This document shows positions 1-64,000 of a stretch of DNA of 64,000 nucleotides, in pieces. Position numbers and translations under genes: made by a program. Position 1 is the first letter of the stretch; each line of letters begins with the position of its first letter. Source of the stretch: Anaeropeptidivorans aminofermentans (GTDB lineage: Bacteria; Bacillota; Clostridia; Lachnospirales; UBA5962); contig NZ_OW711693.1 in NCBI RefSeq assembly GCF_940670685.1, positions 3,472,001-3,536,000 on the forward strand, given 5' to 3'. The notes below the pieces were generated by a model, which searched no databases, was not told the DNA's origin, and worked only from the letters and a program-made list of their open reading frames with translations.

Positions 1-1250
1 CCGACCCATATGGCGCCGATTTGCCCCAAGGCGGACAAAGTAGCCGCACCGTATCCTAAAGCCACGGAAAATATTTTAGCTACGGAGCCTGCAAGATTTA
101 TGCCTGAAAAGCCGGAGCCATCTAAACCGGTGATAATCCCGACTAAGGTTGTCGTAGCCGCTGAAACGCTTTTATTTACAGGCACCATATAAGAAAGGGC
201 AATACCAATATCATTTACAAGGCCGGAAGAGCCTTCGGGAATTGCGCCTTCTCCAAACACAGTCCCAAGGGCACTGTCTCCCAAATAAAAAAAGGCGGCA
301 ATGGGAATAACCGGGCCGAAAACCCTAAAGGCAAATGTAAATCCTTCCACAATATTTTCAGTTATTTTATCAAAAGACTTTCCTTTAAATGCAAATACGG
401 CAATTACAATAAGCAGAAAAAGCGCCGTTCCTCCGATTAATGCCGTGGCGTCTCCTCCCTGAAGGTTTGCCGTAAACATAATAAAAACATCCAATCCGAA
501 GCATACAGGCACCATAATAGAAAATAGCTTTGTAAGTTTTTCAGGAAGGAGAAAATCCCGCTTCTTTTCTTCTACGGTAAAATCAGATTCGTCTACTGCA
601 ATTTTTCCCGTTTTCATATCTTTCATTAAGAAAATATAAGCCATAACCGTAGTAACCGCACCCATAACGATTACTAAAGGTATGCTTGCGGCAATTTGCT
701 CCGAAACCTCGATTCCCGCTCCGTCGGCAGTAAGCTTAGGAGCCCCCTGAATTACAAAGTCTCCTGATAGGGCAATGCCATGACCGAATAAATTCATAGC
801 GACGGCGGCCCCTATGGCCGGAAGCTTAGCTTTAAGGGCAACCGGCAGGAATACAGCGCCGATAAGAGCAACTGCCGGCGAAGGCCAGAAGAATATGGAA
901 ACTGCAAACATAACAATTCCGATTACCCAATAAGCCGTCGCCGGACTTTTAATAAGCTTTGCAATCGGTGAAACCATTCTTTCGTTAATGCCTGTAATTT
1001 CAAGAAGCTTACATAAAGCAGTGATAACGGATATGATGAGTATGGTTCCCGCAAGCTCTCCAATGGCTACAATAAAGCTATTGAATACGCCTCCTATGGA
1101 AACATAAATAGATGATGTGGCCGCCATGCCCACGGCAAATATGCCGATAATGCAAACCATAGCTGTGTCTTTCTTACATACCATAAAGCCTATAATGGCA
1201 ATGATGCCAAGAATATAGGTGTAATGCATGGCCGTTAATGCTATTTCCAT
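1..1250 (-). CDS. Polytopic membrane transporter, C-terminus cut off
   Basis: The reading frame opens at an ATG at 1250 and runs off the left edge without a stop, giving about 416 visible residues. It is almost entirely hydrophobic, with around ten predicted membrane segments, and contains transporter-like loops such as FWPSPAVALIGAVFLP and MNLFGHGIALSGDFV. The overall look is that of the large ion-transporter/anion-permease superfamily (GntP, DASS and NhaC-like proteins), but I see no motif that fixes the family or substrate. Its ribosome-binding site (GAGGTG) lies inside the last codons of the upstream ATPase gene, and the two frames are 2 nt apart, so they are translationally linked. A soluble P-loop partner paired with a carrier is the main clue to function. 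The missing C-terminus prevents a better call. Confidence 0.65.
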   Translation of the reverse strand, partial: MEIALTAMHYTYILGIIAIIGFMVCKKDTAMVCIIGIFAVGMAATSSIYVSIGGVFNSFIVAIGELAGTILIISVITALCKLLEITGINERMVSPIAKLIKSPATAYWVIGIVMFAVSIFFWPSPAVALIGAVFLPVALKAKLPAIGAAVAMNLFGHGIALSGDFVIQGAPKLTADGAGIEVSEQIAASIPLVIVMGAVTTVMAYIFLMKDMKTGKIAVDESDFTVEEKKRDFLLPEKLTKLFSIMVPVCFGLDVFIMFTANLQGGDATALIGGTALFLLIVIAVFAFKGKSFDKITENIVEGFTFAFRVFGPVIPIAAFFYLGDSALGTVFGEGAIPEGSSGLVNDIGIALSYMVPVNKSVSAATTTLVGIITGLDGSGFSGINLAGSVAKIFSVALGYGAATLSALGQIGAIWV

Positions 1251-1252
1251 AT

Positions 1253-2347
1253 TTACACCTCGCATTCTTCATCAGGAATCAGCTTTAAAAGCCGATCTGT
1301 AATACTTTCGGAAGCCCTGTTAAGGCCGTCAAAATCCATGCTTTTAATATAGATACTCTCAATATTGTCATGAATCACCTTCTGCCCAGCCATCATGTTC
1401 ATGGCTCTTTCCATAAGCTCGCTTGCCATTTTACTGTTATAGGCCATTTCATCTTTATATTCATTTAAGAATGCGCTATCAACAAATTCATAAAAGTCAA
1501 TTTCCCTCTCTTTTGTAAGCGATGTGGCGTGGTAGTCATTTACCGTCGTATAGCAAATATTAAGCTCCGGAAGGATTAAATGATCCAGCTTTTCAACATT
1601 AAGGGAGCAAAATAAACCTTCAACATAATATCCTCTGCTAATGGCCATATCTTTTATTTTTTCAAGAAAGATATCTGTTCCCATACCGTCATTTCCCTTT
1701 AGGACAATAATATCAAGGCCCTTTATAAGGGTATCAATATAATTTACATTGCCTTGGGGCGTAATTGCGCCTGAGAACATTTTTCTGAACCTGCCGGGCT
1801 TTTCGGCTATTTCTTTTTCTCTTAGAAATTCAGATTCCTTCTCTATGGCCCTTTCAAGCTTTACAGTATCAAGAGCCTGTTTTCTCATATGGCTGTTATT
1901 GAGATATATCTCATAGGCTGCCTTAAGGTATCTGTAGGCCTTTTCATAATAGGGCTTTTTCTCTGCTTGTAATTTCAAAAGCTCTTTTGCCCTTTTTTCC
2001 ACATAGCTTTTGTCAATGAAATCTCCCGAATTAAATATTTCATCAATAGCGCCGGGCATTAACGGATCACATATATGGGGTGCAGTTCCGTCTATAAGGC
2101 TTATGCCCAAATCCCTTATACAAATACCGTCAAGGTCCGCTACATTATTGGAACAGTGGATATAATCCACCAAATAGCCCTTATCCTCAAAAATCTTTCC
2201 GACTTTTCTCATTAGCGTGCTTTTGCCTCCGCCGGAAGAACCCTTTAAATAGATTATTTTTCTTGCCTCATCTGGAAAAAGAATATTACCGAAACAGCTG
2301 TAAAATCCATCTGGCGTATTTCCGCCAAAAAACATATGTCTTGCCAT
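1253..2347 (-). CDS. P-loop ATPase with a degenerate second NTPase half (PRK06851-like)
   Basis: A 364-residue soluble protein with a clear Walker A (KGSSGGGKSTLMRK) near residue 35. A second half starts near residue 210 with the motif IIVLKGNDGMGTDIF, a P-loop in which the GKS/T triad has been lost (GTD). This two-domain arrangement matches the uncharacterised Firmicute family I know as PRK06851; that match is from memory of the family, not a search. A basic, probably helical linker lies around residues 115-200. The start is supported by AAGGAGG eight bases upstream. It is the first gene of a pair with the downstream transporter, so an energising or regulatory role for that carrier is possible but is inference. 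The loss of the second P-loop suggests only the N-terminal half binds nucleotide. Confidence 0.7.
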   Translation of the reverse strand: MARHMFFGGNTPDGFYSCFGNILFPDEARKIIYLKGSSGGGKSTLMRKVGKIFEDKGYLVDYIHCSNNVADLDGICIRDLGISLIDGTAPHICDPLMPGAIDEIFNSGDFIDKSYVEKRAKELLKLQAEKKPYYEKAYRYLKAAYEIYLNNSHMRKQALDTVKLERAIEKESEFLREKEIAEKPGRFRKMFSGAITPQGNVNYIDTLIKGLDIIVLKGNDGMGTDIFLEKIKDMAISRGYYVEGLFCSLNVEKLDHLILPELNICYTTVNDYHATSLTKEREIDFYEFVDSAFLNEYKDEMAYNSKMASELMERAMNMMAGQKVIHDNIESIYIKSMDFDGLNRASESITDRLLKLIPDEECEV

Positions 2348-2439
2348 AGCCGGCCTCCTTCATAATTGTGTATGCTTTAATATACTGAGAGAGGCCCCAA
2401 AACGGTACAAATTTTCCTAACTGGATTTAAAAAAACAAC

Positions 2440-2545
2440 GCCTGTACTTATTAAGTCTATAGTAAATAAACTCGGCCTTTTTTAGTTTATTTATAGCAGA
2501 GATACTTTAAAAAAGACTGCTATCAATTTATTTTATGGTGATACA
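2440..2545. repeat. Remnant of the F-type repeat (AT-rich hairpin)
   Basis: Arms AGTAAATAAACT and AGTTTATTTAT enclose a short loop and are followed by GCAGAGATACTTT. This matches the hairpin and the following CAGAAATAC of the larger F repeats at 51.7 and 63.4 kb. It appears degraded and incomplete. It lies between the ATPase promoter region and the composite repeat that follows. Confidence 0.5.
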
Positions 2546-2592
2546 ATCGGGCTAAAAGCAAAGTGACTATACTATAAAACCTGATAGCTTAC

Positions 2593-2850
2593 AGTAAATT
2601 TCTTATAAAGAAGGAGCAAAACCTATTCACTAGGGCTTCATCGTTACCAAACACAAAATAAGTTTGATAACCATAAGACAATTTCATTATAAAACGCATA
2701 TCCTCGTATAGTCCATTCGCTTTTATACCTTTATAAGCATTTGGCTTTAGGGGACATAAAATAAGAGAAAAGCAAATGGACAATGCTGCTATTTCATATG
2801 AATTCAAACGATATACGGCTTTGCTCCTGTTTACCTTTAAATTTACTATA
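2593..2850. repeat. Composite palindromic repeat: truncated long form with a C-type unit inside
   Basis: The outer arms are AGTAAATTTCTTATAAAG with GGAGCAAAACCTATTCAC on the left and ATACGGCTTTGCTCC with TTTAAATTTACTATA on the right. Their ends and the GGAGCAAAA/TTTTGCTCC core pair with each other. Inside the left part is the segment GTTACCAAACAC...GATAACCATAAG, shared with the long-form repeats at 10.2, 17.9 and 42.8 kb. A second unit (TAGTCCATTCGCTTTTAT ... AAGAGAAAAGCAAATGGACA) is nested inside and forms its own hairpin. The frame that looks open here on the minus strand is repeat DNA and is not annotated as a gene. Confidence 0.8.
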
Positions 2851-3064
2851 TATGCAAAACCGGCTTGCATATAATATGCAAGCCGGTTTTGAGACCTTTG
2901 GAAAATTAAATTTCTCTTTATACTTTCCCAATCTTTATATTTTGTTATTCCTGCTATTCTTTTGATACAGGATTCATGTTGAATCTATGGAGTGATGCTT
3001 TCTTTGCTCCGTATTTTTATTCTCTGGATATCCTTTTATAGACTTCATAAGCCTGTTTTTTGCT

Positions 3065-3165
3065 ATATAGTAAATTTGCTTTTCTTCCGCAGTCAGTAAT
3101 GGGCTCCAAGAAGGCATAAAATCAAGGAAAAGCAAATTTACAACGCTGCTATTTTACTTTAATTC
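3065..3165 (+). repeat. D-type palindromic repeat
   Basis: This copy reads TATAGTAAATTTGCTTTTC, TTCCGCAGT, AAGAAGGCATAAAATC, AAGGAAAAGCAAATTTAC. The outer segments are complementary and form the stem. Two further copies lie in the opposite orientation at 7.4 kb and 61.3 kb and are nearly identical over about 70 bp. It sits just downstream of the perR stop codon, so it is probably transcribed as part of that mRNA's 3' region. Confidence 0.8.
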
Positions 3166-3205
3166 AAGTATGACTTATGAAAATACCTGACTAAATTTGA
3201 GTTCC

Positions 3206-3607
3206 TTATTTTGTATCCCTTTCTTTTTTTGAACGGCAATCAGGGCAGATGCCTTCAAAAAGAGTACTGTGCTGTTTGATTTCATATCCTGTCTGTTCTT
3301 TCAGGGCATGGTCAAGCTCTGCACGATACGGTATCTCTACATCAATAACCTTTCCGCATTCGGTGCAAAGAAGGTGATAATGCGGCTCCAAGCGATAATC
3401 AAACCGGTCCGCGCCGGGTATTTTAACATGGTTTACCGCACCTTCGTCAGTTAAAATGTTTAAGTTTCTATATACGGTTCCCCTGCTTACCCTGGGATTT
3501 TCGCTGCGGATATCCAAATAGACATCATCGGCGCTGGGATGGTCTTTGCGTTTATGCACGGTGTCTAAAATCATTTCCCTTTGCTTCGTATTGCGCCGTT
3601 GTTTCAT
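3206..3607 (-). CDS. perR: PerR-type peroxide/metal-responsive repressor (Fur family)
   Basis: A 133-residue Fur-family regulator. The winged-helix half carries HPSADDVY and SRGTVYRNLNIL. The metal half carries HYHLLCTECGKVIDVEI and a C-terminal CPDC, so the structural zinc site (CTEC plus CPDC) and the HxH/Asp regulatory metal ligands are present. The aspartate after GKVI is typical of PerR, whereas Fur usually has glutamate there. I start it at the ATG at 3607, preceded by GGGAGTGAG; a TTG five codons upstream lies inside that ribosome-binding site and is unlikely. It follows the catalase gene by 25 bp in the same direction, a common PerR-katA arrangement. A Per-box-like operator lies far upstream at the promoter of the five-gene run. 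Confidence 0.88.
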   Translation of the reverse strand: MKQRRNTKQREMILDTVHKRKDHPSADDVYLDIRSENPRVSRGTVYRNLNILTDEGAVNHVKIPGADRFDYRLEPHYHLLCTECGKVIDVEIPYRAELDHALKEQTGYEIKQHSTLFEGICPDCRSKKERDTK

Positions 3608-3632
3608 AGTGCTCACTCCCAAAAGTTCGTAA

Positions 3633-5147
3633 TTACATATTATCCTTCAGAGTAGCTTCCGCAAGCTCTCTGTGATTAAGCTTAGAAAGCTCCTTTACCT
3701 TATCTATGGAAAGACCCATTGCTTCTGTAACACGCTCGCCGTATTCCGTATCGGCTAAATAGCAATGTACTGCATGGCGGTATTTCACATTATCTGTAAC
3801 AGGGGCAATATCCGCCGCAGTGTTTTCAATGAGGAGCTTTTTCTTATCTTCTGTAAGTACACGCCATAAATCCCCGCCGGCACGGAAGCAATCGTCTGTA
3901 GGGTCATCCTTCGGGTCGTACCGCCACATTGCGCCGTCAAGCGGAAGCTCCGGCTCTGCTACTTCCGGCTGTGCCGTCCAATAGCCGCCGCTGTTTGGCG
4001 AATACGCCGGGGCACCGCCGTAATTTCCGTCTACACGCATGGCGCCGTCTCTATGGTATTCATTTACCTGGCATTTTGCCTGATTTACGGGAATATGGTT
4101 GTGATTTACTCCAAGGCGGTAGCGCTGTGCGTCGCCGTAGGAAAAAAGCCTGCCCTGAAGGAAGCGGTCCGGTGAAAAACCGATACCGGGAACTACGTGA
4201 GCCGGTGTAAATGCTGCCTGTTCTACTTCTGCAAAATAGTTTTCAGGGTTACGGTTCAGCTCTAAAACGCCTACTTCAATCAGCGGAAACTCTGCATGCC
4301 GCCAAATCTTCGTAATGTCAAAGGGATTCTCATAGTGATTTTTGGCCTGCTCTTCTGTCATCACCTGAATATACATGGTCCAGCGAGGGAAGTTTCCTTC
4401 TTCAATGGCTTCAAAAAGGTCCTTGCCGTGATATTCACGGTCCATTCCGTTAATATGAGTGGCTTCTTCATTGGTTAAATTCTTAATACCCTGCTGGGTT
4501 TTAAAGTGGAATTTACACCATACACGCTCATTTTCCTCATTATAAAGAGAGAATGTATGCTCGCCGAAGAAATGCATATTTCTAAAGGATGCAGGTATGC
4601 CTCTATCACTCATAACAATGGTAATCTGATGATGGCATTCGGGAAGCAAAGTCCAAAAATCCCAATTATTCTGAGCTGACCGGCGGCCTGTACGGGGATC
4701 TCTTTTAACGGCACGATTCAAATCTGAAAAATTATGTACGTCGCGAATAAAAAACGTCGGCGTATTGTTTCCTACTAAATCCCAGTTGCCTTCTTCCGTA
4801 TAGAATTTTACGGCTACGCCGCGGATATCTCTTTCACAGTCTGCCGCGCCTCTTTCGCCGGCAACTGTAGAAAAACGGAGAAAAAGCTCTGTTTCTTTTC
4901 CCGGCTGTAAAACCTTGGCCTTGGTATATTTTGAAATGTCATGGGTCACCGTAAATTTTCCGTAGGCCCCCCAGCCCTTCGCATGCATACGGCGTTCGGG
5001 AATAACTTCACGGTTGAAGTGTGCCATCTTTTCCATAAGCCATACGTCCTGCATAACCACTGGTCCCCTTGGTCCTGCGGTAATGGAATTTTCATTATCT
5101 GCAACCGGAGCCCCAACTTCATTGGTCAATTTCTTATAGTTTTCCAT
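3633..5147 (-). CDS. katA: Heme catalase
   Basis: A 504-residue small-subunit, clade-3-type monofunctional catalase that converts hydrogen peroxide to water and oxygen in the cytoplasm. The distal heme histidine lies in [12 protein letters not shown] and the distal asparagine region in [18 protein letters not shown]. The proximal tyrosine motif is [14 protein letters not shown]. Length and motif order are those of a complete enzyme. The ribosome-binding site is GAAGGAGGAAGAG. In the 60 bp upstream there is a TTATAAT that could be an extra promoter, next to the inverted pair CGAAAGGA/TCCTTTCG. The gene is followed by perR. A heme catalase in an otherwise anaerobe-like gene set points to exposure to oxygen or host oxidants. 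Confidence 0.96.
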
Positions 5148-5208
5148 TTCTCTTCCTCCTTCAATAAATTTATTTTTCTATTATAACGAAAGGATTCATT
5201 CCTTTCGG

Positions 5209-5889
5209 CTAAACAGACATAAGCATCAACAGTATCCACAGATACATACAGGTTTTAGGAATCATCAGCATGCCGATTTTCGGATACTTTCCTGCCCAAA
5301 TAACCACAGGGATATAAAAGATAAAGCTAAATAAAGCCGCAAGCCATAGATATCTTAGTTCCTTAAAGCTTCCCCCGTTTAGCCCAAATAAAAGTATTAC
5401 TGCAAGGCCTAAAAACACAAAGGGAATATTTCGAATCACAGCCCATTTCAAAGACGGTTCCTTTTCATACCAGCCATTTTGAGGCAATAGGCAAAGAAAA
5501 ATACGGATAGCGGCAAAGGCATAAATAAGCAAAGTCCATTGTTCCCTTTGGCCTTGAAACCTGCCGATACCGATATGCCATAAAAGTACATAAAACACCG
5601 TCATGGTAATAGACGTAATCAGTTTACCAAATCCCAGAAGCCTTTCAATTTTTTCAGAGCGCCCTGCCATTACTGCCGCAATACGGGGAATCAAATGAAA
5701 AGCGTCCCCTATGGCTAAAAGCATCGCCATGGCCCCGGCAAGGAAATAAAATGTTTCCCCTCCTTTAGAAAAAATATACATGCCCATCATAAACGCACTG
5801 ATTAAATAAACAATATTAAATACGACCTCTATGTAACCAAAGAAGCTCTTTCTGCCTCTTTTTTCGTTGCTTTCTATCGTGTTTTGCAT
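5209..5889 (-). CDS. Seven-helix integral membrane protein, unknown
   Basis: 226 residues with about seven hydrophobic segments and a short basic N-terminus (NEKRGRKSFFGYIEVV). I recognise no catalytic motif. Conserved-looking features are a DAFHLIPR segment after the second helix and a GWYEKEPSLKW loop. It lies 49 bp downstream of the DUF454 gene and 61 bp upstream of katA, all on the minus strand, so it is probably co-transcribed with the stress genes. The ribosome-binding site is AAAGGAAG. Function unknown; a membrane role in the peroxide or envelope stress response would be pure inference from position. Confidence 0.7.
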   Translation of the reverse strand: MQNTIESNEKRGRKSFFGYIEVVFNIVYLISAFMMGMYIFSKGGETFYFLAGAMAMLLAIGDAFHLIPRIAAVMAGRSEKIERLLGFGKLITSITMTVFYVLLWHIGIGRFQGQREQWTLLIYAFAAIRIFLCLLPQNGWYEKEPSLKWAVIRNIPFVFLGLAVILLFGLNGGSFKELRYLWLAALFSFIFYIPVVIWAGKYPKIGMLMIPKTCMYLWILLMLMSV

Positions 5890-5938
5890 TTCTTTCTTCC
5901 TTTCTTAATAGAGCCTTAAAGCTTTTCTCTGTAGAAGG

Positions 5939-6307
5939 CTATTTATTTCTTACCTTGGCAATCCATAAAATATGGGTGGTTACGGATATGCCTACGACGG
6001 CTAAAATAATTAATACCCAAGACTTCTGAATATGGAATGCGGAAAGCAAAAGCATTCCCCAAAGAGAAGTTAAGCTGATAATGACGGTTTCGGGTTTTAA
6101 GCCCTTTCGGTCTTTATAATTTCTGATATATTCATTGAAAAAGGGAATCTTTATTACCTTCTCATAGATCCTGGGGGTAGAAGCAAAGCAGCCTGCCGCC
6201 GCCAATACAAAAGGGGTCGTCGGCCAAAGGGGAAGAACTAAACCGATTGCGCCCATTCCAAGAAGAAGAAACCCCACACCGCAAAGCAATATGTTTTTAA
6301 TACCCAT
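5939..6307 (-). CDS. DUF454 (YbaN-family) inner-membrane protein
   Basis: 122 residues with the DUF454 signature: an N-terminal hydrophobic hairpin containing GxGxIGLVLPLWPTTPF, a cytoplasmic stretch with NEYIRNYKDRKGL, and two C-terminal membrane helices. The family is widespread and its biochemical role is unknown; E. coli YbaN is the named member. Its start overlaps the end of the upstream DUF4491 gene by 11 bp and it has a good ribosome-binding site (AGGAGGAG), which indicates translational coupling. Confidence 0.82.
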   Translation of the reverse strand: MGIKNILLCGVGFLLLGMGAIGLVLPLWPTTPFVLAAAGCFASTPRIYEKVIKIPFFNEYIRNYKDRKGLKPETVIISLTSLWGMLLLSAFHIQKSWVLIILAVVGISVTTHILWIAKVRNK

Positions 6308-6629
6308 GGATTCTCCTCCTATGTATTGTTTTTAAGGCTTTTTTAGAAGTTCTTTTAGGGTTCTCGGGAAACCAGCCTTTCTTTACCCGTTCATCCTGAT
6401 GCTTAAGCTCAAGAATAGACCATAGCATGGCAAAACCAATAATAGCAAGGGTAGGCGAAACAATGCTTCCTTCCGCAAAAAGGGAAGCCCCGCAAAATCC
6501 CAGACCGCCCACCAGAAACAAAGGCCATATTTTATAAGTAAAATAATATTCACACTTTATAACAATAGGGTGAAAAATACCTATTACAAGAAAGCTGATT
6601 CCACCAATAATGATTCCCGACCAATACAT
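6297..6629 (-). CDS. DUF4491 membrane protein
   Basis: 110 residues with three hydrophobic segments, beginning MYWSGIIIGGISFLVIGIFH and continuing with HPIVIKCEYYF and GFAMLWSILELKHQDERV. These are features of the DUF4491 family, of unknown function. The basic tail (PKRTSKKALKTIHRRR) probably lies in the cytoplasm. It is the first gene of the minus-strand run leading to katA and perR. AAGGAGGAG precedes the ATG, and the promoter with a Per-box-like palindrome lies about 25-65 bp upstream. Confidence 0.78.
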   Translation of the reverse strand: MYWSGIIIGGISFLVIGIFHPIVIKCEYYFTYKIWPLFLVGGLGFCGASLFAEGSIVSPTLAIIGFAMLWSILELKHQDERVKKGWFPENPKRTSKKALKTIHRRRIHGY

Positions 6630-6654
6630 AAACTCCTCCTTTATCTTATTAAGA

Positions 6655-6696
6655 CTTATTACTAATAATGTATCATATTTTATTCTTTTATGTCAA
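6655..6696 (-). promoter_or_regulatory. Promoter with Per-box-like 7-1-7 operator
   Basis: Reading the minus strand, TTGACA (6691-6696) is followed after 17 bp by ATACAT (6668-6673) and then by ATTATTA-G-TAATAAG (6655-6669). The last is a 7-1-7 inverted repeat, symmetric except for its outermost base, and resembles the PerR/Fur box TTATAATnATTATAA. It overlaps the expected transcription start, where a repressor would block initiation. The downstream run ends in katA and perR, which fits autoregulated peroxide control. Confidence 0.6.
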
Positions 6697-6769
6697 TATT
6701 ATTCTTTAAATAAGGACAAAACTTTACAAAATAATCAGCCCTATAGAGGCCTTATGGTTCTTTCTGTGC

Positions 6770-7305
6770 TATAGTAAACTTAAAATGGAAAGAAATAAAC
6801 CCGTATACACATAGGCTCAAAAACGCAGCGTTTCCTGTGAAAATCCATATTTTTAAATCGTATAAAAAGGCACAAACCAAGAGAACAGGGTCGCTGTGTC
6901 TTGAATATGCCCTGTGAGCTTAGAGGATACCTGCCAAAATTTATACAGATAAATCCATATTTATAAACAAATCTCTATTTTATCCTTTCGTATCGTCAAG
7001 TTGCTTTTATTCCGAAGTAAATATCTGGATTAAGACGGGTATCTAAAATGACTTTTTGATTTTTAATTTTAATAAGTATTTATTCCTATAGCAGATAAGC
7101 TTGATTTTTTAAATTTATTTACTATAGCTAAGAGAAAAGCAAAAAAATTTACTTTGTAAAAATCGCACTTTATGCGTTCGGATGTCTTTTTAGATTCTAT
7201 CTTCGAGCCGCAGGATTTTTCCTGTTTTAATTGACAAGGATATTATTTCATATTAAATTAACTATAAATCAGTTATTCCTCCTTCCTTATAAGAAATTCA
7301 CTATA
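6770..7305. repeat. Nested composite palindrome (about 535 bp)
   Basis: The outer arms TATAGTAAACTTAAAATGG...AATAAACCCGTATACAC and AGTTATTCCTCCTTCC...TAAGAAATTCACTATA are the two ends of a standard repeat. Between them lie other units, including a C-type unit (TTGCTTTTATTCCGAAGTAA ... AAGAGAAAAGC) at about 7015-7150. The size is best explained by repeated insertion into one parent copy. No gene is visible in the region 6700-7570 apart from this. Confidence 0.7.
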
Positions 7306-7419
7306 AGCCTATGATTTTTTGTTTTCAGGATATGTCAAAAGAATAATAGAATGAGGCAAGAACTTTTGTTTAGAGAGTAAAATTTAGATTACTTTTAATC
7401 CAAGCCGGTTTATACTTAA

Positions 7420-7518
7420 ATAAATATAAAACAGCAGTGCTGCAAATTTGCTTTTCCTTGATTTTATGCCTTCTTCCAGCCCGTTACTTACTGCGGAAGA
7501 AAAGTAAATTTGCTATAC
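7420..7518 (-). repeat. D-type palindromic repeat, inverted copy
   Basis: This is the reverse complement of the copy at 3.1 kb and is almost base-for-base identical to the copy at 61.3 kb, from TTTGCTTTTCCTTGATTT through to GAAGAAAAGTAAATTT. The high identity between distant copies suggests recent spread. Confidence 0.8.
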
Positions 7519-7571
7519 AGCGTATCCGTAAGAGGATTTACCTATTATCTAAATTCATACTTTTTCAGAAA

Positions 7572-7607
7572 GAAAAAAAGAATCAAGGTTTATAAACCTT
7601 GATTCTT
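7572..7607 (-). terminator. Terminator of tRNA-Leu
   Basis: On the minus strand, AGAATCAAGGTTT and AAACCTTGATTCT form a 13-bp stem with a 3-nt loop, followed by a run of T, immediately downstream of the tRNA. Confidence 0.85.
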
Positions 7608-7612
7608 CCTTA

Positions 7613-7696
7613 TGCCCGAGACCGGAATCGAACCGGTACGATATTGCTATCGCAGGATTTTAAGTCCTGTGCGTCTGCCAGTTCCGCCACTCGGGC
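7613..7696 (-). tRNA. tRNA-Leu (anticodon UAA)
   Basis: An 84-nt tRNA with acceptor stem GCCCGAG/CTCGGGC and discriminator A. The anticodon stem is CAGGA/TCCTG around the loop CTTAAAA, giving anticodon TAA, which reads UUA/UUG. It has a long variable arm (class II) and the T-loop GGTTCGATTCC. The 3' CCA is not encoded. A strong terminator follows, so it is a single-gene unit. Confidence 0.97.
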
Positions 7697-8091
7697 TTAG
7701 CGTATTGAAGCTATGTTTCTATAGCAACGAAAATTATTATACCACTGGTATTTTTTATTGTCAAGATATTTTAAAAGTATTAATAATTTTAACATTTTTA
7801 AATACTATTGAGTTTTTATCAAGCAAGGAGTATAATTCTGTCCTATACAGTATGCAGAGCTGTATATTGCATTTATTTTCTTTAGATTTTGAATATCTTT
7901 ATGCCTTTGGCTACATGCTATCTATATGGAAAATTATTTTCAGTCAATTTCAGTTTTTCTGTGATTTTAAGCCTCCGTAGGGCCTAAAATTACGAAAAGG
8001 CAATTTGGCAAGAATATCTTTCCTTTAGTAAGTATAATACAGCAGGCTAAAGGCGCCAATACGAATCTGTTTATAAAGAGGTATGATTAAA
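7697..8091. other. AT-rich gap between tRNA-Leu and kimA
   Basis: I see no gene here. I looked for a c-di-AMP (ydaO-type) riboswitch ahead of kimA and did not find its conserved core. The open frame across the tRNA is antisense tRNA sequence. The kimA ribosome-binding site (AAAGAGGT) is at 8075-8082. Confidence 0.6.
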
Positions 8092-9969
8092 ATGAAAAAT
8101 AAAAAGACGCATTTTATCGATCTTCTCCTTGGAAGGGCTCTCGTAAATGCGGAAATAGCGGGGGAAAAGCTGAATCTTCCCTGGGGTCTTCCCATTATGG
8201 CATCAGATGCTGTTTCTTCTGTGGCTTACGCCCTTGAAGAGATACTTTTGGTGCTTGTTCCCGTTTTAGGGCTTGGTGCTATTGGCTATCTTGATGTTGT
8301 AGCACTGCCCATAATAATTTTGCTCCTGATTTTGGCCTTTTCTTATTCTCAGATAATTGACCATTATCCAAACGGCGGCGGCTCTTATGTGGTTTCCAGC
8401 GAAAATCTGGGGAAAGGCGCCTCCCTTTTTGCGGCCTCTGCACTGATTGTAGACTATATTATGACGGTTGCCGTAAGTTTATCTTCTGCCACGGCGGCAT
8501 TTTTAGCTGCTTTTCCCTCTCTTTGGGAATACAGGGTTATAATAGCTATTGCTTTTTTATCTATCGTTACATTAATGAATTTAAGGGGCGTCAGGGAATC
8601 TGCCAAGATATTCGGCGCACCTACCTATGGTTTTATTGTTATAATGATGATTTTAATCATCACGGGCTTTATAAGGTTTATAACCGGTACTCTTGACCCT
8701 ATAAAATACACAGGCGTTCCTGATTTTAATGGGGGCTTATCCGAATCTTTGCTTATACTGCTTTTGCTTAAGGCATTTTCTTCAGGCTGTTCCGCCCTTA
8801 CGGGCATAGAAGCAGTAAGCAATGCCGTGCCCTCTTTTAAAGACCCTGCCCAAAAAACCGCAAAGCATGTTTTATATGTGCTTGTTTGCATCATCATATT
8901 TATTTTCGGCGGCTCCGTGCTTCTTGCGTCAAGGCTTCATGTTATTCCGCTAGAAGGCCACACGGTTATCTCCCAAATGGGTATGGCCATATTCGGAAGC
9001 GGCCCTATGTTTTATCTGCTTCAGTTTGCAACCTCCCTTATCTTGCTTTTAGCTGCCAATACGGCATATAACGGGCTTCCTAATTTATTAGCCTTGCTTG
9101 CTTTTGATAATTACATGCCCCATCAGTTTTCACAAAGGGGAAGAAAGCTCAGCTTTTCAAACGGAATATTATTTATATATTTTGTGGCCGGAGGGCTTAT
9201 TATATTTTTTCAAGCCGATACCCACCACCTTATCCCTTTGTATTCCGTAGGTGTTTTCCTTTCCTTTACCCTTGCCCAGACAGGCATGGTGGCCAAATGG
9301 TTCAAAATAAAAGGAAACGGCTGGAAGCGTAAAATGCTGATTAACATCATCGGCTCTATCATGAGCTTTGTGGGTATGGTCATCGTATTTGTAACCAAGT
9401 TTTCAAGCGGCGCCTGGATGCTTGGTATCGCAATACCCATGATTTCAATTATAATGTATAGCATTCATAAGCATTATAAGGCCGTGTATGATGATATAAG
9501 GCTTGAACCGGAAGAAGCAAAATCCCTTTATAAGCCCTGTACAAGCACAAACCAAAGACCTTTTATCGTGCTTGGCTCCTCCTTTTCAAGGCCCTTTATA
9601 AAAGCCATTAACTATGCAAACGCCCTAAGTGCCAACGTAACGGCAGTGCATATTGCAACCAGTGATGAGGACAAGGCAAAATTTCAGGAGCTCTGGAAAA
9701 AGTCCGGTTTCGGCTTTCCTCTCGTAATTATCGAAGCCCCTTACAGGGATATTATTCCCCCTATTGCCGATTACATCGAACAATGGCATAATGAGCTTCC
9801 TCATAACGGCTTTCTTACGGTAGTGCTGGTTAAATTTGTGGAAAACCATTTTGTAGATAAGATTCTTCACAATCAAACAACCTATTTCATTGAAAGACGC
9901 CTTAAATCCTTTAATTATGTGGCAACCTTAATGGTTCATTACATCTATAAGAAATCGGGGAAGGTTTAA
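8092..9969 (+). CDS. kimA: KimA-type high-affinity potassium importer (APC superfamily)
   Basis: 625 residues. The N-terminal 450 or so form a 12-helix APC fold with the signatures MASDAVSSVAYALEEIL and HYPNGGGSYVVSSENLG. They are followed by LLLKAFSSGCSALTGIEAVS and LLAANTAYNGLPNL. The last 150 residues form a cytoplasmic domain. This closely follows Bacillus subtilis KimA (YdaO), a K+/H+ symporter whose expression and activity are controlled by c-di-AMP. I start at the ATG at 8092, because AAAGAGGT abuts the earlier ATG at 8083 but is correctly spaced (10 nt) for 8092. No riboswitch is visible upstream, so control may be at the protein level. It is a single-gene unit ended by a strong hairpin. 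Confidence 0.85.
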   Translation: MKNKKTHFIDLLLGRALVNAEIAGEKLNLPWGLPIMASDAVSSVAYALEEILLVLVPVLGLGAIGYLDVVALPIIILLLILAFSYSQIIDHYPNGGGSYVVSSENLGKGASLFAASALIVDYIMTVAVSLSSATAAFLAAFPSLWEYRVIIAIAFLSIVTLMNLRGVRESAKIFGAPTYGFIVIMMILIITGFIRFITGTLDPIKYTGVPDFNGGLSESLLILLLLKAFSSGCSALTGIEAVSNAVPSFKDPAQKTAKHVLYVLVCIIIFIFGGSVLLASRLHVIPLEGHTVISQMGMAIFGSGPMFYLLQFATSLILLLAANTAYNGLPNLLALLAFDNYMPHQFSQRGRKLSFSNGILFIYFVAGGLIIFFQADTHHLIPLYSVGVFLSFTLAQTGMVAKWFKIKGNGWKRKMLINIIGSIMSFVGMVIVFVTKFSSGAWMLGIAIPMISIIMYSIHKHYKAVYDDIRLEPEEAKSLYKPCTSTNQRPFIVLGSSFSRPFIKAINYANALSANVTAVHIATSDEDKAKFQELWKKSGFGFPLVIIEAPYRDIIPPIADYIEQWHNELPHNGFLTVVLVKFVENHFVDKILHNQTTYFIERRLKSFNYVATLMVHYIYKKSGKV

Positions 9970-10040
9970 ATATTTAAAAACTTTATAACCTATTCACCGT
10001 TACAAAGCTTAAAGATAAGTTTGGTAACGGCACTCATTTA

Positions 10041-10073
10041 AAAACGATACAGCCTAAGGCTGTATCGTTTTTA
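10041..10073 (+). terminator. Terminator of kimA
   Basis: AAAACGATACAGCC and GGCTGTATCGTTTTT form a long stem with a TAA loop and a T-rich tail, 70 bp after the kimA stop. Confidence 0.85.
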
Positions 10074-10140
10074 GTTTATTTAATATAAATTGTAGTTTTT
10101 GCTGTCTTTAATTTAAAATATATATTGCTCTTGTTATATA

Positions 10141-10332
10141 TAATAAATTTCTTATAAAGAAGTAACAAAAGCCGATTCACTACGGATTCAGCGTTACCAA
10201 ACAAAAAACAAATTTGATAACCATAAGAAAATGCTCACTTAAAAAATATTTGCAGGCTTACGCCTGTATCCTTTTTCAAGTTCGCGCAGTATAAAAAATG
10301 GATTTTCTTCGGAAACATAGTGAAATTGTCTT
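10141..10332 (-). repeat. Truncated long-form palindromic repeat
   Basis: Read on the minus strand it matches the repeats at 17.7 and 42.5 kb: TATGTTTCCGAAGAAAATC, a decayed GGATACAGGC/GCCTG hairpin, TTTTCTTATGGTTATCAAAT, AGTGAATCGGCTTTTGTTAC, CTTTATAAGAAATTTA. The other end is missing and a B-type repeat begins at once at 10333. Confidence 0.75.
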
Positions 10333-10462
10333 TATAGTAAATTTCATAGAAGGATGCAATAAAAATCTATTTTTCATAAACGACTTAAATATATAGAATC
10401 CCTATGTTTAAGCCATTCAATATATACGATTTTTATTCCTGTTTCATTTGAAATTTACTATA
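10333..10462. repeat. B-type palindromic repeat (about 130 bp)
   Basis: The ends are TATAGTAAATTTCATAGAAG and CATTTGAAATTTACTATA. The interior is GCAATAAAAATC, ATTTTTCATAAACG, then ACTTAAATATA paired with TATGTTTAAGCC. It is a 'clean' copy: the 58.3 kb copy has the same sequence with a further insertion. It ends 15 bp from the stop codon of the flavodoxin-like gene. Confidence 0.85.
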
Positions 10463-10477
10463 ATTGAATTAAGGCTA

Positions 10478-11044
10478 TTAATACTGCATATCAAAGCCTT
10501 CTTCAAGCCTTGTTGTATAAATTTCTCCTGCCTGCTCCAGCGCCTGGAAGATATAGTCTTTATTGAAACGGGTTACCGGTATGCGGTCATAGGCTCTCAT
10601 TCCCATATGTTTCAATGCCTCTTCCATGTTGTGTAAGCACTCAACTGCTCCTAATCCGGTACCTCCGGCACAAGCAATCAGAAAACAGCGTTTTCCCGCA
10701 AGAAATTTATTATGTCTCGTTTCGCATCTGCGAAGCCGGTCAATGAAGGCTTTCATACATTCTGTTATATCATGCCAGTATACGGCAGATACAAAAACAA
10801 CGCCGTCTGCTTCCGCCAACTGCTGATATATTTCTTCAAAATCGTCCTTTAAAACACAAAGCCCTTTTGAACGGCAAATTCCCCAGCCATTCCCGCAAGC
10901 ACGGCAATGTTCAATCTTTTTTCTATTCAAATGTATTTCTGTAATTTTTCCATCTTTTTTCTTGATGCCGGATAGAAACTTTTCCTTGGCAGAAGCCGTA
11001 AGCCCATCTGTGTTAGGACTTGACCAAATTACCGCTACATTCAT
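10478..11044 (-). CDS. Flavodoxin-like NAD(P)H-dependent FMN reductase
   Basis: 188 residues of the WrbA/iron-sulfur-flavoprotein-type fold. The N-terminal phosphate-binding loop is WSSPNTDGLTASAKEKF and a later flavin-ring contact region is SAVYWHDITECMKAFIDR. A cysteine-containing segment (CRACGNGWGICRSKGLC) looks like those of redox-active family members. It probably reduces flavin, quinone or a small oxidant in the cytoplasm using NAD(P)H. The start has GGGGG seven bases upstream. A perfect 24-bp palindrome lies 40 bp before the ATG and probably controls it. The gene appears monocistronic. Confidence 0.8.
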   Translation of the reverse strand: MNVAVIWSSPNTDGLTASAKEKFLSGIKKKDGKITEIHLNRKKIEHCRACGNGWGICRSKGLCVLKDDFEEIYQQLAEADGVVFVSAVYWHDITECMKAFIDRLRRCETRHNKFLAGKRCFLIACAGGTGLGAVECLHNMEEALKHMGMRAYDRIPVTRFNKDYIFQALEQAGEIYTTRLEEGFDMQY

Positions 11045-11083
11045 TATTTTCCCCCATATTATTTTTCATCATAAATATAGCTT

Positions 11084-11107
11084 AGGCAATGGTTGCAACC
11101 ATTGCCT
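11084..11107. promoter_or_regulatory. Perfect 24-bp palindrome, candidate operator
   Basis: The half-sites AGGCAATGGTTG and CAACCATTGCCT are exact reverse complements with no spacer. It lies 40-63 bp upstream of the flavodoxin-like gene, where a dimeric repressor or activator would bind. No T-run follows it, so it is not an intrinsic terminator. I see no second copy in the window. Confidence 0.55.
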
Positions 11108-11292
11108 GCAAGTAATATAAATTATGCTCCTAAAAGATTATGTAAATAATTTGAGTTAATAAAGTACCCTTAAAATCATATAAAAATCTATTATTTCGGG
11201 GATACTGCGTTCTTAGACAGAAAGGGCATTCAATACAGAGCCCACTGCCTGAACTTTCTATAGCTTCCTGTTTAACGGGAATTATTTTTATT

Positions 11293-11592
11293 TTAATGCC
11301 CGAAAAACTCTTTGATAATGCCGTCTTGCTCCGGCAGGTTTACAACATAGCCAAAGCCTACTTGTCCGTCTGTACTCTCCTTATAGGCTCTTGTTCTTTC
11401 CTCACCAAAGGCACCGCAAAGCTCTATTACGCCAAAACCATCCTCTTTAAGCTTAAGAACAAGCTCTTTGGCTTCATCAAAGCTATTTACCGTAAAAATA
11501 TAAGTGTCCTTTGTCTCAGTCTCAAATACGGCCTTATGGATTTCCGTATTATAAGCCGGGCTCATTAAAATGTGTGCAAATTTTTTCTTCAT
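11293..11592 (-). CDS. Small conserved protein, DUF6506-like
   Basis: 99 residues beginning MKKKFAHILMSPAYNTEIHK and ending with a conserved-looking GFGYVVNLPEQDGIIKEFFG. The pattern of a short alpha/beta protein fits the DUF6506 family as I remember it. No catalytic motif is recognised. It is 17 bp downstream of an esterase gene on the same strand, so they are likely co-transcribed. The ribosome-binding site AAGGAGG is good. Confidence 0.65.
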   Translation of the reverse strand: MKKKFAHILMSPAYNTEIHKAVFETETKDTYIFTVNSFDEAKELVLKLKEDGFGVIELCGAFGEERTRAYKESTDGQVGFGYVVNLPEQDGIIKEFFGH

Positions 11593-11609
11593 TAAATATG
11601 CCTCCTTTA

Positions 11610-12314
11610 TTATTTGTAAAGCCTTAAAAGGCCTTCTTCAATACGGTTTTGTCTGTTGTGGTGATGGCCCCCTTCGTCCCATAAGAGATTAACGGGATGA
11701 TTTGTTTTTCCTTTTAATATTTCTGCCGCTTCTTCGGCGTATTGGGTGGTCTTATCTAAAGGTTCCGGCTTTCCTTTTCCTTCGTCTTTTCCTGAAATTA
11801 GTATGATTTTCGCATTCTTATTTTTAGGGGAATTTGATTTTAAAAATTCTATAAAGTCATAATACCAGAAGGAGCCGGAAATACACAATGCATTCCCAAA
11901 TAGATTACTTTTATAAAGGGCATAGATACTCATAATTCCTCCAAGGGAAACGCCTCCTATAGAAACCTCCGACGCTTCCTTTCTTGTGGCGTATTTCTCA
12001 TTTATAAAGGGAATAAGATTATTTTCAATATAAGCAATATAAGCATCTCCACCGCCGCCGAAATCCTTAAATTTATGAGAAATGGCCTTTCCTGGCCATG
12101 GCGTTAGGTCCTTAAGGCGGTCACTTGTTGATAAAGCAACCGTAATATGCCTTTTAAGCCTTCCTTCTCCGTAAAGCTTATGTTCCGCCTTTTCCAAAAG
12201 AGGCGCCGTATCCTTCCCGTCATGAAAGTATAATACAGGCAGGCATTCGTCCTTATGATATTCCGGGGGAAGAAGCACGAAAATTTCTCTTCCGCAAACA
12301 GTATATATATCCAT
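11610..12314 (-). CDS. Esterase D-type alpha/beta hydrolase
   Basis: 234 residues with the COG2382/COG2819 esterase layout. It has a beta-strand-rich start (REIFVLLPPEYHKDECLPV), an early Asp in YFHDGKD, and the nucleophile serine in GVSLGGIMS near residue 122. There is a C-terminal ISGKDEGKG and a histidine cluster (GGHHHN) that supplies the catalytic His. Enzymes of this group cleave short acyl esters, and some hydrolyse siderophore esters. The neighbouring AraC-iron importer makes a ferric-siderophore esterase possible, but that is inference. It lacks a signal peptide and so is cytoplasmic. Confidence 0.78.
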   Translation of the reverse strand: MDIYTVCGREIFVLLPPEYHKDECLPVLYFHDGKDTAPLLEKAEHKLYGEGRLKRHITVALSTSDRLKDLTPWPGKAISHKFKDFGGGGDAYIAYIENNLIPFINEKYATRKEASEVSIGGVSLGGIMSIYALYKSNLFGNALCISGSFWYYDFIEFLKSNSPKNKNAKIILISGKDEGKGKPEPLDKTTQYAEEAAEILKGKTNHPVNLLWDEGGHHHNRQNRIEEGLLRLYK

Positions 12315-12415
12315 TTTTTCTCCTTAAATGTAAAATAGTTTTATTAGCAGGACAAACGCATGAATCGTTTATCCTGCCGCAAAAATGACATTTCTGCGAA
12401 TTTACTTCGAAAAGC

Positions 12416-12480
12416 ATCCAAGGTTCCTTTGAAACCTTGGATACTTTTACGTTTTGGCCGGGTTAAATCCAGCCAAAACG
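12416..12480 (-). terminator. Two tandem hairpins after the AraC gene
   Basis: ATCCAAGGTT/AACCTTGGAT (12416-12442) and CGTTTTGGC/GCCAAAACG (12450-12480) form two strong adjacent stems. They lie between the esterase start and the AraC stop. The T-run is weak, so one may be a terminator and the other an mRNA 3'-end structure. The rest of 12315-12647 shows nothing. Confidence 0.55.
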
Positions 12481-12647
12481 ATTAAAGCCCACTGCGCTAA
12501 AGAAAGGGATTTGTACATATTTTTTCATGCGCTTGTCCTGAGTTTTAGAGCCTTTTATATTCATATTCTAAAAAACTTATTCAGTATAAAATGTCCTTAC
12601 CGAAAAATTATAGCCTTCTGTCTGGTCTTCTTTCAAGCCGGCTGATT

Positions 12648-13463
12648 TTAAAAAAGCTTTTTAATATCCCTTGGGGATTTTCCCATATGCTTTTTAAAAA
12701 GCCTGCTGAAATAAAAAGGGTCCTGGTAGCCTACTCTTTCCGCCGTTTCCTTTACGCTTAAGCTCTCCACCGTCAAAAACTGCATGGCCATTTCCATACG
12801 ATGCTCTATCAGGTAATTAATAGGCCGTATCCCCATATGTTTATAAAAAATATAAGAAAATTGCTGCTCGCTCTTTCCAAACCTTTCACTCAAGCTTTTA
12901 AGGGTAATCGGTTCTTTATAATTATTTATCATATATTCTACGCTTTCCTGAACCATATCCCTTTCACTGTTTCTGCTTCTGCACAGTAAGCAGGCGAAAA
13001 TCTCGTCGATAATTGAAAGAAAAATGGCTTTTTTTCTAAATCTCGATTGGGCCTCGGGCCTGTTTGATATAATAAGAAGCTTCTTTAAATGCTTTTTTAT
13101 ATTTTCATTGTCGCCTATGGAAACCTCAAAGGCGGAATTCATATAATTGCTTCTTCTGTGCTCCGTTTTAAAGGGCCTGTAATATACGTTAATATGCGTA
13201 TACTCCTTATTGTCAAGGGGTTTAAAGGAAATCGATTTATTGGCACAGGCATGGATTACCTTTCCCTCTTCTGCTATGAACACTTCATCGTCAAGGGTTA
13301 TCTCTGCTCTACCTTCCACGGTAAATATAAAAGCGGAATAAAGGGTTTGGTATTTTTGGAAACCCTCTTTCAGGTCTCTTGTAAATAATATTATATTTCC
13401 TACCTCAAAGGGATAATTTGCATATTCTTCCGCCATAAGGCTTAAATTAATATCCTTCGGCAT
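12648..13463 (-). CDS. AraC-family regulator next to iron importer
   Basis: 271 residues with an N-terminal cupin-like sensing half (VEGRAEITLDDEVFIAEEGK) and a C-terminal double helix-turn-helix. The second helix-turn-helix carries the family signature ETAERVGYQDPFYFSRLFKK and ends GKSPRDIKKLF. It is transcribed away from the fecCD-like gene and separated by 540 bp. This arrangement matches Btr/YbbB-like activators that respond to siderophore-loaded binding proteins, so I infer activation of the adjacent importer by its ligand. No periplasmic-binding-like sensor domain is fused, unlike Btr itself, so the signal would be sensed by the cupin domain. Confidence 0.8.
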   Translation of the reverse strand: MPKDINLSLMAEEYANYPFEVGNIILFTRDLKEGFQKYQTLYSAFIFTVEGRAEITLDDEVFIAEEGKVIHACANKSISFKPLDNKEYTHINVYYRPFKTEHRRSNYMNSAFEVSIGDNENIKKHLKKLLIISNRPEAQSRFRKKAIFLSIIDEIFACLLCRSRNSERDMVQESVEYMINNYKEPITLKSLSERFGKSEQQFSYIFYKHMGIRPINYLIEHRMEMAMQFLTVESLSVKETAERVGYQDPFYFSRLFKKHMGKSPRDIKKLF

Positions 13464-13508
13464 GACTTTTACCTCCTGAAACTAACTGCGATTTGCTGCC
13501 TATGATTG

Positions 13509-13647
13509 TATAGTAAATTTAGCATTAAACAGTAACAAAACCGTATATTCATGGAAACTCGAAAATGTACCGTTTCCGAAGGAAATCTGTATTTTTAAGT
13601 CTCTGATGAATCGGCTTTTGTTACTGCTTTATAAGAAATTTACTGTA
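13509..13647. repeat. A-type palindromic repeat (139 bp)
   Basis: The ends are TATAGTAAATTTAGCATTAA and CTTTATAAGAAATTTACTGTA. The pairing cores are AGTAACAAAACCGTATATTC and GAATCGGCTTTTGTTAC. It lies in the divergent region between the araC-like gene and the iron importer, 45 bp upstream of the araC-like start codon, so it probably affects that promoter. Confidence 0.85.
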
Positions 13648-13953
13648 TCTTTTCATTTTCTTTGTATGAATATTGTAATGTGCTTCCCGCATTTGTGTAT
13701 TTAGTTTATATTTTCCTTTTTTATTTTAAATAACATCAATTTCTGAAAACAAATGTTAATTATGAAAAATGCATCTTTACTTTCTAACGTTTAGGTCCTA
13801 TGCCTATTTTATATGATTATGCAAGGATATTCCTATTAAATCCAGCCCTTTTATAAAGACATTTATATCATACCACATTTCGCTCTATGATATCAATTTT
13901 AATAATAGTACATGTTTCAATTTTCGTTTATTCCCTTTTTCAATATTTAATTC

Positions 13954-13980
13954 TATACTGTTTAAGTTAGTTCGACTTAA
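13954..13980 (+). promoter_or_regulatory. Promoter element with DtxR/IdeR-like iron box
   Basis: A TATACT (13954-13959) that can serve as -10 is followed directly by the 19-bp TTAAGTTAGTTCGACTTAA (13962-13980). This agrees with the DtxR/IdeR consensus TTAGGTTAGGCTAACCTAA at 13 of 19 positions, and its outer arms TTAAGT/ACTTAA are exact. It overlaps the expected start point, 20 bp before the importer's ATG. A related AGTTAG-N6-CTAACT site lies upstream of the ABC pair at 47.96 kb. Confidence 0.55.
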
Positions 13981-14000
13981 CACTATAAGGACGGATAAAT

Positions 14001-15092
14001 ATGAATGATCATACCCCTGCTTCATTTAAAGCAGTACATAAAGAAAACCGCAAATTTAAAATAACCATATTATTGCTTGTAATCATATTACTTATTTCCC
14101 TGATATTGTCTATGTCCATAGGGGCAATGAAAATACCGGCAAGTTCCGTATATAAAATAATACTTCATAATCTTTTTGGCATAAGCACAGGGGATACAGC
14201 TTTTTTAAGCCAAGGGGCCAATTTTAACATCGTATGGCAGATTCGCTTTCCCAGAGTGCTTCTGGGCCTTATAACAGGGGCGGGCCTTGCCTTAAGCGGG
14301 GCAATTATGCAGGCCTCCGTTCAAAATCCTCTTGCGGAGCCTTATATCCTCGGTATCTCATCAGGAGCAACCTTAGGAGCAACCTTCTCCATTATGCTCG
14401 GCGTGGGAGCCATAGGGCTTTTCCCTTCAGGCGGGATTGCTTTTTGGGCCTTCTTAGGAGCCATCGGGGCTACAGCCGCGGTTTTAATGCTTTCTTCCAT
14501 GGGAGGAAAACCGTCATCTTCAAAGCTTGTGCTTTCAGGTACGGTTATCAATGCCCTTTGCGGTTCCTTGTCCAATTACATAATTTCTGTTGCAAGCAAT
14601 GCCGAAGGCATACAAACAGTGAAATTCTGGACCATGGGTTCTCTTGCGGCAGCTAAATGGGAAACTCTGCCTTTTCCGTCGGCGGTGGTTTTAATCTGCT
14701 GTTTATTCTTCCTTTTTCAGCCTCGTATCTTAAATACAATGCTCATCGGAGACGAAGCCGCCATTACCTTAGGCATAAACCTTAATTTCTATCGGAAGCT
14801 TTATATGACGATTACGGCATTTTTAATCGGCGTTTTAGTAAGCGTATGCGGCATTATCGGCTTTGTGGGCCTTATTATCCCTCATATCAGCCGCTCCATT
14901 GTGGGAACAGACCATAGGAGGCTCATGCCTTTTTGCATACTGCTTGGGGGATTGTTTATGATATGGGCAGACGCTTATGCCAGGATAGCGATTCCGGGAG
15001 GAGAGCTTTCCATCGGTATCGTGACCTCTTTAGTAGGCGCGCCCTTCTTCGTATACATTCTCATCAGGAAAAATTACGGTTTTAAGGGGTAA
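14001..15092 (+). CDS. FecCD-type permease of an iron/siderophore or B12 ABC importer
   Basis: 363 residues with the FecCD fold (about ten helices). Landmarks are the family motif WQIRFPRVLLGLITGAGLALSG, QNPLAEPYILGISSGA, and the cytoplasmic coupling region GIIGFVGLIIPHISR. It forms the homodimeric channel of a type II importer with the ATPase and lipoprotein that follow. Overlapping an iron-box-like operator and facing an AraC regulator, it most likely carries a ferric siderophore, though heme or cobalamin cannot be excluded. AAGGA lies nine bases before the ATG. Confidence 0.9.
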   Translation: MNDHTPASFKAVHKENRKFKITILLLVIILLISLILSMSIGAMKIPASSVYKIILHNLFGISTGDTAFLSQGANFNIVWQIRFPRVLLGLITGAGLALSGAIMQASVQNPLAEPYILGISSGATLGATFSIMLGVGAIGLFPSGGIAFWAFLGAIGATAAVLMLSSMGGKPSSSKLVLSGTVINALCGSLSNYIISVASNAEGIQTVKFWTMGSLAAAKWETLPFPSAVVLICCLFFLFQPRILNTMLIGDEAAITLGINLNFYRKLYMTITAFLIGVLVSVCGIIGFVGLIIPHISRSIVGTDHRRLMPFCILLGGLFMIWADAYARIAIPGGELSIGIVTSLVGAPFFVYILIRKNYGFKG

Positions 15093-15095
15093 ATT

Positions 15096-15860
15096 ATGGA
15101 TTTAAAAATAGAAGATTTAAAAGTTGAGCTTGCTAAAAAAGAAATTGTAAAAGGCATTTCCCTTGTGGCGGAGAAAAAAAGCTTCGTAGGGCTTTTAGGC
15201 CCCAACGGAAGCGGAAAATCCACATTGCTAAGAGCCGTTTATCAAGCCATTAAGCCAAGCCATGGAACTGTTTTAATGGACGGAATTCCCATGGGCACAT
15301 TAAGCCCTAAGAAAATTTCAAAGAAAATGGCCGTAGTAGGCCAGTTCAATCATATTGACTTTGATTTTAAAGTAATAGAAATTGTTCTCATGGGCCGAAC
15401 TCCCCATAAAAATATGCTTGAAATGGAAACAAAAGAAGATTACTTTATGGCAGAAGACGCCCTTAAAAAAGTAGGAATGGAGCATTACGCCGACAGAAGC
15501 TTCGCTTCCCTTTCCGGCGGCGAAAAACAGCGTATCGTCTTGGCAAGGGCCCTTGCCCAATCACCTGAAATCCTGATTTTAGACGAGCCTACAAACCACC
15601 TTGATATAAAATATCAGCTGCAGATTTTAAGCGTCATAAAGGGGCTTAATATATGTGTTCTTTCGGCTCTCCACGACCTTTCTCTTGCGTCCCAATATTG
15701 TGACAGTATTTATATTTTAAAGGACGGCCTTATTGCAGGCCACGGAAAGCCCGAAGAAATCATCACCCCTGAAATGGTCTATGAAGTTTACGGCGTAAAA
15801 TGCGATATAAGCAGAAATCCCCGTACCAATATGCTTTCTGTAAGCTATTATCAGGACTAA
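15096..15860 (+). CDS. ATPase of the iron/siderophore ABC importer
   Basis: 254 residues, starting 3 bp after the permease stop. Walker A is GPNGSGKSTLLRA, the signature motif is SLSGGEKQRIVLARAL, Walker B is ILILDEPTNHLD and the H-loop is ALHDLSLA. The length and the fused order with FecCD are typical of FecE/BtuD-type subunits. It binds the cytoplasmic face of the permease and hydrolyses ATP to drive uptake. Confidence 0.93.
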   Translation: MDLKIEDLKVELAKKEIVKGISLVAEKKSFVGLLGPNGSGKSTLLRAVYQAIKPSHGTVLMDGIPMGTLSPKKISKKMAVVGQFNHIDFDFKVIEIVLMGRTPHKNMLEMETKEDYFMAEDALKKVGMEHYADRSFASLSGGEKQRIVLARALAQSPEILILDEPTNHLDIKYQLQILSVIKGLNICVLSALHDLSLASQYCDSIYILKDGLIAGHGKPEEIITPEMVYEVYGVKCDISRNPRTNMLSVSYYQD

Positions 15861-15883
15861 ATGGTGTTTTCCTAGGAATAATG

Positions 15884-16022
15884 TAAGTAAACTTCAAGTG
15901 AAACTATAATAAAACTGTATATTCACTTTGGCTCAAAAATGTATCGTTTTTGAAGGAAAGCCGCACTTTTGAGTCCATAGAGTAATAGGCCTTTGTTACT
16001 TCCTTATGAGCAATTTACTATA
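15884..16022. repeat. A-type palindromic repeat inside the importer operon
   Basis: A 139-bp copy with arms TAAGTAAACTTCAAGTGAAAC/ATAAAACTGTATATTCAC and AGTAATAGGCCTTTGTTAC/ATGAGCAATTTACTATA. It separates the ATPase gene from the gene for its binding protein, which are normally adjacent. The rest of 15861-16307 holds no gene. This is the clearest case here of a repeat lodged between genes of one operon. Confidence 0.85.
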
Positions 16023-16307
16023 GATGAGCCAGAAGGATTTTAACGCCTATAAAGCAATCCCTAAAATTCCCATTACCTCATGGAATAGGCGGCACTAATT
16101 CATATGAATACTGAAATTCCATAGGATTCTTAAGTATCCTATTGGTCTAAACATCGGCTAAGGCATAAAACTTAATTTCTATAAATCTAATCGCTTGTGC
16201 GTTAGCCCTGAATAATTTTTAACGGTATTTAAGCTATGTCGATTTATTGATAGCTTTTATATATACTAAATTTTTATTATAAATGCTTTTATTTGAAAGG
16301 AGTCCAT

Positions 16308-17399
16308 ATGAAACATATTGTAACACCAATGATAGCTTTAGCACTTTCTGTAAGCCTTTTAAGCGGCTGCGGATCAAAAAGCAATGAGGTTCCTGTGTCT
16401 TCTCCTGCGGCAGAAGCTCCTTCCGAAAAGGCTTCCGAAGAAAAGACTGAAACCCCTTCAGAAAACCCAGCCCCTTCCGAAGAAGCTAAGGAAAATGCAA
16501 CCGTATATCCTTTCTCTATTACCGTTCACGATCAGGAAGGCCTTGAACATGAGCAGGTATTTAATGAATCCCCTAAAAAAGCAGTTACAAACAATCAGGC
16601 TTCTACAGAGCTTCTTTTAGCCCTTGGCCTTGAGGAATTTGTGATAGGAACCGGTGATATTGATAACGACGTTCTGCCTGAGCTTCAGGAGGCCTACGAT
16701 AAAATACCTGCCATAGCGGAAAAAGGACAGGTTGCCAAGGAAGTCGTTATCGGTGCCGACCCTGATTTTGTAATCGGCAGGGCGATGTCCTTTACAGACG
16801 AAAGATACGGAATTATTGGGGCCCTTAACGAAATGGGAATCAATACCTATGTTCAGGAAGCAAGCTTAATGAATATTAAGCAGACATTAGATAATATTAT
16901 TTTAGACGTTAGAAACGTAGGAAAAATATTTGACATTCAGGATAAAGCAAATGAATTTGCCGACTCTCTTCAGAAGAGACTGGATACCATTAAAGAAAAG
17001 ACCTCTGCCATAGAAGGTGACCCTGCAAAGGTAATGTTTATGGTTAAATATGTAGGCGGCGAATTCAGCGTATTCGGGCAGAATGCTTCCCTTCAGACAA
17101 AAATGCTTGAAGATATGAACGCCGTTAATGTGGCTGAAAAGGGCGGTACTTTAAGCGCAGAAAACCTGATTGCGTTAAATCCCGATGTTATTATTTACGT
17201 AACAGCAAATAATAACGCTGAAACAGATAAAACAGCTATAGAGGATATGCTTGCAAACGAAACCATATCAAGCGTTTCAGCCATAGCCAACAAAAGAATC
17301 GCAACTGTAGAATATACTGAGCTTATGGGCTACGGCTTCAGAACATTTGATGCAATGGAAAAAATAGCAAAGGCCGTTTATCCTGATATATTTGAATAA
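16308..17399 (+). CDS. Substrate-binding lipoprotein of the iron/siderophore importer
   Basis: 363 residues with a lipoprotein signal peptide whose lipobox (LLSGC) puts the acylated cysteine near residue 22. A Pro/Glu/Ser-rich linker follows, then a Peripla_BP_2 domain starting near residue 70 with SPKKAVTNNQASTELLLALG and ending FRTFDAMEKIAKAVYP. It captures the ligand outside the membrane and delivers it to the FecCD permease. I start at the ATG at 16308 because AAAGGAG lies 5 bp upstream; a TTG at 16293 overlaps that site and is rejected. The gene is 447 bp from the ATPase because of a repeat insertion, so it may also have its own promoter. Confidence 0.88.
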   Translation: MKHIVTPMIALALSVSLLSGCGSKSNEVPVSSPAAEAPSEKASEEKTETPSENPAPSEEAKENATVYPFSITVHDQEGLEHEQVFNESPKKAVTNNQASTELLLALGLEEFVIGTGDIDNDVLPELQEAYDKIPAIAEKGQVAKEVVIGADPDFVIGRAMSFTDERYGIIGALNEMGINTYVQEASLMNIKQTLDNIILDVRNVGKIFDIQDKANEFADSLQKRLDTIKEKTSAIEGDPAKVMFMVKYVGGEFSVFGQNASLQTKMLEDMNAVNVAEKGGTLSAENLIALNPDVIIYVTANNNAETDKTAIEDMLANETISSVSAIANKRIATVEYTELMGYGFRTFDAMEKIAKAVYPDIFE

Positions 17400-17451
17400 G
17401 ATTTTCAATTAATTTACTTATCGTCTTCATTTTACCTCTATTTACTATATT

Positions 17452-17484
17452 AAAAAGCAATATCCCACGGGATATTGCTTTTTA
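17452..17484 (+). terminator. Terminator of the iron importer
   Basis: AAAAAGCAATATCCC and GGGATATTGCTTTTT form a perfect 15-bp stem with a T-rich tail, 53 bp after the binding-protein stop. Confidence 0.9.
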
Positions 17485-17534
17485 TAATTAACAAAGATAC
17501 AAACTTATTTATTAACTATTATAAATTTAAAACT

Positions 17535-17672
17535 AAAGTAAATTTTATATAAAGAAATAGCAAAAGCCTATTCCCACCAGGCTCAAAAACACGGATTTCC
17601 TTCGGAAACAGTACATTTTTGAACCTGTGGGAATATACGGTTTTGCTATTGTTGAACTTTAAATTTACTATA
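17535..17672. repeat. A-type palindromic repeat
   Basis: AGTAAATTTTATATAAAG, AGCAAAAGCCTATTCCCAC and ATACGGTTTTGCTATTG, AACTTTAAATTTACTATA are the paired ends. The interior carries CTCAAAAACACGGATTTCC and GGAAACAGTACATTTTTGA, a second inner stem. It is directly followed by a long-form copy, making a tandem. Confidence 0.85.
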
Positions 17673-17986
17673 AATAATGACAAAGCCGTATATGCACTTG
17701 GCCTCAAAAATGCATTTTAGCAAAAATATTATAAATGGCCTTTTGGGAAACCACCTTTAATTAATTTTATATATGGATATTGCGGTAACGGTATAAAGGC
17801 AATTTCATTGTATTTCCAAAGGACGCCTGTATTTTTATACTAAGTTCACTTAAAAAGGATACTGGCTTATGCCAGTATCCTTTTTAAGTGAACGTTTTCT
17901 TATGGTTATCAAACATGTTTTTTGTTTGGCAACCATGAGCCTGCTAAGAATAGGCTTTTGCTGCTTCTTTATAATAAATTTACTAC
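17673..17986. repeat. Long-form palindromic repeat with a perfect 50-bp hairpin
   Basis: The order of blocks matches the copy at 42.5 kb: CAAAGCCGTATATGCAC, AAATGGCCTTTTGGGAAAC, GTATAAAGGCAATTTC, then the hairpin and TTTTCTTATGGTTATCAAAC, and finally AATAGGCTTTTGCTGCTTC and AATTTACTAC. The hairpin (17844-17893) has 23-bp exact arms, GTTCACTTAAAAAGG plus ATACTGGC and their complement, around a TTAT loop. The region has no gene. Confidence 0.85.
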
Positions 17987-18001
17987 ATCCATACTTTTTC
18001 T

Positions 18002-19582
18002 CTATAATTCCAATACCTTCGTTGCTATTTTTTCCCCAAACATCTCATCATGCTCTATAAATATCATCGTAGGCCGGTAACTTAAAATAAGCTCCTCTAT
18101 TTGTATTCTTGATATAATATCTACATAATTTAAAGGCTCATCCCAGATATAAATATGGGCCTTACCTGAAAGGCTTCTTGCAATCAAGAGCTTTTTTCGC
18201 TGGCCGGAGCTTAATTCTTCAATGTTTTTTTCAAAGCTTTCTCTCGGGAATCCCAGGTTCCTTAATATAGATTTAAAAAGAACCTCGTCAAGCTCCTCCT
18301 CTAATATAAACTCTTTCATACTGCCCTTTAAATAATCGGCGTTTTGGCTTACGTAGGATATGGTAAGACCCGGAGGCACATATAATTCTCCTTGAGTGAT
18401 TACAGCCTTTCCGCGGCCTGAAATAAGCCCTATTAAAGTGCTTTTTCCTTTCCCGTTCTTCCCCTTTACTAAAAGCCTATCGCCTTTAAAAAGCTGCATA
18501 TGAACATTCTCAAAAACCTCTTTATCTCCATATCCTGCCGAAAGGGATTTAATTTCAATATACAAATCCTTATGGTAATCTTTGCTTTGTATTTTCAGCT
18601 TGCCTTGCTTTTCTATATTTTTAAGCAGCGCTTTTTTCTCTTCCAAGGCATCATTGGCTCTTCTTTCAGCATTTTTGGATTTTTTCATTATTCTTGCAGC
18701 CTGAGCACCCACTGCTCCTCTGTCATACACATGGCTCCCTATTTTACTGGCTTCTAATTTATCCGACCATTGAGCCTTCTGCCTTGCAGATTCTGTAAGC
18801 CTGCTGATTTCTTTTTTTAGCTTCATATTTTGTTCAAGCTCAAAGCTATCCTGCCTATCTTTATTGAATTGCCATGAGCTGTAATTTCCCTTTTGAACCT
18901 CTATATTGTTTTTATTGATTACTAAAACATGGTCAATAATCTTATCCAGAAACGCCCTATCGTGGGAAACCACAATAAAGCCCTTTTTCCTGCTTAAATA
19001 ATCCGATACCTGATGCCTGCCCTCCAAATCAAGATGGTCCGTAGGCTCATCTATCAGAAGAAAGTTATCCTTCCTTAAAAACAATCCTGAAAGCAAGGCC
19101 TTTGTTCTTTCACCATTGCTTAAGGTATTGAAGGGCCTATTCAGAATATCCTCTGTCAGACCTAACATGGAAGCTTCCTTCTGAATCTTTTCATCAATAA
19201 TATAGCCGTCCATTAAATTAAACTTCTCTAAAACTTCCCCATATTCATAAAGAGCTTCTTCTGTTCCCTTTTCTATTAAAGCCTCCATCTTTCTTTGCAT
19301 TTCTTCAAATGGCCCTATGGATTCTCTTATTACAGTAAGGGTTTCTCTTTCCTCATTATAAACGGGAAATGGAAAATAAGTGAAATCTACCGACGAAGAT
19401 ATTTCTCCCTGATAAGAATATCTTCCCATCAAGAGGTTTAAAAACGTAGTTTTCCCTCTGCCATTTCGCCCTATGAAGCCAAGCTTCCAATCGGTATCAA
19501 TCTGAAAAGACGTATTCTCAAATATATTTTCATAACTCCCCTCATAACTGAAGGTAAGGCCTTTTACATTTATAAGCGACAT
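18002..19582 (-). CDS. ABC-F ribosome-protection protein (antibiotic resistance type)
   Basis: 526 residues with two ABC domains and no membrane segments. Walker A motifs are GRNGRGKT near residue 37 and GKNGKGKST near residue 345. The signatures are LSNGERTKALL and LSSGQRKKLLIARSL. A long basic coiled linker (SRLTESARQKAQWSDKLEASK region) between the domains would reach into the ribosomal P-site/exit-tunnel area. The start MSLINVKGLTFSYEG and interior resemble the Lsa/CplR-type group that protects against lincosamides, pleuromutilins and streptogramin A; the exact subgroup is from memory. I start at 19582, eight bases after AAAGGAGG, and reject an upstream TTG extension of 43 codons. A full attenuator lies upstream, as is usual for inducible ABC-F resistance genes. 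Confidence 0.88.
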   Translation of the reverse strand: MSLINVKGLTFSYEGSYENIFENTSFQIDTDWKLGFIGRNGRGKTTFLNLLMGRYSYQGEISSSVDFTYFPFPVYNEERETLTVIRESIGPFEEMQRKMEALIEKGTEEALYEYGEVLEKFNLMDGYIIDEKIQKEASMLGLTEDILNRPFNTLSNGERTKALLSGLFLRKDNFLLIDEPTDHLDLEGRHQVSDYLSRKKGFIVVSHDRAFLDKIIDHVLVINKNNIEVQKGNYSSWQFNKDRQDSFELEQNMKLKKEISRLTESARQKAQWSDKLEASKIGSHVYDRGAVGAQAARIMKKSKNAERRANDALEEKKALLKNIEKQGKLKIQSKDYHKDLYIEIKSLSAGYGDKEVFENVHMQLFKGDRLLVKGKNGKGKSTLIGLISGRGKAVITQGELYVPPGLTISYVSQNADYLKGSMKEFILEEELDEVLFKSILRNLGFPRESFEKNIEELSSGQRKKLLIARSLSGKAHIYIWDEPLNYVDIISRIQIEELILSYRPTMIFIEHDEMFGEKIATKVLEL

Positions 19583-19882
19583 AATGCTTCCTCCTTTTGC
19601 TTTCAGAAGGTTATTTTGTCTGGGTTCAGCAGTAATACTTTTTATTAAGTGAAAATCATATTTTCTTTTACTTAAGCCCACTATACCTGTGGCATAAAAG
19701 CACTTTGGCAATTTATTTTATCCTTAGCAAACTCAAAATAATATAAATGTAAGCTTATAAATCATTTAAATCATTTTTAAGTATACGCTCTTTTATGGTT
19801 ACCAAACTCATTTTTAAGTTGATTACTCATAAGCAATTAGAAAATATTTTAATTTCACTTTTCCCAAGGCCTTTGCATCTGC

Positions 19883-19962
19883 AAAAAAATAGCCTCAGGC
19901 ACATGTTAATCCTGAGGCTTAAAAGTACAACAAAAAAGGACCCCAAAAGGTATGATTAACAT
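19883..19962 (-). promoter_or_regulatory. Transcription attenuator (terminator/antiterminator) of the ABC-F gene
   Basis: On the minus strand, AGCCTCAGG (19911-19919, read right to left) pairs with CCTGAGGCT (19891-19899) and is followed by ATTTTTTT, an intrinsic terminator. Upstream, ATGTTAATC (19954-19962) is exactly complementary to GATTAACAT (19903-19911), which overlaps the base of the terminator's ascending arm. Formation of that alternative stem would prevent termination. The ABC-F ribosome-binding site is about 300 nt further on; the gap between holds no gene. Confidence 0.75.
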
Positions 19963-20000
19963 TCCTGCATAACAAAATAACCCTTAATAAGTTAAATTAA

Positions 20001-20021
20001 TTAGCAAGAATGATCTATCAT
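20001..20021 (-). CDS. Six-residue leader peptide of the ABC-F attenuator
   Basis: A minimal reading frame, MIDHSC followed by TAA, has a strong ribosome-binding site (GAAGGAG) nine bases upstream. It lies just after a good promoter and just before the antiterminator. A ribosome stalled by drug on this leader would favour the antiterminated structure and switch on the ABC-F gene. Too short to prove by composition; position and Shine-Dalgarno are the evidence. Confidence 0.6.
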   Translation of the reverse strand: MIDHSC

Positions 20022-20059
20022 TTTTTCAGCTCCTTCAATAATCAAAATAGAATAGTTTT

Positions 20060-20088
20060 ATAATAAACGATTTCTATAGTTTTGTCAA
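20060..20088 (-). promoter_or_regulatory. Promoter of the ABC-F leader
   Basis: TTGACA (20083-20088), a 17-bp spacer and TATTAT (20060-20065) on the minus strand. The start point would be about 15-20 bp ahead of the leader-peptide ribosome-binding site. Confidence 0.8.
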
Positions 20089-20419
20089 ATTTTTGTGCGG
20101 TAAAATTTTTCCTTTTTATTGGGGTTTTTGAAAAGAATGTATATTTAAAATTATATTTGGTTTCATAAAATAAGATAATTTAACTTGCAAACTGGGTTCT
20201 TATGGAATTTTAAATCTTATTTAATTAGGTTCTGCTGCCTAATTTTATTAACAGCATAGTGAAAATTAAAAGCTACAGAACCCTATACATAGCCCATTAG
20301 CTGCTCTTAAATTCCTTGATAAACTTCCCTTTAACTCATAAAAATAAATAGGATAAAATTTATTTGGTATTTGTTTTACAGACGGAAACATCCATCAGGT
20401 TGATTTAGAGCAATTTTAA

Positions 20420-20688
20420 AAAAAGTTTATAAAGATAAAATTGATAAAAAGTTTAACATCACGGATATTTATAAAAAATTCTGTTATCTATACGGCGAAT
20501 TACAGAGGCCTGTGACACATATACAAAAAAAGAAGATTTAAGAAAAGAACTAGCCGATATAGCTATTTATTGGGACTTTCAGAAACCCTTGGCATTGACT
20601 TTGAAAATGAAATATAAAGAAAATAGATAGAAGCGAACACAGACAACATATTCAAAAGGACGGCGTTTCTATAAAAATCAGTGAATGA
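20420..20688 (+). pseudogene. Decayed MazG-like nucleotide pyrophosphohydrolase
   Basis: Three frames together spell one protein: FNITDIYKKFCYLYGELQRP, then DLRKELADIAIY, then LLGLSETLGIDFENEI, a stop, and KIDRSEHRQHIQKDGVS. The middle part (ELAD-IAIYLLGL-ETLGIDFE-EI) is the helix pattern of MazG-like NTP pyrophosphohydrolases, with the metal-binding E..D motif still visible. At least two frameshifts and two stops break it and no start with a ribosome-binding site is present. The remaining sequence between 20100 and 20895 shows no other gene. Confidence 0.55.
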
Positions 20689-20895
20689 CAGAGAATAAGT
20701 TGCACCGTCTCTAATTTCTGGCTAAAGTTTTTCTTACCTTAATAGATAGCATCAATATATTCAAAGATTTTTCATCTATTCTTAATTTGATTATTTTTCC
20801 ACAATACTATAAAATTAAACCAGATACTTAAATATCCTTCTCTAGGAATGTTTTATATGGCCTATAAAACACAAAAAATTGAATCGAGGTGTAAA

Positions 20896-21891
20896 ATGGC
20901 AATACTTATTACAGGAGGCGCCGGCTATATAGGAAGCCATACAGCAGTCATGCTTTTGGAAAAAGGATTTGACATCGTAATCTGCGATAATTTTTCAAAT
21001 TCAAGTAACGACGTCATAGAGAAAATTAAAAAGATTACCGGCAAGGATTTTAATTTTTATAATATCGACCTTCGCAGCAAATCAGATATAGATCATCTTT
21101 TTCAAACAGAAAAAATCGACTCAGTAATTCATTTTGCTGCCTTAAAGGCCGTAGGCCAATCTGTGCAGAAGCCTTTATATTACTATGAAAACAATCTATG
21201 CTCCACTATAAATCTCCTTCATATAATGGACAATCATCATGTCAAAAACCTTATATTCAGCTCTTCTGCAACTGTTTACGGCGACAAGGCAACGCCTCCC
21301 TATAAAGAGGACAGTGAAACCTCCGCCACAAATCCTTATGGCCAGTCGAAAATAATGATTGAGCGAATGCTTGAAGACCTTCATCATTCCGATGATAGCT
21401 GGAATATTATTTCTCTAAGATATTTTAATCCTTTAGGCGCTCATTCTTCCGGCCTTATAGGAGAAAACCCTCAGGGAATACCCAATAATCTTCTTCCTTA
21501 TATTGCTCAGGTGGCTTCCGGTAAGCTGCCGGAACTTAAAGTCTTCGGAAATGATTACGATACACCCGACGGAACCGGCATAAGAGACTACATTCACGTA
21601 TGCGACCTTGCAGAAGGCCATATTAAGGCCCTTATGAAGCTAAAAGGAAGCCCCGGCTATGATGTATATAATCTAGGCACGGGAAAAGGTGCAAGCGTTT
21701 TGGAGCTTATCTCTGCCTTTGAAAACGCCAATGGAATAAAAATACCCTATACAATAACCGAAAGACGTCCGGGCGACACGCCATTATCCATTGCAGATGT
21801 GGAAAAAGCTGAAAAAGAGCTTGATTTCAAAGCTACAAGAACATTACAAGATATGTGCCGCGATACATGGAACTTCCAGAAAAGTTTATAG
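20896..21891 (+). CDS. galE: UDP-glucose 4-epimerase
   Basis: 331 residues of the extended short-chain dehydrogenase fold. The NAD-binding motif is GGAGYIGSH at the N-terminus. The catalytic Ser/Thr region is FSSSATVYGDKATPPYKED and the catalytic pair lies in YGQSK. It interconverts UDP-glucose and UDP-galactose in the cytoplasm, feeding cell-wall and surface-glycan synthesis as well as galactose use. I start at 20896, seven bases after GAGGTG; the in-frame extension upstream has no ribosome-binding site. It is a single-gene unit ended by a hairpin. Confidence 0.95.
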   Translation: MAILITGGAGYIGSHTAVMLLEKGFDIVICDNFSNSSNDVIEKIKKITGKDFNFYNIDLRSKSDIDHLFQTEKIDSVIHFAALKAVGQSVQKPLYYYENNLCSTINLLHIMDNHHVKNLIFSSSATVYGDKATPPYKEDSETSATNPYGQSKIMIERMLEDLHHSDDSWNIISLRYFNPLGAHSSGLIGENPQGIPNNLLPYIAQVASGKLPELKVFGNDYDTPDGTGIRDYIHVCDLAEGHIKALMKLKGSPGYDVYNLGTGKGASVLELISAFENANGIKIPYTITERRPGDTPLSIADVEKAEKELDFKATRTLQDMCRDTWNFQKSL

Positions 21892-21918
21892 GCTGTTTAA
21901 TTGAATATTGAATTGAAA

Positions 21919-21949
21919 GAGGGCGATGCTAGCATCTCCCCCCTTTTTT
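21919..21949 (+). terminator. Terminator of galE
   Basis: GGGCGATGCT and AGCATCTCCC form a stem followed by CCCTTTTTT. The core GGCGATGCTAGCATC recurs in a second hairpin at 22219-22246. Confidence 0.75.
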
Positions 21950-22026
21950 GACTAAAACCGACTAATTATGATATATACTGCAATATTAGAATTTTCAAAA
22001 AATTATATCTTATTCCACTTCCTAAT

Positions 22027-22170
22027 ATGTTTGAGCAAAATAATAAGCGTGTTCATCTAGAAGATATTATTCCATACAAACCCACAGAAGTCCATTGTAG
22101 AAATCAATATGCAAGCACCCATATAGCCTTTGTAATTGGCTTAAGACAATTAATACCACCTACACCATAA
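22027..22170 (+). other. Short open frame, probable gene fragment
   Basis: A 47-codon frame (starts MFEQNNKRVHLEDIIPYKP, continues CRNQYASTHIAFVIGL) has protein-like composition but no ribosome-binding site. I do not recognise it. It lies between two direct repeats and is best read as a remnant of a lost gene. Confidence 0.3.
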
Positions 22171-22189
22171 TGCATGAAACATATAAAAT

Positions 22190-22297
22190 TTCAATTTTTA
22201 AATTGGATATTAGATTTTAAGGGGGCGATGCTAGCATCGCCTCCTTAATACAATTGCTTTTTGAAATATAAAATTTCAAAGAATTTATAATTTATAG
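22190..22297. repeat. Second copy of a galE-terminator-containing direct repeat
   Basis: The stretch AAATTGGATATTAGA, GGGGGCGATGCTAGCATC, AAATATAAAATTTCAAA matches 21892-22010 in the same order. Each copy carries a hairpin; here it is 22219-22246, a near-perfect palindrome (AAGGGGGCGATG with its partner CATCGCCTCCTT). The duplication brackets the gene fragment at 22.0-22.2 kb. Confidence 0.6.
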
Positions 22298-22428
22298 TAA
22301 TTTCTTATAAAGAAGAAACAAATGCCTATTTCGATAGCCTTAAAGCACAGTTTCCCTTTGAGAAACAGTACATTTTCAAAGCAACGTAAATTATAGTTTT
22401 CTTCCTATTTTATTTTAAATCTACTATA
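22293..22428. repeat. A-type palindromic repeat downstream of the S-layer-like gene
   Basis: Ends TATAGTAATTTCTTATAAAG and TTTTAAATCTACTATA; inner stem GCACAGTTTCCC/GAAACAGTACATTTTC. It sits beyond the terminators of both converging genes. Confidence 0.8.
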
Positions 22429-22460
22429 TTAATTTACCCTTAACCAGAATTTTTCCAACA

Positions 22461-22487
22461 AAAAACCGGTCCATAGGACCGGTTTTT
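22461..22487 (-). terminator. Terminator of the larger S-layer-like gene
   Basis: AAAAACCGGTCC and GGACCGGTTTTT, a perfect 12-bp stem with T tail on the minus strand, 20 bp past the stop. Confidence 0.92.
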
Positions 22488-22507
22488 ATTATAAGCCTAA
22501 GGCTTAA

Positions 22508-25500
22508 TTATTTTGCTTCAGCTGCATTGTAAGTAGCTGTTGATGTAGCTGCATCCCAACCAACTGTTACGTTGAAAGCTTCGCCTAATGCACGGAAAGG
22601 TATGAAAGCTCTTTCGCTTGTGATTTCAGCTGCTACTGGTAATCCATCTGGGCTTACCATAGGAACGCTTACACCGTTTACAAGGTAGTTAGTGTTTCCA
22701 ATCTGGAACTGAACGATACGAGTACCAGCGTCTACAGTAACTGTCTTGTTAGCATCATCCCATTTAACTGTTTCATCTGCAAGGCCGAGAGCGTTAGCTA
22801 CGAATCTTACAGGAACCATAGTTGAGTTGCTTGCTGTTGAAACATAAGCTGCAACAGGCATTGTGAAATCTTGATCGTTGATCTTGATTACAGGGTTGCC
22901 GATTGTAACTTTAACAGTGTTCTTGAATTCAGAACTTGCATCGTTAGCTACAGTTACAACGTTGATGTACTTAGCGGAAACGCCAGGTACTGTAAATAAG
23001 TCGTTCTGGTTTACAAACTTAGTTTCGTCATTTTCAGCAAGCTGATAGTAGTTCTGAGCGATTGCATTGCCCCATACTACTAAATCAATACCTCTGTCCT
23101 CAGAAGCGGAAAGGTTGGAGTAAGGAACGTTTCTGCTTACCTTAACCTGAACGTTTGAGAAGGAAATTGTTGAAGCTTCGTCAGATTCTCTGTCGATTTC
23201 AAATGTAATCTGGCCTTCTGTCTTAGTGTTAGCGTTAGGTCTTGTAGAAAGAACGCTTGATGTTGTAACGTTAGAAATCTTAAGATCTCCTTCAGTTACT
23301 TTAGCTGTGAAGCCTTTAGCGATTTCCATATCGATAGAGATACCGTCTGTGATAGATACTCTAACTTCTTTGCCTTTAAGAAGGTTGCCAGCTGCTGTCT
23401 CAGTGATGGAGAAGTCGCTAACTGTAAAGTACTGATAGCCTACCTGAACTTCAGATACTTTATCAACTTTAACTTCAACAGGCTTAATAGCCTTAGCTAT
23501 TGTTACTTTTGGATAATCTTCATTTGTTGATTTTTCTACTGCAGAACCGCTAAGTGTAAGGTCGATGTCGCCTTCAAAATTAACAGCCATACCTAACCAT
23601 AAGTCTAACTCAAAGCTAGCCTTTTTATCTTTTTCAATCTTAAGGTTTGTGATGATAAGTTCGTTATCGTCTACAGTTACTCTGTTTACTTTCTTCTGAG
23701 TGTTGTAGTAGATAGCGTCTTTGTCTCCAGTTGTACCTTCCTGAAGTGCTGTTTTGGAATCATCAATAAGGTTTGTAATCTTATCGAATTTAGCCTTAAG
23801 GATTGTTACGTCCTCTGGAAGAGTTAATTTAGTAGTTCTTTCTGCCCACCAAGCAGCAGGTATTTTTTCAGAAACTTTTACTCTTGCAGCTTTGTGGTAT
23901 TCATCGTCAAGATTGTCGTCCATACCGGCAAAAGCTTTCTTATTATCAGCATATTTTACATTGCCTTCTAAACGGCCGGAAACTAAAGTAGGGATAGCAT
24001 CTTTAGTTCTCTTAAGCTCGATTGTGTAATCAGAAGCTGTAGCTACCTTGAAGGATTCTTCTGTGTAGATTGTTGAAGAACCATAGTTGTCGATCGTTAA
24101 GTTCACATCGCCTGTTTTGATGGTTTCTTCATCTTCAGCTACTAATACAACACCTTCTATATAAAGAGCACCTTTTACGTCTGTAGATTGATTGATACCC
24201 TTAATATTGAATAATAATGTAGAGTGGTCTATTTTATCTCTTCTATCGTCATAATCTACGGTAGAGGCACTTATGTTTCCTGAAAGACCAGGCTCAATAC
24301 CAATCTTAATCTTGCTTACGCTTGTGAATTCATAGCCCTTAGGAGCTTTTAAGTAGAAAGAGCCATCTTTGATAGAAGCAAGCTTCTTCTCTTCGATGAT
24401 GATTCTCTTAAGCTCGAACTGGCTTCTTGCTGTTACAGTATCTTTAACATAAGCTTTTGTTTTTCCGTCTGCTTTTGAAGCAAATACATGTGATGTTTCG
24501 GAAATTGTAGTGTTACCTGCATCAGATACACGGATTCTGTACTCATCTTTGTCGCCAACTAATTCAACAACGATAGGAATATAGATTGAAGCACCTGCGC
24601 CAGCATTTGCAGATATTCTTACAGTAGCTGTTGTAAGTCCGCTGCCGATTGATAAAGTATAAGGAACTTCTCCTGCAGCAGTTCTTGTATAAACTTTACT
24701 GTTTTCGTCATAGCTACCAACAGTTGGATCGTATGCCTTTATCTCATCTTTTGTGCTGTCTGTTGTGCTAACTACTACTTCTATAAGAGAGTCAACGCTA
24801 TCAACTGCAACAGAGTCATCTGAAAAGTCACTTTTTCCACTATTGTAAGTAACAACAACATCGCTAACTTTGCTGTCAAGAGCCCTAAGTTCTCTAAGTA
24901 AAGATGCTTTCCATGCTTTAAGGTCCGCTACTGTACTTCCTGATGCAGAAGGCACTGTCTCCTGAACTACATAACGGAACTCATTCTCTATTGCACTTAC
25001 AGTAGCTTCTCTAGTAGGAAGAGCTTTATACTCTACTTCTACTGTAACATCAGCAGGATCAACAGATGCGCCACTGGTTGTTATTGTAGTTACATCATCA
25101 TCATTCCAGAAAACTTTAACAACTACATTTGTTCCTTTAGAACCAACTGCAGTATTTATAGCAGTAGTTACAGAAGTTAAATAACCTGCAAGATCAGTGT
25201 CTACAGTACCCGCAAACGCTGCAACAGTTGAAGAATGTGCAGTATTAAATGACGCAAGGCTATCATAAGTCTTTACATCACTAACAACTACCATTACTGA
25301 GTCAATAGATTTAAAAGAAGCAGTACCACTACCTGGAGTAGCAGCATTTATAGTTACTTTAGTATCATCAGTAAGAGTATACTTAATAACTACATCCTCA
25401 ACTTCAACAGGATAATTATCATCAGCTGTTTGAAGTTCAGTCAGTAAATTGGTTCTGTAAGTTCTAATATTGGATTCGTCAACACTTACTGAAGGAACGA

Positions 25501-25882
25501 CTGCAAACGGAACAACTGTATCAAGGTCACCTACTGCCATACCTTTGTCCGCTAAAAAATTATTAAGCCTAGATCTTGTTGTTTCGGTGTTTGTTCCATC
25601 AAGTGTAAGCTTTCCACCGAAATTAAATTCAGCATTTTCAAGAGATAATTTAAATGTATCTCCCGCCTTAACGCTTTCTTTAAGATAGATTTTGAAATGA
25701 CCGATTCTGCTCCAGTCAGTTCCAGATGCTGGAAGTCCAGAACGCTCTTCAATAAGAAGAACTTCATCTCCCGCTTTAACTGCCTGTCTGGTAACACTGT
25801 TCTCAGAAGCAGCCATGGCGGTCATTGGGAATGCTGTTACGGCCATAACAGCAGCCAATAAAAGAGCTAATTTTCTCTTCAT
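22508..25882 (-). CDS. Large secreted S-layer-like protein with C-terminal stalk domain
   Basis: 1124 residues. A signal peptide (MKRKLALLLAAVMAVTAFPM, cleaved after AMA) shows export. The last 130 residues are a copper-amine-oxidase-N (stalk, PF07833) domain, with MVPVRFVANALGLADETVKW and FIPFRALGEAFNVTVGWD. The body is beta-rich and matches the paralogue at 26.7 kb over most of its length. An extra block near residues 130-370 is built from related units: TNLLTELQTADDNYPVEVEDV versus ASLLRELRALDSKVSDVVV, each ending in an 'IDSVMVVVSD'-like strand. Codon use is strongly biased (few synonymous codons, many GCT/ACT/GTT), as in very highly expressed genes. I infer a major cell-surface layer or cell-wall protein. 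Promoter and structured leader are clear. Confidence 0.8.
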   Translation of the reverse strand: MKRKLALLLAAVMAVTAFPMTAMAASENSVTRQAVKAGDEVLLIEERSGLPASGTDWSRIGHFKIYLKESVKAGDTFKLSLENAEFNFGGKLTLDGTNTETTRSRLNNFLADKGMAVGDLDTVVPFAVVPSVSVDESNIRTYRTNLLTELQTADDNYPVEVEDVVIKYTLTDDTKVTINAATPGSGTASFKSIDSVMVVVSDVKTYDSLASFNTAHSSTVAAFAGTVDTDLAGYLTSVTTAINTAVGSKGTNVVVKVFWNDDDVTTITTSGASVDPADVTVEVEYKALPTREATVSAIENEFRYVVQETVPSASGSTVADLKAWKASLLRELRALDSKVSDVVVTYNSGKSDFSDDSVAVDSVDSLIEVVVSTTDSTKDEIKAYDPTVGSYDENSKVYTRTAAGEVPYTLSIGSGLTTATVRISANAGAGASIYIPIVVELVGDKDEYRIRVSDAGNTTISETSHVFASKADGKTKAYVKDTVTARSQFELKRIIIEEKKLASIKDGSFYLKAPKGYEFTSVSKIKIGIEPGLSGNISASTVDYDDRRDKIDHSTLLFNIKGINQSTDVKGALYIEGVVLVAEDEETIKTGDVNLTIDNYGSSTIYTEESFKVATASDYTIELKRTKDAIPTLVSGRLEGNVKYADNKKAFAGMDDNLDDEYHKAARVKVSEKIPAAWWAERTTKLTLPEDVTILKAKFDKITNLIDDSKTALQEGTTGDKDAIYYNTQKKVNRVTVDDNELIITNLKIEKDKKASFELDLWLGMAVNFEGDIDLTLSGSAVEKSTNEDYPKVTIAKAIKPVEVKVDKVSEVQVGYQYFTVSDFSITETAAGNLLKGKEVRVSITDGISIDMEIAKGFTAKVTEGDLKISNVTTSSVLSTRPNANTKTEGQITFEIDRESDEASTISFSNVQVKVSRNVPYSNLSASEDRGIDLVVWGNAIAQNYYQLAENDETKFVNQNDLFTVPGVSAKYINVVTVANDASSEFKNTVKVTIGNPVIKINDQDFTMPVAAYVSTASNSTMVPVRFVANALGLADETVKWDDANKTVTVDAGTRIVQFQIGNTNYLVNGVSVPMVSPDGLPVAAEITSERAFIPFRALGEAFNVTVGWDAATSTATYNAAEAK

Positions 25883-25913
25883 CCTTTATTTCCTCCTTAA
25901 TTTTATTGGGATT

Positions 25914-26010
25914 TTACCTGTACTTATGAGTGAACAAAGTCTTTTCACAAGTAAAAAGGCCTTAGCCCCATTTCACAGGTAATTATATCACTCCAAATTT
26001 TAACAATCAA
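25914..26010 (-). promoter_or_regulatory. Promoter and structured 5' leader of the S-layer-like gene
   Basis: TTGATT (26005-26010), 17 bp, TATAAT (25982-25987) on the minus strand. The leader that follows can fold with ACTTGTGAA against TTCACTCATAAGT, next to a GGCTAAGGCC palindrome, and with TTACCTGT/ACAGGTAA closing the base. A structured 5' end ahead of AAGGAGG is typical of long-lived, abundant mRNAs; stability here is inference. Confidence 0.65.
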
Positions 26011-26240
26011 CAAAAAATTCAATATGTAACGATATTGTAATTAAACATAATTGCAATGCATTTTTTAAATGGCCCTGTGAATGTTACCCTCAGAGAGTGC
26101 CCTATTCATCAAGTCTTTTAAAAAAGCATCACAAGATGTTTAAGATTTTTTGCTAATCTTATCCATCGGAGTTTAATTAAATATATCATGGCTTAAATTC
26201 TATTTCAAGAGGATTTGCTGATTTGTAATCATTGTAATGA

Positions 26241-26272
26241 AATTGTAGTATTTATTAATTGTAGTATTTATT
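26241..26272 (+). repeat. Exact 16-bp tandem duplication
   Basis: AATTGTAGTATTTATT occurs twice in direct succession. It lies between the S-layer-like promoter and the type I antitoxin promoter, near further TGTAAT motifs (26228-26240). Confidence 0.8.
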
Positions 26273-26289
26273 AAATAAAGAAATTACCT

Positions 26290-26437
26290 TGAATTATTTT
26301 TTTTATGCTTTATTATATATATAAGAAAGAGAGGATGCGTCAACATCCGCTCCGGTAGCACAACCGCTTTAAAGGCGGTCAGGCTCGCAGTATTGATACA
26401 TAAATAACCGCTTACCTTGTGATGGGGCGGTTATTTT
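26290..26437 (+). ncRNA. Putative antitoxin RNA of a type I toxin-antitoxin module
   Basis: A promoter TTGAAT (26290-26295) with an ATTATA about 17 bp later leads into a GC-richer segment of about 110 nt. That segment contains ATGCG-TCAA-CATCCGC and ACCGCTTTAAAGGCGGT hairpins and ends at AATAACCGC/GCGGTTATTTT (about 26403-26437). The terminator stem and T-run coincide with the 3' end of the toxin gene on the other strand, so the two RNAs would overlap tail to tail. That is the layout of txpA/RatA and Fst/par modules. RNA boundaries are estimates. Confidence 0.6.
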
Positions 26438-26499
26438 ATTCTAAAATTTAGAATATGTATGACTAAAACAGCGAAAGCAATCGTTTCGTATGTAGTCAT
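26431..26499 (-). CDS. Type I toxin, small hydrophobic (TxpA/holin-like)
   Basis: 22 residues: MTTYETIAFAVLVIHI followed by LNFRIK and a stop. A hydrophobic helix with a short basic tail is the pattern of TxpA/BsrG/holin-like membrane toxins. The ribosome-binding site is very strong (AAAGGGAGGTGA, nine bases before ATG). It is preceded by CTCTCCTT, which can pair with it and hide it, a usual control feature of these toxins. A TATAAT at 26565-26570 gives a leader of about 60 nt. The overlapping transcript on the other strand is the likely antitoxin. Confidence 0.65.
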   Translation of the reverse strand: MTTYETIAFAVLVIHILNFRIK

Positions 26500-26684
26500 G
26501 GCCGTCACCTCCCTTTTAAGGAGAGTCAAGCCTGAACCGCCCATATGCACTTGTGCTTACAGGCATTATAACATTCGCATAATAAATTTTTAATTATTTC
26601 CATGTCAACCTATACTTTATTAAAATAGAAATTCATTTCTTCTACATAAAAACAAAAGAGGTCTTTTTGGCTTTTTCCAAGCGC

Positions 26685-26721
26685 AAAAAAACTCCGGCGG
26701 TTTCCCGCCGGAGCATTTTTT
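26685..26721 (-). terminator. Terminator of the second S-layer-like gene
   Basis: CTCCGGCGG and CCGCCGGAG with a TTTC loop, followed by TTTTTTT on the minus strand. Confidence 0.92.
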
Positions 26722-26730
26722 ATATTACAT

Positions 26731-29517
26731 TTACTGAGGAATCGGTGCGTTATAGGTTGCTGTGCTTGTTGCAGCGTCCCATGCTACCGTTATATTAAAG
26801 GCGTCTCCAAGAGCTCTGAAAGGAACAAAGGAACGCTCGTTGGTTATTTCAGCAGCTACCGGCAAGCCGTCAGGGCTTGTCATCGGAATGCTTACGCCGT
26901 TAGCAAGATAATTTGTATTGCCTATCTGGAACTGTACGATACGTGTACCTGCGTCTACGGTTACTGTCTTAGACGCGTCGTCCCATTTAACCTTTTCATC
27001 TGCAAGACCTAAAGCGTTAGAGATAAATCTTACAGGTACCATAGTTGAGTTGCTTCTTGTTGAAACGTATGCGGATACAGGCATCGTGTACTGATCCTGG
27101 CCGATAAGGATAACCGGATTACCGATCGTTACCTTAACTACATTTGAGAACTGGTTATTTTCACCTGTTGCAGCTGTAGTTACGTTAATATATTTTTCTC
27201 TGATGCCAGGTACTGTAAAGAAGTCTCTGGTATTGATGCTTGTGTCTGCCGGAAGACCCTTCTTAATATCTCCTATGAGGCCTTCATAGTTTCCGGCTAT
27301 AGCAGGTCCCCAAACTACAAGATTGATACCTCTGTCATTTTCATTGGAAAGGTTTGAATAAGGAACACTTCTGTCTACCTTAACCTGAACGTTTGAGAAT
27401 CTGATTGTAGAGGCTTGAGTAGAGGCTCTGTCTATATCGAATTTAACCTGTCCTTCGATAGTTTCTCCTGTATAGCCAAGGGCTGATTGTGTTAAGATAT
27501 TTGAAATCCTAAGGTTTCCTTCAACTACCTGAGCGGTGAAGCCCTTAGCAATACTCATATCAAACGATATTTCATCAGTTACTGAAATATATACTGCTTT
27601 GCCTTGCTCAAGATTTCCTGCCTTGGTTTCTGTAATATCAAAATCACCTACGGAAAGATACTGATAACCTACTTTAACATCAGATACCTTAGTGGTTACG
27701 GTTACTGGCTTGATAGCCCTTGCGATAGTTACGGAGCTTCCGCCTTCAGCGCCTGTTACTGCAGAGCCTGTAAGGGTAAGGTCGATATCGCCTTCAAAGT
27801 CTACTCTGATATTGAGCCATAATGTTAAGTCGAATCTTGCTCTCTTAGAAGCGTCTTTTACGCTAAGTCTCGAAATTGTAAGCCTGTTGTCTTTTAATGT
27901 TACAACACTGTTCTGTCTTGAACCTGTGTTGTAGAAGTCATTATCATTGCTTGTGCCTACTGTTGTAAGGGATGTTCTTGATGCATCGGAAAGGTTTTCT
28001 ACGTTTGTAAACCTAGCCTTAAGGATTTTAACACCTTCAGGAAGAGTAAACTCTGTAGTTCTTTCAGACCACCATGCATTCGGAATTCTTTCTTCTACCC
28101 TAACGGTTGCTGCTCTATGGTCATCATCGGATACAGTTCCGTCGGAAGAATATACGCCATTTTGAATTAAGGTGTATCTTTCAAGACGGCCTGATATAAG
28201 CTCAGGAATCGTATCTCTTACTCTTGTCAAGGATACGGTATAATCCGCAACCCTGCCTACTAAAAAGCTTTCATCAGTGATACTATCGTTTCCTGTATCT
28301 CTGATAGCAATATAAAGTTCTTGATCGCTTATTACGTCGTCAACTTCTTCAGATACCAGCATAAGGCCTTTTATATATAAGGCACCTCTGATATTTGTCG
28401 AAGGTCTTACGCCTGGAAGGGTAACTTCCACTATATTTCTATCCTGTCTTGTGTTTCTGTTTCTGTAGTTAATGGTATAATCAGGAGTATCTCCCGTGCT
28501 TGTACCAAGTCCACTTTGTCCGCTTGCCCATCTAAGGCCGGATTCTGTGAAAACCTGTGCATTATTGATATTATCAAAATAATATCCCGAAGGTGCTACA
28601 AGTTCAAAAGATGCACCTTGCTTAATAGAACCGATTCTAAGTTCGTTTATTACAATCTCTTTCAAGTCGAAATCTGTTCTTGCGGTTACTGTACCTGTTG
28701 CAGTTGTTCTGGTACGTCCTTCGCTGCCTTGAGCAAGAAGGAATCTGTTGGTTGATATAGAAGTTGCAGAGTCTGTTATGGATACTGTTACCTCTGTATC
28801 GTCTCCGCCTGTTCTAACTACAAGAGGAATAACGAGTCTCTTTTTTGCGCCGTCTGTTGCGCTGGCTCCTGTATTACCGAGAATGCTTACTGTAGCCACT
28901 GAGGAATCAATAGGGCTTACGCGAAGCATATACTGAACCTGATTCGGCGCAAGTCTTAAATAGTTGTTATTGAAGTAAACACCATCACTGGGGTTAAAAG
29001 TGGTTTTAAGCTTCGCTCCAGTTGAATCTGTAGGATAACCTGTTCCCGTATAGTCTGTTGTAACTACTTCTGATTTCGCAGTGTATGCGCCGCCTGATTC
29101 TGTTATATAATCAGGGTAGCTGGTTTTAAGGCTTTCCGCTATGGTTGACGTTATACCTGCTGTTTCACTGGCCTGTATGGGAAGACTCACGGAGTTTGAC
29201 TCCTCTGCCCTAAAGAACCAGCTTGCATTTTCAAGTTGTACTTTAAATATTCCGGTACCGGTTATACCGTTTTCTAACGTATTGTTAAGCTCAATCACAA
29301 GGTTTGAACCATCTATCCAATATTCTACCTTGTCGTCGTTTCCTGTTACAGATCCTCCCGATACACCCGGCCATCCCTGCTCATAAAAGAGCGTATAATT
29401 GGGAACATTTAAGCCGGATTTGGAAAGGTAATTGTCGGAAATCGCCGCGAAGGCTGCCTGGGGCAATGCCGCGATGGACATAACAGCCGCCAGGAAAAGA
29501 GCAAACTTTCTTTTCAT
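26731..29517 (-). CDS. Secreted S-layer-like protein with stalk domain, paralogue
   Basis: 928 residues. The signal peptide is MKRKFALFLAAVMSIAALPQ with cleavage after AFAA. The C-terminal stalk domain (MVPVRFISNALGLADEKVKW ... SFVPFRALGDAFNITVAWD) is nearly identical to that of the larger neighbour. The middle shares blocks such as IPNAWWSERTTEFTLPEGV and FSNVQVKVDRSVPYSNLS. It lacks the extra repeated block found near residues 130-370 of the neighbour. I chose the second of two adjacent ATGs (29517) by analogy with the paralogue, since AAGGAGG is nine bases away; 29520 is also possible. Its codon bias is weaker than the paralogue's, suggesting lower expression or a conditional role. The two genes arose by duplication and carry the toxin-antitoxin module between them. 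Confidence 0.8.
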   Translation of the reverse strand: MKRKFALFLAAVMSIAALPQAAFAAISDNYLSKSGLNVPNYTLFYEQGWPGVSGGSVTGNDDKVEYWIDGSNLVIELNNTLENGITGTGIFKVQLENASWFFRAEESNSVSLPIQASETAGITSTIAESLKTSYPDYITESGGAYTAKSEVVTTDYTGTGYPTDSTGAKLKTTFNPSDGVYFNNNYLRLAPNQVQYMLRVSPIDSSVATVSILGNTGASATDGAKKRLVIPLVVRTGGDDTEVTVSITDSATSISTNRFLLAQGSEGRTRTTATGTVTARTDFDLKEIVINELRIGSIKQGASFELVAPSGYYFDNINNAQVFTESGLRWASGQSGLGTSTGDTPDYTINYRNRNTRQDRNIVEVTLPGVRPSTNIRGALYIKGLMLVSEEVDDVISDQELYIAIRDTGNDSITDESFLVGRVADYTVSLTRVRDTIPELISGRLERYTLIQNGVYSSDGTVSDDDHRAATVRVEERIPNAWWSERTTEFTLPEGVKILKARFTNVENLSDASRTSLTTVGTSNDNDFYNTGSRQNSVVTLKDNRLTISRLSVKDASKRARFDLTLWLNIRVDFEGDIDLTLTGSAVTGAEGGSSVTIARAIKPVTVTTKVSDVKVGYQYLSVGDFDITETKAGNLEQGKAVYISVTDEISFDMSIAKGFTAQVVEGNLRISNILTQSALGYTGETIEGQVKFDIDRASTQASTIRFSNVQVKVDRSVPYSNLSNENDRGINLVVWGPAIAGNYEGLIGDIKKGLPADTSINTRDFFTVPGIREKYINVTTAATGENNQFSNVVKVTIGNPVILIGQDQYTMPVSAYVSTRSNSTMVPVRFISNALGLADEKVKWDDASKTVTVDAGTRIVQFQIGNTNYLANGVSIPMTSPDGLPVAAEITNERSFVPFRALGDAFNITVAWDAATSTATYNAPIPQ

Positions 29518-30339
29518 CATGTCTTTCCTCCTTAATGTTTTACGGGCATTTAAAAAATAAAAACTATCTATGCCCTTCTTGTGCCGACACAATTCCTATT
29601 ATTTAATTAATTTTTAGACATGCGGTACTTGATTTTATCTTTTTTCCGGCAAAATAAAAATTTATATGCCTAAACTAATTCACTTTTCAGTTTCTGAAAT
29701 TTCCGGCTAGCCGTAAACTTCCAGCTTTCTTCTGGCTAATTTAGCATAAGATAAAATAAGCACAAGAGATTATGATGATAGCTTTACATGATTTGGATTA
29801 TTCATTATGGCTTTAAAGCTCATATTTTTTCCAATACTTACTGAAAAAGCCATGACTTATTAAGCGGCAGGAGCTTATAAAAAGTCAAACAAATAATCAA
29901 AATCAAGGTTAGCTGTCGATTATTATTATCCGCCGACTTCACTTTTTTATACCAAATTAGAAGTTGAGAAATATATACAGGGCTGGCATTTTTTTCATGA
30001 AAATAAAAACACTAGGAAATAAACCTAAAATCAGGTTTCTATGAGATGAATATAAAAAACTTATTTTAAACAAAGCCTTGTTATATAGATTTGAAATTTT
30101 ATAGAAGGAAAGATTAAAATAAAAGCAAAAATAAAAAGTGTTCCTTTAAATAATCTAAATAAGACGTTTTTATTAATTATGTTTTGTTTTATATAAAAAA
30201 TCAAACAACGTAGAAAAGCGCACTGCTCTGTGCTATGCTTAATATGGAAATAAGTTCTTATAATTTCATAAATAGTCTTTTGTTATTTCTTTATAAAAAT
30301 ATACCGTAACTAAAATTTATATAATTAGGAAGTTATATT
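29518..30339. other. Long AT-rich gap upstream of the second S-layer-like gene
   Basis: No gene or full repeat is visible. Near the S-layer-like start the mRNA leader can form GGGCAT/ATGCCC (29543-29572) and TTGTG/CACAA (29579-29592) hairpins. A CCGG-rich dyad (CCGGCTAGCCG) is at about 29703. I could not pick a confident promoter. Confidence 0.5.
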
Positions 30340-30828
30340 ATGGATATAAAATTACGAAACATGGCTTCAATCTATATTTCAAGAGATGATAAAATGCTGA
30401 TGCTATACAGAATCGGTTCAAGCGTAGTTCCGCCTTCATGGTGCGGTATCGGCGGCCATTTTGAAGAATATGAATTAAACGATGCCAGAGCCTGCGTCCT
30501 TAGGGAATTAAAAGAAGAAATGAATATTTCAGAAGGCGAATTAGACGATTTGCAATTAAAATATGTCACATTACGGTTAAAGGATAATGAAATCAGGCAA
30601 AACTATTATTTCTTTGCGGATTTAAAGCCAAACTTAATTGTAAATCTTATATGCAATGAAGGAAAGCCGGAATGGATTCAATATAAGCATATTTTAGAGA
30701 AAGAAATGCCTTATACTGCAAAATATGTTTTACAGCACTATCTAAAAATAGGAAAATATTCCAACCATATATATGGTGGTATTGCAGCCCTGAAAAATGT
30801 GGTTTTCACAGAATTAATAGATTTTTAA
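30340..30828 (+). CDS. NUDIX hydrolase
   Basis: 162 residues. The Nudix box reads GGHFEEYELNDARACVLREL followed by KEEM. Compared with the canonical GX5EX7REUXEE it has two extra residues between the first Glu and the RE pair, a variant I recall in Firmicute proteins of this type. The flanking NMASIYI and SWCGIGGHFE are also typical. It probably hydrolyses a nucleoside diphosphate derivative or an oxidised nucleotide; the substrate cannot be told. It converges on pyrG with a shared hairpin. Confidence 0.85.
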   Translation: MDIKLRNMASIYISRDDKMLMLYRIGSSVVPPSWCGIGGHFEEYELNDARACVLRELKEEMNISEGELDDLQLKYVTLRLKDNEIRQNYYFFADLKPNLIVNLICNEGKPEWIQYKHILEKEMPYTAKYVLQHYLKIGKYSNHIYGGIAALKNVVFTELIDF

Positions 30829-30834
30829 ATTTGC

Positions 30835-30868
30835 AAAGGCTGCCGGCAAAGCCGGCAGCCTAAGTTTA
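30835..30868. terminator. Shared terminator between the NUDIX gene and pyrG
   Basis: GGCTGCCGGC and GCCGGCAGCC form a perfect 10-bp GC stem with an AAA loop. T-rich and A-rich sequence on the two sides lets it serve both converging genes. Confidence 0.85.
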
Positions 30869-30880
30869 AAATTTTTATAT

Positions 30881-32921
<2,041 letters not shown>

Positions 32922-33923
32922 ATGAAAAGGTTTATGGCTTTAGTTACAGCTGCCGCTCTTATGGCAGGTTCTACAGCTATGGTTTTCGCTGATGAAACTG
33001 TTACAGCACCGGCAGAAACTACTGCTACTGAGGAAGTTGCCGCACCTACAGAAGAGGCTGCTGCAGAAGAAGTTAAAGAAGAAGTTGTTAAGGTAGAGCT
33101 TAAGCTCACAGAAAAATCCTTTACAAACTCAGATGGAGTTGTTTTAGGTAAAGTTCCTGTATTCACAGGAAATGACGATTTATCAAAGAAAGTAGCTCTT
33201 AAGGCTTCCGACGTATATGCTCAGGATATCGCTGATAACGTAATTCAGGCTGCTACAAAAGATATCGCTATTTTCGGCTATCAGGTAACTGAGCTTGACA
33301 CAGTTGCTAAAGTTGAATTAACAAAGAATATCACAACTACTTTAAAGGGTAGCGATAACCTTACAGTATATGCTACATACTATATTGACAAGGCTACTAA
33401 CAAAGAAATCACAGAAGCTGAATATACTGCACTTGTTCCTGCTGTAGAAGAAGTTCCTGCTGAGACAGAGACTCCTGCTGAAACAGAAACTCCTGCTGAA
33501 ACTCCTGAGACTCCTGCTGTTGAGCTTCCTGCTACTCTTGCTTTAAGAGCAAACGCTGAAGCTTTAGGCTATGTAGTAGACTGGAATGAAGGAGTAGTAA
33601 CAATCACTAAAGGTGAAAACGTTGCTATTCTTACACAGGGCGTTAACGAGTATACAAACTTCGCAGGCGAAGTTGTTGTATTAGCATCTGCTCCTGAAAA
33701 CGTAGAAGGTACTTTAATGGTTCCTACTGCTTTCTTTACAGAAATCTTAGGCGCTACAGTAACAGTTGACGCTGAAGGTGTTGTAGCTGTTGCTGCTGCT
33801 ACTGAAGAAGCTCCTGCAGAAGAAGAAGCTGCTGCAGAGGCTACTACTGAAGAAGCTGCTCCTGTTGAAGAAGCTGCTGATGAAGCTCCAGTAGAAGAAA
33901 CAGCTGAAACTCCTGCTGCTTAA
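32922..33923 (+). CDS. Acidic Ala/Glu/Thr-rich secreted protein with stalk-like domain
   Basis: 333 residues. The signal peptide is MKRFMALVTAAALMAGSTAM with cleavage after VFA. Low-complexity acidic stretches rich in Ala, Glu, Thr and Pro lie at residues 25-50, 170-200 and 290-333, including repeats of AETETPAETETPAETP. Between them are two compact parts: one around residues 50-165, and a stalk-like (copper-amine-oxidase-N-type) unit at about 205-285 with WNEGVVTITKG and GTLMVPTAFFTEILG. The codon use is as biased as in the larger S-layer-like gene, so it is probably abundant at the cell surface. No anchoring motif (LPXTG, SLH) is visible. Confidence 0.7.
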   Translation: MKRFMALVTAAALMAGSTAMVFADETVTAPAETTATEEVAAPTEEAAAEEVKEEVVKVELKLTEKSFTNSDGVVLGKVPVFTGNDDLSKKVALKASDVYAQDIADNVIQAATKDIAIFGYQVTELDTVAKVELTKNITTTLKGSDNLTVYATYYIDKATNKEITEAEYTALVPAVEEVPAETETPAETETPAETPETPAVELPATLALRANAEALGYVVDWNEGVVTITKGENVAILTQGVNEYTNFAGEVVVLASAPENVEGTLMVPTAFFTEILGATVTVDAEGVVAVAAATEEAPAEEEAAAEATTEEAAPVEEAADEAPVEETAETPAA

Positions 33924-33947
33924 TTCAGAAAATTTAATTCATAACTT

Positions 33948-33976
33948 AAGCCCGATACAATTGTATCGGGCTTTTT
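33948..33976 (+). terminator. Terminator of the acidic secreted protein
   Basis: AAGCCCGATACAA and TTGTATCGGGCTT, perfect stem, then TTTTT. Confidence 0.92.
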
Positions 33977-33997
33977 GTATTAAAAATAGTATATCAG

Positions 33998-34134
33998 TTA
34001 AACAAAAGCAAAGCGGCCGCAACATCTTATCCCCATAGCTTAAAAAACACGGATTTCCACAGGAAACAGTATATTTTTGAACTATTTCGAATATAAGTCT
34101 TTTGCGGCTGCTTTGCTTGTTTTACCATGATGGT
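33998..34134. repeat. Divergent palindromic repeat (GCAAAGCGGCCGCAA arms)
   Basis: Arms AACAAAAGCAAAGCGGCCGC and TTTTGCGGCTGCTTTGCTTG, with the usual inner GATTTCCACAGGAAACAG stem. It has the A-type plan but different arm sequence, and the arms still pair. Confidence 0.75.
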
Positions 34135-34310
34135 AAATTTGCTTTTTTCCAAAGTGAATATTGGGATTAAGGCGGTTATTTAAAATTGATTTTTATTCTT
34201 TAATCTTAATCAGTTTCCTTCAGTTTATAAGCAAAGAAACTTAATTTTTTAAGTTTCTTTACTATATTAAAAATAAGGAAAAAGTAAATTCACAGCACTG
34301 CTGTTTCATA
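34131..34310. repeat. C-type palindromic repeat
   Basis: TGGTAAATTTGCTTTTTTCC, AAAGTGAATATTGGGATTAA, then AATAAGGAAAAAGTAAATTC as the complementary arm. An inner hairpin AAGAAACTTAA/TTAAGTTTCTT lies between. The same blocks occur at 7.0, 43.9, 51.8 and (inverted) 62.1 kb. Confidence 0.75.
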
Positions 34311-34320
34311 TTTATTGGGG

Positions 34321-34402
34321 TATAGTAAATTTAAAGTTAAACAGCAGCAAAGCCATATATTCACACAGGCTTTTGCTGCTTCTTTATATGAAATTTACTT
34401 TA
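34321..34402. repeat. Short-form palindromic repeat (about 82 bp)
   Basis: TATAGTAAATTTAAAGTTAA, GCAGCAAAGCCATATATTC joined directly to GGCTTTTGCTGCTTC, TGAAATTTACTTTA. The central part of the standard form is absent. It is equivalent to the copy at 36.1 kb. Confidence 0.8.
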
Positions 34403-34542
34403 TATTTAATTTAAAAAGACCTGCGGGCTTCGTATTTATATCCTTTTTATTTCCTTATTATAAAATGGCTTAAAAATACATTTTTTCCGAAGAAAATACG
34501 TATCTTTAAGCCATTTATAAATGATTTTCTTTCTTTTAGCAG

Positions 34543-35907
34543 TTACTGTAAAATATTTCTTGCTGCCATAACAAGCTCTAAATCATATTCCCTTATTTGA
34601 TCATAAAGCATTTGATTCATGGCGAATTTTGTTATACTGTCAAGTTTCATATCCTGTGCAAGACCGTTCTTGGATTTAAAGCTATGAATGCTTGCCTTTG
34701 TAACTTCATCGAGAACGCCGTCCTTTGTGCCTGTTTTATATCCGCAGAAGCTTAAAAGGGCTTTTATTTCTATTATATCCGATGAGGCTGTATAGTCTCT
34801 TACATAGAGGGCTTCAGGATATTCCACAGGGATATTGGGCGTAACCCCCTGCATATTCAGTTCTCTGCCAAGCCTCGTATAATATTTTTCCGTGGTTATT
34901 TTAAAATAGCCTACTTCCGGTATCTCATAAACACTTTGGCCTACGCCTTTTCCGTAGGTTTGCCGGCCTATTATCAAAGAACCGCTGTCCTGTAATGCCG
35001 ATGATATTATTTCTGCGGCAGAAGCCGTATTTTCGTCAACTAAAACCATAATGTTTTTAAAGGGCTTATTTTTAAGAGTGGATTTTACCTCCGTTTTATT
35101 GCCTTTACTGTCTACCTTGGTTATTATATTGCCTTCGGGCACAAGAAGCCTGCATATTTCAATTCCTTCGTCAAAATAACCTCCCGTATTCCCTCTGAGG
35201 TCCAGTATTAAATTTGTTTTCCCTTCGGTTTTCAAAACCTTTAAAGCATCTGAAAGCTCTTGAGCTGCACCCTCTCCTATAACTTTTACCGCTAAATATC
35301 CTGTGTTTTTCAATATTTCCGGCCTATTTTTTGTTTCTTCCGGAGGAAGGATAGCAAGCAGATTCTTTTTTTCAACCATGGGATAGGATATATCTGTTTT
35401 TTTAAGCTCTTTTTTCATAGGCACGCCGCTTCTAAGGATTTCAACCGATGCCGTACCGTCCGCTCTTTGATTTAAAATTTCAAGGATATAATAAGAATCA
35501 TAGCCTGAAACTAAAACACCGTTTACTTTCACAATCTGGTCCTTTTCCTGCAGGCCTTCTTCTTCGGCTGTACTTCCTTTTAATACCTCTTTGATGTATA
35601 CGTTTCCTTTGCTGTCTTCGTCAATTGCGATGCCGAACAGATAGCCTTCCGTTTCCATAGATGAAAGAAAGGATTGAAGCTCACCTTCCGTAAAAAATTG
35701 GGAGTATCCATCGAGGGAATCCGCTATGCCGTGGAGCGCCGAATAAAAAATCTCATCTTCATTCGGCTTTTCTCCTACGTACGCATCGTCTATTATTTCC
35801 ATTATTTCTCCCAGCGCCCAGTAATTTTCCAATGCATATGCATTTTTAACCGGGGTTAATGTTAATGCCGCTGCCATTAATGCCGCCGTGATTTTTCTTT
35901 TTAGCAT
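34543..35907 (-). CDS. C-terminal processing protease (S41) with peptidoglycan-binding domain
   Basis: 454 residues. A signal peptide (MLKRKITAALMAAALTLTPV) leads to an S41/CtpA-type protease. A PDZ domain lies around residues 85-165 (GIAIDEDSKGNVYIKEVLKG). The catalytic serine is in ENTASAAEIISSAL and the catalytic lysine in GRQTYGKGVGQS. A PG_binding_1-type repeat follows at about 370-430. It probably trims secreted or membrane proteins outside the membrane, near the cell wall. Its surroundings are surface-protein genes, so processing of these is a reasonable guess. GGGAGG precedes the start. Confidence 0.88.
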   Translation of the reverse strand: MLKRKITAALMAAALTLTPVKNAYALENYWALGEIMEIIDDAYVGEKPNEDEIFYSALHGIADSLDGYSQFFTEGELQSFLSSMETEGYLFGIAIDEDSKGNVYIKEVLKGSTAEEEGLQEKDQIVKVNGVLVSGYDSYYILEILNQRADGTASVEILRSGVPMKKELKKTDISYPMVEKKNLLAILPPEETKNRPEILKNTGYLAVKVIGEGAAQELSDALKVLKTEGKTNLILDLRGNTGGYFDEGIEICRLLVPEGNIITKVDSKGNKTEVKSTLKNKPFKNIMVLVDENTASAAEIISSALQDSGSLIIGRQTYGKGVGQSVYEIPEVGYFKITTEKYYTRLGRELNMQGVTPNIPVEYPEALYVRDYTASSDIIEIKALLSFCGYKTGTKDGVLDEVTKASIHSFKSKNGLAQDMKLDSITKFAMNQMLYDQIREYDLELVMAARNILQ

Positions 35908-36002
35908 ATTATCCTAATCCTCCCAAATAAACTTTAGCGCTCTTTTATCAATGAAATTTGGACTCCTTTGCAATCTAAACCGTCACTTACTAAGTTCACA
36001 GG

Positions 36003-36098
36003 ATATAATATGAATAAAGTCAAGCCTTGCTTGATTTTATTCACGAATACATTTTCTTTCAGAAAATGTATGAGCAAAAACTACGGTTATGATATAAT
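36003..36098 (+). repeat. G-type double-hairpin repeat, copy 1
   Basis: It begins ATATAATATGAATAAAGTCA and ends ACGGTTATGATATA, and holds two hairpins: GAATAAAGTCAAGC/GCTTGATTTTATTC and ACATTTTC/GAAAATGT. A second copy at 49.45 kb has the same plan, with both stems kept although the loops and the second stem differ. Confidence 0.65.
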
Positions 36099-36169
36099 AA
36101 ATTTAAAGTTAAGCAGTACTAAAACCGTATATTCAAAGCTTTTATTGCTTCTTTTTAAAAATTTACTAT
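36092..36169. repeat. Short-form palindromic repeat
   Basis: ATAATAAATTTAAAGTTAAG, ACTAAAACCGTATATTCA joined to AAGCTTTTATTGCTTC, AAAATTTACTAT. Same short plan as 34321-34402. Confidence 0.75.
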
Positions 36170-36415
36170 CTGTTTGAACCGCATCTGCCCTGTTCTATAA
36201 GTTTATGACTTTTCATTATGAATAAAAGCTTACAGCAGGGCAAGAATACGCTTCTGCCCCGCTGCATAGATGTTGATAAAATTTGGATTGCTTTGCAACC
36301 AAGGCCATCACTCATTAAATTCACAGGAGACATTTGAATCATATCTGCCTGTTCTGTAAGTACATGGCTTTTCATCATAATTAAAGCTTCGCTTTCTCTT
36401 CAGATTTATTCTTTC

Positions 36416-37960
36416 CTAATTTGCGTAATTTATAATATGTTCTGTATAATCTGTAACTAAATCTTGACGCATGTAGTTAATCAGGCGATTTATAAAGGCT
36501 GCGCCTTCGGCCTTTGTTATTTTTTCCTCCGGCCTGAAATTACCGTCCTCATCTCCTGAAATGATTCCCAGCCGTTCAGCTGCATATATTTCCTTTTTTG
36601 CCCATGAAGCTATTTTTCTATCATCAGTAAATACTGTTGCAGGCGTTGGGTCAAGGCCCAGATTCTCAAGGCCTAATGCACGAACCAGAATTACAATGGC
36701 CTCCTGTCTTTGGATAGGGGAATCTATGTAGAAATTTCCGCTGTCTCTGCCCATGGCGAGACCGGAATTAAAGGCCGCCATGATATAGGGATATTCTGCT
36801 CTTTCAGGAAGAACATCGGGAAATACGATTTTAACAACATCATTTTTCTTTGACTTTTTCGTCGCTTTCACTTCTTCTATGGGAAGCTTTACAGCCTTTG
36901 CAAGAGCCATTACAAACTGCCCTCTGGTCATAGCCTGTTCCGGCTTAAAATATACGGGGTTTCCTGTAAGCACCTGCATGCTGAAAAGCTTATTAATATC
37001 TGCTTCTGCAAAATGGCCTTTTAAAAATGAAGTGTCCGGCGCTATCAGCTGTTCAAAGCTGTTATAGGAAGGAATATTAATAGAGCCGTTATCCTGCAAA
37101 TCATAAAATTGCACAGGCTTCGCGTATATATTATAGCTTAAGGCGCTTTGGTTTTGTATTACTTCCCTGTAATTGCCTTTAAAGCTTATGGCTGTAGGCT
37201 CATTTTCGGAATATTGGAGAACTTTATTTACGGAAACGCTTGGGCGAAGCTGATACTGCATCTGCCAGTCATTGCCGTAAACCCAGGTATCGATGCGGTG
37301 GGTTTCCGTATTGGACCATGCGCTTTGATATCCGTAAATTGAACCTGTGGACTGAACCGTGGTCCTTTGGGCATCGGCATTATCCTCGCTGTCTGCGGCG
37401 TATACTGCCGTCATGGAAATATTCCCCTTGTAATAGACAACGCCCGGCGTATGGTCTTCAATGATGCTTACGTTAAAATGGGACTGATCCTGCTGAAGAG
37501 AAAGCTCATCATCGGCGGAGGCTATGGTTTCTGTCCAGCTTTTCACCTCATAATCCTTGATTACTTGGCTGCCCTCTCTTCGCCAATTCACAGTAAATAC
37601 AATATTTCTGTTAATTCGGGCGGCATCTTCATCGGTTCTTACGGGAACCACGGTAAAGGTTACCGTATAGGTTCCTGAATTTTCCTCTTGGGTTACGGCG
37701 CCACTTTCCTTTTTCGTAAGCCTTCCTTCAAACTCCTGAGGTCTTCCGCTCAAAAGAATAAGCTCTTTATAAATGAAACTGTCACTGGAAGTTTTTTTGC
37801 TGTTTTTATTTTGAAGCAAAATTTCCGTGGTCTTAGGAAGCTTTCTGCCTTGACTTACCCCGCCGAAAAAACCCATATCTCCAATGTCAGCATAAGCCAT
37901 TGTGGAAAGGAAAAAAGTTAATATGCCGGAAAGAATCATCGTTTTAATTAGTTTTCTCAT
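36416..37960 (-). CDS. SLH-domain surface protein (C-terminal SLH repeats)
   Basis: 514 residues with a signal peptide (MRKLIKTMILSGILTFFLST, cleavage after AYA). The central part is beta-rich. The C-terminal 190 residues hold three SLH repeats: MTRGQFVMALAKAVKLP, FPDVLPERAEYPYIMAAFNS with GNFYIDSPIQRQEAIVIL, and FTDDRKIASWAKKEIYAAE with GNFRPEEKITKAEGAAFINR. SLH triplets bind pyruvylated wall polysaccharide, so the protein is non-covalently wall-anchored. It follows another SLH gene by 13 bp and the two are surely co-transcribed. No enzyme domain is recognised in the centre. Confidence 0.88.
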   Translation of the reverse strand: MRKLIKTMILSGILTFFLSTMAYADIGDMGFFGGVSQGRKLPKTTEILLQNKNSKKTSSDSFIYKELILLSGRPQEFEGRLTKKESGAVTQEENSGTYTVTFTVVPVRTDEDAARINRNIVFTVNWRREGSQVIKDYEVKSWTETIASADDELSLQQDQSHFNVSIIEDHTPGVVYYKGNISMTAVYAADSEDNADAQRTTVQSTGSIYGYQSAWSNTETHRIDTWVYGNDWQMQYQLRPSVSVNKVLQYSENEPTAISFKGNYREVIQNQSALSYNIYAKPVQFYDLQDNGSINIPSYNSFEQLIAPDTSFLKGHFAEADINKLFSMQVLTGNPVYFKPEQAMTRGQFVMALAKAVKLPIEEVKATKKSKKNDVVKIVFPDVLPERAEYPYIMAAFNSGLAMGRDSGNFYIDSPIQRQEAIVILVRALGLENLGLDPTPATVFTDDRKIASWAKKEIYAAERLGIISGDEDGNFRPEEKITKAEGAAFINRLINYMRQDLVTDYTEHIINYAN

Positions 37961-37973
37961 GTTTTCCTCCCCT

Positions 37974-40922
37974 TTAATTTTCTACAAGTACGATATAGCC
38001 GTTGATATTGCTTTCAGGAATCACCTTCGCAGGAAGCTCGTCTGTCATGACCTTAAGCAAATCGCCTTTTTCAAGGCTGGACACGCTTATAAGGCTGTTA
38101 TTTTTTCCGATAATGGCATTATTTCCATTGATGCTTATTTCAAGGATACTGTTTACATTGCTTACGGTGTTCCATTTGCCTGTAGCCCTGTCGTAGTATT
38201 TTGCGTCTTTAATCGATACGGTATCGCCTGAAATATTATAAATAGTACCTGTTACCATTTCTCTTGCATAAGGGGCCTCGATGATTCTAAGCGCCTTGCT
38301 TCCGTCGTATACTACGTTAAAGGCCTTGTCCTTTACGCTTTCAGAAGTATAATCTATAAAGTTATCGGAGGATACAATGCCGTCGGAATTAAAGAAAATA
38401 GTATTATAATCTATGGTGAATTCCCTCTGAACAGGCGTATATACCCAGCTGTTTCCTGAAAGGACGCTCATGGACTGGGCTTTAAAGCTCTTGCCCTCAT
38501 CAACGCTTAATACCCTTGCCCTTGCAATCATAATGCCTGAGGTATCCGGCGCATCTGTAATATCCACTACCGCCGCCGTAAGACCGCCGTTTAGAGAAGC
38601 CTTTACATAGTCGGAAGCTAAAATGCCGTTTCCGTCTACAAGCCTTCCGTGTCTTCTTACGATGGTACCTGAATCTGTTGCAATATTGCTCTTTGATATG
38701 GTGGTAAAGCTTCCGTTTCCGTCGGAAGCAAGAACCGTTTCAGGGTCAAGAAGCTCATCTCTTCCGTTTCTGAATGTAATTTTTTTAACTCTTTCACCGG
38801 AAGCGCTGTTTTCAAGAGCGATATAAACCTCTCCATCGGAGCGCTTTAAATATCTTTGAGCATAATCAAGGGATATGCGTTCCCCTTGATAATAATATTC
38901 GATGTCCTTATTGTTTATGGAAAACTGCTGTAGGGTCTGATAATTGCCCCAGCCTGTTTTCGTCAAAGTCTGAGCGTTTTGAACAATGAGCTTATTCTGA
39001 ACAGGCTCTATGCCTGCAAGCTGACCTTTTATAATATTTGAAATAAAATGCTCGTCGCCTTCTATATTGATTTCCTTTACGGATTCCATGATATAGCCCG
39101 GCTCTATAATAGCCTGATTTACAAGGAACTTGACCCAGTCCCCTATTTTTATATTGCCCATGTCCACAGGCTTTCCTTCTTTTGAGGCAAATACCCCCGT
39201 CGCCACGTCATACCATCCGGTCTGCTTGTTTTCATATTCTATAAGGAAGCGGGAAATTCCCTCACCGTAGGTTATTTCCTTTATTTTTCCGTATTTAGCG
39301 ATATAGCTTACGGAAGCGCTGATGTTTGAAATCAAATCCTTATCGTCTTTATCAAAACGCATAAACACGATGTCTCCGGCTTCTATGGCGGCAATATCCG
39401 TATCTCTCGGGTCATATTCAAAGCTTGGGAAAACCTCGTCAAGATAGCCGATTTCATCGTCCATATCGTAATACTGCTGTTTTTCGACTTTTATGCTGTC
39501 GGCATAGTAATTTTTGGTTACGATACTTCCGTTGTTATCCATAAAGGTTAAATAACCGAATTCTGCATTGTTTTCAATGACAATACCTCTCATTTCCTCT
39601 ACAAGCACAGGTTCCCCTAAGAAATTTACGGATTCAATGACGTCATTTCTAAGGTTCAGCCTGATATTGCTTCCGATGGGAAGGCTTTTTACAGTGTTTT
39701 TAGCCTGATCTATGATAATATAGTTTTCTTCTTTATCATAAACCCCGTCCATCATTTTATATACAAAGGTTTTCTTCTTATTGTCCTGAATGGTGATGGT
39801 TCCGTTATTGGTATCGGCGGAATAAAGCTTTCCTTCTACGGACCTGTAGGCTGCGGGGCCTTCTGAAAGAACTTGTACATATAAAGCTTCCATTGCCTGT
39901 GTATTTACGAGATATTCTATGGTATCTCCTTCTGAAAGGGTGGAAAGGCCGCCTACAGTTCCGTTTTTATAAACAACGGTATCTAAAATCCCTGTTTCTC
40001 CTGCGGAATCTCTTTTCAGCTGATACTGAATAACATCTACGCCGCCGTCAGCGGTTCTGATATAATAATTTCTCCATATGGCGCCGGCCGCCGTATAGGT
40101 CTCCTGATTGTCTCTATATCCTGCAACGGTTCCCGTTTTCTTTTCTATACCGTATAAATTATTATAAATACTATCCATATTTCTTAAAACCTGGGCCATT
40201 TCTGCTCTTGTCAGGCCGGATTTCGGATTAAAGCGGCCTCTGTCGTCGCCTTTCATGATGCCGGCGGAGGCAACAGCATCTACGGAGGCGGCATATTCCG
40301 AGCCGATGGACTGCCAGTCGGAAAAATTATATATTTTCTGCTTTTCCCCGTTCAGCTCTACAGCGCCTTCGGCAATGCTGTTAAGGCCAAGGGCAAGCCA
40401 ATGGGCAACCCTTTCTCTTGTGGCCGGGTCTTTTCTATCTTCTGTTTCAATATTTTCTCCCTCTGTGGGCTCAGATATAAAGGAAGTATATTCCTGATTT
40501 GTGATAATGCCCTTTTTTCTTGCAACGCTTAAATATCCTATAGACCATATATCTTTTAAATTTTCCGTCGTATTGATGCTGTTTTTAAGGTCATTGGCAT
40601 CAATAAGGGCGTCATTTTCAAGACCTGCCATTCTGATGATAAACGCAAGGGCCTCTTCGTTTGTTACGGTTTGCGCCGGCATATACCGGTCATTGTAGCC
40701 CTTTACCATATTCAGGCTTCCGCTTCTTATTACTGCCTCTTTCGCCCAATGGGAAGAAGGCAAATCGGTGAAACTTAAATTAGCAATCAGCTGGTCGTTA
40801 TTCTTTCTTGCAGAATATGTATGTTTAACAGGATCTGTAAAAATCCTTTCATCGGTTAAACCATAAGCGCTTTGAGGAAAGCTTATGATGAGGCATAAAG
40901 CCAAAGCTGCTAATTTTTTCAT
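37974..40922 (-). CDS. SLH-domain surface protein (N-terminal SLH repeats)
   Basis: 982 residues with a signal peptide (MKKLAALALCLIISFPQSAY). Three SLH repeats occupy residues 48-260: FTDLPSSHWAKEAVIRSGSL, IWSIGYLSVARKKGIITNQE, and ASVDAVASAGIMKGDDRGRF followed by GLTRAEMAQVLR. The remaining 700 residues are a long series of small beta-rich units (for example KLYSADTNNGTITIQDNKKK and RGIVIENNAEFGYLTF), with no catalytic motif. It is the first gene of the SLH pair. A standard palindromic repeat lies only 42 bp upstream of its start, between the ribosome-binding site (CAGGAGG) and any upstream promoter. Confidence 0.88.
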   Translation of the reverse strand: MKKLAALALCLIISFPQSAYGLTDERIFTDPVKHTYSARKNNDQLIANLSFTDLPSSHWAKEAVIRSGSLNMVKGYNDRYMPAQTVTNEEALAFIIRMAGLENDALIDANDLKNSINTTENLKDIWSIGYLSVARKKGIITNQEYTSFISEPTEGENIETEDRKDPATRERVAHWLALGLNSIAEGAVELNGEKQKIYNFSDWQSIGSEYAASVDAVASAGIMKGDDRGRFNPKSGLTRAEMAQVLRNMDSIYNNLYGIEKKTGTVAGYRDNQETYTAAGAIWRNYYIRTADGGVDVIQYQLKRDSAGETGILDTVVYKNGTVGGLSTLSEGDTIEYLVNTQAMEALYVQVLSEGPAAYRSVEGKLYSADTNNGTITIQDNKKKTFVYKMMDGVYDKEENYIIIDQAKNTVKSLPIGSNIRLNLRNDVIESVNFLGEPVLVEEMRGIVIENNAEFGYLTFMDNNGSIVTKNYYADSIKVEKQQYYDMDDEIGYLDEVFPSFEYDPRDTDIAAIEAGDIVFMRFDKDDKDLISNISASVSYIAKYGKIKEITYGEGISRFLIEYENKQTGWYDVATGVFASKEGKPVDMGNIKIGDWVKFLVNQAIIEPGYIMESVKEINIEGDEHFISNIIKGQLAGIEPVQNKLIVQNAQTLTKTGWGNYQTLQQFSINNKDIEYYYQGERISLDYAQRYLKRSDGEVYIALENSASGERVKKITFRNGRDELLDPETVLASDGNGSFTTISKSNIATDSGTIVRRHGRLVDGNGILASDYVKASLNGGLTAAVVDITDAPDTSGIMIARARVLSVDEGKSFKAQSMSVLSGNSWVYTPVQREFTIDYNTIFFNSDGIVSSDNFIDYTSESVKDKAFNVVYDGSKALRIIEAPYAREMVTGTIYNISGDTVSIKDAKYYDRATGKWNTVSNVNSILEISINGNNAIIGKNNSLISVSSLEKGDLLKVMTDELPAKVIPESNINGYIVLVEN

Positions 40923-40963
40923 AATACCTCCTGAAAATATAATAACAATATGGATAATCTAAT

Positions 40964-41100
40964 TCAGTAAATTTCTTATAAAGAAGTAACAAAATCCGAT
41001 TCATTAAAGACTTAAAAACTGGATTTTCTCAGGAAACAGTGCATTTTAAGGTCTACATAAATATACGGTTTTGTTACTGTTTAATTTTAAATTTACTATA
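40964..41100. repeat. A-type palindromic repeat in the 5' region of the SLH operon
   Basis: Ends TCAGTAAATTTCTTATAAAG and TTAATTTTAAATTTACTATA; cores AGTAACAAAATCCGATTCA and ATATACGGTTTTGTTACTG; inner stem CTGGATTTTC/GGAAACAGTGCAT. The gap 40923-41387 holds no gene. Beyond the repeat are several TGTAAT/GTAATG motifs (41252-41276) near the plus-strand gene. Confidence 0.85.
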
Positions 41101-41387
41101 AATAAATATAAGATTCCAGTATCCCAATTTTAACATAAATACTGTCTTTATAATATATACTTAGACAAATATATCATAAAAACCTGATTTATGTGGCATA
41201 CTTTCTTCTTATATTATGTCGAAGATTAAGGGTTTTTACTTGAGTTTTTTTTGTAATGCTAATGTAATTGTAATATAACTACAGTCCATGTAAAATATTA
41301 ATATAGGAAAATACCTCTGACGGCCTAATCTTAAAGCATACTTATTGCCTTAACAGGCCCCTATACAGACGGAAAAGGAGGGACAAA

Positions 41388-42386
41388 ATGAAAAAAACAA
41401 GCTTTATTATTACCTTAATTTTTCTGTTGATATTGAATTCCATCACCATCTGGGGAAGCCCTGCCTCAAACAGCGGCGTAGCCCCTTTATCAAGAAGCGC
41501 TTCTGCTCTTACAAAAACCGCCGTGAAGGTAAGCGGAACTTACCCTTATTTTGAAGGCAATTCTTTTAATGTCAATCAGAAGATACAGGCCATAATAACG
41601 GCAAATATAAAAGAAGAAGGAAAAAGCAGCACCCTTAATCCAAATTTAAGCGTAAGCTACCGTATAGAAGAAAGCGGAAATATTGTATCCGTTATTCTCA
41701 CAAGCACTTCATCCTCCGGTTCATCAATGGAAAAAATCGACACCGTGGTTTTCGATAATTCCAAAGGCTCTAAGGAAATTATACGCATCACAGACGATGC
41801 TGCCTTAGGAAAAAACGGAATAAAAATAGCAAATAAAAAAATAAGCACAACCATCTCCAAAAACCCGGGCAAATACAATGTGGATTTTTCAGGCATCGGT
41901 GTAAACGCGGACTTTTATATAAAAGATAATTCCGTATATCTGGTATTTGACAAATATGAAATTTCCCCGGGGGTTTACGGCACTCAGGAAATAGCCGTAG
42001 ACAAAAGCAAAATAAAGAATTTTAAAATTTTATCCTCAGAATACGTTTACGGCTCAAGCTATAATATACGAATGATACCCCTGCGTAAAATCTGCAAAGA
42101 AGGCTTTGATTACGACGTAAGATGGCATAACGCTACCCCTACCATGAAAAACCCAAAAATTCTTATTTTAAAGGATAATTTCATAGCTTCCTTAAGTATC
42201 GGTATCAATGAATACAGCAAAAACAACTTTACCCCTCAAATTCTTGAGGCCCCGCCGGAAATAAGAGCAGATGCCAATAATAACGGCATCACTTATGTGC
42301 CTATTTCCTTTGCAGAAACCATATTAGACCTTTTCTATTATGTAGACAGCGCAGGAAATCTTGTTTTTTCATCTTATGAAGAGTAG
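41388..42386 (+). CDS. Secreted protein with copper-amine-oxidase-N-like C-terminus
   Basis: 332 residues. The signal peptide is MKKTSFIITLIFLLILNSIT. The middle (about 45-215) is a beta-rich domain resembling DUF3298/RsiV-like modules (TYPYFEGNSFNVNQKIQAII ... PGKYNVDFSGIGVNADFYI). The C-terminal part (about 220-330) looks like a stalk-type domain with NIRMIPLRKICKEGFDYDV and ITYVPISFAETILDLF. It is divergent from the SLH operon. AAAAGGAGG precedes the start. A role in the cell surface or in sensing wall stress is inference from domain type. Confidence 0.68.
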   Translation: MKKTSFIITLIFLLILNSITIWGSPASNSGVAPLSRSASALTKTAVKVSGTYPYFEGNSFNVNQKIQAIITANIKEEGKSSTLNPNLSVSYRIEESGNIVSVILTSTSSSGSSMEKIDTVVFDNSKGSKEIIRITDDAALGKNGIKIANKKISTTISKNPGKYNVDFSGIGVNADFYIKDNSVYLVFDKYEISPGVYGTQEIAVDKSKIKNFKILSSEYVYGSSYNIRMIPLRKICKEGFDYDVRWHNATPTMKNPKILILKDNFIASLSIGINEYSKNNFTPQILEAPPEIRADANNNGITYVPISFAETILDLFYYVDSAGNLVFSSYEE

Positions 42387-42506
42387 AAAAAAGTATTAGG
42401 GGAATTTAGAAAATCATATATAAGTGTTTTTAAATAAGCATTTCTATAGTTAAAAAACAAATATCATGGGTATCTTTTATTATAATCGAATTTCTAAGAT
42501 TATAAA

Positions 42507-42841
42507 TATAGTAAACTTAAAGTGAAACAGTAATAACACCGTATATTCGGGAGGATTCAAAAATACGTTTTAGAAGAAATAGAATAAATGACCTTTTGTG
42601 AAACTGCCTTTGTTCGATTTTATATATAAAATCCCTGTGTGCAGTATAAAGGCAATTTCGCCATGTTTCCGAAGAAAATCTGTGTTTTTATACGAAGCAC
42701 TTAAAAAGGGATACAGGCATAAGCCTGTATCCCTTTTTAAGTGAGTGTTTTCTTATGGTTATCAAATTTATTTTTTATTTGGTAAAGATAAATCTCTAGT
42801 GAATCGGCTTTTGTTACTATCTTTACAAGATATTTACTATA
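42507..42841. repeat. Long-form palindromic repeat with perfect 46-bp hairpin
   Basis: The ends are TATAGTAAACTTAAAGTG and CTTTACAAGATATTTACTATA. The hairpin at 42698-42743 has exact 21-bp arms (CACTTAAAAAGGGATACAGG plus C and its complement) and an ATAA loop. Relative to the 17.8 kb copy the stem differs by paired changes (ACAGGC/GCCTGT versus ACTGGC/GCCAGT). The gap 42387-42879 holds no gene. Confidence 0.9.
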
Positions 42842-42879
42842 AATTCAAATGAAGCCCATTGAGGAGGCAGGAAAACACC

Positions 42880-43317
42880 TTATTCAATGGCCAAAAGCCT
42901 TACATCTCCTACGCCTTTCATGGACCTGAGTTTTTCCAGAATATCATCAATAGGATTTTTTATATCGGAAATATCAAGGGATAAATTTACATGGGCATTG
43001 CCGTTAATGGGAATACTTTGATTAATGGTAAGAATATTCACATGCTCCGACGCCATATAATTAAGCATATTGGATAAGACTCCCTTTTCATGGTTCAGCA
43101 TCATGGAAACCACGGCTTTTCTCCCCATAGAATTTTCCGACGGGGAAAAAACATAGTCCTTATACTTATAATAAGTGCTTCTGCTGATACCCACCTTTTT
43201 TACAGCCTCACTTACTCCCTTTACGCTGCCGTTATTGATTAATGTTCTTGCTTCTATCACTTGATCATAGGCCTCAGGAAGTATTTTTTTACTGACAATC
43301 AAATATTTTCTCTGCAC
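42880..43317 (-). CDS. ACT-domain protein, UPF0735/PheB type
   Basis: 145 residues with a GTG start after GGGGTGAG. The N-terminal half has a helix-turn-helix-like segment (GVSEAVKKVGISRSTYYKYK). The C-terminal half is an ACT domain (LNHEKGVLSNMLNYMASEHV) of the kind that binds amino acids. The length and layout match the COG4492/PheB family. A regulatory role in amino-acid metabolism is likely, but the usual neighbour (homoserine dehydrogenase) is absent here. Confidence 0.82.
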   Translation of the reverse strand: MQRKYLIVSKKILPEAYDQVIEARTLINNGSVKGVSEAVKKVGISRSTYYKYKDYVFSPSENSMGRKAVVSMMLNHEKGVLSNMLNYMASEHVNILTINQSIPINGNAHVNLSLDISDIKNPIDDILEKLRSMKGVGDVRLLAIE

Positions 43318-43385
43318 AATCTCACCCCTTGAAATTTATTTTTATAAAACCTTAAGATTTTCAATATAATAAATTTATTAAAGAT

Positions 43386-43470
43386 TCAAGTAAATTTGCT
43401 ATAAGTATTTTAAAAATTATGGAACTTTGAAATAAAAGCAAATTTTACAGCAGCTTCATTAAATAGTCAA
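43386..43470. repeat. Degraded C/D-type repeat
   Basis: AAGTAAATTTGCTATAAG and AATAAAAGCAAATTTTAC are complementary ends with a short decayed middle. The rest of 43470-43910 is AT-rich without a supported gene. Confidence 0.5.
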
Positions 43471-43913
43471 AAATCTAATATTTAATTATTTAGACAAATT
43501 GCTGTAAGATTGAATCAGTATGGCTGCACCTTCTAAAAATTCAAAGACCTTATCCCGTAACGGTGTTTTTCCCATACATACTTACCCTATAAGCCTTATG
43601 ATTCCCTATACAGTGTCAAAAGTATCTTACAGTTGATTTATGATATAAATATTATCTTTTGGGTCTATTATGTCTAAGCTTTATTATACTATTTTTTATT
43701 TTGTTTGTAAAATAAGGATTTTCACAATATTTACAGAAAACGGCTTCTTTCACCTTATGAAACGCCCGGCAGAACTTCTTATATATAAAGCAAAGGCCGA
43801 GTATTTTAAAAAGTTTTATTTTAAATAAAACTCCTCAAACCCTTAAAAATTAATCTGCACTTTACCCTATCTTCATTGGCTTATTGCCACATATAATAAT
43901 TACGTATGAAATA

Positions 43914-44125
43914 TAGTCAATTTGCTTTTATACCGAAATGAATATTGGGATTAAGAGGAATATACTTATTAAAAGTTAAAATTGCTTTTTAATTTTTATT
44001 TTAATAAGCTTTTCTTAAATCTATAGTAAATAAATAAGAGAAAAGCAAATTGACAATGCCGCTATTTTATATGCATTTAAGCGATATACAGCTTTGCTAT
44101 CGGTTATCTTTAAATTTACGATATT
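43914..44125. repeat. C-type repeat followed by half an A-type arm
   Basis: TAGTCAATTTGCTTTTATAC, ATGAATATTGGGATTAAGAG and AAGAGAAAAGCAAATTGACA are the C-type blocks. They are followed by GATATACAGCTTTGCTATCG and CTTTAAATTTACGATAT, a single A-type right arm. Confidence 0.7.
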
Positions 44126-44222
44126 AAGCCCTTGATGAAAAATAGATTTTTCTTACTTCTTTAAGGTCACTATATCAACGAAAGCTTGGAGCTTGCAAAC
44201 CTCCGGCCTGTGTTTAAAAAAT

Positions 44223-44273
44223 AAAAAGCCGCAGAATTGGCGTGAACCTGCCTTAATTCCTCGGCTTTTTGTT
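44223..44273 (-). terminator. Terminator of the ABC pair
   Basis: AAAAAGCCG and CGGCTTTTT close a longer, partly paired hairpin downstream of the second ABC gene. Confidence 0.75.
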
Positions 44274-44291
44274 TTCTTTTGTACTTCTATC

Positions 44292-46037
44292 TTAAACCTT
44301 TCGGCTCCAGCCTTTACTATTTTCTCTTGTGGTCACAAAATGCTTGTAGATACCGTTTTTCTCCATTAAATCTTCATGGCTTCCCTGTTCCGCAACGCTT
44401 CCGTCGGCAATAACCAAAATATTATCAGCATGACGAATGGTATTCAGGCGGTGGGCAATGACAAGCAGTGTTTTTCCCTTGCAAAGCTCACTAATGGCCT
44501 GCTGGATATAGCTTTCATTGTCCGCGTCTACGCTGGCGGTGGCTTCGTCCAAAATAACAATGGGCGCGTCTTTTAAAATACAGCGGGCAATGGAGATTCG
44601 CTGCTGCTCCCCGCCGGAAAGGCTGGCGCCGCCCTCACCTACTACAGTACCAAAGCCGTCGGGCAGCGCCATTATAAAATCATAGCACCTGGCCTTTTTT
44701 GCCGCTGCTACCACTTCCTCTTTGCTTGCTTCAGGTCTTCCCATGCTGATGTTATTGTAAATGGTATCCTGGAACAGATATACCCGCTGAAATACCATGC
44801 TGATGTGATTCATAAGCTCACTAAGAGGAATGTTTCGTATATCCTTGCCCCGCACAAGAATCCGGCCGGATTTTACGTCCCAAAATCTGGCCAAAAGACT
44901 TGCAATGGTTGATTTTCCTCCGCCGGAGGGGCCGACCAAAGCAAGCATGTTATTCTTTTTTAAATCAAAGGAAATCCCTTGAAGCACATCTTTTTCACCA
45001 TAGGCAAAGCCTACATTTTCAAACTGCACCTCAAAGCCACCGCTCTGTTCAGGAATGGTGTCCGTTCCTTTATCGGGAAGCTCTTTCTCTGCAAACACTT
45101 CTTCAATGCGGTCCATACAGCTATTCATTACCGTAAGCCGTGCGCTTTGGCCGTATAAGGCTTTAAGAGGCCCGAACAAATCGAATACAAAGAGCATTAC
45201 GCCCACTAAGTAAGTAACGTCCAGCATTTTCTCAAAATACAGGAATAGGGAAAGCCCAATTACAGCGACAACGCCAAAACCATAAACCAAGTTCAATCCC
45301 CGCTGCCATGGGGTATGGTTTTCCTCAAACTCCAGGCTGGTGCGGCAGGTCTCTTGGAAGCTGTCGGTAAGTATCTTTGACCTATCTCCCAGCAGATTAT
45401 AGGTCTTAATGATACCGATGCCTTCGGTAAAGTCCAGGACAGATTCCGTCAGATTCTCTAGCTGCTCCTGCCTTACGGCGGAATCTTCAAGGGCCTCCTT
45501 TTTTAATCCTCTTGCTACCAGTAAAATCAGAAAAAGCACAATAAGGCCTAAAAAACCAATCCATGGGCTTATAAAAAAAAGAAACACCAGCATAATCCCT
45601 TGAGAGAAGATATAGCTCATCATATCTGCAAGCACATTCATGCAGTTTTCCTCAATAAATACCATATCGGTGGAAAGGACGGAGCTGATTTTTCCAATAT
45701 TCCCTTCTGTAAAATAGCCCATAGGCATTTTACGAAGATGTGCCCCCAGCTCCATACGCTTATCGGCAAAAAGCAAAAAGCCTGCCGCCGACTGCAGCCG
45801 GTCTGAAATATTATGGAAAAGCATTTGCAGCAGTAAGCTGATAACTAATGCGATTCCTATATTAAGACAAAGCTCTGGTGTCGCTGTCCCTTGATAAAAG
45901 GCAGCAAGAACAAAAAAGCCAAAGCCGATAGGGGCATTTTTCAAAACTCCTTTTAAAAAAGAGAACACGAAAGCCAGAGCAATCCTGCCTTTGTATTTTC
46001 CCGAGGCATCAAAAATTCGTCTCATTAATGCTGTCAT
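44292..46037 (-). CDS. ABC transporter half (permease-ATPase fusion), second subunit
   Basis: 581 residues: six membrane helices followed by an ATPase with GPSGGGKSTIASLLARF, ASLSGGEQQRISIARCI, IVILDEATASVDADN and VIAHRLNTI. I start at the ATG at 46037, because GAAAGGAG lies ten bases upstream and the ATG overlaps the stop of the preceding gene in ATGA; the longer frame begins inside that gene without a ribosome-binding site. With its partner it forms a heterodimer of the type IV exporter fold. The pair resembles IrtAB/YbtPQ-like siderophore importers and multidrug exporters alike. An iron-box-like palindrome upstream and a TetR gene beyond it leave both options open. Confidence 0.85.
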   Translation of the reverse strand: MTALMRRIFDASGKYKGRIALAFVFSFLKGVLKNAPIGFGFFVLAAFYQGTATPELCLNIGIALVISLLLQMLFHNISDRLQSAAGFLLFADKRMELGAHLRKMPMGYFTEGNIGKISSVLSTDMVFIEENCMNVLADMMSYIFSQGIMLVFLFFISPWIGFLGLIVLFLILLVARGLKKEALEDSAVRQEQLENLTESVLDFTEGIGIIKTYNLLGDRSKILTDSFQETCRTSLEFEENHTPWQRGLNLVYGFGVVAVIGLSLFLYFEKMLDVTYLVGVMLFVFDLFGPLKALYGQSARLTVMNSCMDRIEEVFAEKELPDKGTDTIPEQSGGFEVQFENVGFAYGEKDVLQGISFDLKKNNMLALVGPSGGGKSTIASLLARFWDVKSGRILVRGKDIRNIPLSELMNHISMVFQRVYLFQDTIYNNISMGRPEASKEEVVAAAKKARCYDFIMALPDGFGTVVGEGGASLSGGEQQRISIARCILKDAPIVILDEATASVDADNESYIQQAISELCKGKTLLVIAHRLNTIRHADNILVIADGSVAEQGSHEDLMEKNGIYKHFVTTRENSKGWSRKV

Positions 46038-47785
46038 ACGCTTTTTTCTCCTTTCGCTGTACTGACCTTCCACTGTACGCTTCCTTCGGCGGCTTGCCAA
46101 AGCTTTTGATATACCGGACAGCTTGCAAGCAGTTCTTCATGGGTTCCCGCAGCCTCCAGATTTCCTGCATTAAGCACACAAATCTGGTCGGCGTTTATAA
46201 TTGAATGGAGGCGGTGGGCAATGACAATAACGGTTTTACCTCTAATGACCTCGGCAATGGCTTCATTCATCTTTTCTTCATTCTCCGGATCCATAAAGGC
46301 CGTGGCTTCGTCTAAAACTACAATAGGGGCGTTTTTCAATATAGCCCGGGCCAGAGAAATACGCTGACGTTCACCGCCGGAAAGCTGTTTGCCTCCGTCA
46401 CCTGCCATGGTATAAATCCCCTTTTCCAGCCGGTTTAAGAATTCTTTGCATTGTGCCTTTTCAGCCGCTTCCAAAACCTCCTCATCTGTTGCGTCCGGCC
46501 TACCCAAGCGGATATTTTCCAATAAGCTCATGTTAAATAGAAACTGCTCCTGAGCCACATAAGAAATTTGGTCGTTGAGGGCTTCCAGGCTCATGTCCCG
46601 TATATCCTGTTCTCCAATTTTAACAGCGCCGTCAGTTACATCATAAAAATGAACTAACAGCTTGGCAAGGGTACTCTTTCCGCTTCCCGATTCTCCAACC
46701 AATGCAGTCAGGCTGCCTTCCGGGATTTCAAGGGTAACGCCGTGCAATACTTCTGCTTCCTTATAGGCAAAGCGGATATTCTCAAATTTTACCCCGTGAT
46801 TTTTACCTGTAAAGGGGGCGGAAGACTGGGTCAGAGGCGGCTCGTTCATCATCTGTTCCAAACTGGAGATGGTATACTCAATGCGGGCCATGGTCGGCAG
46901 AAAGCTTAAGGCCCGAAGAAGAGGCGCGCTGATGCCAAAGGACATGCAAAGAGCAAGGGCAAGCTCCGGCAAGGTCGAATATCCTTTAAGAACAAAATAA
47001 GCCCCTACCGGAAGAACAAAGAGAGCAACGCAGGGTACAAGGCTGTTGTAAATAGCCATCCACGGCCAGCAGGCCCTATACCATGCAAGGGTAAAATCCC
47101 GATAGCTTTTAATGTCCCGCTCATACCGGTGGTAGGATTCGCCGTCTCTATTGAATACTTTTACTACCTCCATGCCGTTTATGTATTCTACGATAGTGTT
47201 ATTCATCTTCTGAGCCGACGCATAGTAATCACCCATTTTACTTGTACCGCTTTGATACATCATCATCATGGCAATGACTCCAAGAGGAAGGGACGCAAGG
47301 GCTAAAAGCGCCATCTTCCAGTCCACTAAAAACATGCCTATAAATACCAGCACAGGGATAGAAACATTGGCAATCCCTTCCGGCAAAGCATGGGCCAGCG
47401 GCAGCTCAATTTTTTCAATATCGTCTATGAACATTTTCTTGACAGCCCCTACACCCTTTTCCTGAATGACCCCAAGAGGCAGATTTTCCATCTTTTCCTG
47501 CAAAGAAATACGCAGATTTTTAAGGGTATTGTAGGCTGAATTATGGGACAGAGAAAGCCCCCAGATATAGAGCACAGCATAGAGTACCGTGCAGATTGCA
47601 ATGGCTACAACATTAAAAAGCACGTATTCTGCCGTAATAGGCTCACCCATAAGCAGCGGCCGAATAATTTGGTAAATAAACCAAAATGGCAGCACCTGCA
47701 TAACCATACCGGCAAGCATGGCGGCTATTGCCCCGTAGGTTGTCTTTCGGTGCTCGCCGGCATATTCCAATACCTTTTTAAACAA
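46034..47785 (-). CDS. ABC transporter half (permease-ATPase fusion), first subunit
   Basis: 583 residues with six membrane helices and an ATPase domain: GESGSGKSTLAKLLVHF, KQLSGGERQRISLARAI, IVVLDEATAFMDPENEE and VIAHRLHSI. The start is a TTG at 47785, preceded by AAGGAGGGG at a spacing of seven; no in-frame ATG has a comparable site. It is translationally coupled to its partner. Immediately upstream (26 bp) lies an A-type palindromic repeat, so the mRNA leader must run through or start in it. Confidence 0.85.
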   Translation of the reverse strand: MFKKVLEYAGEHRKTTYGAIAAMLAGMVMQVLPFWFIYQIIRPLLMGEPITAEYVLFNVVAIAICTVLYAVLYIWGLSLSHNSAYNTLKNLRISLQEKMENLPLGVIQEKGVGAVKKMFIDDIEKIELPLAHALPEGIANVSIPVLVFIGMFLVDWKMALLALASLPLGVIAMMMMYQSGTSKMGDYYASAQKMNNTIVEYINGMEVVKVFNRDGESYHRYERDIKSYRDFTLAWYRACWPWMAIYNSLVPCVALFVLPVGAYFVLKGYSTLPELALALCMSFGISAPLLRALSFLPTMARIEYTISSLEQMMNEPPLTQSSAPFTGKNHGVKFENIRFAYKEAEVLHGVTLEIPEGSLTALVGESGSGKSTLAKLLVHFYDVTDGAVKIGEQDIRDMSLEALNDQISYVAQEQFLFNMSLLENIRLGRPDATDEEVLEAAEKAQCKEFLNRLEKGIYTMAGDGGKQLSGGERQRISLARAILKNAPIVVLDEATAFMDPENEEKMNEAIAEVIRGKTVIVIAHRLHSIINADQICVLNAGNLEAAGTHEELLASCPVYQKLWQAAEGSVQWKVSTAKGEKSV

Positions 47786-47810
47786 AATAAACCCCTCCTT
47801 TATAAATTGA

Positions 47811-47946
47811 TATAGTAAATTTAAAATGAAATAGGAACAAAGCCATATTACACTGATCTAAAAACGCACTTTTTTCCGAAGGAAATCCATGTTTTGAAGA
47901 TATAGTAAACAAGTATTTATTCCTTCTTTATAAGAAACTTACTAGA
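47811..47946. repeat. A-type palindromic repeat in the leader of the ABC pair
   Basis: Ends TATAGTAAATTTAAAATGAA and CTTCTTTATAAGAAACTTAC. It sits between the iron-box-like site and the first gene's ribosome-binding site. Confidence 0.8.
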
Positions 47947-47959
47947 TTAAACCGTTATT

Positions 47960-47977
47960 AGTTAGATTTAACTAACT
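47960..47977. promoter_or_regulatory. AGTTAG-N6-CTAACT palindrome, candidate iron box
   Basis: Exact 6-bp half-sites separated by six bases. It aligns with the site at 13962-13980 over AGTTAG and the CTwAAC side. On the minus strand a TTGTCA lies just upstream, but no good -10 follows. It may control the ABC pair. Confidence 0.4.
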
Positions 47978-48012
47978 TAGTGACAAATAAGAAATCCCTC
48001 TATTGAAGGGAT

Positions 48013-48240
48013 TATTTTATGCAATTAAGCATCACTACCCTAAGAAACGTTTGCAAGCCAAAAGCCCGGCGGAGATTCTGCAAAAAGCAGGGATTTCAAT
48101 TGATGGGCGAAGAAAATCTGCCGCCTGAAGGTTGGCTTTTTTAAAGCAAAATTCCTCCAGAAAAATCGCAGAAATGGCAGAACTATCTCAAGGATTCTCA
48201 ATAAGAAAAGCCCTGTCTTCATATTGCGATAAATTAAGTT
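48013..48240 (+). repeat. Remnant of an F-type repeat with coding-like sequence
   Basis: The right part (TTTTTTAAAGCAAAATTCC, AAATCGCAGAAATGGC) matches the F-type repeats at 52.0 and 63.5 kb. The left part has an open frame reading KHHYPKKRLQAKSPAEILQK and then AGISIDGRRKSAA. This recalls a transposase-associated helix-turn-helix segment ('PAEILQKAGI'), but it is too short to assign. It separates the TetR gene from the ABC pair. Confidence 0.4.
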
Positions 48241-48300
48241 TTTAAATTTGCAAATATACCAGGGATTAAATAAAATCCTCTTTTACAAAGGGAATTTATT

Positions 48301-48426
48301 TATAGCAAAACAAGATTAAGGCAGGAATAAAACCTATTTTTTCATAAACGGTTTAAAATATAGAATCACTATTTTAAGCCATTCAAAATATACGATTTTT
48401 GTTACGCTAATTCATTGTTTCGCTAT
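48301..48426. repeat. B-type palindromic repeat overlapping the end of the TetR gene
   Basis: Ends TATAGCAAAACAAGATTAAG and ATTCATTGTTTCGCTATA, interior TTTTTTCATAAACGG, TAAGCCATTCAAAATATACG. The last 15 bp (48412-48426) are read on the minus strand as the final TetR codons and stop. Confidence 0.85.
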
Positions 48427-49041
48427 AGATGGGCGAAACCCCAAGACTTTATTCCAGTTAAACAGGTCGCAGATCAGTTTACAGTGAGCTTCTATCTGGT
48501 CCCATGTATAACCGTGGATAAAGGGTTCGTAAACCGTAGTCCAAAATGCAGAGAGCAAAATGTGCATTTCTTCTATGGAAATATCCACAAAAGTCAGCCC
48601 TCGTCTTTTGGCTTCCAGAAAATACTCATAGGTTTTAGTAGTCATGGTTTCCACAAAATCGTGCTGAAAATTAGCATACCGCGTTCCTCCGGCCCCCGAA
48701 ATAAGCAACACAAATCCATCATGATGTTCATATAGAAACTGAAACCACGGCAGCATACTTTCGCCCATCTCCCATGCTTTGATAAGCGTATTGTCGGATA
48801 AAGTACACGCCTTGGCAGAGCTTCGTTTTTCCACAAAATTGTTAAGCGCCTCAACCGTATCGGCTACCACGGCACAAAATAAGTCTTCCTTTCCCTTATA
48901 CCGCTTATATAATGCACCGGTGGTAACTCCTGCATCTTCACAGATGACTTTTAAGGAGGCTTTTTCAAAACCATGGGCAAGAAACTCTTCTTTTGCGCTC
49001 TCTATGATACGTGGGTCAATGGAACGATCCGGTTTGGACAT
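48412..49041 (-). CDS. TetR-family repressor
   Basis: 209 residues. The N-terminal helix-turn-helix reads ICEDAGVTTGALYKRYKGKE. The C-terminal ligand-binding half includes MLPWFQFLYEHHDGFVLLIS and is typical in length. It lies upstream of the ABC pair on the same strand but 626 bp away, with repeats between them, so it may once have been in the same operon. The last codons, SIAKQ and TGA, are made by the end of a palindromic repeat, so the natural C-terminus has probably been changed. A promoter and a 10-bp inverted repeat lie just upstream, fitting autoregulation. Confidence 0.88.
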   Translation of the reverse strand: MSKPDRSIDPRIIESAKEEFLAHGFEKASLKVICEDAGVTTGALYKRYKGKEDLFCAVVADTVEALNNFVEKRSSAKACTLSDNTLIKAWEMGESMLPWFQFLYEHHDGFVLLISGAGGTRYANFQHDFVETMTTKTYEYFLEAKRRGLTFVDISIEEMHILLSAFWTTVYEPFIHGYTWDQIEAHCKLICDLFNWNKVLGFRPSIAKQ

Positions 49042-49065
49042 TGATTTGCTGCACCTCCTTATGCT

Positions 49066-49127
49066 ACTGATAATCCTATTATTGATAACTCGATTATCAG
49101 TCTAGCAGGCAGCATACACTTTGTCAA
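49066..49127 (-). promoter_or_regulatory. TetR promoter with perfect inverted-repeat operator
   Basis: On the minus strand TTGACA (49122-49127) is followed after 17 bp by TAGACT (49099-49104). ACTGATAATC and GATTATCAGT (49066-49075 and 49092-49101) are exact complements separated by 16 bp, with an inner TTATCAATAATAGGATTATC that has partial copies of the same half-site. The arrangement overlaps the -10 region, as expected for autorepression. Confidence 0.7.
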
Positions 49128-49252
49128 GTACCTTTTATCGGCTATTAGATATACTCTTTAACTTTCAAATAATTATTAAAGCCATGAACTGTAAATATGA
49201 CTGTTTTTAGATATGGAAAAATACATAATACAATTGTGATTATATATTCATG

Positions 49253-49381
49253 TATAGTAAAATAGTTTAATTACAGTAACAAAAATCGTATATTTTGAAT
49301 GGCTTAATATAAGCATTTCCACTATATTAGGCCGTTTACGAAAAATAGTTTTTGTTACTGCCTTAAGGCTGTTTTACCATA
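49253..49381. repeat. B-type palindromic repeat
   Basis: Ends TATAGTAAAATAGTTTAATT and AAGGCTGTTTTACCATA; interior AAAATCGTATATTTTGAATG and ACGAAAAATAGTTTTTGTTA. Both ends carry the TTTAC/GTAAA variant. Confidence 0.8.
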
Positions 49382-49444
49382 AATAAAAATTATATGGCTC
49401 CAAACCAAATTTTACCTGATTCTATTCATGAAAACCCTATTCAT

Positions 49445-49541
49445 GATATAATGTGAATAAAGTCAGGCAAAATTAGGTTTTATTCTTGAATCCACTTTTC
49501 CCGGGGAAATGGATAAGCAGAGCTTACGGTTATGATATACT
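49445..49541 (+). repeat. G-type double-hairpin repeat, copy 2
   Basis: GATATAATGTGAATAAAGTC to GAGCTTACGGTTATGATATA. It keeps the two hairpins of the 36.0 kb copy: GAATAAA...TTTATTC, and CCACTTTTCCC against GGGGAAATGG, where the stem sequence differs from copy 1 but still pairs. It lies 55 bp ahead of the aldo/keto reductase gene. Confidence 0.65.
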
Positions 49542-49596
49542 AAAATAAGAATTAAGCATAAAACCTATAAATACGAAAAAGAAAGGACCCATAAAA

Positions 49597-50490
49597 ATGA
49601 AAATGGTAAAATTATCAGACAGGCTATCCCTTTCTGTACTAGTGCAGGGATTCTGGAGATTAAAAAGCTGGGAAATGACAACAAAAGAATTAACCGATTA
49701 TATGAATTTATGTATAGAAAAAGGAGTAACTTCCTTCGATACGGCAGAGATTTATTCTGATACTCTTTGTGAGAAGCTTATGGGAGAAGCTTTTGAGCAG
49801 GATAAAACAATCAGAAACAAAATACAGCTTATTTCCAAGACAGGTATTTTTGCCGAGGAGATAAACGGCAGAAGGTTTGGATATTATAATACTTCATATG
49901 ATAGAATCCTGCAGTCCTGTAAAGAAAGTTTACAGCGCCTTAAAACAGATTATCTTGACCTGTATCTTATCCATCGGGAAGACCCTTGTTTTGATCCCTG
50001 GGAAACAGCTAGGGCATTAAAAGAATTGAAAAAAGAAGGACTTGTAAAAGAAGTAGGGGTATCCAATTTTGACCCGTTTAAATTTGATGCTCTGAATAAA
50101 GCAATGGGCGGCGAACTGGTAACAAACCAGATTGAATGGAACCCCATATGCTTTGAACACTTTAACAGCGGAATGATGGATTATCTTACAGTGAATAAAA
50201 TTCACCCTATGATCTGGTCTCCGCTTGCAGGCGGAAAGCTCTTTAAAGGTGAAGAAGAACACTGTAAAAAAGCATTGGAAAAATTAAAGGAAATCGCAGG
50301 AAGACACGGAGAAGAAGCTGAAACCATTATTTATGCATGGTTAATGTATCATCCTGTTGGCGCGCTTCCTCTTTTAGGCAGCAATAAACCAAAAAGACTT
50401 GAACTTGCCTTAAAAGCATTGGACGTAAAATTAAAACATTATGAATGGTATGAAATTTACACCGCAAGCGGCCAGCAGGTATTAAGGTAA
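49597..50490 (+). CDS. Aldo/keto reductase
   Basis: 297 residues of the AKR barrel (YdhF-like). The catalytic Asp and Tyr are in FDTAEIYSD, the lysine in LISKTGIF and the histidine in LDLYLIHRED. The cofactor-binding end includes LPLLGSNKPKRL. It reduces aldehydes or ketones with NADPH; the substrate is unknown. GAAAGGA lies ten bases before the ATG. The gene is followed by a possible structured RNA and a strong terminator. Confidence 0.92.
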   Translation: MKMVKLSDRLSLSVLVQGFWRLKSWEMTTKELTDYMNLCIEKGVTSFDTAEIYSDTLCEKLMGEAFEQDKTIRNKIQLISKTGIFAEEINGRRFGYYNTSYDRILQSCKESLQRLKTDYLDLYLIHREDPCFDPWETARALKELKKEGLVKEVGVSNFDPFKFDALNKAMGGELVTNQIEWNPICFEHFNSGMMDYLTVNKIHPMIWSPLAGGKLFKGEEEHCKKALEKLKEIAGRHGEEAETIIYAWLMYHPVGALPLLGSNKPKRLELALKALDVKLKHYEWYEIYTASGQQVLR

Positions 50491-50499
50491 AGCGTTCTT

Positions 50500-50735
50500 C
50501 CGTAAGAAAACATAAGATTGGCAGGCCATTCTATAAACGCCAGAGAGAAAGTTTGCCCCTAGGCCCACAATGAACCCTTTATTGGTTTTAACCTAGGCAG
50601 CCGCATCAGGCACAGAAAGGCTTTATTGTAGCAAGATCCAATCGTTCGGGGTAACGAAGGATTGGCATAGTTTTACCTTTTCGGAAAAACCGGAGAAATG
50701 GAGTATACGTATACCCCATTTCTCCGGTTTTTTTA
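50500..50735 (+). ncRNA. Possible structured RNA after the aldo/keto reductase
   Basis: About 180 nt between the reductase stop and a very strong terminator contains several nested pairings. They include CCAATCGTTCG/CGAAGGATTGG (about 50639-50666), CCTAGG twice with AACC/GGTT between (about 50560-50610), and CACAAT/ATTGTAG. It is less AT-rich than the surrounding gaps and does not match the repeats. I do not recognise an RNA family, and it may only be a 3' UTR. Confidence 0.35.
50684..50735 (+). terminator. Strong terminator, about 20-bp stem
   Basis: AACCGGAGAAATGG and CCATTTCTCCGGTT plus GTATAC/GTATAC form the stem, with TTTTTTT at the end. Confidence 0.92.
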
Positions 50736-51049
50736 TACTTTTATTCTCTTTTTACCGAAAAGTTATTTTCTCAAAGGAAATATTCCCCGTATTATACACT
50801 ATGGCAAGCCTTTTGTATAAATACCGATAAAGTCTTTCGCATAAAGTTTATTCTGAACATCCGTTAAATTTGCCGCAACAAGCTGTTACACAAAGAAATA
50901 TTTGATTTATTCTGTCACCAATCAGAATATAAAAATCTTACTTAGGTTTTTCTGATTCATATAGATTATATAAATAATACTGTGTCAATTCAATAATATA
51001 CTCAAACTAATCGTTCGCTTATCAGTACAAATTATACTTAATTCCGTAA
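50736..51049. other. AT-rich gap before the ICMT-like gene
   Basis: I see no gene, repeat copy or clear regulatory site. The ICMT-like gene ends at 51050 on the minus strand and no obvious terminator follows it. Confidence 0.4.
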
Positions 51050-51613
51050 TTATAGAAACCGCCTTACTTTTTTACAGTATTCCATGTATTTTTCGCCGTA
51101 TATCTTTTTTAGGGATTGTTCCTCAAGCAGGATTTGCCGGTTTAAAAGCCAAATACCAATAAAAACATAAATCAATATTATCCAATTGGGAATAATTAAA
51201 AATTCACCTATGAGAATTAATCCGAATGCCGTATATATTGGATTACGGCTGATAGAAAACGCTCCCGTGGTCACAAGCGCCCCAGGGTGATCCTCGTCTA
51301 AGCCGACACGAAAACTTTTTCCAAATGAAACCAGAGCATATAGAAACAATAATATACCTATTATGCATACAATCACGCCTATCCAGCCGGCAAATTCATT
51401 GTTAAACAATTCAGCTCCTATTTTGGGCAGGCCAAATGTACTTGTCAATACAATATAAAATAACAGCAAAGCAAATGGCGGAATAAGAAAATCCTTTTTA
51501 TCCATCTCACCAAATCGAAGGGCTTTTATCCCTAGTTTTTTTAATTGAAAAGCCCGCGATAAAACAAGCGTTACAAAGAGAAATAATGTTGCTGCGGCAA
51601 TATATCTCATCAT
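51050..51613 (-). CDS. Isoprenylcysteine methyltransferase-family membrane protein
   Basis: 187 residues with about five membrane helices. The C-terminal methyltransferase motifs of the ICMT/PEMT group are present: GAFSISRNPIYTAFGLILIG and EEQSLKKIYGEKYMEY followed by VRRFL. Bacterial members methylate lipids or unknown membrane substrates with S-adenosylmethionine. Two adjacent ATGs are possible starts. It stands alone among repeats. Confidence 0.82.
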   Translation of the reverse strand: MMRYIAAATLFLFVTLVLSRAFQLKKLGIKALRFGEMDKKDFLIPPFALLLFYIVLTSTFGLPKIGAELFNNEFAGWIGVIVCIIGILLFLYALVSFGKSFRVGLDEDHPGALVTTGAFSISRNPIYTAFGLILIGEFLIIPNWIILIYVFIGIWLLNRQILLEEQSLKKIYGEKYMEYCKKVRRFL

Positions 51614-51731
51614 ATGATTTCCTTCCCTTTACGATAAAATAGGCAAATCCCTCCGTCAATTATTTCATTCTTTCAATCGGTTCCTTTAAACAATATTAAC
51701 AGGTTCGCTTATGAAAGATAAATCAAATTTA

Positions 51732-52150
51732 TTAGGCAGTGCCTGAAAACAGTCAGACTGATAAGAATATTAAATAAACTTTAGTTTATTTAATATTTTA
51801 CATCAGAAATATAGTCAATTTGCTTTTATTCCGAAGTGAATATTTGGGTTAAGAGGACATAAATAAGAGAAAAGCAGATTGACAATGGTACTGTTTCATA
51901 TTTAATCAAGTATACATTTTTTAGCTTTAAAGCTTACAAAACATTATTTACAAGAAAACGTGAATTCGGGTGGAATCAGAAAGAAGTCCGAACAGGCGAA
52001 GGCTGGATTTTGCAAAGCAAAGTTTCTGAATAGAATGGTCGGCAAGTCCGGCTGTAAGGCATTATGCTCAGGTTTTTACACAGCAAAAATTCTTTTTTCG
52101 ATAATAAAATCCGCTTTTATGGGAAAAAGCCTAAGCTTTTGACCTTTCGG
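51732..52150 (+). mobile_element. F-type repeat carrying a C-type insertion
   Basis: The blocks match those at 63.35-63.6 kb: AGGCAGTGCCTGAAAACAGT, the hairpin ATATTAAATAAACT/AGTTTATTTAATAT, CATTTTTTAGCTTTAAAGC, TTTACAAGAAAACGTGAATT, AAGAAGTCCG. At 51812-51912 a C-type unit (TAGTCAATTTGCTTTTATTC ... TTAATCAAGTA) interrupts the otherwise matching sequence, flanked by TA on both sides. A small frame beginning MNSGGIRKKSEQAKAGFCK resembles one in the 63.5 kb copy, but it has no ribosome-binding site. The rest of 51614-52411 shows no gene. Confidence 0.75.
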
Positions 52151-52411
52151 ATACGCCTTAAAGGTTCATTCTGACTAGAGTATCCCTGCCTGTTTTCTAA
52201 AGGTTTCCATTCCTGCTTATTATTTCTCTTTTTATAAATCAAAATTTATCAAACACCGATTATGCTCATAATCTGACTGGGTGCCAATTTTAATTATATT
52301 TATATTCTTATCAATATAACAAGAAATCCTTGAATAATTTTTTAGTATCAAAAAACCAAGCAGATACCTCTATCAATAACCCAAATCAATCTAGCCTGCT
52401 TCTTAAAAACC

Positions 52412-52957
52412 TTATTTTCCTGTTTCTCCCACAACTTCTCTTTTAAGCCACCTGTCAACCCGATTCCTTTTAAAAACTTCATTTACTGCTATAGCAAAAA
52501 TAACGCCGATAGCTGTGTCAATCATTCTGCCAAAGGCATAATAGGTAACATGGTCTGCAGGGGTATTAAACAGGATTATACAAAGCACCACTCCGCCGGG
52601 CTGAACGGCACCCGGCCACTTAAACGCAACTGATGACCAAACCAAAAGGATAACCCCAAAAAAGATTAAAATAACCTTCAAATAATAATTCCCATTGGGA
52701 AAAATTAAACGTTCTACCCAAAATATGCCTATTCCCAGAAGGCCGCCGATAATTGTTCCGATAAGCCTGTTTCCGCCGTTCTTTTTTGAATCCTCAATAC
52801 TGTTACCCATTCCAAATATAACACCAATACAGGCAAAAGTGGGATTTTCTCCAAACGGAAGATAGAGAAGGGCAAGTATTGCCGTCGCTAAAGCCGTTTT
52901 TAAACTCCTTTGCCCAAGGCCTGGTATCACTGCATGCATCGGTTTATGACTGTTCAT
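52412..52957 (-). CDS. FUSC/aromatic-acid-exporter-family membrane protein
   Basis: 181 residues with about five hydrophobic segments. The N-terminal GLGQRSLKTALATAILALLY and FACIGVIFGMGNSIEDSKKN are the pattern of the FUSC/ArAE family, as is RLIGTIIGGLLGI. It is one module long, without the cytoplasmic extension seen in larger members. A role in export of small organic anions is only inferred from the family. Confidence 0.78.
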   Translation of the reverse strand: MNSHKPMHAVIPGLGQRSLKTALATAILALLYLPFGENPTFACIGVIFGMGNSIEDSKKNGGNRLIGTIIGGLLGIGIFWVERLIFPNGNYYLKVILIFFGVILLVWSSVAFKWPGAVQPGGVVLCIILFNTPADHVTYYAFGRMIDTAIGVIFAIAVNEVFKRNRVDRWLKREVVGETGK

Positions 52958-53450
52958 ATTATAAAATTCCTCTACTAATTCTAATTTTAAAAACTATATT
53001 TTGTTCGCCTATGTTACTGTACAAATTATAAGTAATGTCTAATTCTATTATACTATCCACTATTACAGTTCTCGAAGGCCTGTACCGGGATATTCTATTG
53101 TAATATTGCCTTATCCATCATACCATAACAAGATTTATTTTTCGACATATTCTTTCATAAAAATAAAAGATGCCAAGAATAAAACTCTCCGTGTACGGAA
53201 AATTTTATTCTTAGCAGTTTTTTTAGCAGAACCTGAAATCTAAACCTCCGCTTAATGTTTTATAACATTTTATTCTTTGTTGCCGTACTCTTTTTGCCGG
53301 AGATGCTTTTTTAAATTTTACGCCCTTTTCATCTCTTGCTAATATAAATCACATACTGTTTATCTTCTCCGTTTCATGATTAAAATCAGCATGAGTATTA
53401 AATAGCATACTAGTAATATATCCTTTTGGACCTTGGTATCAATATATTGT
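52958..53450. other. AT-rich gap with one hairpin
   Basis: Only one strong feature: AAGAATAAAA-TCCGT and its complement at 53172-53225, followed on both strands by A/T runs. It may terminate the gene at 53451 on the minus strand. Nothing else is recognisable. Confidence 0.55.
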
Positions 53451-54149
53451 TTAACAACCATAAACCATGTAATCATCCAAAAAATCTGATACATCACTAA
53501 AGTTCTGAATATGTACAGTTAGTCTTTTCATTTTTCCCACGTGTTCACGCTTCACATTCAGTTCTGGATTAAAGTGAGATATTAATAAGGCTTCCATCTC
53601 ACAAAGGAAGTTATTAGACTCCCTATATGGAATTATAAATTCTAAAGGAATATACTCTTTATCTTTTGATAGAAATATAATTGTTCCAAAATAAATACGC
53701 TTATTAAGCATATTATATTTTGGACTGTGTAATTTTAATGCTGCTAAATGCCCATTAACAAATCTACCCTTTTTAGAATCTGTTTTTCCGACATAAACCA
53801 ATTTTTCATCTGTATCATCATAAACAGTTATAAAATATATATTATAGCAACATTCTGGTGGTTCTCCTAATTCCTCTAAAATCCATGCCTTTTCTTCATG
53901 GTCTAAATCATAGTTATTATCTTCATTTACATCAGCAATCTCACAGGCCCTTTCTATATATTCTTTATTTTTATGCCACGAGTAAAACAAGTTTCCCGTA
54001 TCAATTGTGTTTGCTAAATATAAATCTACCGCTATATCTAGAGCAATAAATGCGCCCATTTCAAAACAAGGTTTTAAGTTCCCATAAAAGTTAATCGGTG
54101 TAACGCTTTCATTACCCTTTACCCAAGGCTTTAATGGCTGAAACTTCAT
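53451..54149 (-). CDS. GIY-YIG nuclease-fold protein with unique N-terminus
   Basis: 232 residues. The second half has the GIY-YIG layout: NIYFITVY, then VYVGKTDSKKGRF with NGHLAALKLHSPKYN, then a glutamate in CEMEALLISHFNPELNVKRE. The Tyr, Gly-Lys, Arg, Glu and Asn positions expected for the active site are present. The first 95 residues are unlike known GIY-YIG partners and include many acidic residues (ADVNEDNNYDLDHEEKAW). It is more AT-rich than rlmD, 18 bp downstream of it, and looks like a late addition. It could be a homing, repair or defence nuclease. No partner gene is present to decide. Confidence 0.65.
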   Translation of the reverse strand: MKFQPLKPWVKGNESVTPINFYGNLKPCFEMGAFIALDIAVDLYLANTIDTGNLFYSWHKNKEYIERACEIADVNEDNNYDLDHEEKAWILEELGEPPECCYNIYFITVYDDTDEKLVYVGKTDSKKGRFVNGHLAALKLHSPKYNMLNKRIYFGTIIFLSKDKEYIPLEFIIPYRESNNFLCEMEALLISHFNPELNVKREHVGKMKRLTVHIQNFSDVSDFLDDYMVYGC

Positions 54150-54167
54150 TACATCATTCCTCGCAAT

Positions 54168-55529
54168 CTACACATTGTTTGAAATTCTGCATAATTCGAC
54201 AACGCACTCCATATGATAACTCCTGGGGAACATATCATGAAATCTAACCTTTTCTATTTCATATCCTGCTTCCGTAAATATTTTAAGGTCTCTTACTAAG
54301 GTTACGGGGTTGCAGGAGACGTAGATGATTTTTGGGGAGGAAAAGTCAATTATAGGGCCTATTGCCTTAGGGTGAATGCCTTCTCTCGGAGGGTCAAGGA
54401 CGATGAGGGAGGGCTTTTTATCAAGTTCGTTAATCTTTTTAAGAACATCTCCGGCGATAAAACGGCAATTGCTTATGCCGTTTAGTTTTGTATTTTCATT
54501 GGCGGCGGCAACTGCTTCTTCTATAAGTTCGATACCCATGACCTCTTTTGCCTTAAAGCTCAGAATTTGGCCGATGGTTCCCGTTCCGCAGTAAAGGTCA
54601 AAGATGACAGAATTGTCTTCTCCTGCAAATTCTCTTACGGTTTCATAAAGCCTTTCGGCGCCTTGGGAATTTGTCTGAAAAAATGAAAAGGGGCTTATTT
54701 TAAATATAAGGCCGTTTATTTTTTCGTAGAAATAATCTCTTCCGTAAATAAGCTTTACATTGTCCGGTCTTATAATGTCTGCAACGCTGTCGTTTTCCGT
54801 ATGAAGAATGCCTTTGATTTCGCCCGAAAGCTCAAGAGAAAGAAGCATATCTTTAAGGGCTGAAAGATCCTCCGGAAAATTTGGGGCGGTTACAAGATTT
54901 ATGAGAATTTCCCCTGTGAAAAAACCCTTTCGTATAATTAAATGGCGCAGATGGCCGTCCTTTCTCATACGGTGGTAAAAATTTATGTTTTTATCAGAAA
55001 AATAGCCTTTTACGCATTTTACAATGATTCCGTAATCCTCCGGGGCAATTTTACATTGAGAGCCGTTGCTGACTTCATAATAAGAATTTCTTTTTCTCAT
55101 GCCCAATTCCAAGTTTCCGCCTTTTTCATTGTCTCCGAAGGAGTATTCCATTTTGTTTCTGTAATGGCTTTCTTCTTCTGCAAAAACAAATTCTCTGTCT
55201 ATGGGAAGGCTGATGCCGCCTTCTGCAAAAAGCTTTAAAAGGGCGTTTTTCTTTATATCTGATTCCTTATTATAAGGAAGAGACTGAAAGGTGCAGCCGC
55301 CGCAAATTCCCGACTCTGAGCAAAGAGGCGTTATTTCGTCCTTTGAAGGAGAAGATACATTCATAAGGCTTCCGTAAAGGCTTCTCTTCTTCCTTCCTAT
55401 AAGGGCCTCAACGACCTGCCCGGGAAGAGCGTTTTTAACCTTTACTTCCCCTTCTTCTATCACCCCTATTCCCATATTGGGGAATTCAAAGTCCGTAATC
55501 TCTATTTCTTTTATAAATTTTTTAGCCAT
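54168..55529 (-). CDS. rlmD: 23S rRNA (uracil-C5)-methyltransferase, RlmD/RlmCD type
   Basis: 453 residues. An N-terminal TRAM domain is followed by the 4Fe-4S cysteine cluster (CSESGICGGC with an earlier and a later Cys). The SAM-binding motif is FDLYCGTGTIGQIL. The catalytic cysteine lies in VSCNPVTLVRDL. Such enzymes methylate U1939 and, in Gram-positives, often also U747. GGAGG lies five bases before the ATG. Which uracil it modifies cannot be read from the sequence. Confidence 0.9.
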   Translation of the reverse strand: MAKKFIKEIEITDFEFPNMGIGVIEEGEVKVKNALPGQVVEALIGRKKRSLYGSLMNVSSPSKDEITPLCSESGICGGCTFQSLPYNKESDIKKNALLKLFAEGGISLPIDREFVFAEEESHYRNKMEYSFGDNEKGGNLELGMRKRNSYYEVSNGSQCKIAPEDYGIIVKCVKGYFSDKNINFYHRMRKDGHLRHLIIRKGFFTGEILINLVTAPNFPEDLSALKDMLLSLELSGEIKGILHTENDSVADIIRPDNVKLIYGRDYFYEKINGLIFKISPFSFFQTNSQGAERLYETVREFAGEDNSVIFDLYCGTGTIGQILSFKAKEVMGIELIEEAVAAANENTKLNGISNCRFIAGDVLKKINELDKKPSLIVLDPPREGIHPKAIGPIIDFSSPKIIYVSCNPVTLVRDLKIFTEAGYEIEKVRFHDMFPRSYHMECVVELCRISNNV

Positions 55530-55611
55530 AAACGCCTCCAGATTATATTAGGGTAAAATAAAGATTCTTAAAGTCAAAATATGGAACGCTTCCTGCTTTC
55601 TCTATTTAATG

Positions 55612-55672
55612 AGCAAACTTAAAAAACCATACAAGCATACGCTTGTACCTCTTTTTAAGTTCGCGCCCTAAT
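55612..55672. repeat. Isolated E-type hairpin
   Basis: AACTTAAAAAACCATACAAG and TTGTACCTCTTTTTAAGTT pair imperfectly. It is the hairpin of the long-form repeats without the flanks, between rlmD and yabR. Confidence 0.6.
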
Positions 55673-55797
55673 TTGTTTTCAGTTTTGTTAAAGATATTTT
55701 GCCATAACATATAATTGTATTTTTAAATTTCATATGATATAATGGTTTTTGGTATAGTTGTGTTTTTAAAGCTTATGTAAAAAATAGGAGTGTTTTA

Positions 55798-56211
55798 ATG
55801 AGTATCGAAGTCGGCAGCATCATAGAAGGTAAAGTTGTAAGAATTAAGCCCTTTGGCGCCATTGTATCCATCGGCGACAATCTTCAAGGTCTTGTTCATA
55901 TATCTCATATTTCCAACAGCTTTGTACAAGATATCAACGAGCATCTTGCCGTTGGAGATATTATAAAGGTCAAGGTTCTTTCCGTTGACGAGGCTAATAA
56001 TAAAATTGCTTTATCGATCAAAGAGGCTGTTTCTGACAGCAGGAAAAACGATAGCGATTCCGGTGGAAATTACGTTCCAAAAGAAAGAGAACCTCAGGCC
56101 CCTAAAGAGCCTCTTGATTCCGTATCCCTTTTTGAAGAAAAGTTCAAAGAATGGGTAAAATCCTCCAATGAGCGTCAAGCAGGAATAAATAAAAGAAACA
56201 AAAGAAGATAA
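55798..56211 (+). CDS. yabR: S1-domain RNA-binding protein, YabR-like
   Basis: 137 residues. The N-terminal S1 domain reads GSIIEGKVVRIKPFGAIVSI and then GLVHISHISNSFVQDINEHL with KVLSVDEANNKIALSIK. A charged tail follows and ends RNKRR. It matches B. subtilis YabR in length and order. It probably binds RNA or ribosomes. AGGAG lies six bases before the ATG. Confidence 0.88.
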   Translation: MSIEVGSIIEGKVVRIKPFGAIVSIGDNLQGLVHISHISNSFVQDINEHLAVGDIIKVKVLSVDEANNKIALSIKEAVSDSRKNDSDSGGNYVPKEREPQAPKEPLDSVSLFEEKFKEWVKSSNERQAGINKRNKRR

Positions 56212-56230
56212 TTTTCAACAGTCAAAATTT

Positions 56231-56262
56231 CAGGCTGCCGGCTAAAGTCGGAAGCCTTTTTT
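56231..56262 (+). terminator. Terminator of yabR
   Basis: AGGCTGCCGGCT and GTCGGAAGCCT with TTTTTT; the stem has one mismatch. Confidence 0.85.
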
Positions 56263-56325
56263 CGTTCCTGATGAAAAGGCGTGAACTTAGAAAACAGGGC
56301 AACTGTATAATAAAACAAAAACAAA

Positions 56326-56540
56326 GTACAGTAAATTTCAACTTAAATCAAAGTGAAACAATTTTATTTTATTTGAATGAAAGATTCCACAAGATAACTT
56401 GTCTTATTACTGTTTAAAATGAAATTGTCTATAGCTCCAAGAGATAGTTCTCTATAATTTAAAAACACGGCTTTTTTTCGGAAACGATACCTTTTTGAAT
56501 CATTCCGAATATACCTTTTTGCGGCATTTGTTTTACTATA
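56326..56540. repeat. Two degraded palindromic repeats in tandem
   Basis: First copy: ACAGTAAATTTCAACTTAAA to CTGTTTAAAATGAAATTGTC. Second copy: TATAGCTCCAAGAG with AAAAACACGGCTTTTTTTCG, ATTCCGAATATACC and TTGTTTTACTATA. The rest of 56540-56837 holds no gene. Confidence 0.6.
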
Positions 56541-56837
56541 GTTTAAATACCCTATGAGCTTCGTAAGGAACGGTTTTTATTGGAAAGCAGCCCAAATTTC
56601 ATTATATAAAGCCTGTAAAGAGAAATAGCTTTATGCCGCTATGGGCATATTTTAAAACTTCTAGAAATCCTTATTTCGTTTTATTCCGCAGCTTTTTGTG
56701 AAGGCGGCGGCCAATGTTAATCTTTAAAGACTACTAAGTACAATTTCAACTTACCCTCTCATAATTTCATATTATTTCAAGCTCATGTGCTTATTTTCTT
56801 AATCAATAAAGAAATTTCAGCAGCAAGCCAAACTTAA

Positions 56838-57071
56838 TTAGCCCCCTTCATCTTTTCTTTTAATCAGCTTATCAAGCCTCTGCCTAAGACTTTTGCGCCT
56901 TTCAGCTTCTAATTGGGCATCTTTTATATATTTCCCGTCGTTTAAGAAAATAATATCGCCTTCTTTTGTGCCTACTTCAAGAAGCTCTATGGGAATTTCT
57001 TTAAATTCTCCCGTTTCAATATCCTGACAAAGGGCAAAATTATCATTCAATCTGTCTATTGCGTATTTCAA
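56838..57071 (-). CDS. DUF3006 protein
   Basis: 77 residues, starting at a TTG at 57071 preceded by TAGGAGTG at a spacing of eight. The longer ATG frame begins inside the upstream gene. It begins MKYAIDRLNDNFALCQDIET and includes KEIPIELLEVGTKEGDII, the small beta-rich DUF3006 fold, with a charged C-terminus. It follows an MBL-fold gene by 10 bp. The pair MBL/ComEC-like hydrolase plus DUF3006 is a common Firmicute arrangement of unknown purpose. Confidence 0.82.
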   Translation of the reverse strand: MKYAIDRLNDNFALCQDIETGEFKEIPIELLEVGTKEGDIIFLNDGKYIKDAQLEAERRKSLRQRLDKLIKRKDEGG

Positions 57072-57081
57072 AACATCACTC

Positions 57082-57960
57082 CTAATAATTCTCCATATAG
57101 TGAATATTCTTTCCATCTGTAAATAGAAGTATGTTGCCGGACATATCCGTTCTTAATATTTTTATATCCTTATCGCTTAATCTTTTTAAAATTTCTTTAT
57201 GAGGGTGGCCGTAGGAATTGCCTTTTCCGCAGCTGATTACGGCAATTTCCGGATCTACGGCGTCTAAAAACGCCTGAGAAGTGCTTGTTGTGCTTCCATG
57301 GTGAGAGACCTTATATACATCTGCCGCAAGACTTATATTGCCTGAAAGCATTTCCTCTTCAGAAACGGTCTCTGCATCTCCTGCAAATAAAAAGCTTCTT
57401 TCATCACAGTCAAGCCGAAGACCTATGGAATAATTGTTAAGGCTTTCGTATGCCGCAGAATTCGGGGCAATCACAGTAAAGAGAATTTCACCGTTCCCAA
57501 AGGTATCTCCTGTCTGCGGAATCGTAACTTCAACAGCATTATCTTCCAAAGCGGAAATCATATTTTCAAATGTTTTCGTCGTATGAACTACATCAGGCAT
57601 CATAAAGTTCTTAATTTCGTATTGATCAATAACGTCTTTCATGCCCCCTATATGGTCGCTGTGAGGGTGGGTAGCGATGACGTAATCAAAGGCAGTAATA
57701 CCAAGGCTGTCGATATATTCTGTTACTCCGCTTCCTGCTTCGCCTGCATCGATTAAGACATTAAAATCCTTCCCCTGTATAATGACAGCGTCCCCCTGCC
57801 CTACGTCAACAAAATGCACATAGGCCAAATCCTGAAAGCCTTTCTGCTCAGGAGAAAAATTATAAACGTATACAAAGTGGCCTACCATATAAATAACCAG
57901 CATCCACAGCAAAACTGATAATAGCTTTTTCTTTCCTTCGGTTATTTTTCTTTTATTCAT
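57082..57960 (-). CDS. Membrane-anchored MBL-fold hydrolase related to ComEC
   Basis: 292 residues. An N-terminal membrane anchor (LLSVLLWMLVIYMVGHFVYV) precedes a metallo-beta-lactamase domain with the metal motif THPHSDHIGG. The ComEC-type strands FVDVGQGDAVII and FLFAGDAETVSEEE are present. A later VSHHGSTTSTS and GNSYGHPHKEIL give the remaining metal and histidine residues. The order resembles the C-terminal domain of ComEC without the channel. It may act on DNA or on nucleotides at the outer membrane face. Confidence 0.85.
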   Translation of the reverse strand: MNKRKITEGKKKLLSVLLWMLVIYMVGHFVYVYNFSPEQKGFQDLAYVHFVDVGQGDAVIIQGKDFNVLIDAGEAGSGVTEYIDSLGITAFDYVIATHPHSDHIGGMKDVIDQYEIKNFMMPDVVHTTKTFENMISALEDNAVEVTIPQTGDTFGNGEILFTVIAPNSAAYESLNNYSIGLRLDCDERSFLFAGDAETVSEEEMLSGNISLAADVYKVSHHGSTTSTSQAFLDAVDPEIAVISCGKGNSYGHPHKEILKRLSDKDIKILRTDMSGNILLFTDGKNIHYMENY

Positions 57961-58273
57961 GGTCCCCGTCCTTCTTGAAATTATGTTTGTATTCTCGCAG
58001 CCTATATGAATCTCTTTATTGTTTCAGCGGTCTTTCCTATACACAGGGTACATTTTTAAACAAGGTTGCTATTTTAAAGCATAATCATTTTTCTTAAGCT
58101 TATGTAAACAAACCAGGCTTTTTAAAGTTTAATTACTATATTTAAGCATTTAAATATGATAACAAATTTTTATGGCTTTTTCAATAAAATCAATGATATA
58201 CAAAAGCAAATCGACTATACCGCAATTTTATATGAATTCAAGTGATGTACGGATTTTATTTCCGTTTCACTTT
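57961..58273. other. Gap upstream of the MBL gene
   Basis: No gene. At about 58190-58273 there are degraded pieces of C/A-type repeats (AAAAGCAAATCGACTATA, GTACGGATTTTATTTCCGT). Confidence 0.5.
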
Positions 58274-58505
58274 TATAGTAAATTTCACACAAGGATGCAA
58301 TAAAAATCTATTTTTCATAAACGGCTTAAACATATGGAATCCCTATGTTTAAGCCATTCATAGCCAACAAAGATTAAAATATCTTTGTTGGCTATAAGAG
58401 GGCGTTCGCCTGAAAACACTTTAACAGTTTCCCTGTAAGTGTTTCCAGGTTCACTAAGCATAAAATATACGATTTTTATTACTGTTTCATTTGAAATTTA
58501 CTATA
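58274..58505. repeat. B-type palindromic repeat interrupted by an H-type unit
   Basis: The outer part matches 10333-10462. Within it, at about 58359-58465, is an extra segment carrying TAGCCAACAAAGAT/ATCTTTGTTGGCTA (a perfect hairpin), GGCGTTCGCCTGAAAAC, and CACTAAGCATAAAATATACG. The host sequence before and after continues as in the uninterrupted copy. Confidence 0.8.
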
Positions 58506-58543
58506 CTCACTTCTTTAAAGTTATCTCTTGAACTTATGGAAAT

Positions 58544-58575
58544 AAAAAAGGGCCGCCTTTGGGACAGTCCTTTTC
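58544..58575 (-). terminator. Terminator of the infC operon
   Basis: AAAAGGGC and GTCCTTTT form the stem on either side of a GC-rich loop, downstream of rplT. Confidence 0.7.
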
Positions 58576-58581
58576 GTAATA

Positions 58582-58938
58582 TTAATTGCAGTTTGCCTTT
58601 GCAGCATCAACAAGCTTTGTAAAAGCAGCAGCGTCTGTAACAGCTAAATCAGCAAGCATTTTTCTGTTTATATCAATTCCTGCTTTTCTAAGGCCTGACA
58701 TCATTCTTGAATAAGAAATGCCGTTTGACCTTGCAGCAGCGTTGATTCTTGTAATCCAAAGCTTTCTGTAATCTCTTTTTGTCTGCTTACGTCCCGCAAA
58801 AGAGCTTGCAAGGGCTCTCATAACAGACTGTTTTGCTACTCTATATTGTTTGCTCCTGGCTCCACGATAGCCTTTCGCTAATTTTAATACTTTTTTATGT
58901 CTCTTTTTGGCGTTAAGGCCGCCCTTAATTCTTGCCAT
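58582..58938 (-). CDS. rplT: Ribosomal protein L20
   Basis: 118 residues. [19 protein letters not shown] starts the basic N-terminal arm, and [20 protein letters not shown] is the typical C-terminal globular part. L20 is an early assembly factor of the 50S subunit and represses its own operon by binding the leader. It is third in infC-rpmI-rplT. Confidence 0.98.
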
Positions 58939-59106
58939 TTTAAAAGTCCTCCTTTAGTTTATAGCTTTCTACCAAATTTATTGAGCATATGCTCCTAATA
59001 AAATTCTATTCCCGAAACTGCCTGTCCTTAATTTGAGGGGCAATAGTACATAAGGGAATATTTCATATAAGTCAGGCTAAAAGCCCGGCCGCAAATCTTA
59101 ATGATT

Positions 59107-59310
59107 TTAGTTGTCAAGGTAAGGAAGCATTCTCTTAACCTGTTTTTCGCTAGCTGTACTAACAAGAGTAGGTTTTCTAAGGTTCCTTTTTCTCTTAGGA
59201 CTTTTCTTAGTAAGAATATGAGTTTTGTTTGTTTTGAACTTTCTTATTTTTCCAGTGCCCGTACCTTTAAAGCGTTTGGCAGCGGCTCTGTTTGTTTTTA
59301 ATTTAGGCAT
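59107..59310 (-). CDS. rpmI: Ribosomal protein L35
   Basis: 67 residues, highly basic: [20 protein letters not shown] and [27 protein letters not shown] precedes the start. Second gene of the operon; a small GGGC/GCCC hairpin lies between it and infC. Confidence 0.98.
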
Positions 59311-59443
59311 TGAAATTTCCTCCTTATTAAACTCTATAATACACTATGGGGACTATGCCCAGAATGCTTGAAACCTTTAATATTTAAAACCGGGCGCAGG
59401 CTTAAATGTCTCCTACTTGAGGGGGCTTTATCAGCCCTTTCGA

Positions 59444-59953
59444 CTAGCTGTTTTTAGGAGCCAAAAACATGGCCATGCTGCGGCCTTCCATTTTAGGTGC
59501 CTTTTCAACTACGCCATATTCGCTTACAGCCTCGGCAAAGTTATCGAATATTTTAAAAGCAACCTCTGTGTGACCAAGCTCTCTGCCTCTAAACCGTACG
59601 CTCACCTTAACCTTATCGCCATCTTGAAGGAATTCCTTAGCCTTCTTAATTTTTACGTTGATATCGTGCGTATCTGTATTGGGTGAAAGTCTAAGCTCTT
59701 TTATGGAAATAACCTTCTGCTTTTTACGGGCTTCCTTTTCTCTTTTCTGCTGGTCAAAGCGGTGCTTGCCGTAGTCCATTATTTTGCAGACCGGCGGCTT
59801 CGCATTAGGGGAAATTTTAACAAGATCAAGCTTTTTTTCGTCGGCTATTCTCTGGGCCTCTTTAACCGGAACAATACCTAACTGCTCTCCGTCTACGTCA
59901 ATCAGCCTTACTTCTTTGTCCCTAATTTGTTCATTAATCATTAATTCTGTAAT
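59444..59953 (-). CDS. infC: Translation initiation factor IF-3
   Basis: 169 residues. The start codon is ATT at 59953, seven bases after AGGAGGTG, giving MTELMINEQIRDKEVRLIDV. An upstream ATG frame has no ribosome-binding site and is rejected. The AUU start is the classic feature by which IF-3 limits its own synthesis. The body has KLDLVKISPNAKPPVCKIMD and the C-terminal VRFRGRE. It binds the 30S subunit and checks initiator pairing. Confidence 0.97.
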   Translation of the reverse strand: MTELMINEQIRDKEVRLIDVDGEQLGIVPVKEAQRIADEKKLDLVKISPNAKPPVCKIMDYGKHRFDQQKREKEARKKQKVISIKELRLSPNTDTHDINVKIKKAKEFLQDGDKVKVSVRFRGRELGHTEVAFKIFDNFAEAVSEYGVVEKAPKMEGRSMAMFLAPKNS

Positions 59954-59995
59954 CTTCGTACACCTCCTGAATAAAAATTCAAATTCTATAATAAT

Positions 59996-60090
59996 AAAAA
60001 ATGGACGCAAAGAGCGCCCACTAATAATCAAAAATTATTAACCCTAAGCCTTCGGCAAAAAGGTGAGAAGTGGCCTTCTTCTTCATACCA
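59996..60090 (-). promoter_or_regulatory. L20-type leader and attenuator of infC
   Basis: The leader, on the minus strand, contains GGCCACTTCTCACC, a GCCGAAGGC hairpin and a terminator (TGGGCGC/GCGTCCA followed by TTTTTT; 60002-60020 with T-run 59996-60001). This is the layout of the Firmicute L20 leader (RF00558), in which L20 binding favours termination. The family match is from memory. Confidence 0.7.
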
Positions 60091-60094
60091 AATG

Positions 60095-60124
60095 ATAATA
60101 ACACATACTCTCATTATATGTCAA
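60095..60124 (-). promoter_or_regulatory. Promoter of the infC operon
   Basis: TTGACA (60119-60124), 18 bp, TATTAT (60095-60100) on the minus strand. The rest of the gap to 60411 holds no gene or repeat and no clear terminator. Confidence 0.75.
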
Positions 60125-60411
60125 GTGTTTTCATATTGATTTTTATTGAAACTATGTAAAGGCCTGAGCTTAAATCCTTTTTCTTTAACCCTGTTGAATA
60201 TGCTAAGGCTTATTATATTAAATGCCGTCTAAGGAAACAATTTATTATCAGAGCAAGACATTTAATGCCAGGCAGAGATAAAAATGATAGTTAGCTTATA
60301 AATTGTTTTTAAGCAGGCGTCTCCATGTTTTTTGACTATTGCATGCTCTATGGCTTATTTTTAAACCTATTTGCTTTCTTGCAGCATACAGCCAATACAT
60401 AAAGGCATTTA

Positions 60412-60684
60412 TTAAATAGTAATTCCGCCAAGTTTAAGAATCTTTGCAAAGTTTTTACGCTCCTCCTCATTCATATTTTCGAGCATAACAGAAATCATTA
60501 AATTTCTCTCCTCGTCCGTTATTTTGTTTCCTGAACTGAAAAGCTCTTTATAGGAAGATATTATTTTTATGATTTCCTGCATACTTTTCCCTTTGGATTT
60601 TTCGGATATTTCCTTAATGGCTGCAAGCTTTTCCGGCTCTATGGTTTTAAATTCTTCTTTTTGAGTTAATTTATCAAAATCCAA
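60412..60684 (-). CDS. Unknown small acidic protein, coupled to the gene before it
   Basis: 90 residues from a TTG start at 60684, preceded by GAGGAGGAG at a spacing of seven to nine. It starts MDFDKLTQKEEFKTIEPEKL and ends NFAKILKLGGITI. Mostly helical, charged and without a signal peptide; I recognise no domain. Its start overlaps the preceding gene by 11 bp, which implies coupled translation and a joint function. Confidence 0.65.
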   Translation of the reverse strand: MDFDKLTQKEEFKTIEPEKLAAIKEISEKSKGKSMQEIIKIISSYKELFSSGNKITDEERNLMISVMLENMNEEERKNFAKILKLGGITI

Positions 60685-61198
60685 TTTTTTCTCCTCCTCT
60701 AATAAACCCTGCTCTTTCCATGGCATCTTTAAGCTCTACAAATCTTAAAAGGTTATCTACGATGTAAGCGCTTTCATTATTGACAAGAGGTCTTACGGAT
60801 ATAAGAACCTCTTTGTGCCATTCATCTCCTGCCTTTTTCTTTATTACTTCTGTATAGGCAAGGTATTTATCCATGACTTTCTGCATTTCTATAAGCTTTA
60901 CAAGAGTGGCCATGCAGTTTTGATAGGGCTGGTCCAAATAAGGAATCGACTTCTTTATATTATTTAAGGCCGGAAAGTCTATCTTGTCGTCAAAAGCCGG
61001 ATAGGAATGCTTAGCCTCAACCTTTTTATAAGGTTCCCCAGATTTTAATATATTTACCACGTCCATAAAGGCAGCCATTTTTTCAAAATCCATATTTGTC
61101 CCTTGATTCTCGCTAGGACCCCCGTTTACATCTTTTAAAATTCCGTATATAGCCTGTGCTTTTTCAAGCATACCAATAAAATCATCCATATTTTTCAC
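60674..61198 (-). CDS. Unknown helical protein, partner of the following gene
   Basis: 174 residues with MDDFIGMLEKAQAIYGILKD near the N-terminus, then IPYLDQPYQNCMATLVKLIE and KDAMERAGFIRG. It is soluble and mostly helical. The start is uncertain: GTG at 61198 is close to AAAGGA, and ATG at 61192 is further away. The FEKMAAFMDVVNILK core looks conserved, but I cannot assign a family. The next gene on the same strand, upstream, is the glutaredoxin-like gene, separated by repeats and a terminator. Confidence 0.65.
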   Translation of the reverse strand: MKNMDDFIGMLEKAQAIYGILKDVNGGPSENQGTNMDFEKMAAFMDVVNILKSGEPYKKVEAKHSYPAFDDKIDFPALNNIKKSIPYLDQPYQNCMATLVKLIEMQKVMDKYLAYTEVIKKKAGDEWHKEVLISVRPLVNNESAYIVDNLLRFVELKDAMERAGFIRGGEKIGF

Positions 61199-61219
61199 TG
61201 ATCCTTTTCTATATACTGT

Positions 61220-61396
61220 TATAGTGAAACAAGTTAATTACAGTAACAAAACCCTATATTTTATGCTTAGTAAACCCAAAACACCTATATTCAAATAAAT
61301 GTAAAATCGTAGTGTTGTAAATTTGCTTTTCCTTGATTTTATGCCTTCTTCCAGCCCGTTACTTACTGCGGAAGAAAAGTAAATTTACTATACAGC
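61220..61396. repeat. Half B-type arm with D-type copy
   Basis: TATAGTGAAACAAGTTAATT, CAGTAACAAAACCCTATATT and TGCTTAGTAAACC are the reverse complement of the right end of the 63.7 kb element. At about 61300-61396 there follows a D-type copy virtually identical to 7420-7518. Confidence 0.75.
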
Positions 61397-61448
61397 GGAG
61401 CCAGGCGAACGTTTCTTTATAGCCAATAATTGTTGACTATGAATGGCC
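61397..61448 (-). repeat. H-type fragment
   Basis: Read on the minus strand: CCATTCATAGTCAACAATTA, TTGGCTATAAAGAAACGTTC, GCCTGG. It matches the insertion within the 58.3 kb repeat, with a different stem-loop middle. Confidence 0.6.
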
Positions 61449-61577
61449 TATAGTAAATTTCAAATGAAACAATAATAAAAATCGTATATTTTGAATGGCT
61501 TAAACATAAGAATTTTATATGTTAAGCCGTTTATGAAAAATAGATTTTTATTACATCCGTGTGTGAAATTTACTATA
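61449..61577. repeat. B-type palindromic repeat
   Basis: Ends TATAGTAAATTTCAAATGAA and CCGTGTGTGAAATTTACTATA; interior AATCGTATATTTTGAATGGC, TTAAACATA with TATGTTAAGCCG and AAAAATAGATTTTTATTAC. A half copy follows at about 61580-61655. No gene lies in 61199-61740. Confidence 0.85.
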
Positions 61578-61695
61578 ATAAGCGCTTCTATTATATTTAA
61601 GCCATTTATAAAAAGTAGGCTTTTCTTACTGTCTTAATCTTGTTTTACTTTAAAACCACTACTCTATATATATGACAGTCGTAAAAAAATATAAC

Positions 61696-61723
61696 AAAAA
61701 ATGCCGCTGTAAGCGGCATCTTT
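61696..61723 (-). terminator. Terminator of the glutaredoxin-like gene
   Basis: ATGCCGC and GCGGCAT with TTTTTT on the minus strand. Confidence 0.85.
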
Positions 61724-61740
61724 CATTGTACAACTGTGTA

Positions 61741-62034
61741 TTATTTATTGTTTAAAAGGTCGAATTCCTTAATAAGGCCATCTACAGAACTGATTCCTTC
61801 AGGAAGAAGGAAGGGTTCGTCATCAATAACCAAAGTAGGGATTCCTATCGTCTGCTGTTTTTTAATTTCTTCATATTTAGGGTTGCTGTCTCTTATGGCA
61901 AGAAATTTCTTAAGGTGAGCCATGCCCGAAGTAATATCCACATAACCGAAACGGATTTCCTTCTCCGTAAGATAATCCTTTACAGGCACACAATCTGCAC
62001 ATAAGGGACTTCCATAAAGAATAACTTTTTTCAT
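61741..62034 (-). CDS. Glutaredoxin-like thiol-redox protein
   Basis: 97 residues of the thioredoxin fold with CADC at residues 12-15 (ILYGSPLCADCVPVKDYL). The cis-proline is in TIGIPTLVID and a loop near the end reads LLPEGISSVDG. It probably exchanges dithiols or carries metal in the cytoplasm. The acidic CADC differs from the CPYC of classic glutaredoxins. GGGAGG lies nine bases before the ATG. Confidence 0.85.
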   Translation of the reverse strand: MKKVILYGSPLCADCVPVKDYLTEKEIRFGYVDITSGMAHLKKFLAIRDSNPKYEEIKKQQTIGIPTLVIDDEPFLLPEGISSVDGLIKEFDLLNNK

Positions 62035-62099
62035 ATTTTTACCTCCCTGTGATTTTTCTTTTGTCTTAAAAAGAAAATATTATAGCTGAATTTAAATAA

Positions 62100-62240
62100 A
62101 TAATAGCATTGTCAATTTACTTTTCCCTAATTTGATAAGGAAAACTTATTAAAATTAAAAATCAAAGGCAATTTTAAATTTTAATATGTATACCCGTCTC
62201 AATCCAAATGTTCCTTCGGCATAAAAGCAAATTGGCTATA
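62100..62240 (-). repeat. C-type palindromic repeat, inverted
   Basis: Read on the minus strand: AGCCAATTTGCTTTTATGCC, GAAGGAACATTTGGATTGAG and GGGAAAAGTAAATTGACAAT. No gene lies in 62035-62626. Confidence 0.7.
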
Positions 62241-62564
62241 ATCCTTTAGCTCAAGATACAGTGTTTTCTGAAAAGCCTATACTTTAAGCCTTATAAAGGA
62301 GATTTCCCGCTTATTTAAATTAATTTTAACTATTTTGCAAAGCTTTTAAACTCTGCCCCTTCATCTTGAAACTATATTCGTATATCTGAATAAACGAAAT
62401 AAGAGGGCATAATAACACCTTGTTTGCTTTTATCTAAGGGCAGCTTCTTATGCAAAAGATGATATTCTAAGCGAGTCTGAAAAATAATTCAGTTTTCAAT
62501 ATATTACGCTTATAATTATATATCATTTGTGAAAGGCCGTCAATTACGCCCCTAGGCTTAAAAG

Positions 62565-62612
62565 AAAAAGCAGGTCCGGCGAAAAGTTCTCCTTCTGCCG
62601 TCCCTGCCTTTT
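62565..62612 (-). terminator. Terminator of the methionine-rich gene
   Basis: AAGGCAGG plus CGGC and GCCG plus CCTGCTT form the stem with a TTTTT tail on the minus strand, 15 bp after the stop. Confidence 0.8.
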
Positions 62613-62626
62613 CTTTTATTAAGGAT

Positions 62627-62779
62627 CTAATTCGTTTCGCACATTCCCATCTGAAAACCGCCGCCTTGCATCATCATCAAAAGGAGCAGCATCATAAAGG
62701 AGCTGTCCATGCTTCCGCCCTGCATCATCATCATGAGCAAAAGCATCATCATCATGTTGTTTCCTCCAAATCCGGGCAT
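62627..62779 (-). CDS. Methionine-rich 50-residue protein
   Basis: A reading frame with AAGGAGG seven bases before its ATG and a terminator right after its stop. It begins MPGFGGNNMMMMLLLMMMM, continues QGGSMDSSFMMLLLLMMMQ and ends GGGFQMGMCETN. Seventeen of 50 residues are methionine, arranged as two Met/Leu blocks separated by Gly/Ser-rich spacers. The strong ribosome-binding site and flanking signals make it a real gene in spite of its length. Such runs can bind soft metals (Cu+, Ag+) or form a hydrophobic helix. Function unknown. Confidence 0.75.
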   Translation of the reverse strand: MPGFGGNNMMMMLLLMMMMQGGSMDSSFMMLLLLMMMQGGGFQMGMCETN

Positions 62780-62932
62780 ATAAAATCCTCCTTAATATTA
62801 AATAGGCTTTACTACCCCTGAAAATAAAACTGGAAATATTTTCAGTTCGGTATACTTACATTCTATGAGCACCATAGTAAAAAATTGACAAATTAGAAAA
62901 AATTTTATATCCCCGCAGCCGCAAGGCTTTGC

Positions 62933-62962
62933 ACTATAAGGCTTAATGCCTTTCTGTGTCAA
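62933..62962 (-). promoter_or_regulatory. Promoter of the methionine-rich gene
   Basis: TTGACA (62957-62962), 18 bp, TATAGT (62933-62938) on the minus strand. The leader would be about 145 nt and contains a CTGAAAATA/TATTTTCAG-type hairpin, so post-transcriptional control is possible. Confidence 0.6.
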
Positions 62963-63129
62963 ATCTCGTATTTTTTTCATATGATATATTCAGGAAAGAT
63001 GAAACACATTCCTTAAAGCACATTTTAAAACCATCGATTAATGTTTTTCAAGCTAAGTATTGATGTTTCAAAATATGCTTCGAAGTATGTTTTAAACCCG
63101 TAAATTGCTTAAGAAATAAAATGCCTTTT

Positions 63130-63277
63130 TATTAGCTTATGGTAAAACAAATAAATACTACACAAAACTTATATTCTGAATAATTCTAAAATATACAGTT
63201 CCCGAAGGAAAGCCGTGTTTTTGAATTATAAAGAATTGTCTTTTGTGGCTGTTTCTTTTGTTTTACTACAAAATAGG
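63130..63277. repeat. A-type palindromic repeat (divergent arms)
   Basis: Arms ATGGTAAAACAAATAAATAC and GTTTCTTTTGTTTTACTAC; inner ACAGTTCCCGAAGGAAAGCC, GTGTTTTTGAATTATAAAG. Similar to the copies at 34.0 and 56.45 kb. Confidence 0.75.
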
Positions 63278-63289
63278 CTCTATGGTGAA

Positions 63290-63735
63290 ATAGTCTTAAG
63301 GAGGTAACAAAAACCTGTTTTTCATAAATGTCTTAAATATAAAAGAACGTTCACCTAGGCAGTGCCTGAAAATAGTCGAACCGCTGTAGAATAATAAATA
63401 AACTAAAGTTTATTTATTATTCTACAGCAGAAATACATTTTTCAGCTTTAAAGCTGAAAAAGTATTGTTTACAAGAAAATGTGAATTCGAATGGAACGGT
63501 CAAGAAGTCCGGTCACGCGCAGCGTGATTTTTGCGAAGCAAAAATTTTGAGAAGAGAGAAACGCAGAAATAGCAAGGCTGTTTCGAGTATTTTCGATGAT
63601 GAAGTCACGCTTTTATGGCAAAATAGACTTTTGTTTGGACTTTTCAGACACGCCCTAGCTTTACTGTAAGGGTTTTAGGTTTACTAAGTATAAAATATAC
63701 GGTTTTTGTTGCTGTAATTAAATTATTTTACTATA
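63290..63735. mobile_element. B-type repeat interrupted by an F-type unit (empty site for C)
   Basis: The outer ends are CTATGGTGAAATAGTCTTAA and GTAATTAAATTATTTTACTATA. Inside, from about 63347, is an F unit with a perfect 46-bp palindrome (63383-63428, arms GCTGTAGAATAATAAATAAA plus CT) and a 24-bp palindrome (63438-63461, TTTTTCAGCTTTAAAGCTGA plus AAAA). CAGAAATACATTTTTC is continuous here, whereas at 51.8 kb a 101-bp unit lies between its two halves. A small frame beginning MNSNGTVKKSGHAQRDFCEA mirrors that of the other F copy. Confidence 0.8.
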
Positions 63736-63882
63736 AGCAGCGTCTGAAAATCTAAAAACCCACGGGAAGTTAAATTTCCAGGTTGTTTTTAGATTTTCGG
63801 CCCCTGCCATGAAACTTGAAATAACTTTTCTTAATTCTTTTCTTATGCAAAGGATTTATACACTTTTGAAAGGAGCATTGCC

Positions 63883-64000
63883 ATGGAGACAATAGAGCTT
63901 ATAGTAGAATGCGGTAATGACAGTGAAGCCGAAGAAAGAATAAGCCGCTTGGGCAGGGTGAAATACAGGCTCCCCATGATAAATTCTTATGTTCTTGAAA
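63883..64000 (+). CDS. N-terminus of a probable subtilase (S8) family protease, cut off
   Basis: Thirty-nine codons are visible: METIELIVECGNDSEAEERI and then SRLGRVKYRLPMINSYVLE. AAAGGAG precedes the ATG at a suitable spacing. The pattern of a short strand, then 'RLGRVKYRLPMINSYVLE', resembles the prodomain that opens clostridial subtilisin-like proteases (Csp type), where 'LP.INAY..E' is typical. The catalytic domain is outside the window, so this is provisional. Confidence 0.45.
   Translation, partial: METIELIVECGNDSEAEERISRLGRVKYRLPMINSYVLE

Follow-up and report, generated by a model that had tools for sequence, protein, structure and literature searches.

A 101-bp unit inserted at duplicated TA targets very probably represents a new IS630-type MITE family in a genome that lacks IS630 genes

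We have found that a 101-bp unit is inserted at a TA within another small repeat, with the target left intact, that it shares its end structure with IS630 elements, and that IS630 genes are absent from the genome that carries it. Judged from these features, the unit very probably belongs to a new family of IS630/Tc1-mariner-type MITEs, a known kind of element that would have been moved by an IS630-clade enzyme. The window analyzed is a stretch of 64,000 nucleotides (G000:C1:3472001-3536000) from a 3.757-Mb genome in a single contig.

The initial annotation had proposed, from two F-type repeats, a 101-bp insertion with TA duplication. The alignment of the two repeats that it had suggested, run over a wider range (51730-52290 against 63350-63740), bore this out and confirmed insertion at TA: the unit at 51812-51912 splits the F-type repeat at this dinucleotide, and the sole junction gap between the 51.8-kb and 63.4-kb copies corresponded to the unit plus one additional TA. 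Identity in this alignment was 84% for the left flank (51733-51811) and 78% for the right flank (51912-52029). The filled sequence reads CAGAAA-TA-[TAGTC...CAAGTA]-TA-CATTTTT and the empty one CAGAAA-TA-CATTTTT. The two loci comprise the following features, each given with its basis:

51735-52157, plus strand: F element into which the unit is inserted, with TTA on either side (51732-51734 and 52158-52160; alignment, flank inspection)
51810-51811, unstranded: left-hand copy of the duplicated target TA (the empty copies have just one)
51812-51912, plus strand: C-type unit of 101 bp, putative IS630-type MITE inside the F element (alignment, family search)
51913-51914, unstranded: right-hand copy of the duplicated target TA (alignment with the empty copy)
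63358-63654, plus strand: uninterrupted F element with CTA on either side (63355-63357 and 63655-63657; alignment, flank inspection)
63434-63435, unstranded: empty target TA within the uninterrupted F element (alignment with the filled copy)

In a single pair of copies, exact loss of the MITE and of one TA would give the same appearance, and the 63.4-kb copy could then be a deletion derivative rather than an empty site, the objection that the initial annotation had itself raised. However, a second, independent uninterrupted F copy (L118:1986-2143, at ~492.7 kb of the genome) aligned without gaps at 84% over 158 bp, with TA at the joint. Both this and the 63.4-kb copy were continuous with one TA, in agreement with the claim that the host sequence was left intact. 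The F-type repeats (51735-52157, 63358-63654, and L118:1988-2298) are small elements with inverted ends of ~15 bp (GGCAGTGYCTGAAAA; GGCAGTGCCTGAAAA and GGCGTGTCTGAAAA at the two ends) and YTA target duplications, namely TTA for the 51.8-kb copy and CTA for both the 63.4-kb and the L118 copies. Since the 3-bp duplications at 51.8 and 63.4 kb differ, each F copy goes back to an insertion of its own by the same small element, and hence the 63.4-kb site is no scar left by a deletion. The unit also occurs in many unrelated contexts, and we give the deletion reading next to no credence.

Every empty site found was a paralogous repeat and not the orthologous locus of a sister strain. The closest relative of the 51.8-kb locus, at 99% identity, was a 6.4-kb contig (L045, or G057:C126 of MAG UBA11329), in which the site is also filled. 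Elsewhere in the 20-kb test region, G057 matched the window at 65-97% only, mostly in repeats; the contig is probably a stray one in the MAG of a related species in which these repeats also occur.

To find further filled/empty pairs, the two flanks of every copy were fused at a single TA and used as a query against the examined sequence; spanning partners turned up for 36 copies. The TA was clean at the joint for 51810, L125, L010, L138, and L022. L125 and window positions 49253-49377 formed such a pair (89%, TA at the joint), as probably did window_61286 and L101; for L021 and L094/L096, TA was at the joint and a gap lay about eight bases away. Some composites have a joint that was altered after insertion. 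TA insertion with TA duplication, as in IS630-type MITEs, was thus seen in several pairs.

The units are numerous. BLAST against the whole genome gave at least 42 copies (40 of 248 candidates were scored), and a covariance model trained on 30 copies gave at least 150 matches genome-wide; the 127 copies considered below are the covariance-model copies in 305 kb of examined sequence. C and A are the largest subfamilies (59 and 39 copies, respectively), and a single stem pair splits them. The median nearest-neighbor identity between copies was 88%, and the tightest pairs (96-98%) were composites with a C unit within a B-type repeat. One such site has been multiplied as a composite (L025, L027, L029, L035, L036, L038-L041, L094, and window 2709). 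Elsewhere, two units abut with a common TA (L012:599-807 and L034:599-809), as expected when an insertion hits an existing flanking TA. The C/A family was absent from all 56 further genomes examined at family and order level, and MAG G057 carries 13 copies. Within the window, the following members and host repeat were located:

2709-2810, plus strand: C-type copy within a B-type repeat, a composite (family search)
3068-3170, plus strand: A-type copy, from the sister subfamily (family search)
6993-7264, plus strand: long-loop form broken by a further insert (loop inspection)
7413-7515, minus strand: A-type copy (family search)
17532-17672, plus strand: B-type repeat with ends TATAGTAAATTT and a AAACAGTAAC box at its right end, a frequent host of C units (sequence comparison)
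34131-34324, plus strand: long-loop form (loop inspection)
43914-44083, plus strand: long-loop form (loop inspection)
61288-61390, minus strand: A-type copy, with L101:1883-1989 as probable empty partner (filled/empty comparison)
62081-62240, minus strand: long-loop form of ~160 bp (family search, loop inspection)

The four long-loop copies contain a related insert in the loop. The units are without coding content, and those of the window sit between ORFs; being short (~101 bp), non-coding, and present in at least 150 copies, they have the general properties of IS630-type MITEs. Among the coding regions of the window, four encode proteins with copper amine oxidase N-terminal-like domains (22508-25882, 26731-29592, 32922-33923, and 41388-42386), two of which are paralogues at the DNA level.

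Two statements on the termini had to be revised. TA-TA had been assigned to both ends of all copies; TA was found at the start in 112/127 copies and at the end in 86/127 (flank background frequency 0.11), and the description holds for the 80/127 copies with TA at both ends. ACTATA is the terminus of the B/G/H repeats, the 3' end of C-type units being AAGTATA. The internal features of the 51.8-kb copy are:

51814-51827, plus strand: left arm of an internal inverted repeat, GTCAATTTGCTTTT (pairing analysis)
51870-51883, plus strand: right arm of the same repeat, AAAAGCAGATTGAC (pairing analysis)
51889-51896, minus strand: intact subterminal box AAACAGTA of the 3' end, at the TA distance seen in IS630 ends (sequence)

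The 3' ends matched those of IS630 elements of the same order in both sequence and spacing. The box AAACAGTA (at least 6 of 8 positions) was at a fixed offset of 18 in 92/127 copies, and a score of at least 6/8 was reached in 105/127 copies vs 22 in shuffles. The same box, with the same TA spacing, was present in two IS630 elements with DDE_3 matches (L190 and L193), and it took the form AAAACAGTCC in five others (L180, L182, L183, L184, and L186). The A-type consensus was identical to the right end of L190 at 21/28 positions, a match never equalled in 100,000 shuffles (bases beyond TATA). L190 reads TA-TACTCAAACAACCCCAAAACAGTAACAC, spans 882 bp with TA on either side, and has a broken transposase reading frame; IS630 genes were found in 53/290 genomes of the order. 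An IS630-like end is therefore present at the 3' side of the units. The B, G, and H families of this genome have in common the ends TATAGTAAA... plus CAGTAAC or CAGTAAT. The B/G end pattern gave 474 matches in the own genome (reversed control, 0) and occurred also in G005, G018, G041, and G088, in the first two of which it marks MITEs of 160-220 bp. An IS630 adjoining a matching MITE in G005 (L158) was set aside, being a separate, truncated element with a left end beginning TATAGTGAAAT.

The terminal TA-TA[G/C]T is common to both ends, and the subterminal box is missing at the 5' end (at least 6/8 in 12/127 copies vs 5 in shuffles), so that the units appear to fall short of a canonical inverted terminal repeat pair. 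The 5' end pairs with an internal arm, more than in shuffles: 95.4% of cells in the 12-bp stem were paired vs 88.8%, with double changes in 83 cells vs 26, and the plus strand of the 51812 copy folded at a z of -2.76. These values would also suit an RNA or regulatory element whose stem is kept by compensatory changes as a transcript hairpin. We consider such selection improbable, because most double changes fall at one subfamily-defining pair, the tree of copies is too weakly supported for counting independent compensatory events, hairpins are usual among MITEs as well, and an RNA role leaves the TA duplication unexplained. Moreover, Rfam at gathering scores returned tRNA only and no match to the units. 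Alternatively, the units might be asymmetric MITEs, with a transposase box at one end only and the other end recognized through pairing with the internal arm (hairpin or cruciform). This is a speculative proposal to which we attach a low probability; if true, it would make the covarying stem a working part of transposition.

The initial annotation had attributed the movement of the units to an IS630-type transposase acting in trans and had called for a search for such an enzyme. IS630 genes were absent from the own genome and from MAG G057: DDE_3 (PF13358) had no match in either, and NF033545 gave only sub-threshold matches in the own genome. The best of the latter (1305-1307 kb) were rejected as IS630, being IS3-like by inspection (HTH and integrase reading frames); the region G000:C1:1305497-1307455 contains tandem broken IS3-like transposase genes. 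No autonomous IS630 partner was thus found in the own genome. A MITE partner in the same genome is usual but not required, and partners can be lost. The attribution is favored by the TA duplication, the 3' ends, and the lack of coding capacity; the failure to find the enzyme here, the nearly box-free 5' end, the broken reading frame of L190, and the paralogous nature of all empty sites weigh against it. Units without coding capacity in a genome with no IS630 or DDE_3 match fit movement in trans, and since the transposase is missing from both this genome and the family-sharing MAG, we infer the mobilizing enzyme. The absence of IS630 genes could also point to another TA-duplicating enzyme outside IS630, such as one of the IS5 group. 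We judge this very unlikely, since a profile search of the own genome likewise gave no PF01609 transposase and the end box with its spacing matches IS630 elements specifically.

With IS630-type mobilization as the preferred reading, an IS630-clade transposase would bind the terminal TA-TA[G/C]T of the unit and the 3' box AAACAGTA 16 bases in, and presumably also recognized the divergent 5' end. It would excise the unit and paste it into a TA, which is duplicated. In this way the units may have come to occupy at least 150 sites, often within other small repeats, and the enzyme would since have been lost, or was never fixed in this genome.

The units would then constitute a new high-copy IS630-type MITE family in an uncultured clostridial lineage, a family for which the literature searched yielded no description. 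TA-flanked repeat families of one genome appear tied to the IS630 end signature TA-TA[G/C]T-N11-AAAACAGTAAC, which should make the lost partner identifiable. They also suggest how far passenger units can spread in a genome that has lost the gene for the enzyme.

By description, the family is close in type to the RUP and Correia elements. Like the IS630 elements of the same order (L190, L193, L180, L182, L183, L184, and L186), the units have TA-TA[G/C][T/C] ends and a AAAACAGT box at the same distance, but they have no gene, whereas those elements carry a DDE_3 transposase and, in the cases with both ends identified, have a full length of ~0.9 kb. RUP of pneumococcus (107 bp, 108 copies) targets TA, often lies in other mobile elements, and has been linked to IS630-Spn1 by end similarity (PMC2229807, PMC3049150). 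The units resemble RUP, by description, in size, copy number, TA target, and IS630 link; RUP, however, coexists with its IS630 partner, whereas this genome has no IS630. The Correia/NEMIS elements of Neisseria have TA termini, filled and empty sites, and forms of ~107 and 155 bp that differ by an internal segment (PMC2229807), and short and long-loop forms are found here too, again a resemblance by description. Unlike the Correia elements, with their 24-bp inverted ends (PMC2229807), the units described here have a 5' end that differs from the 3' end.
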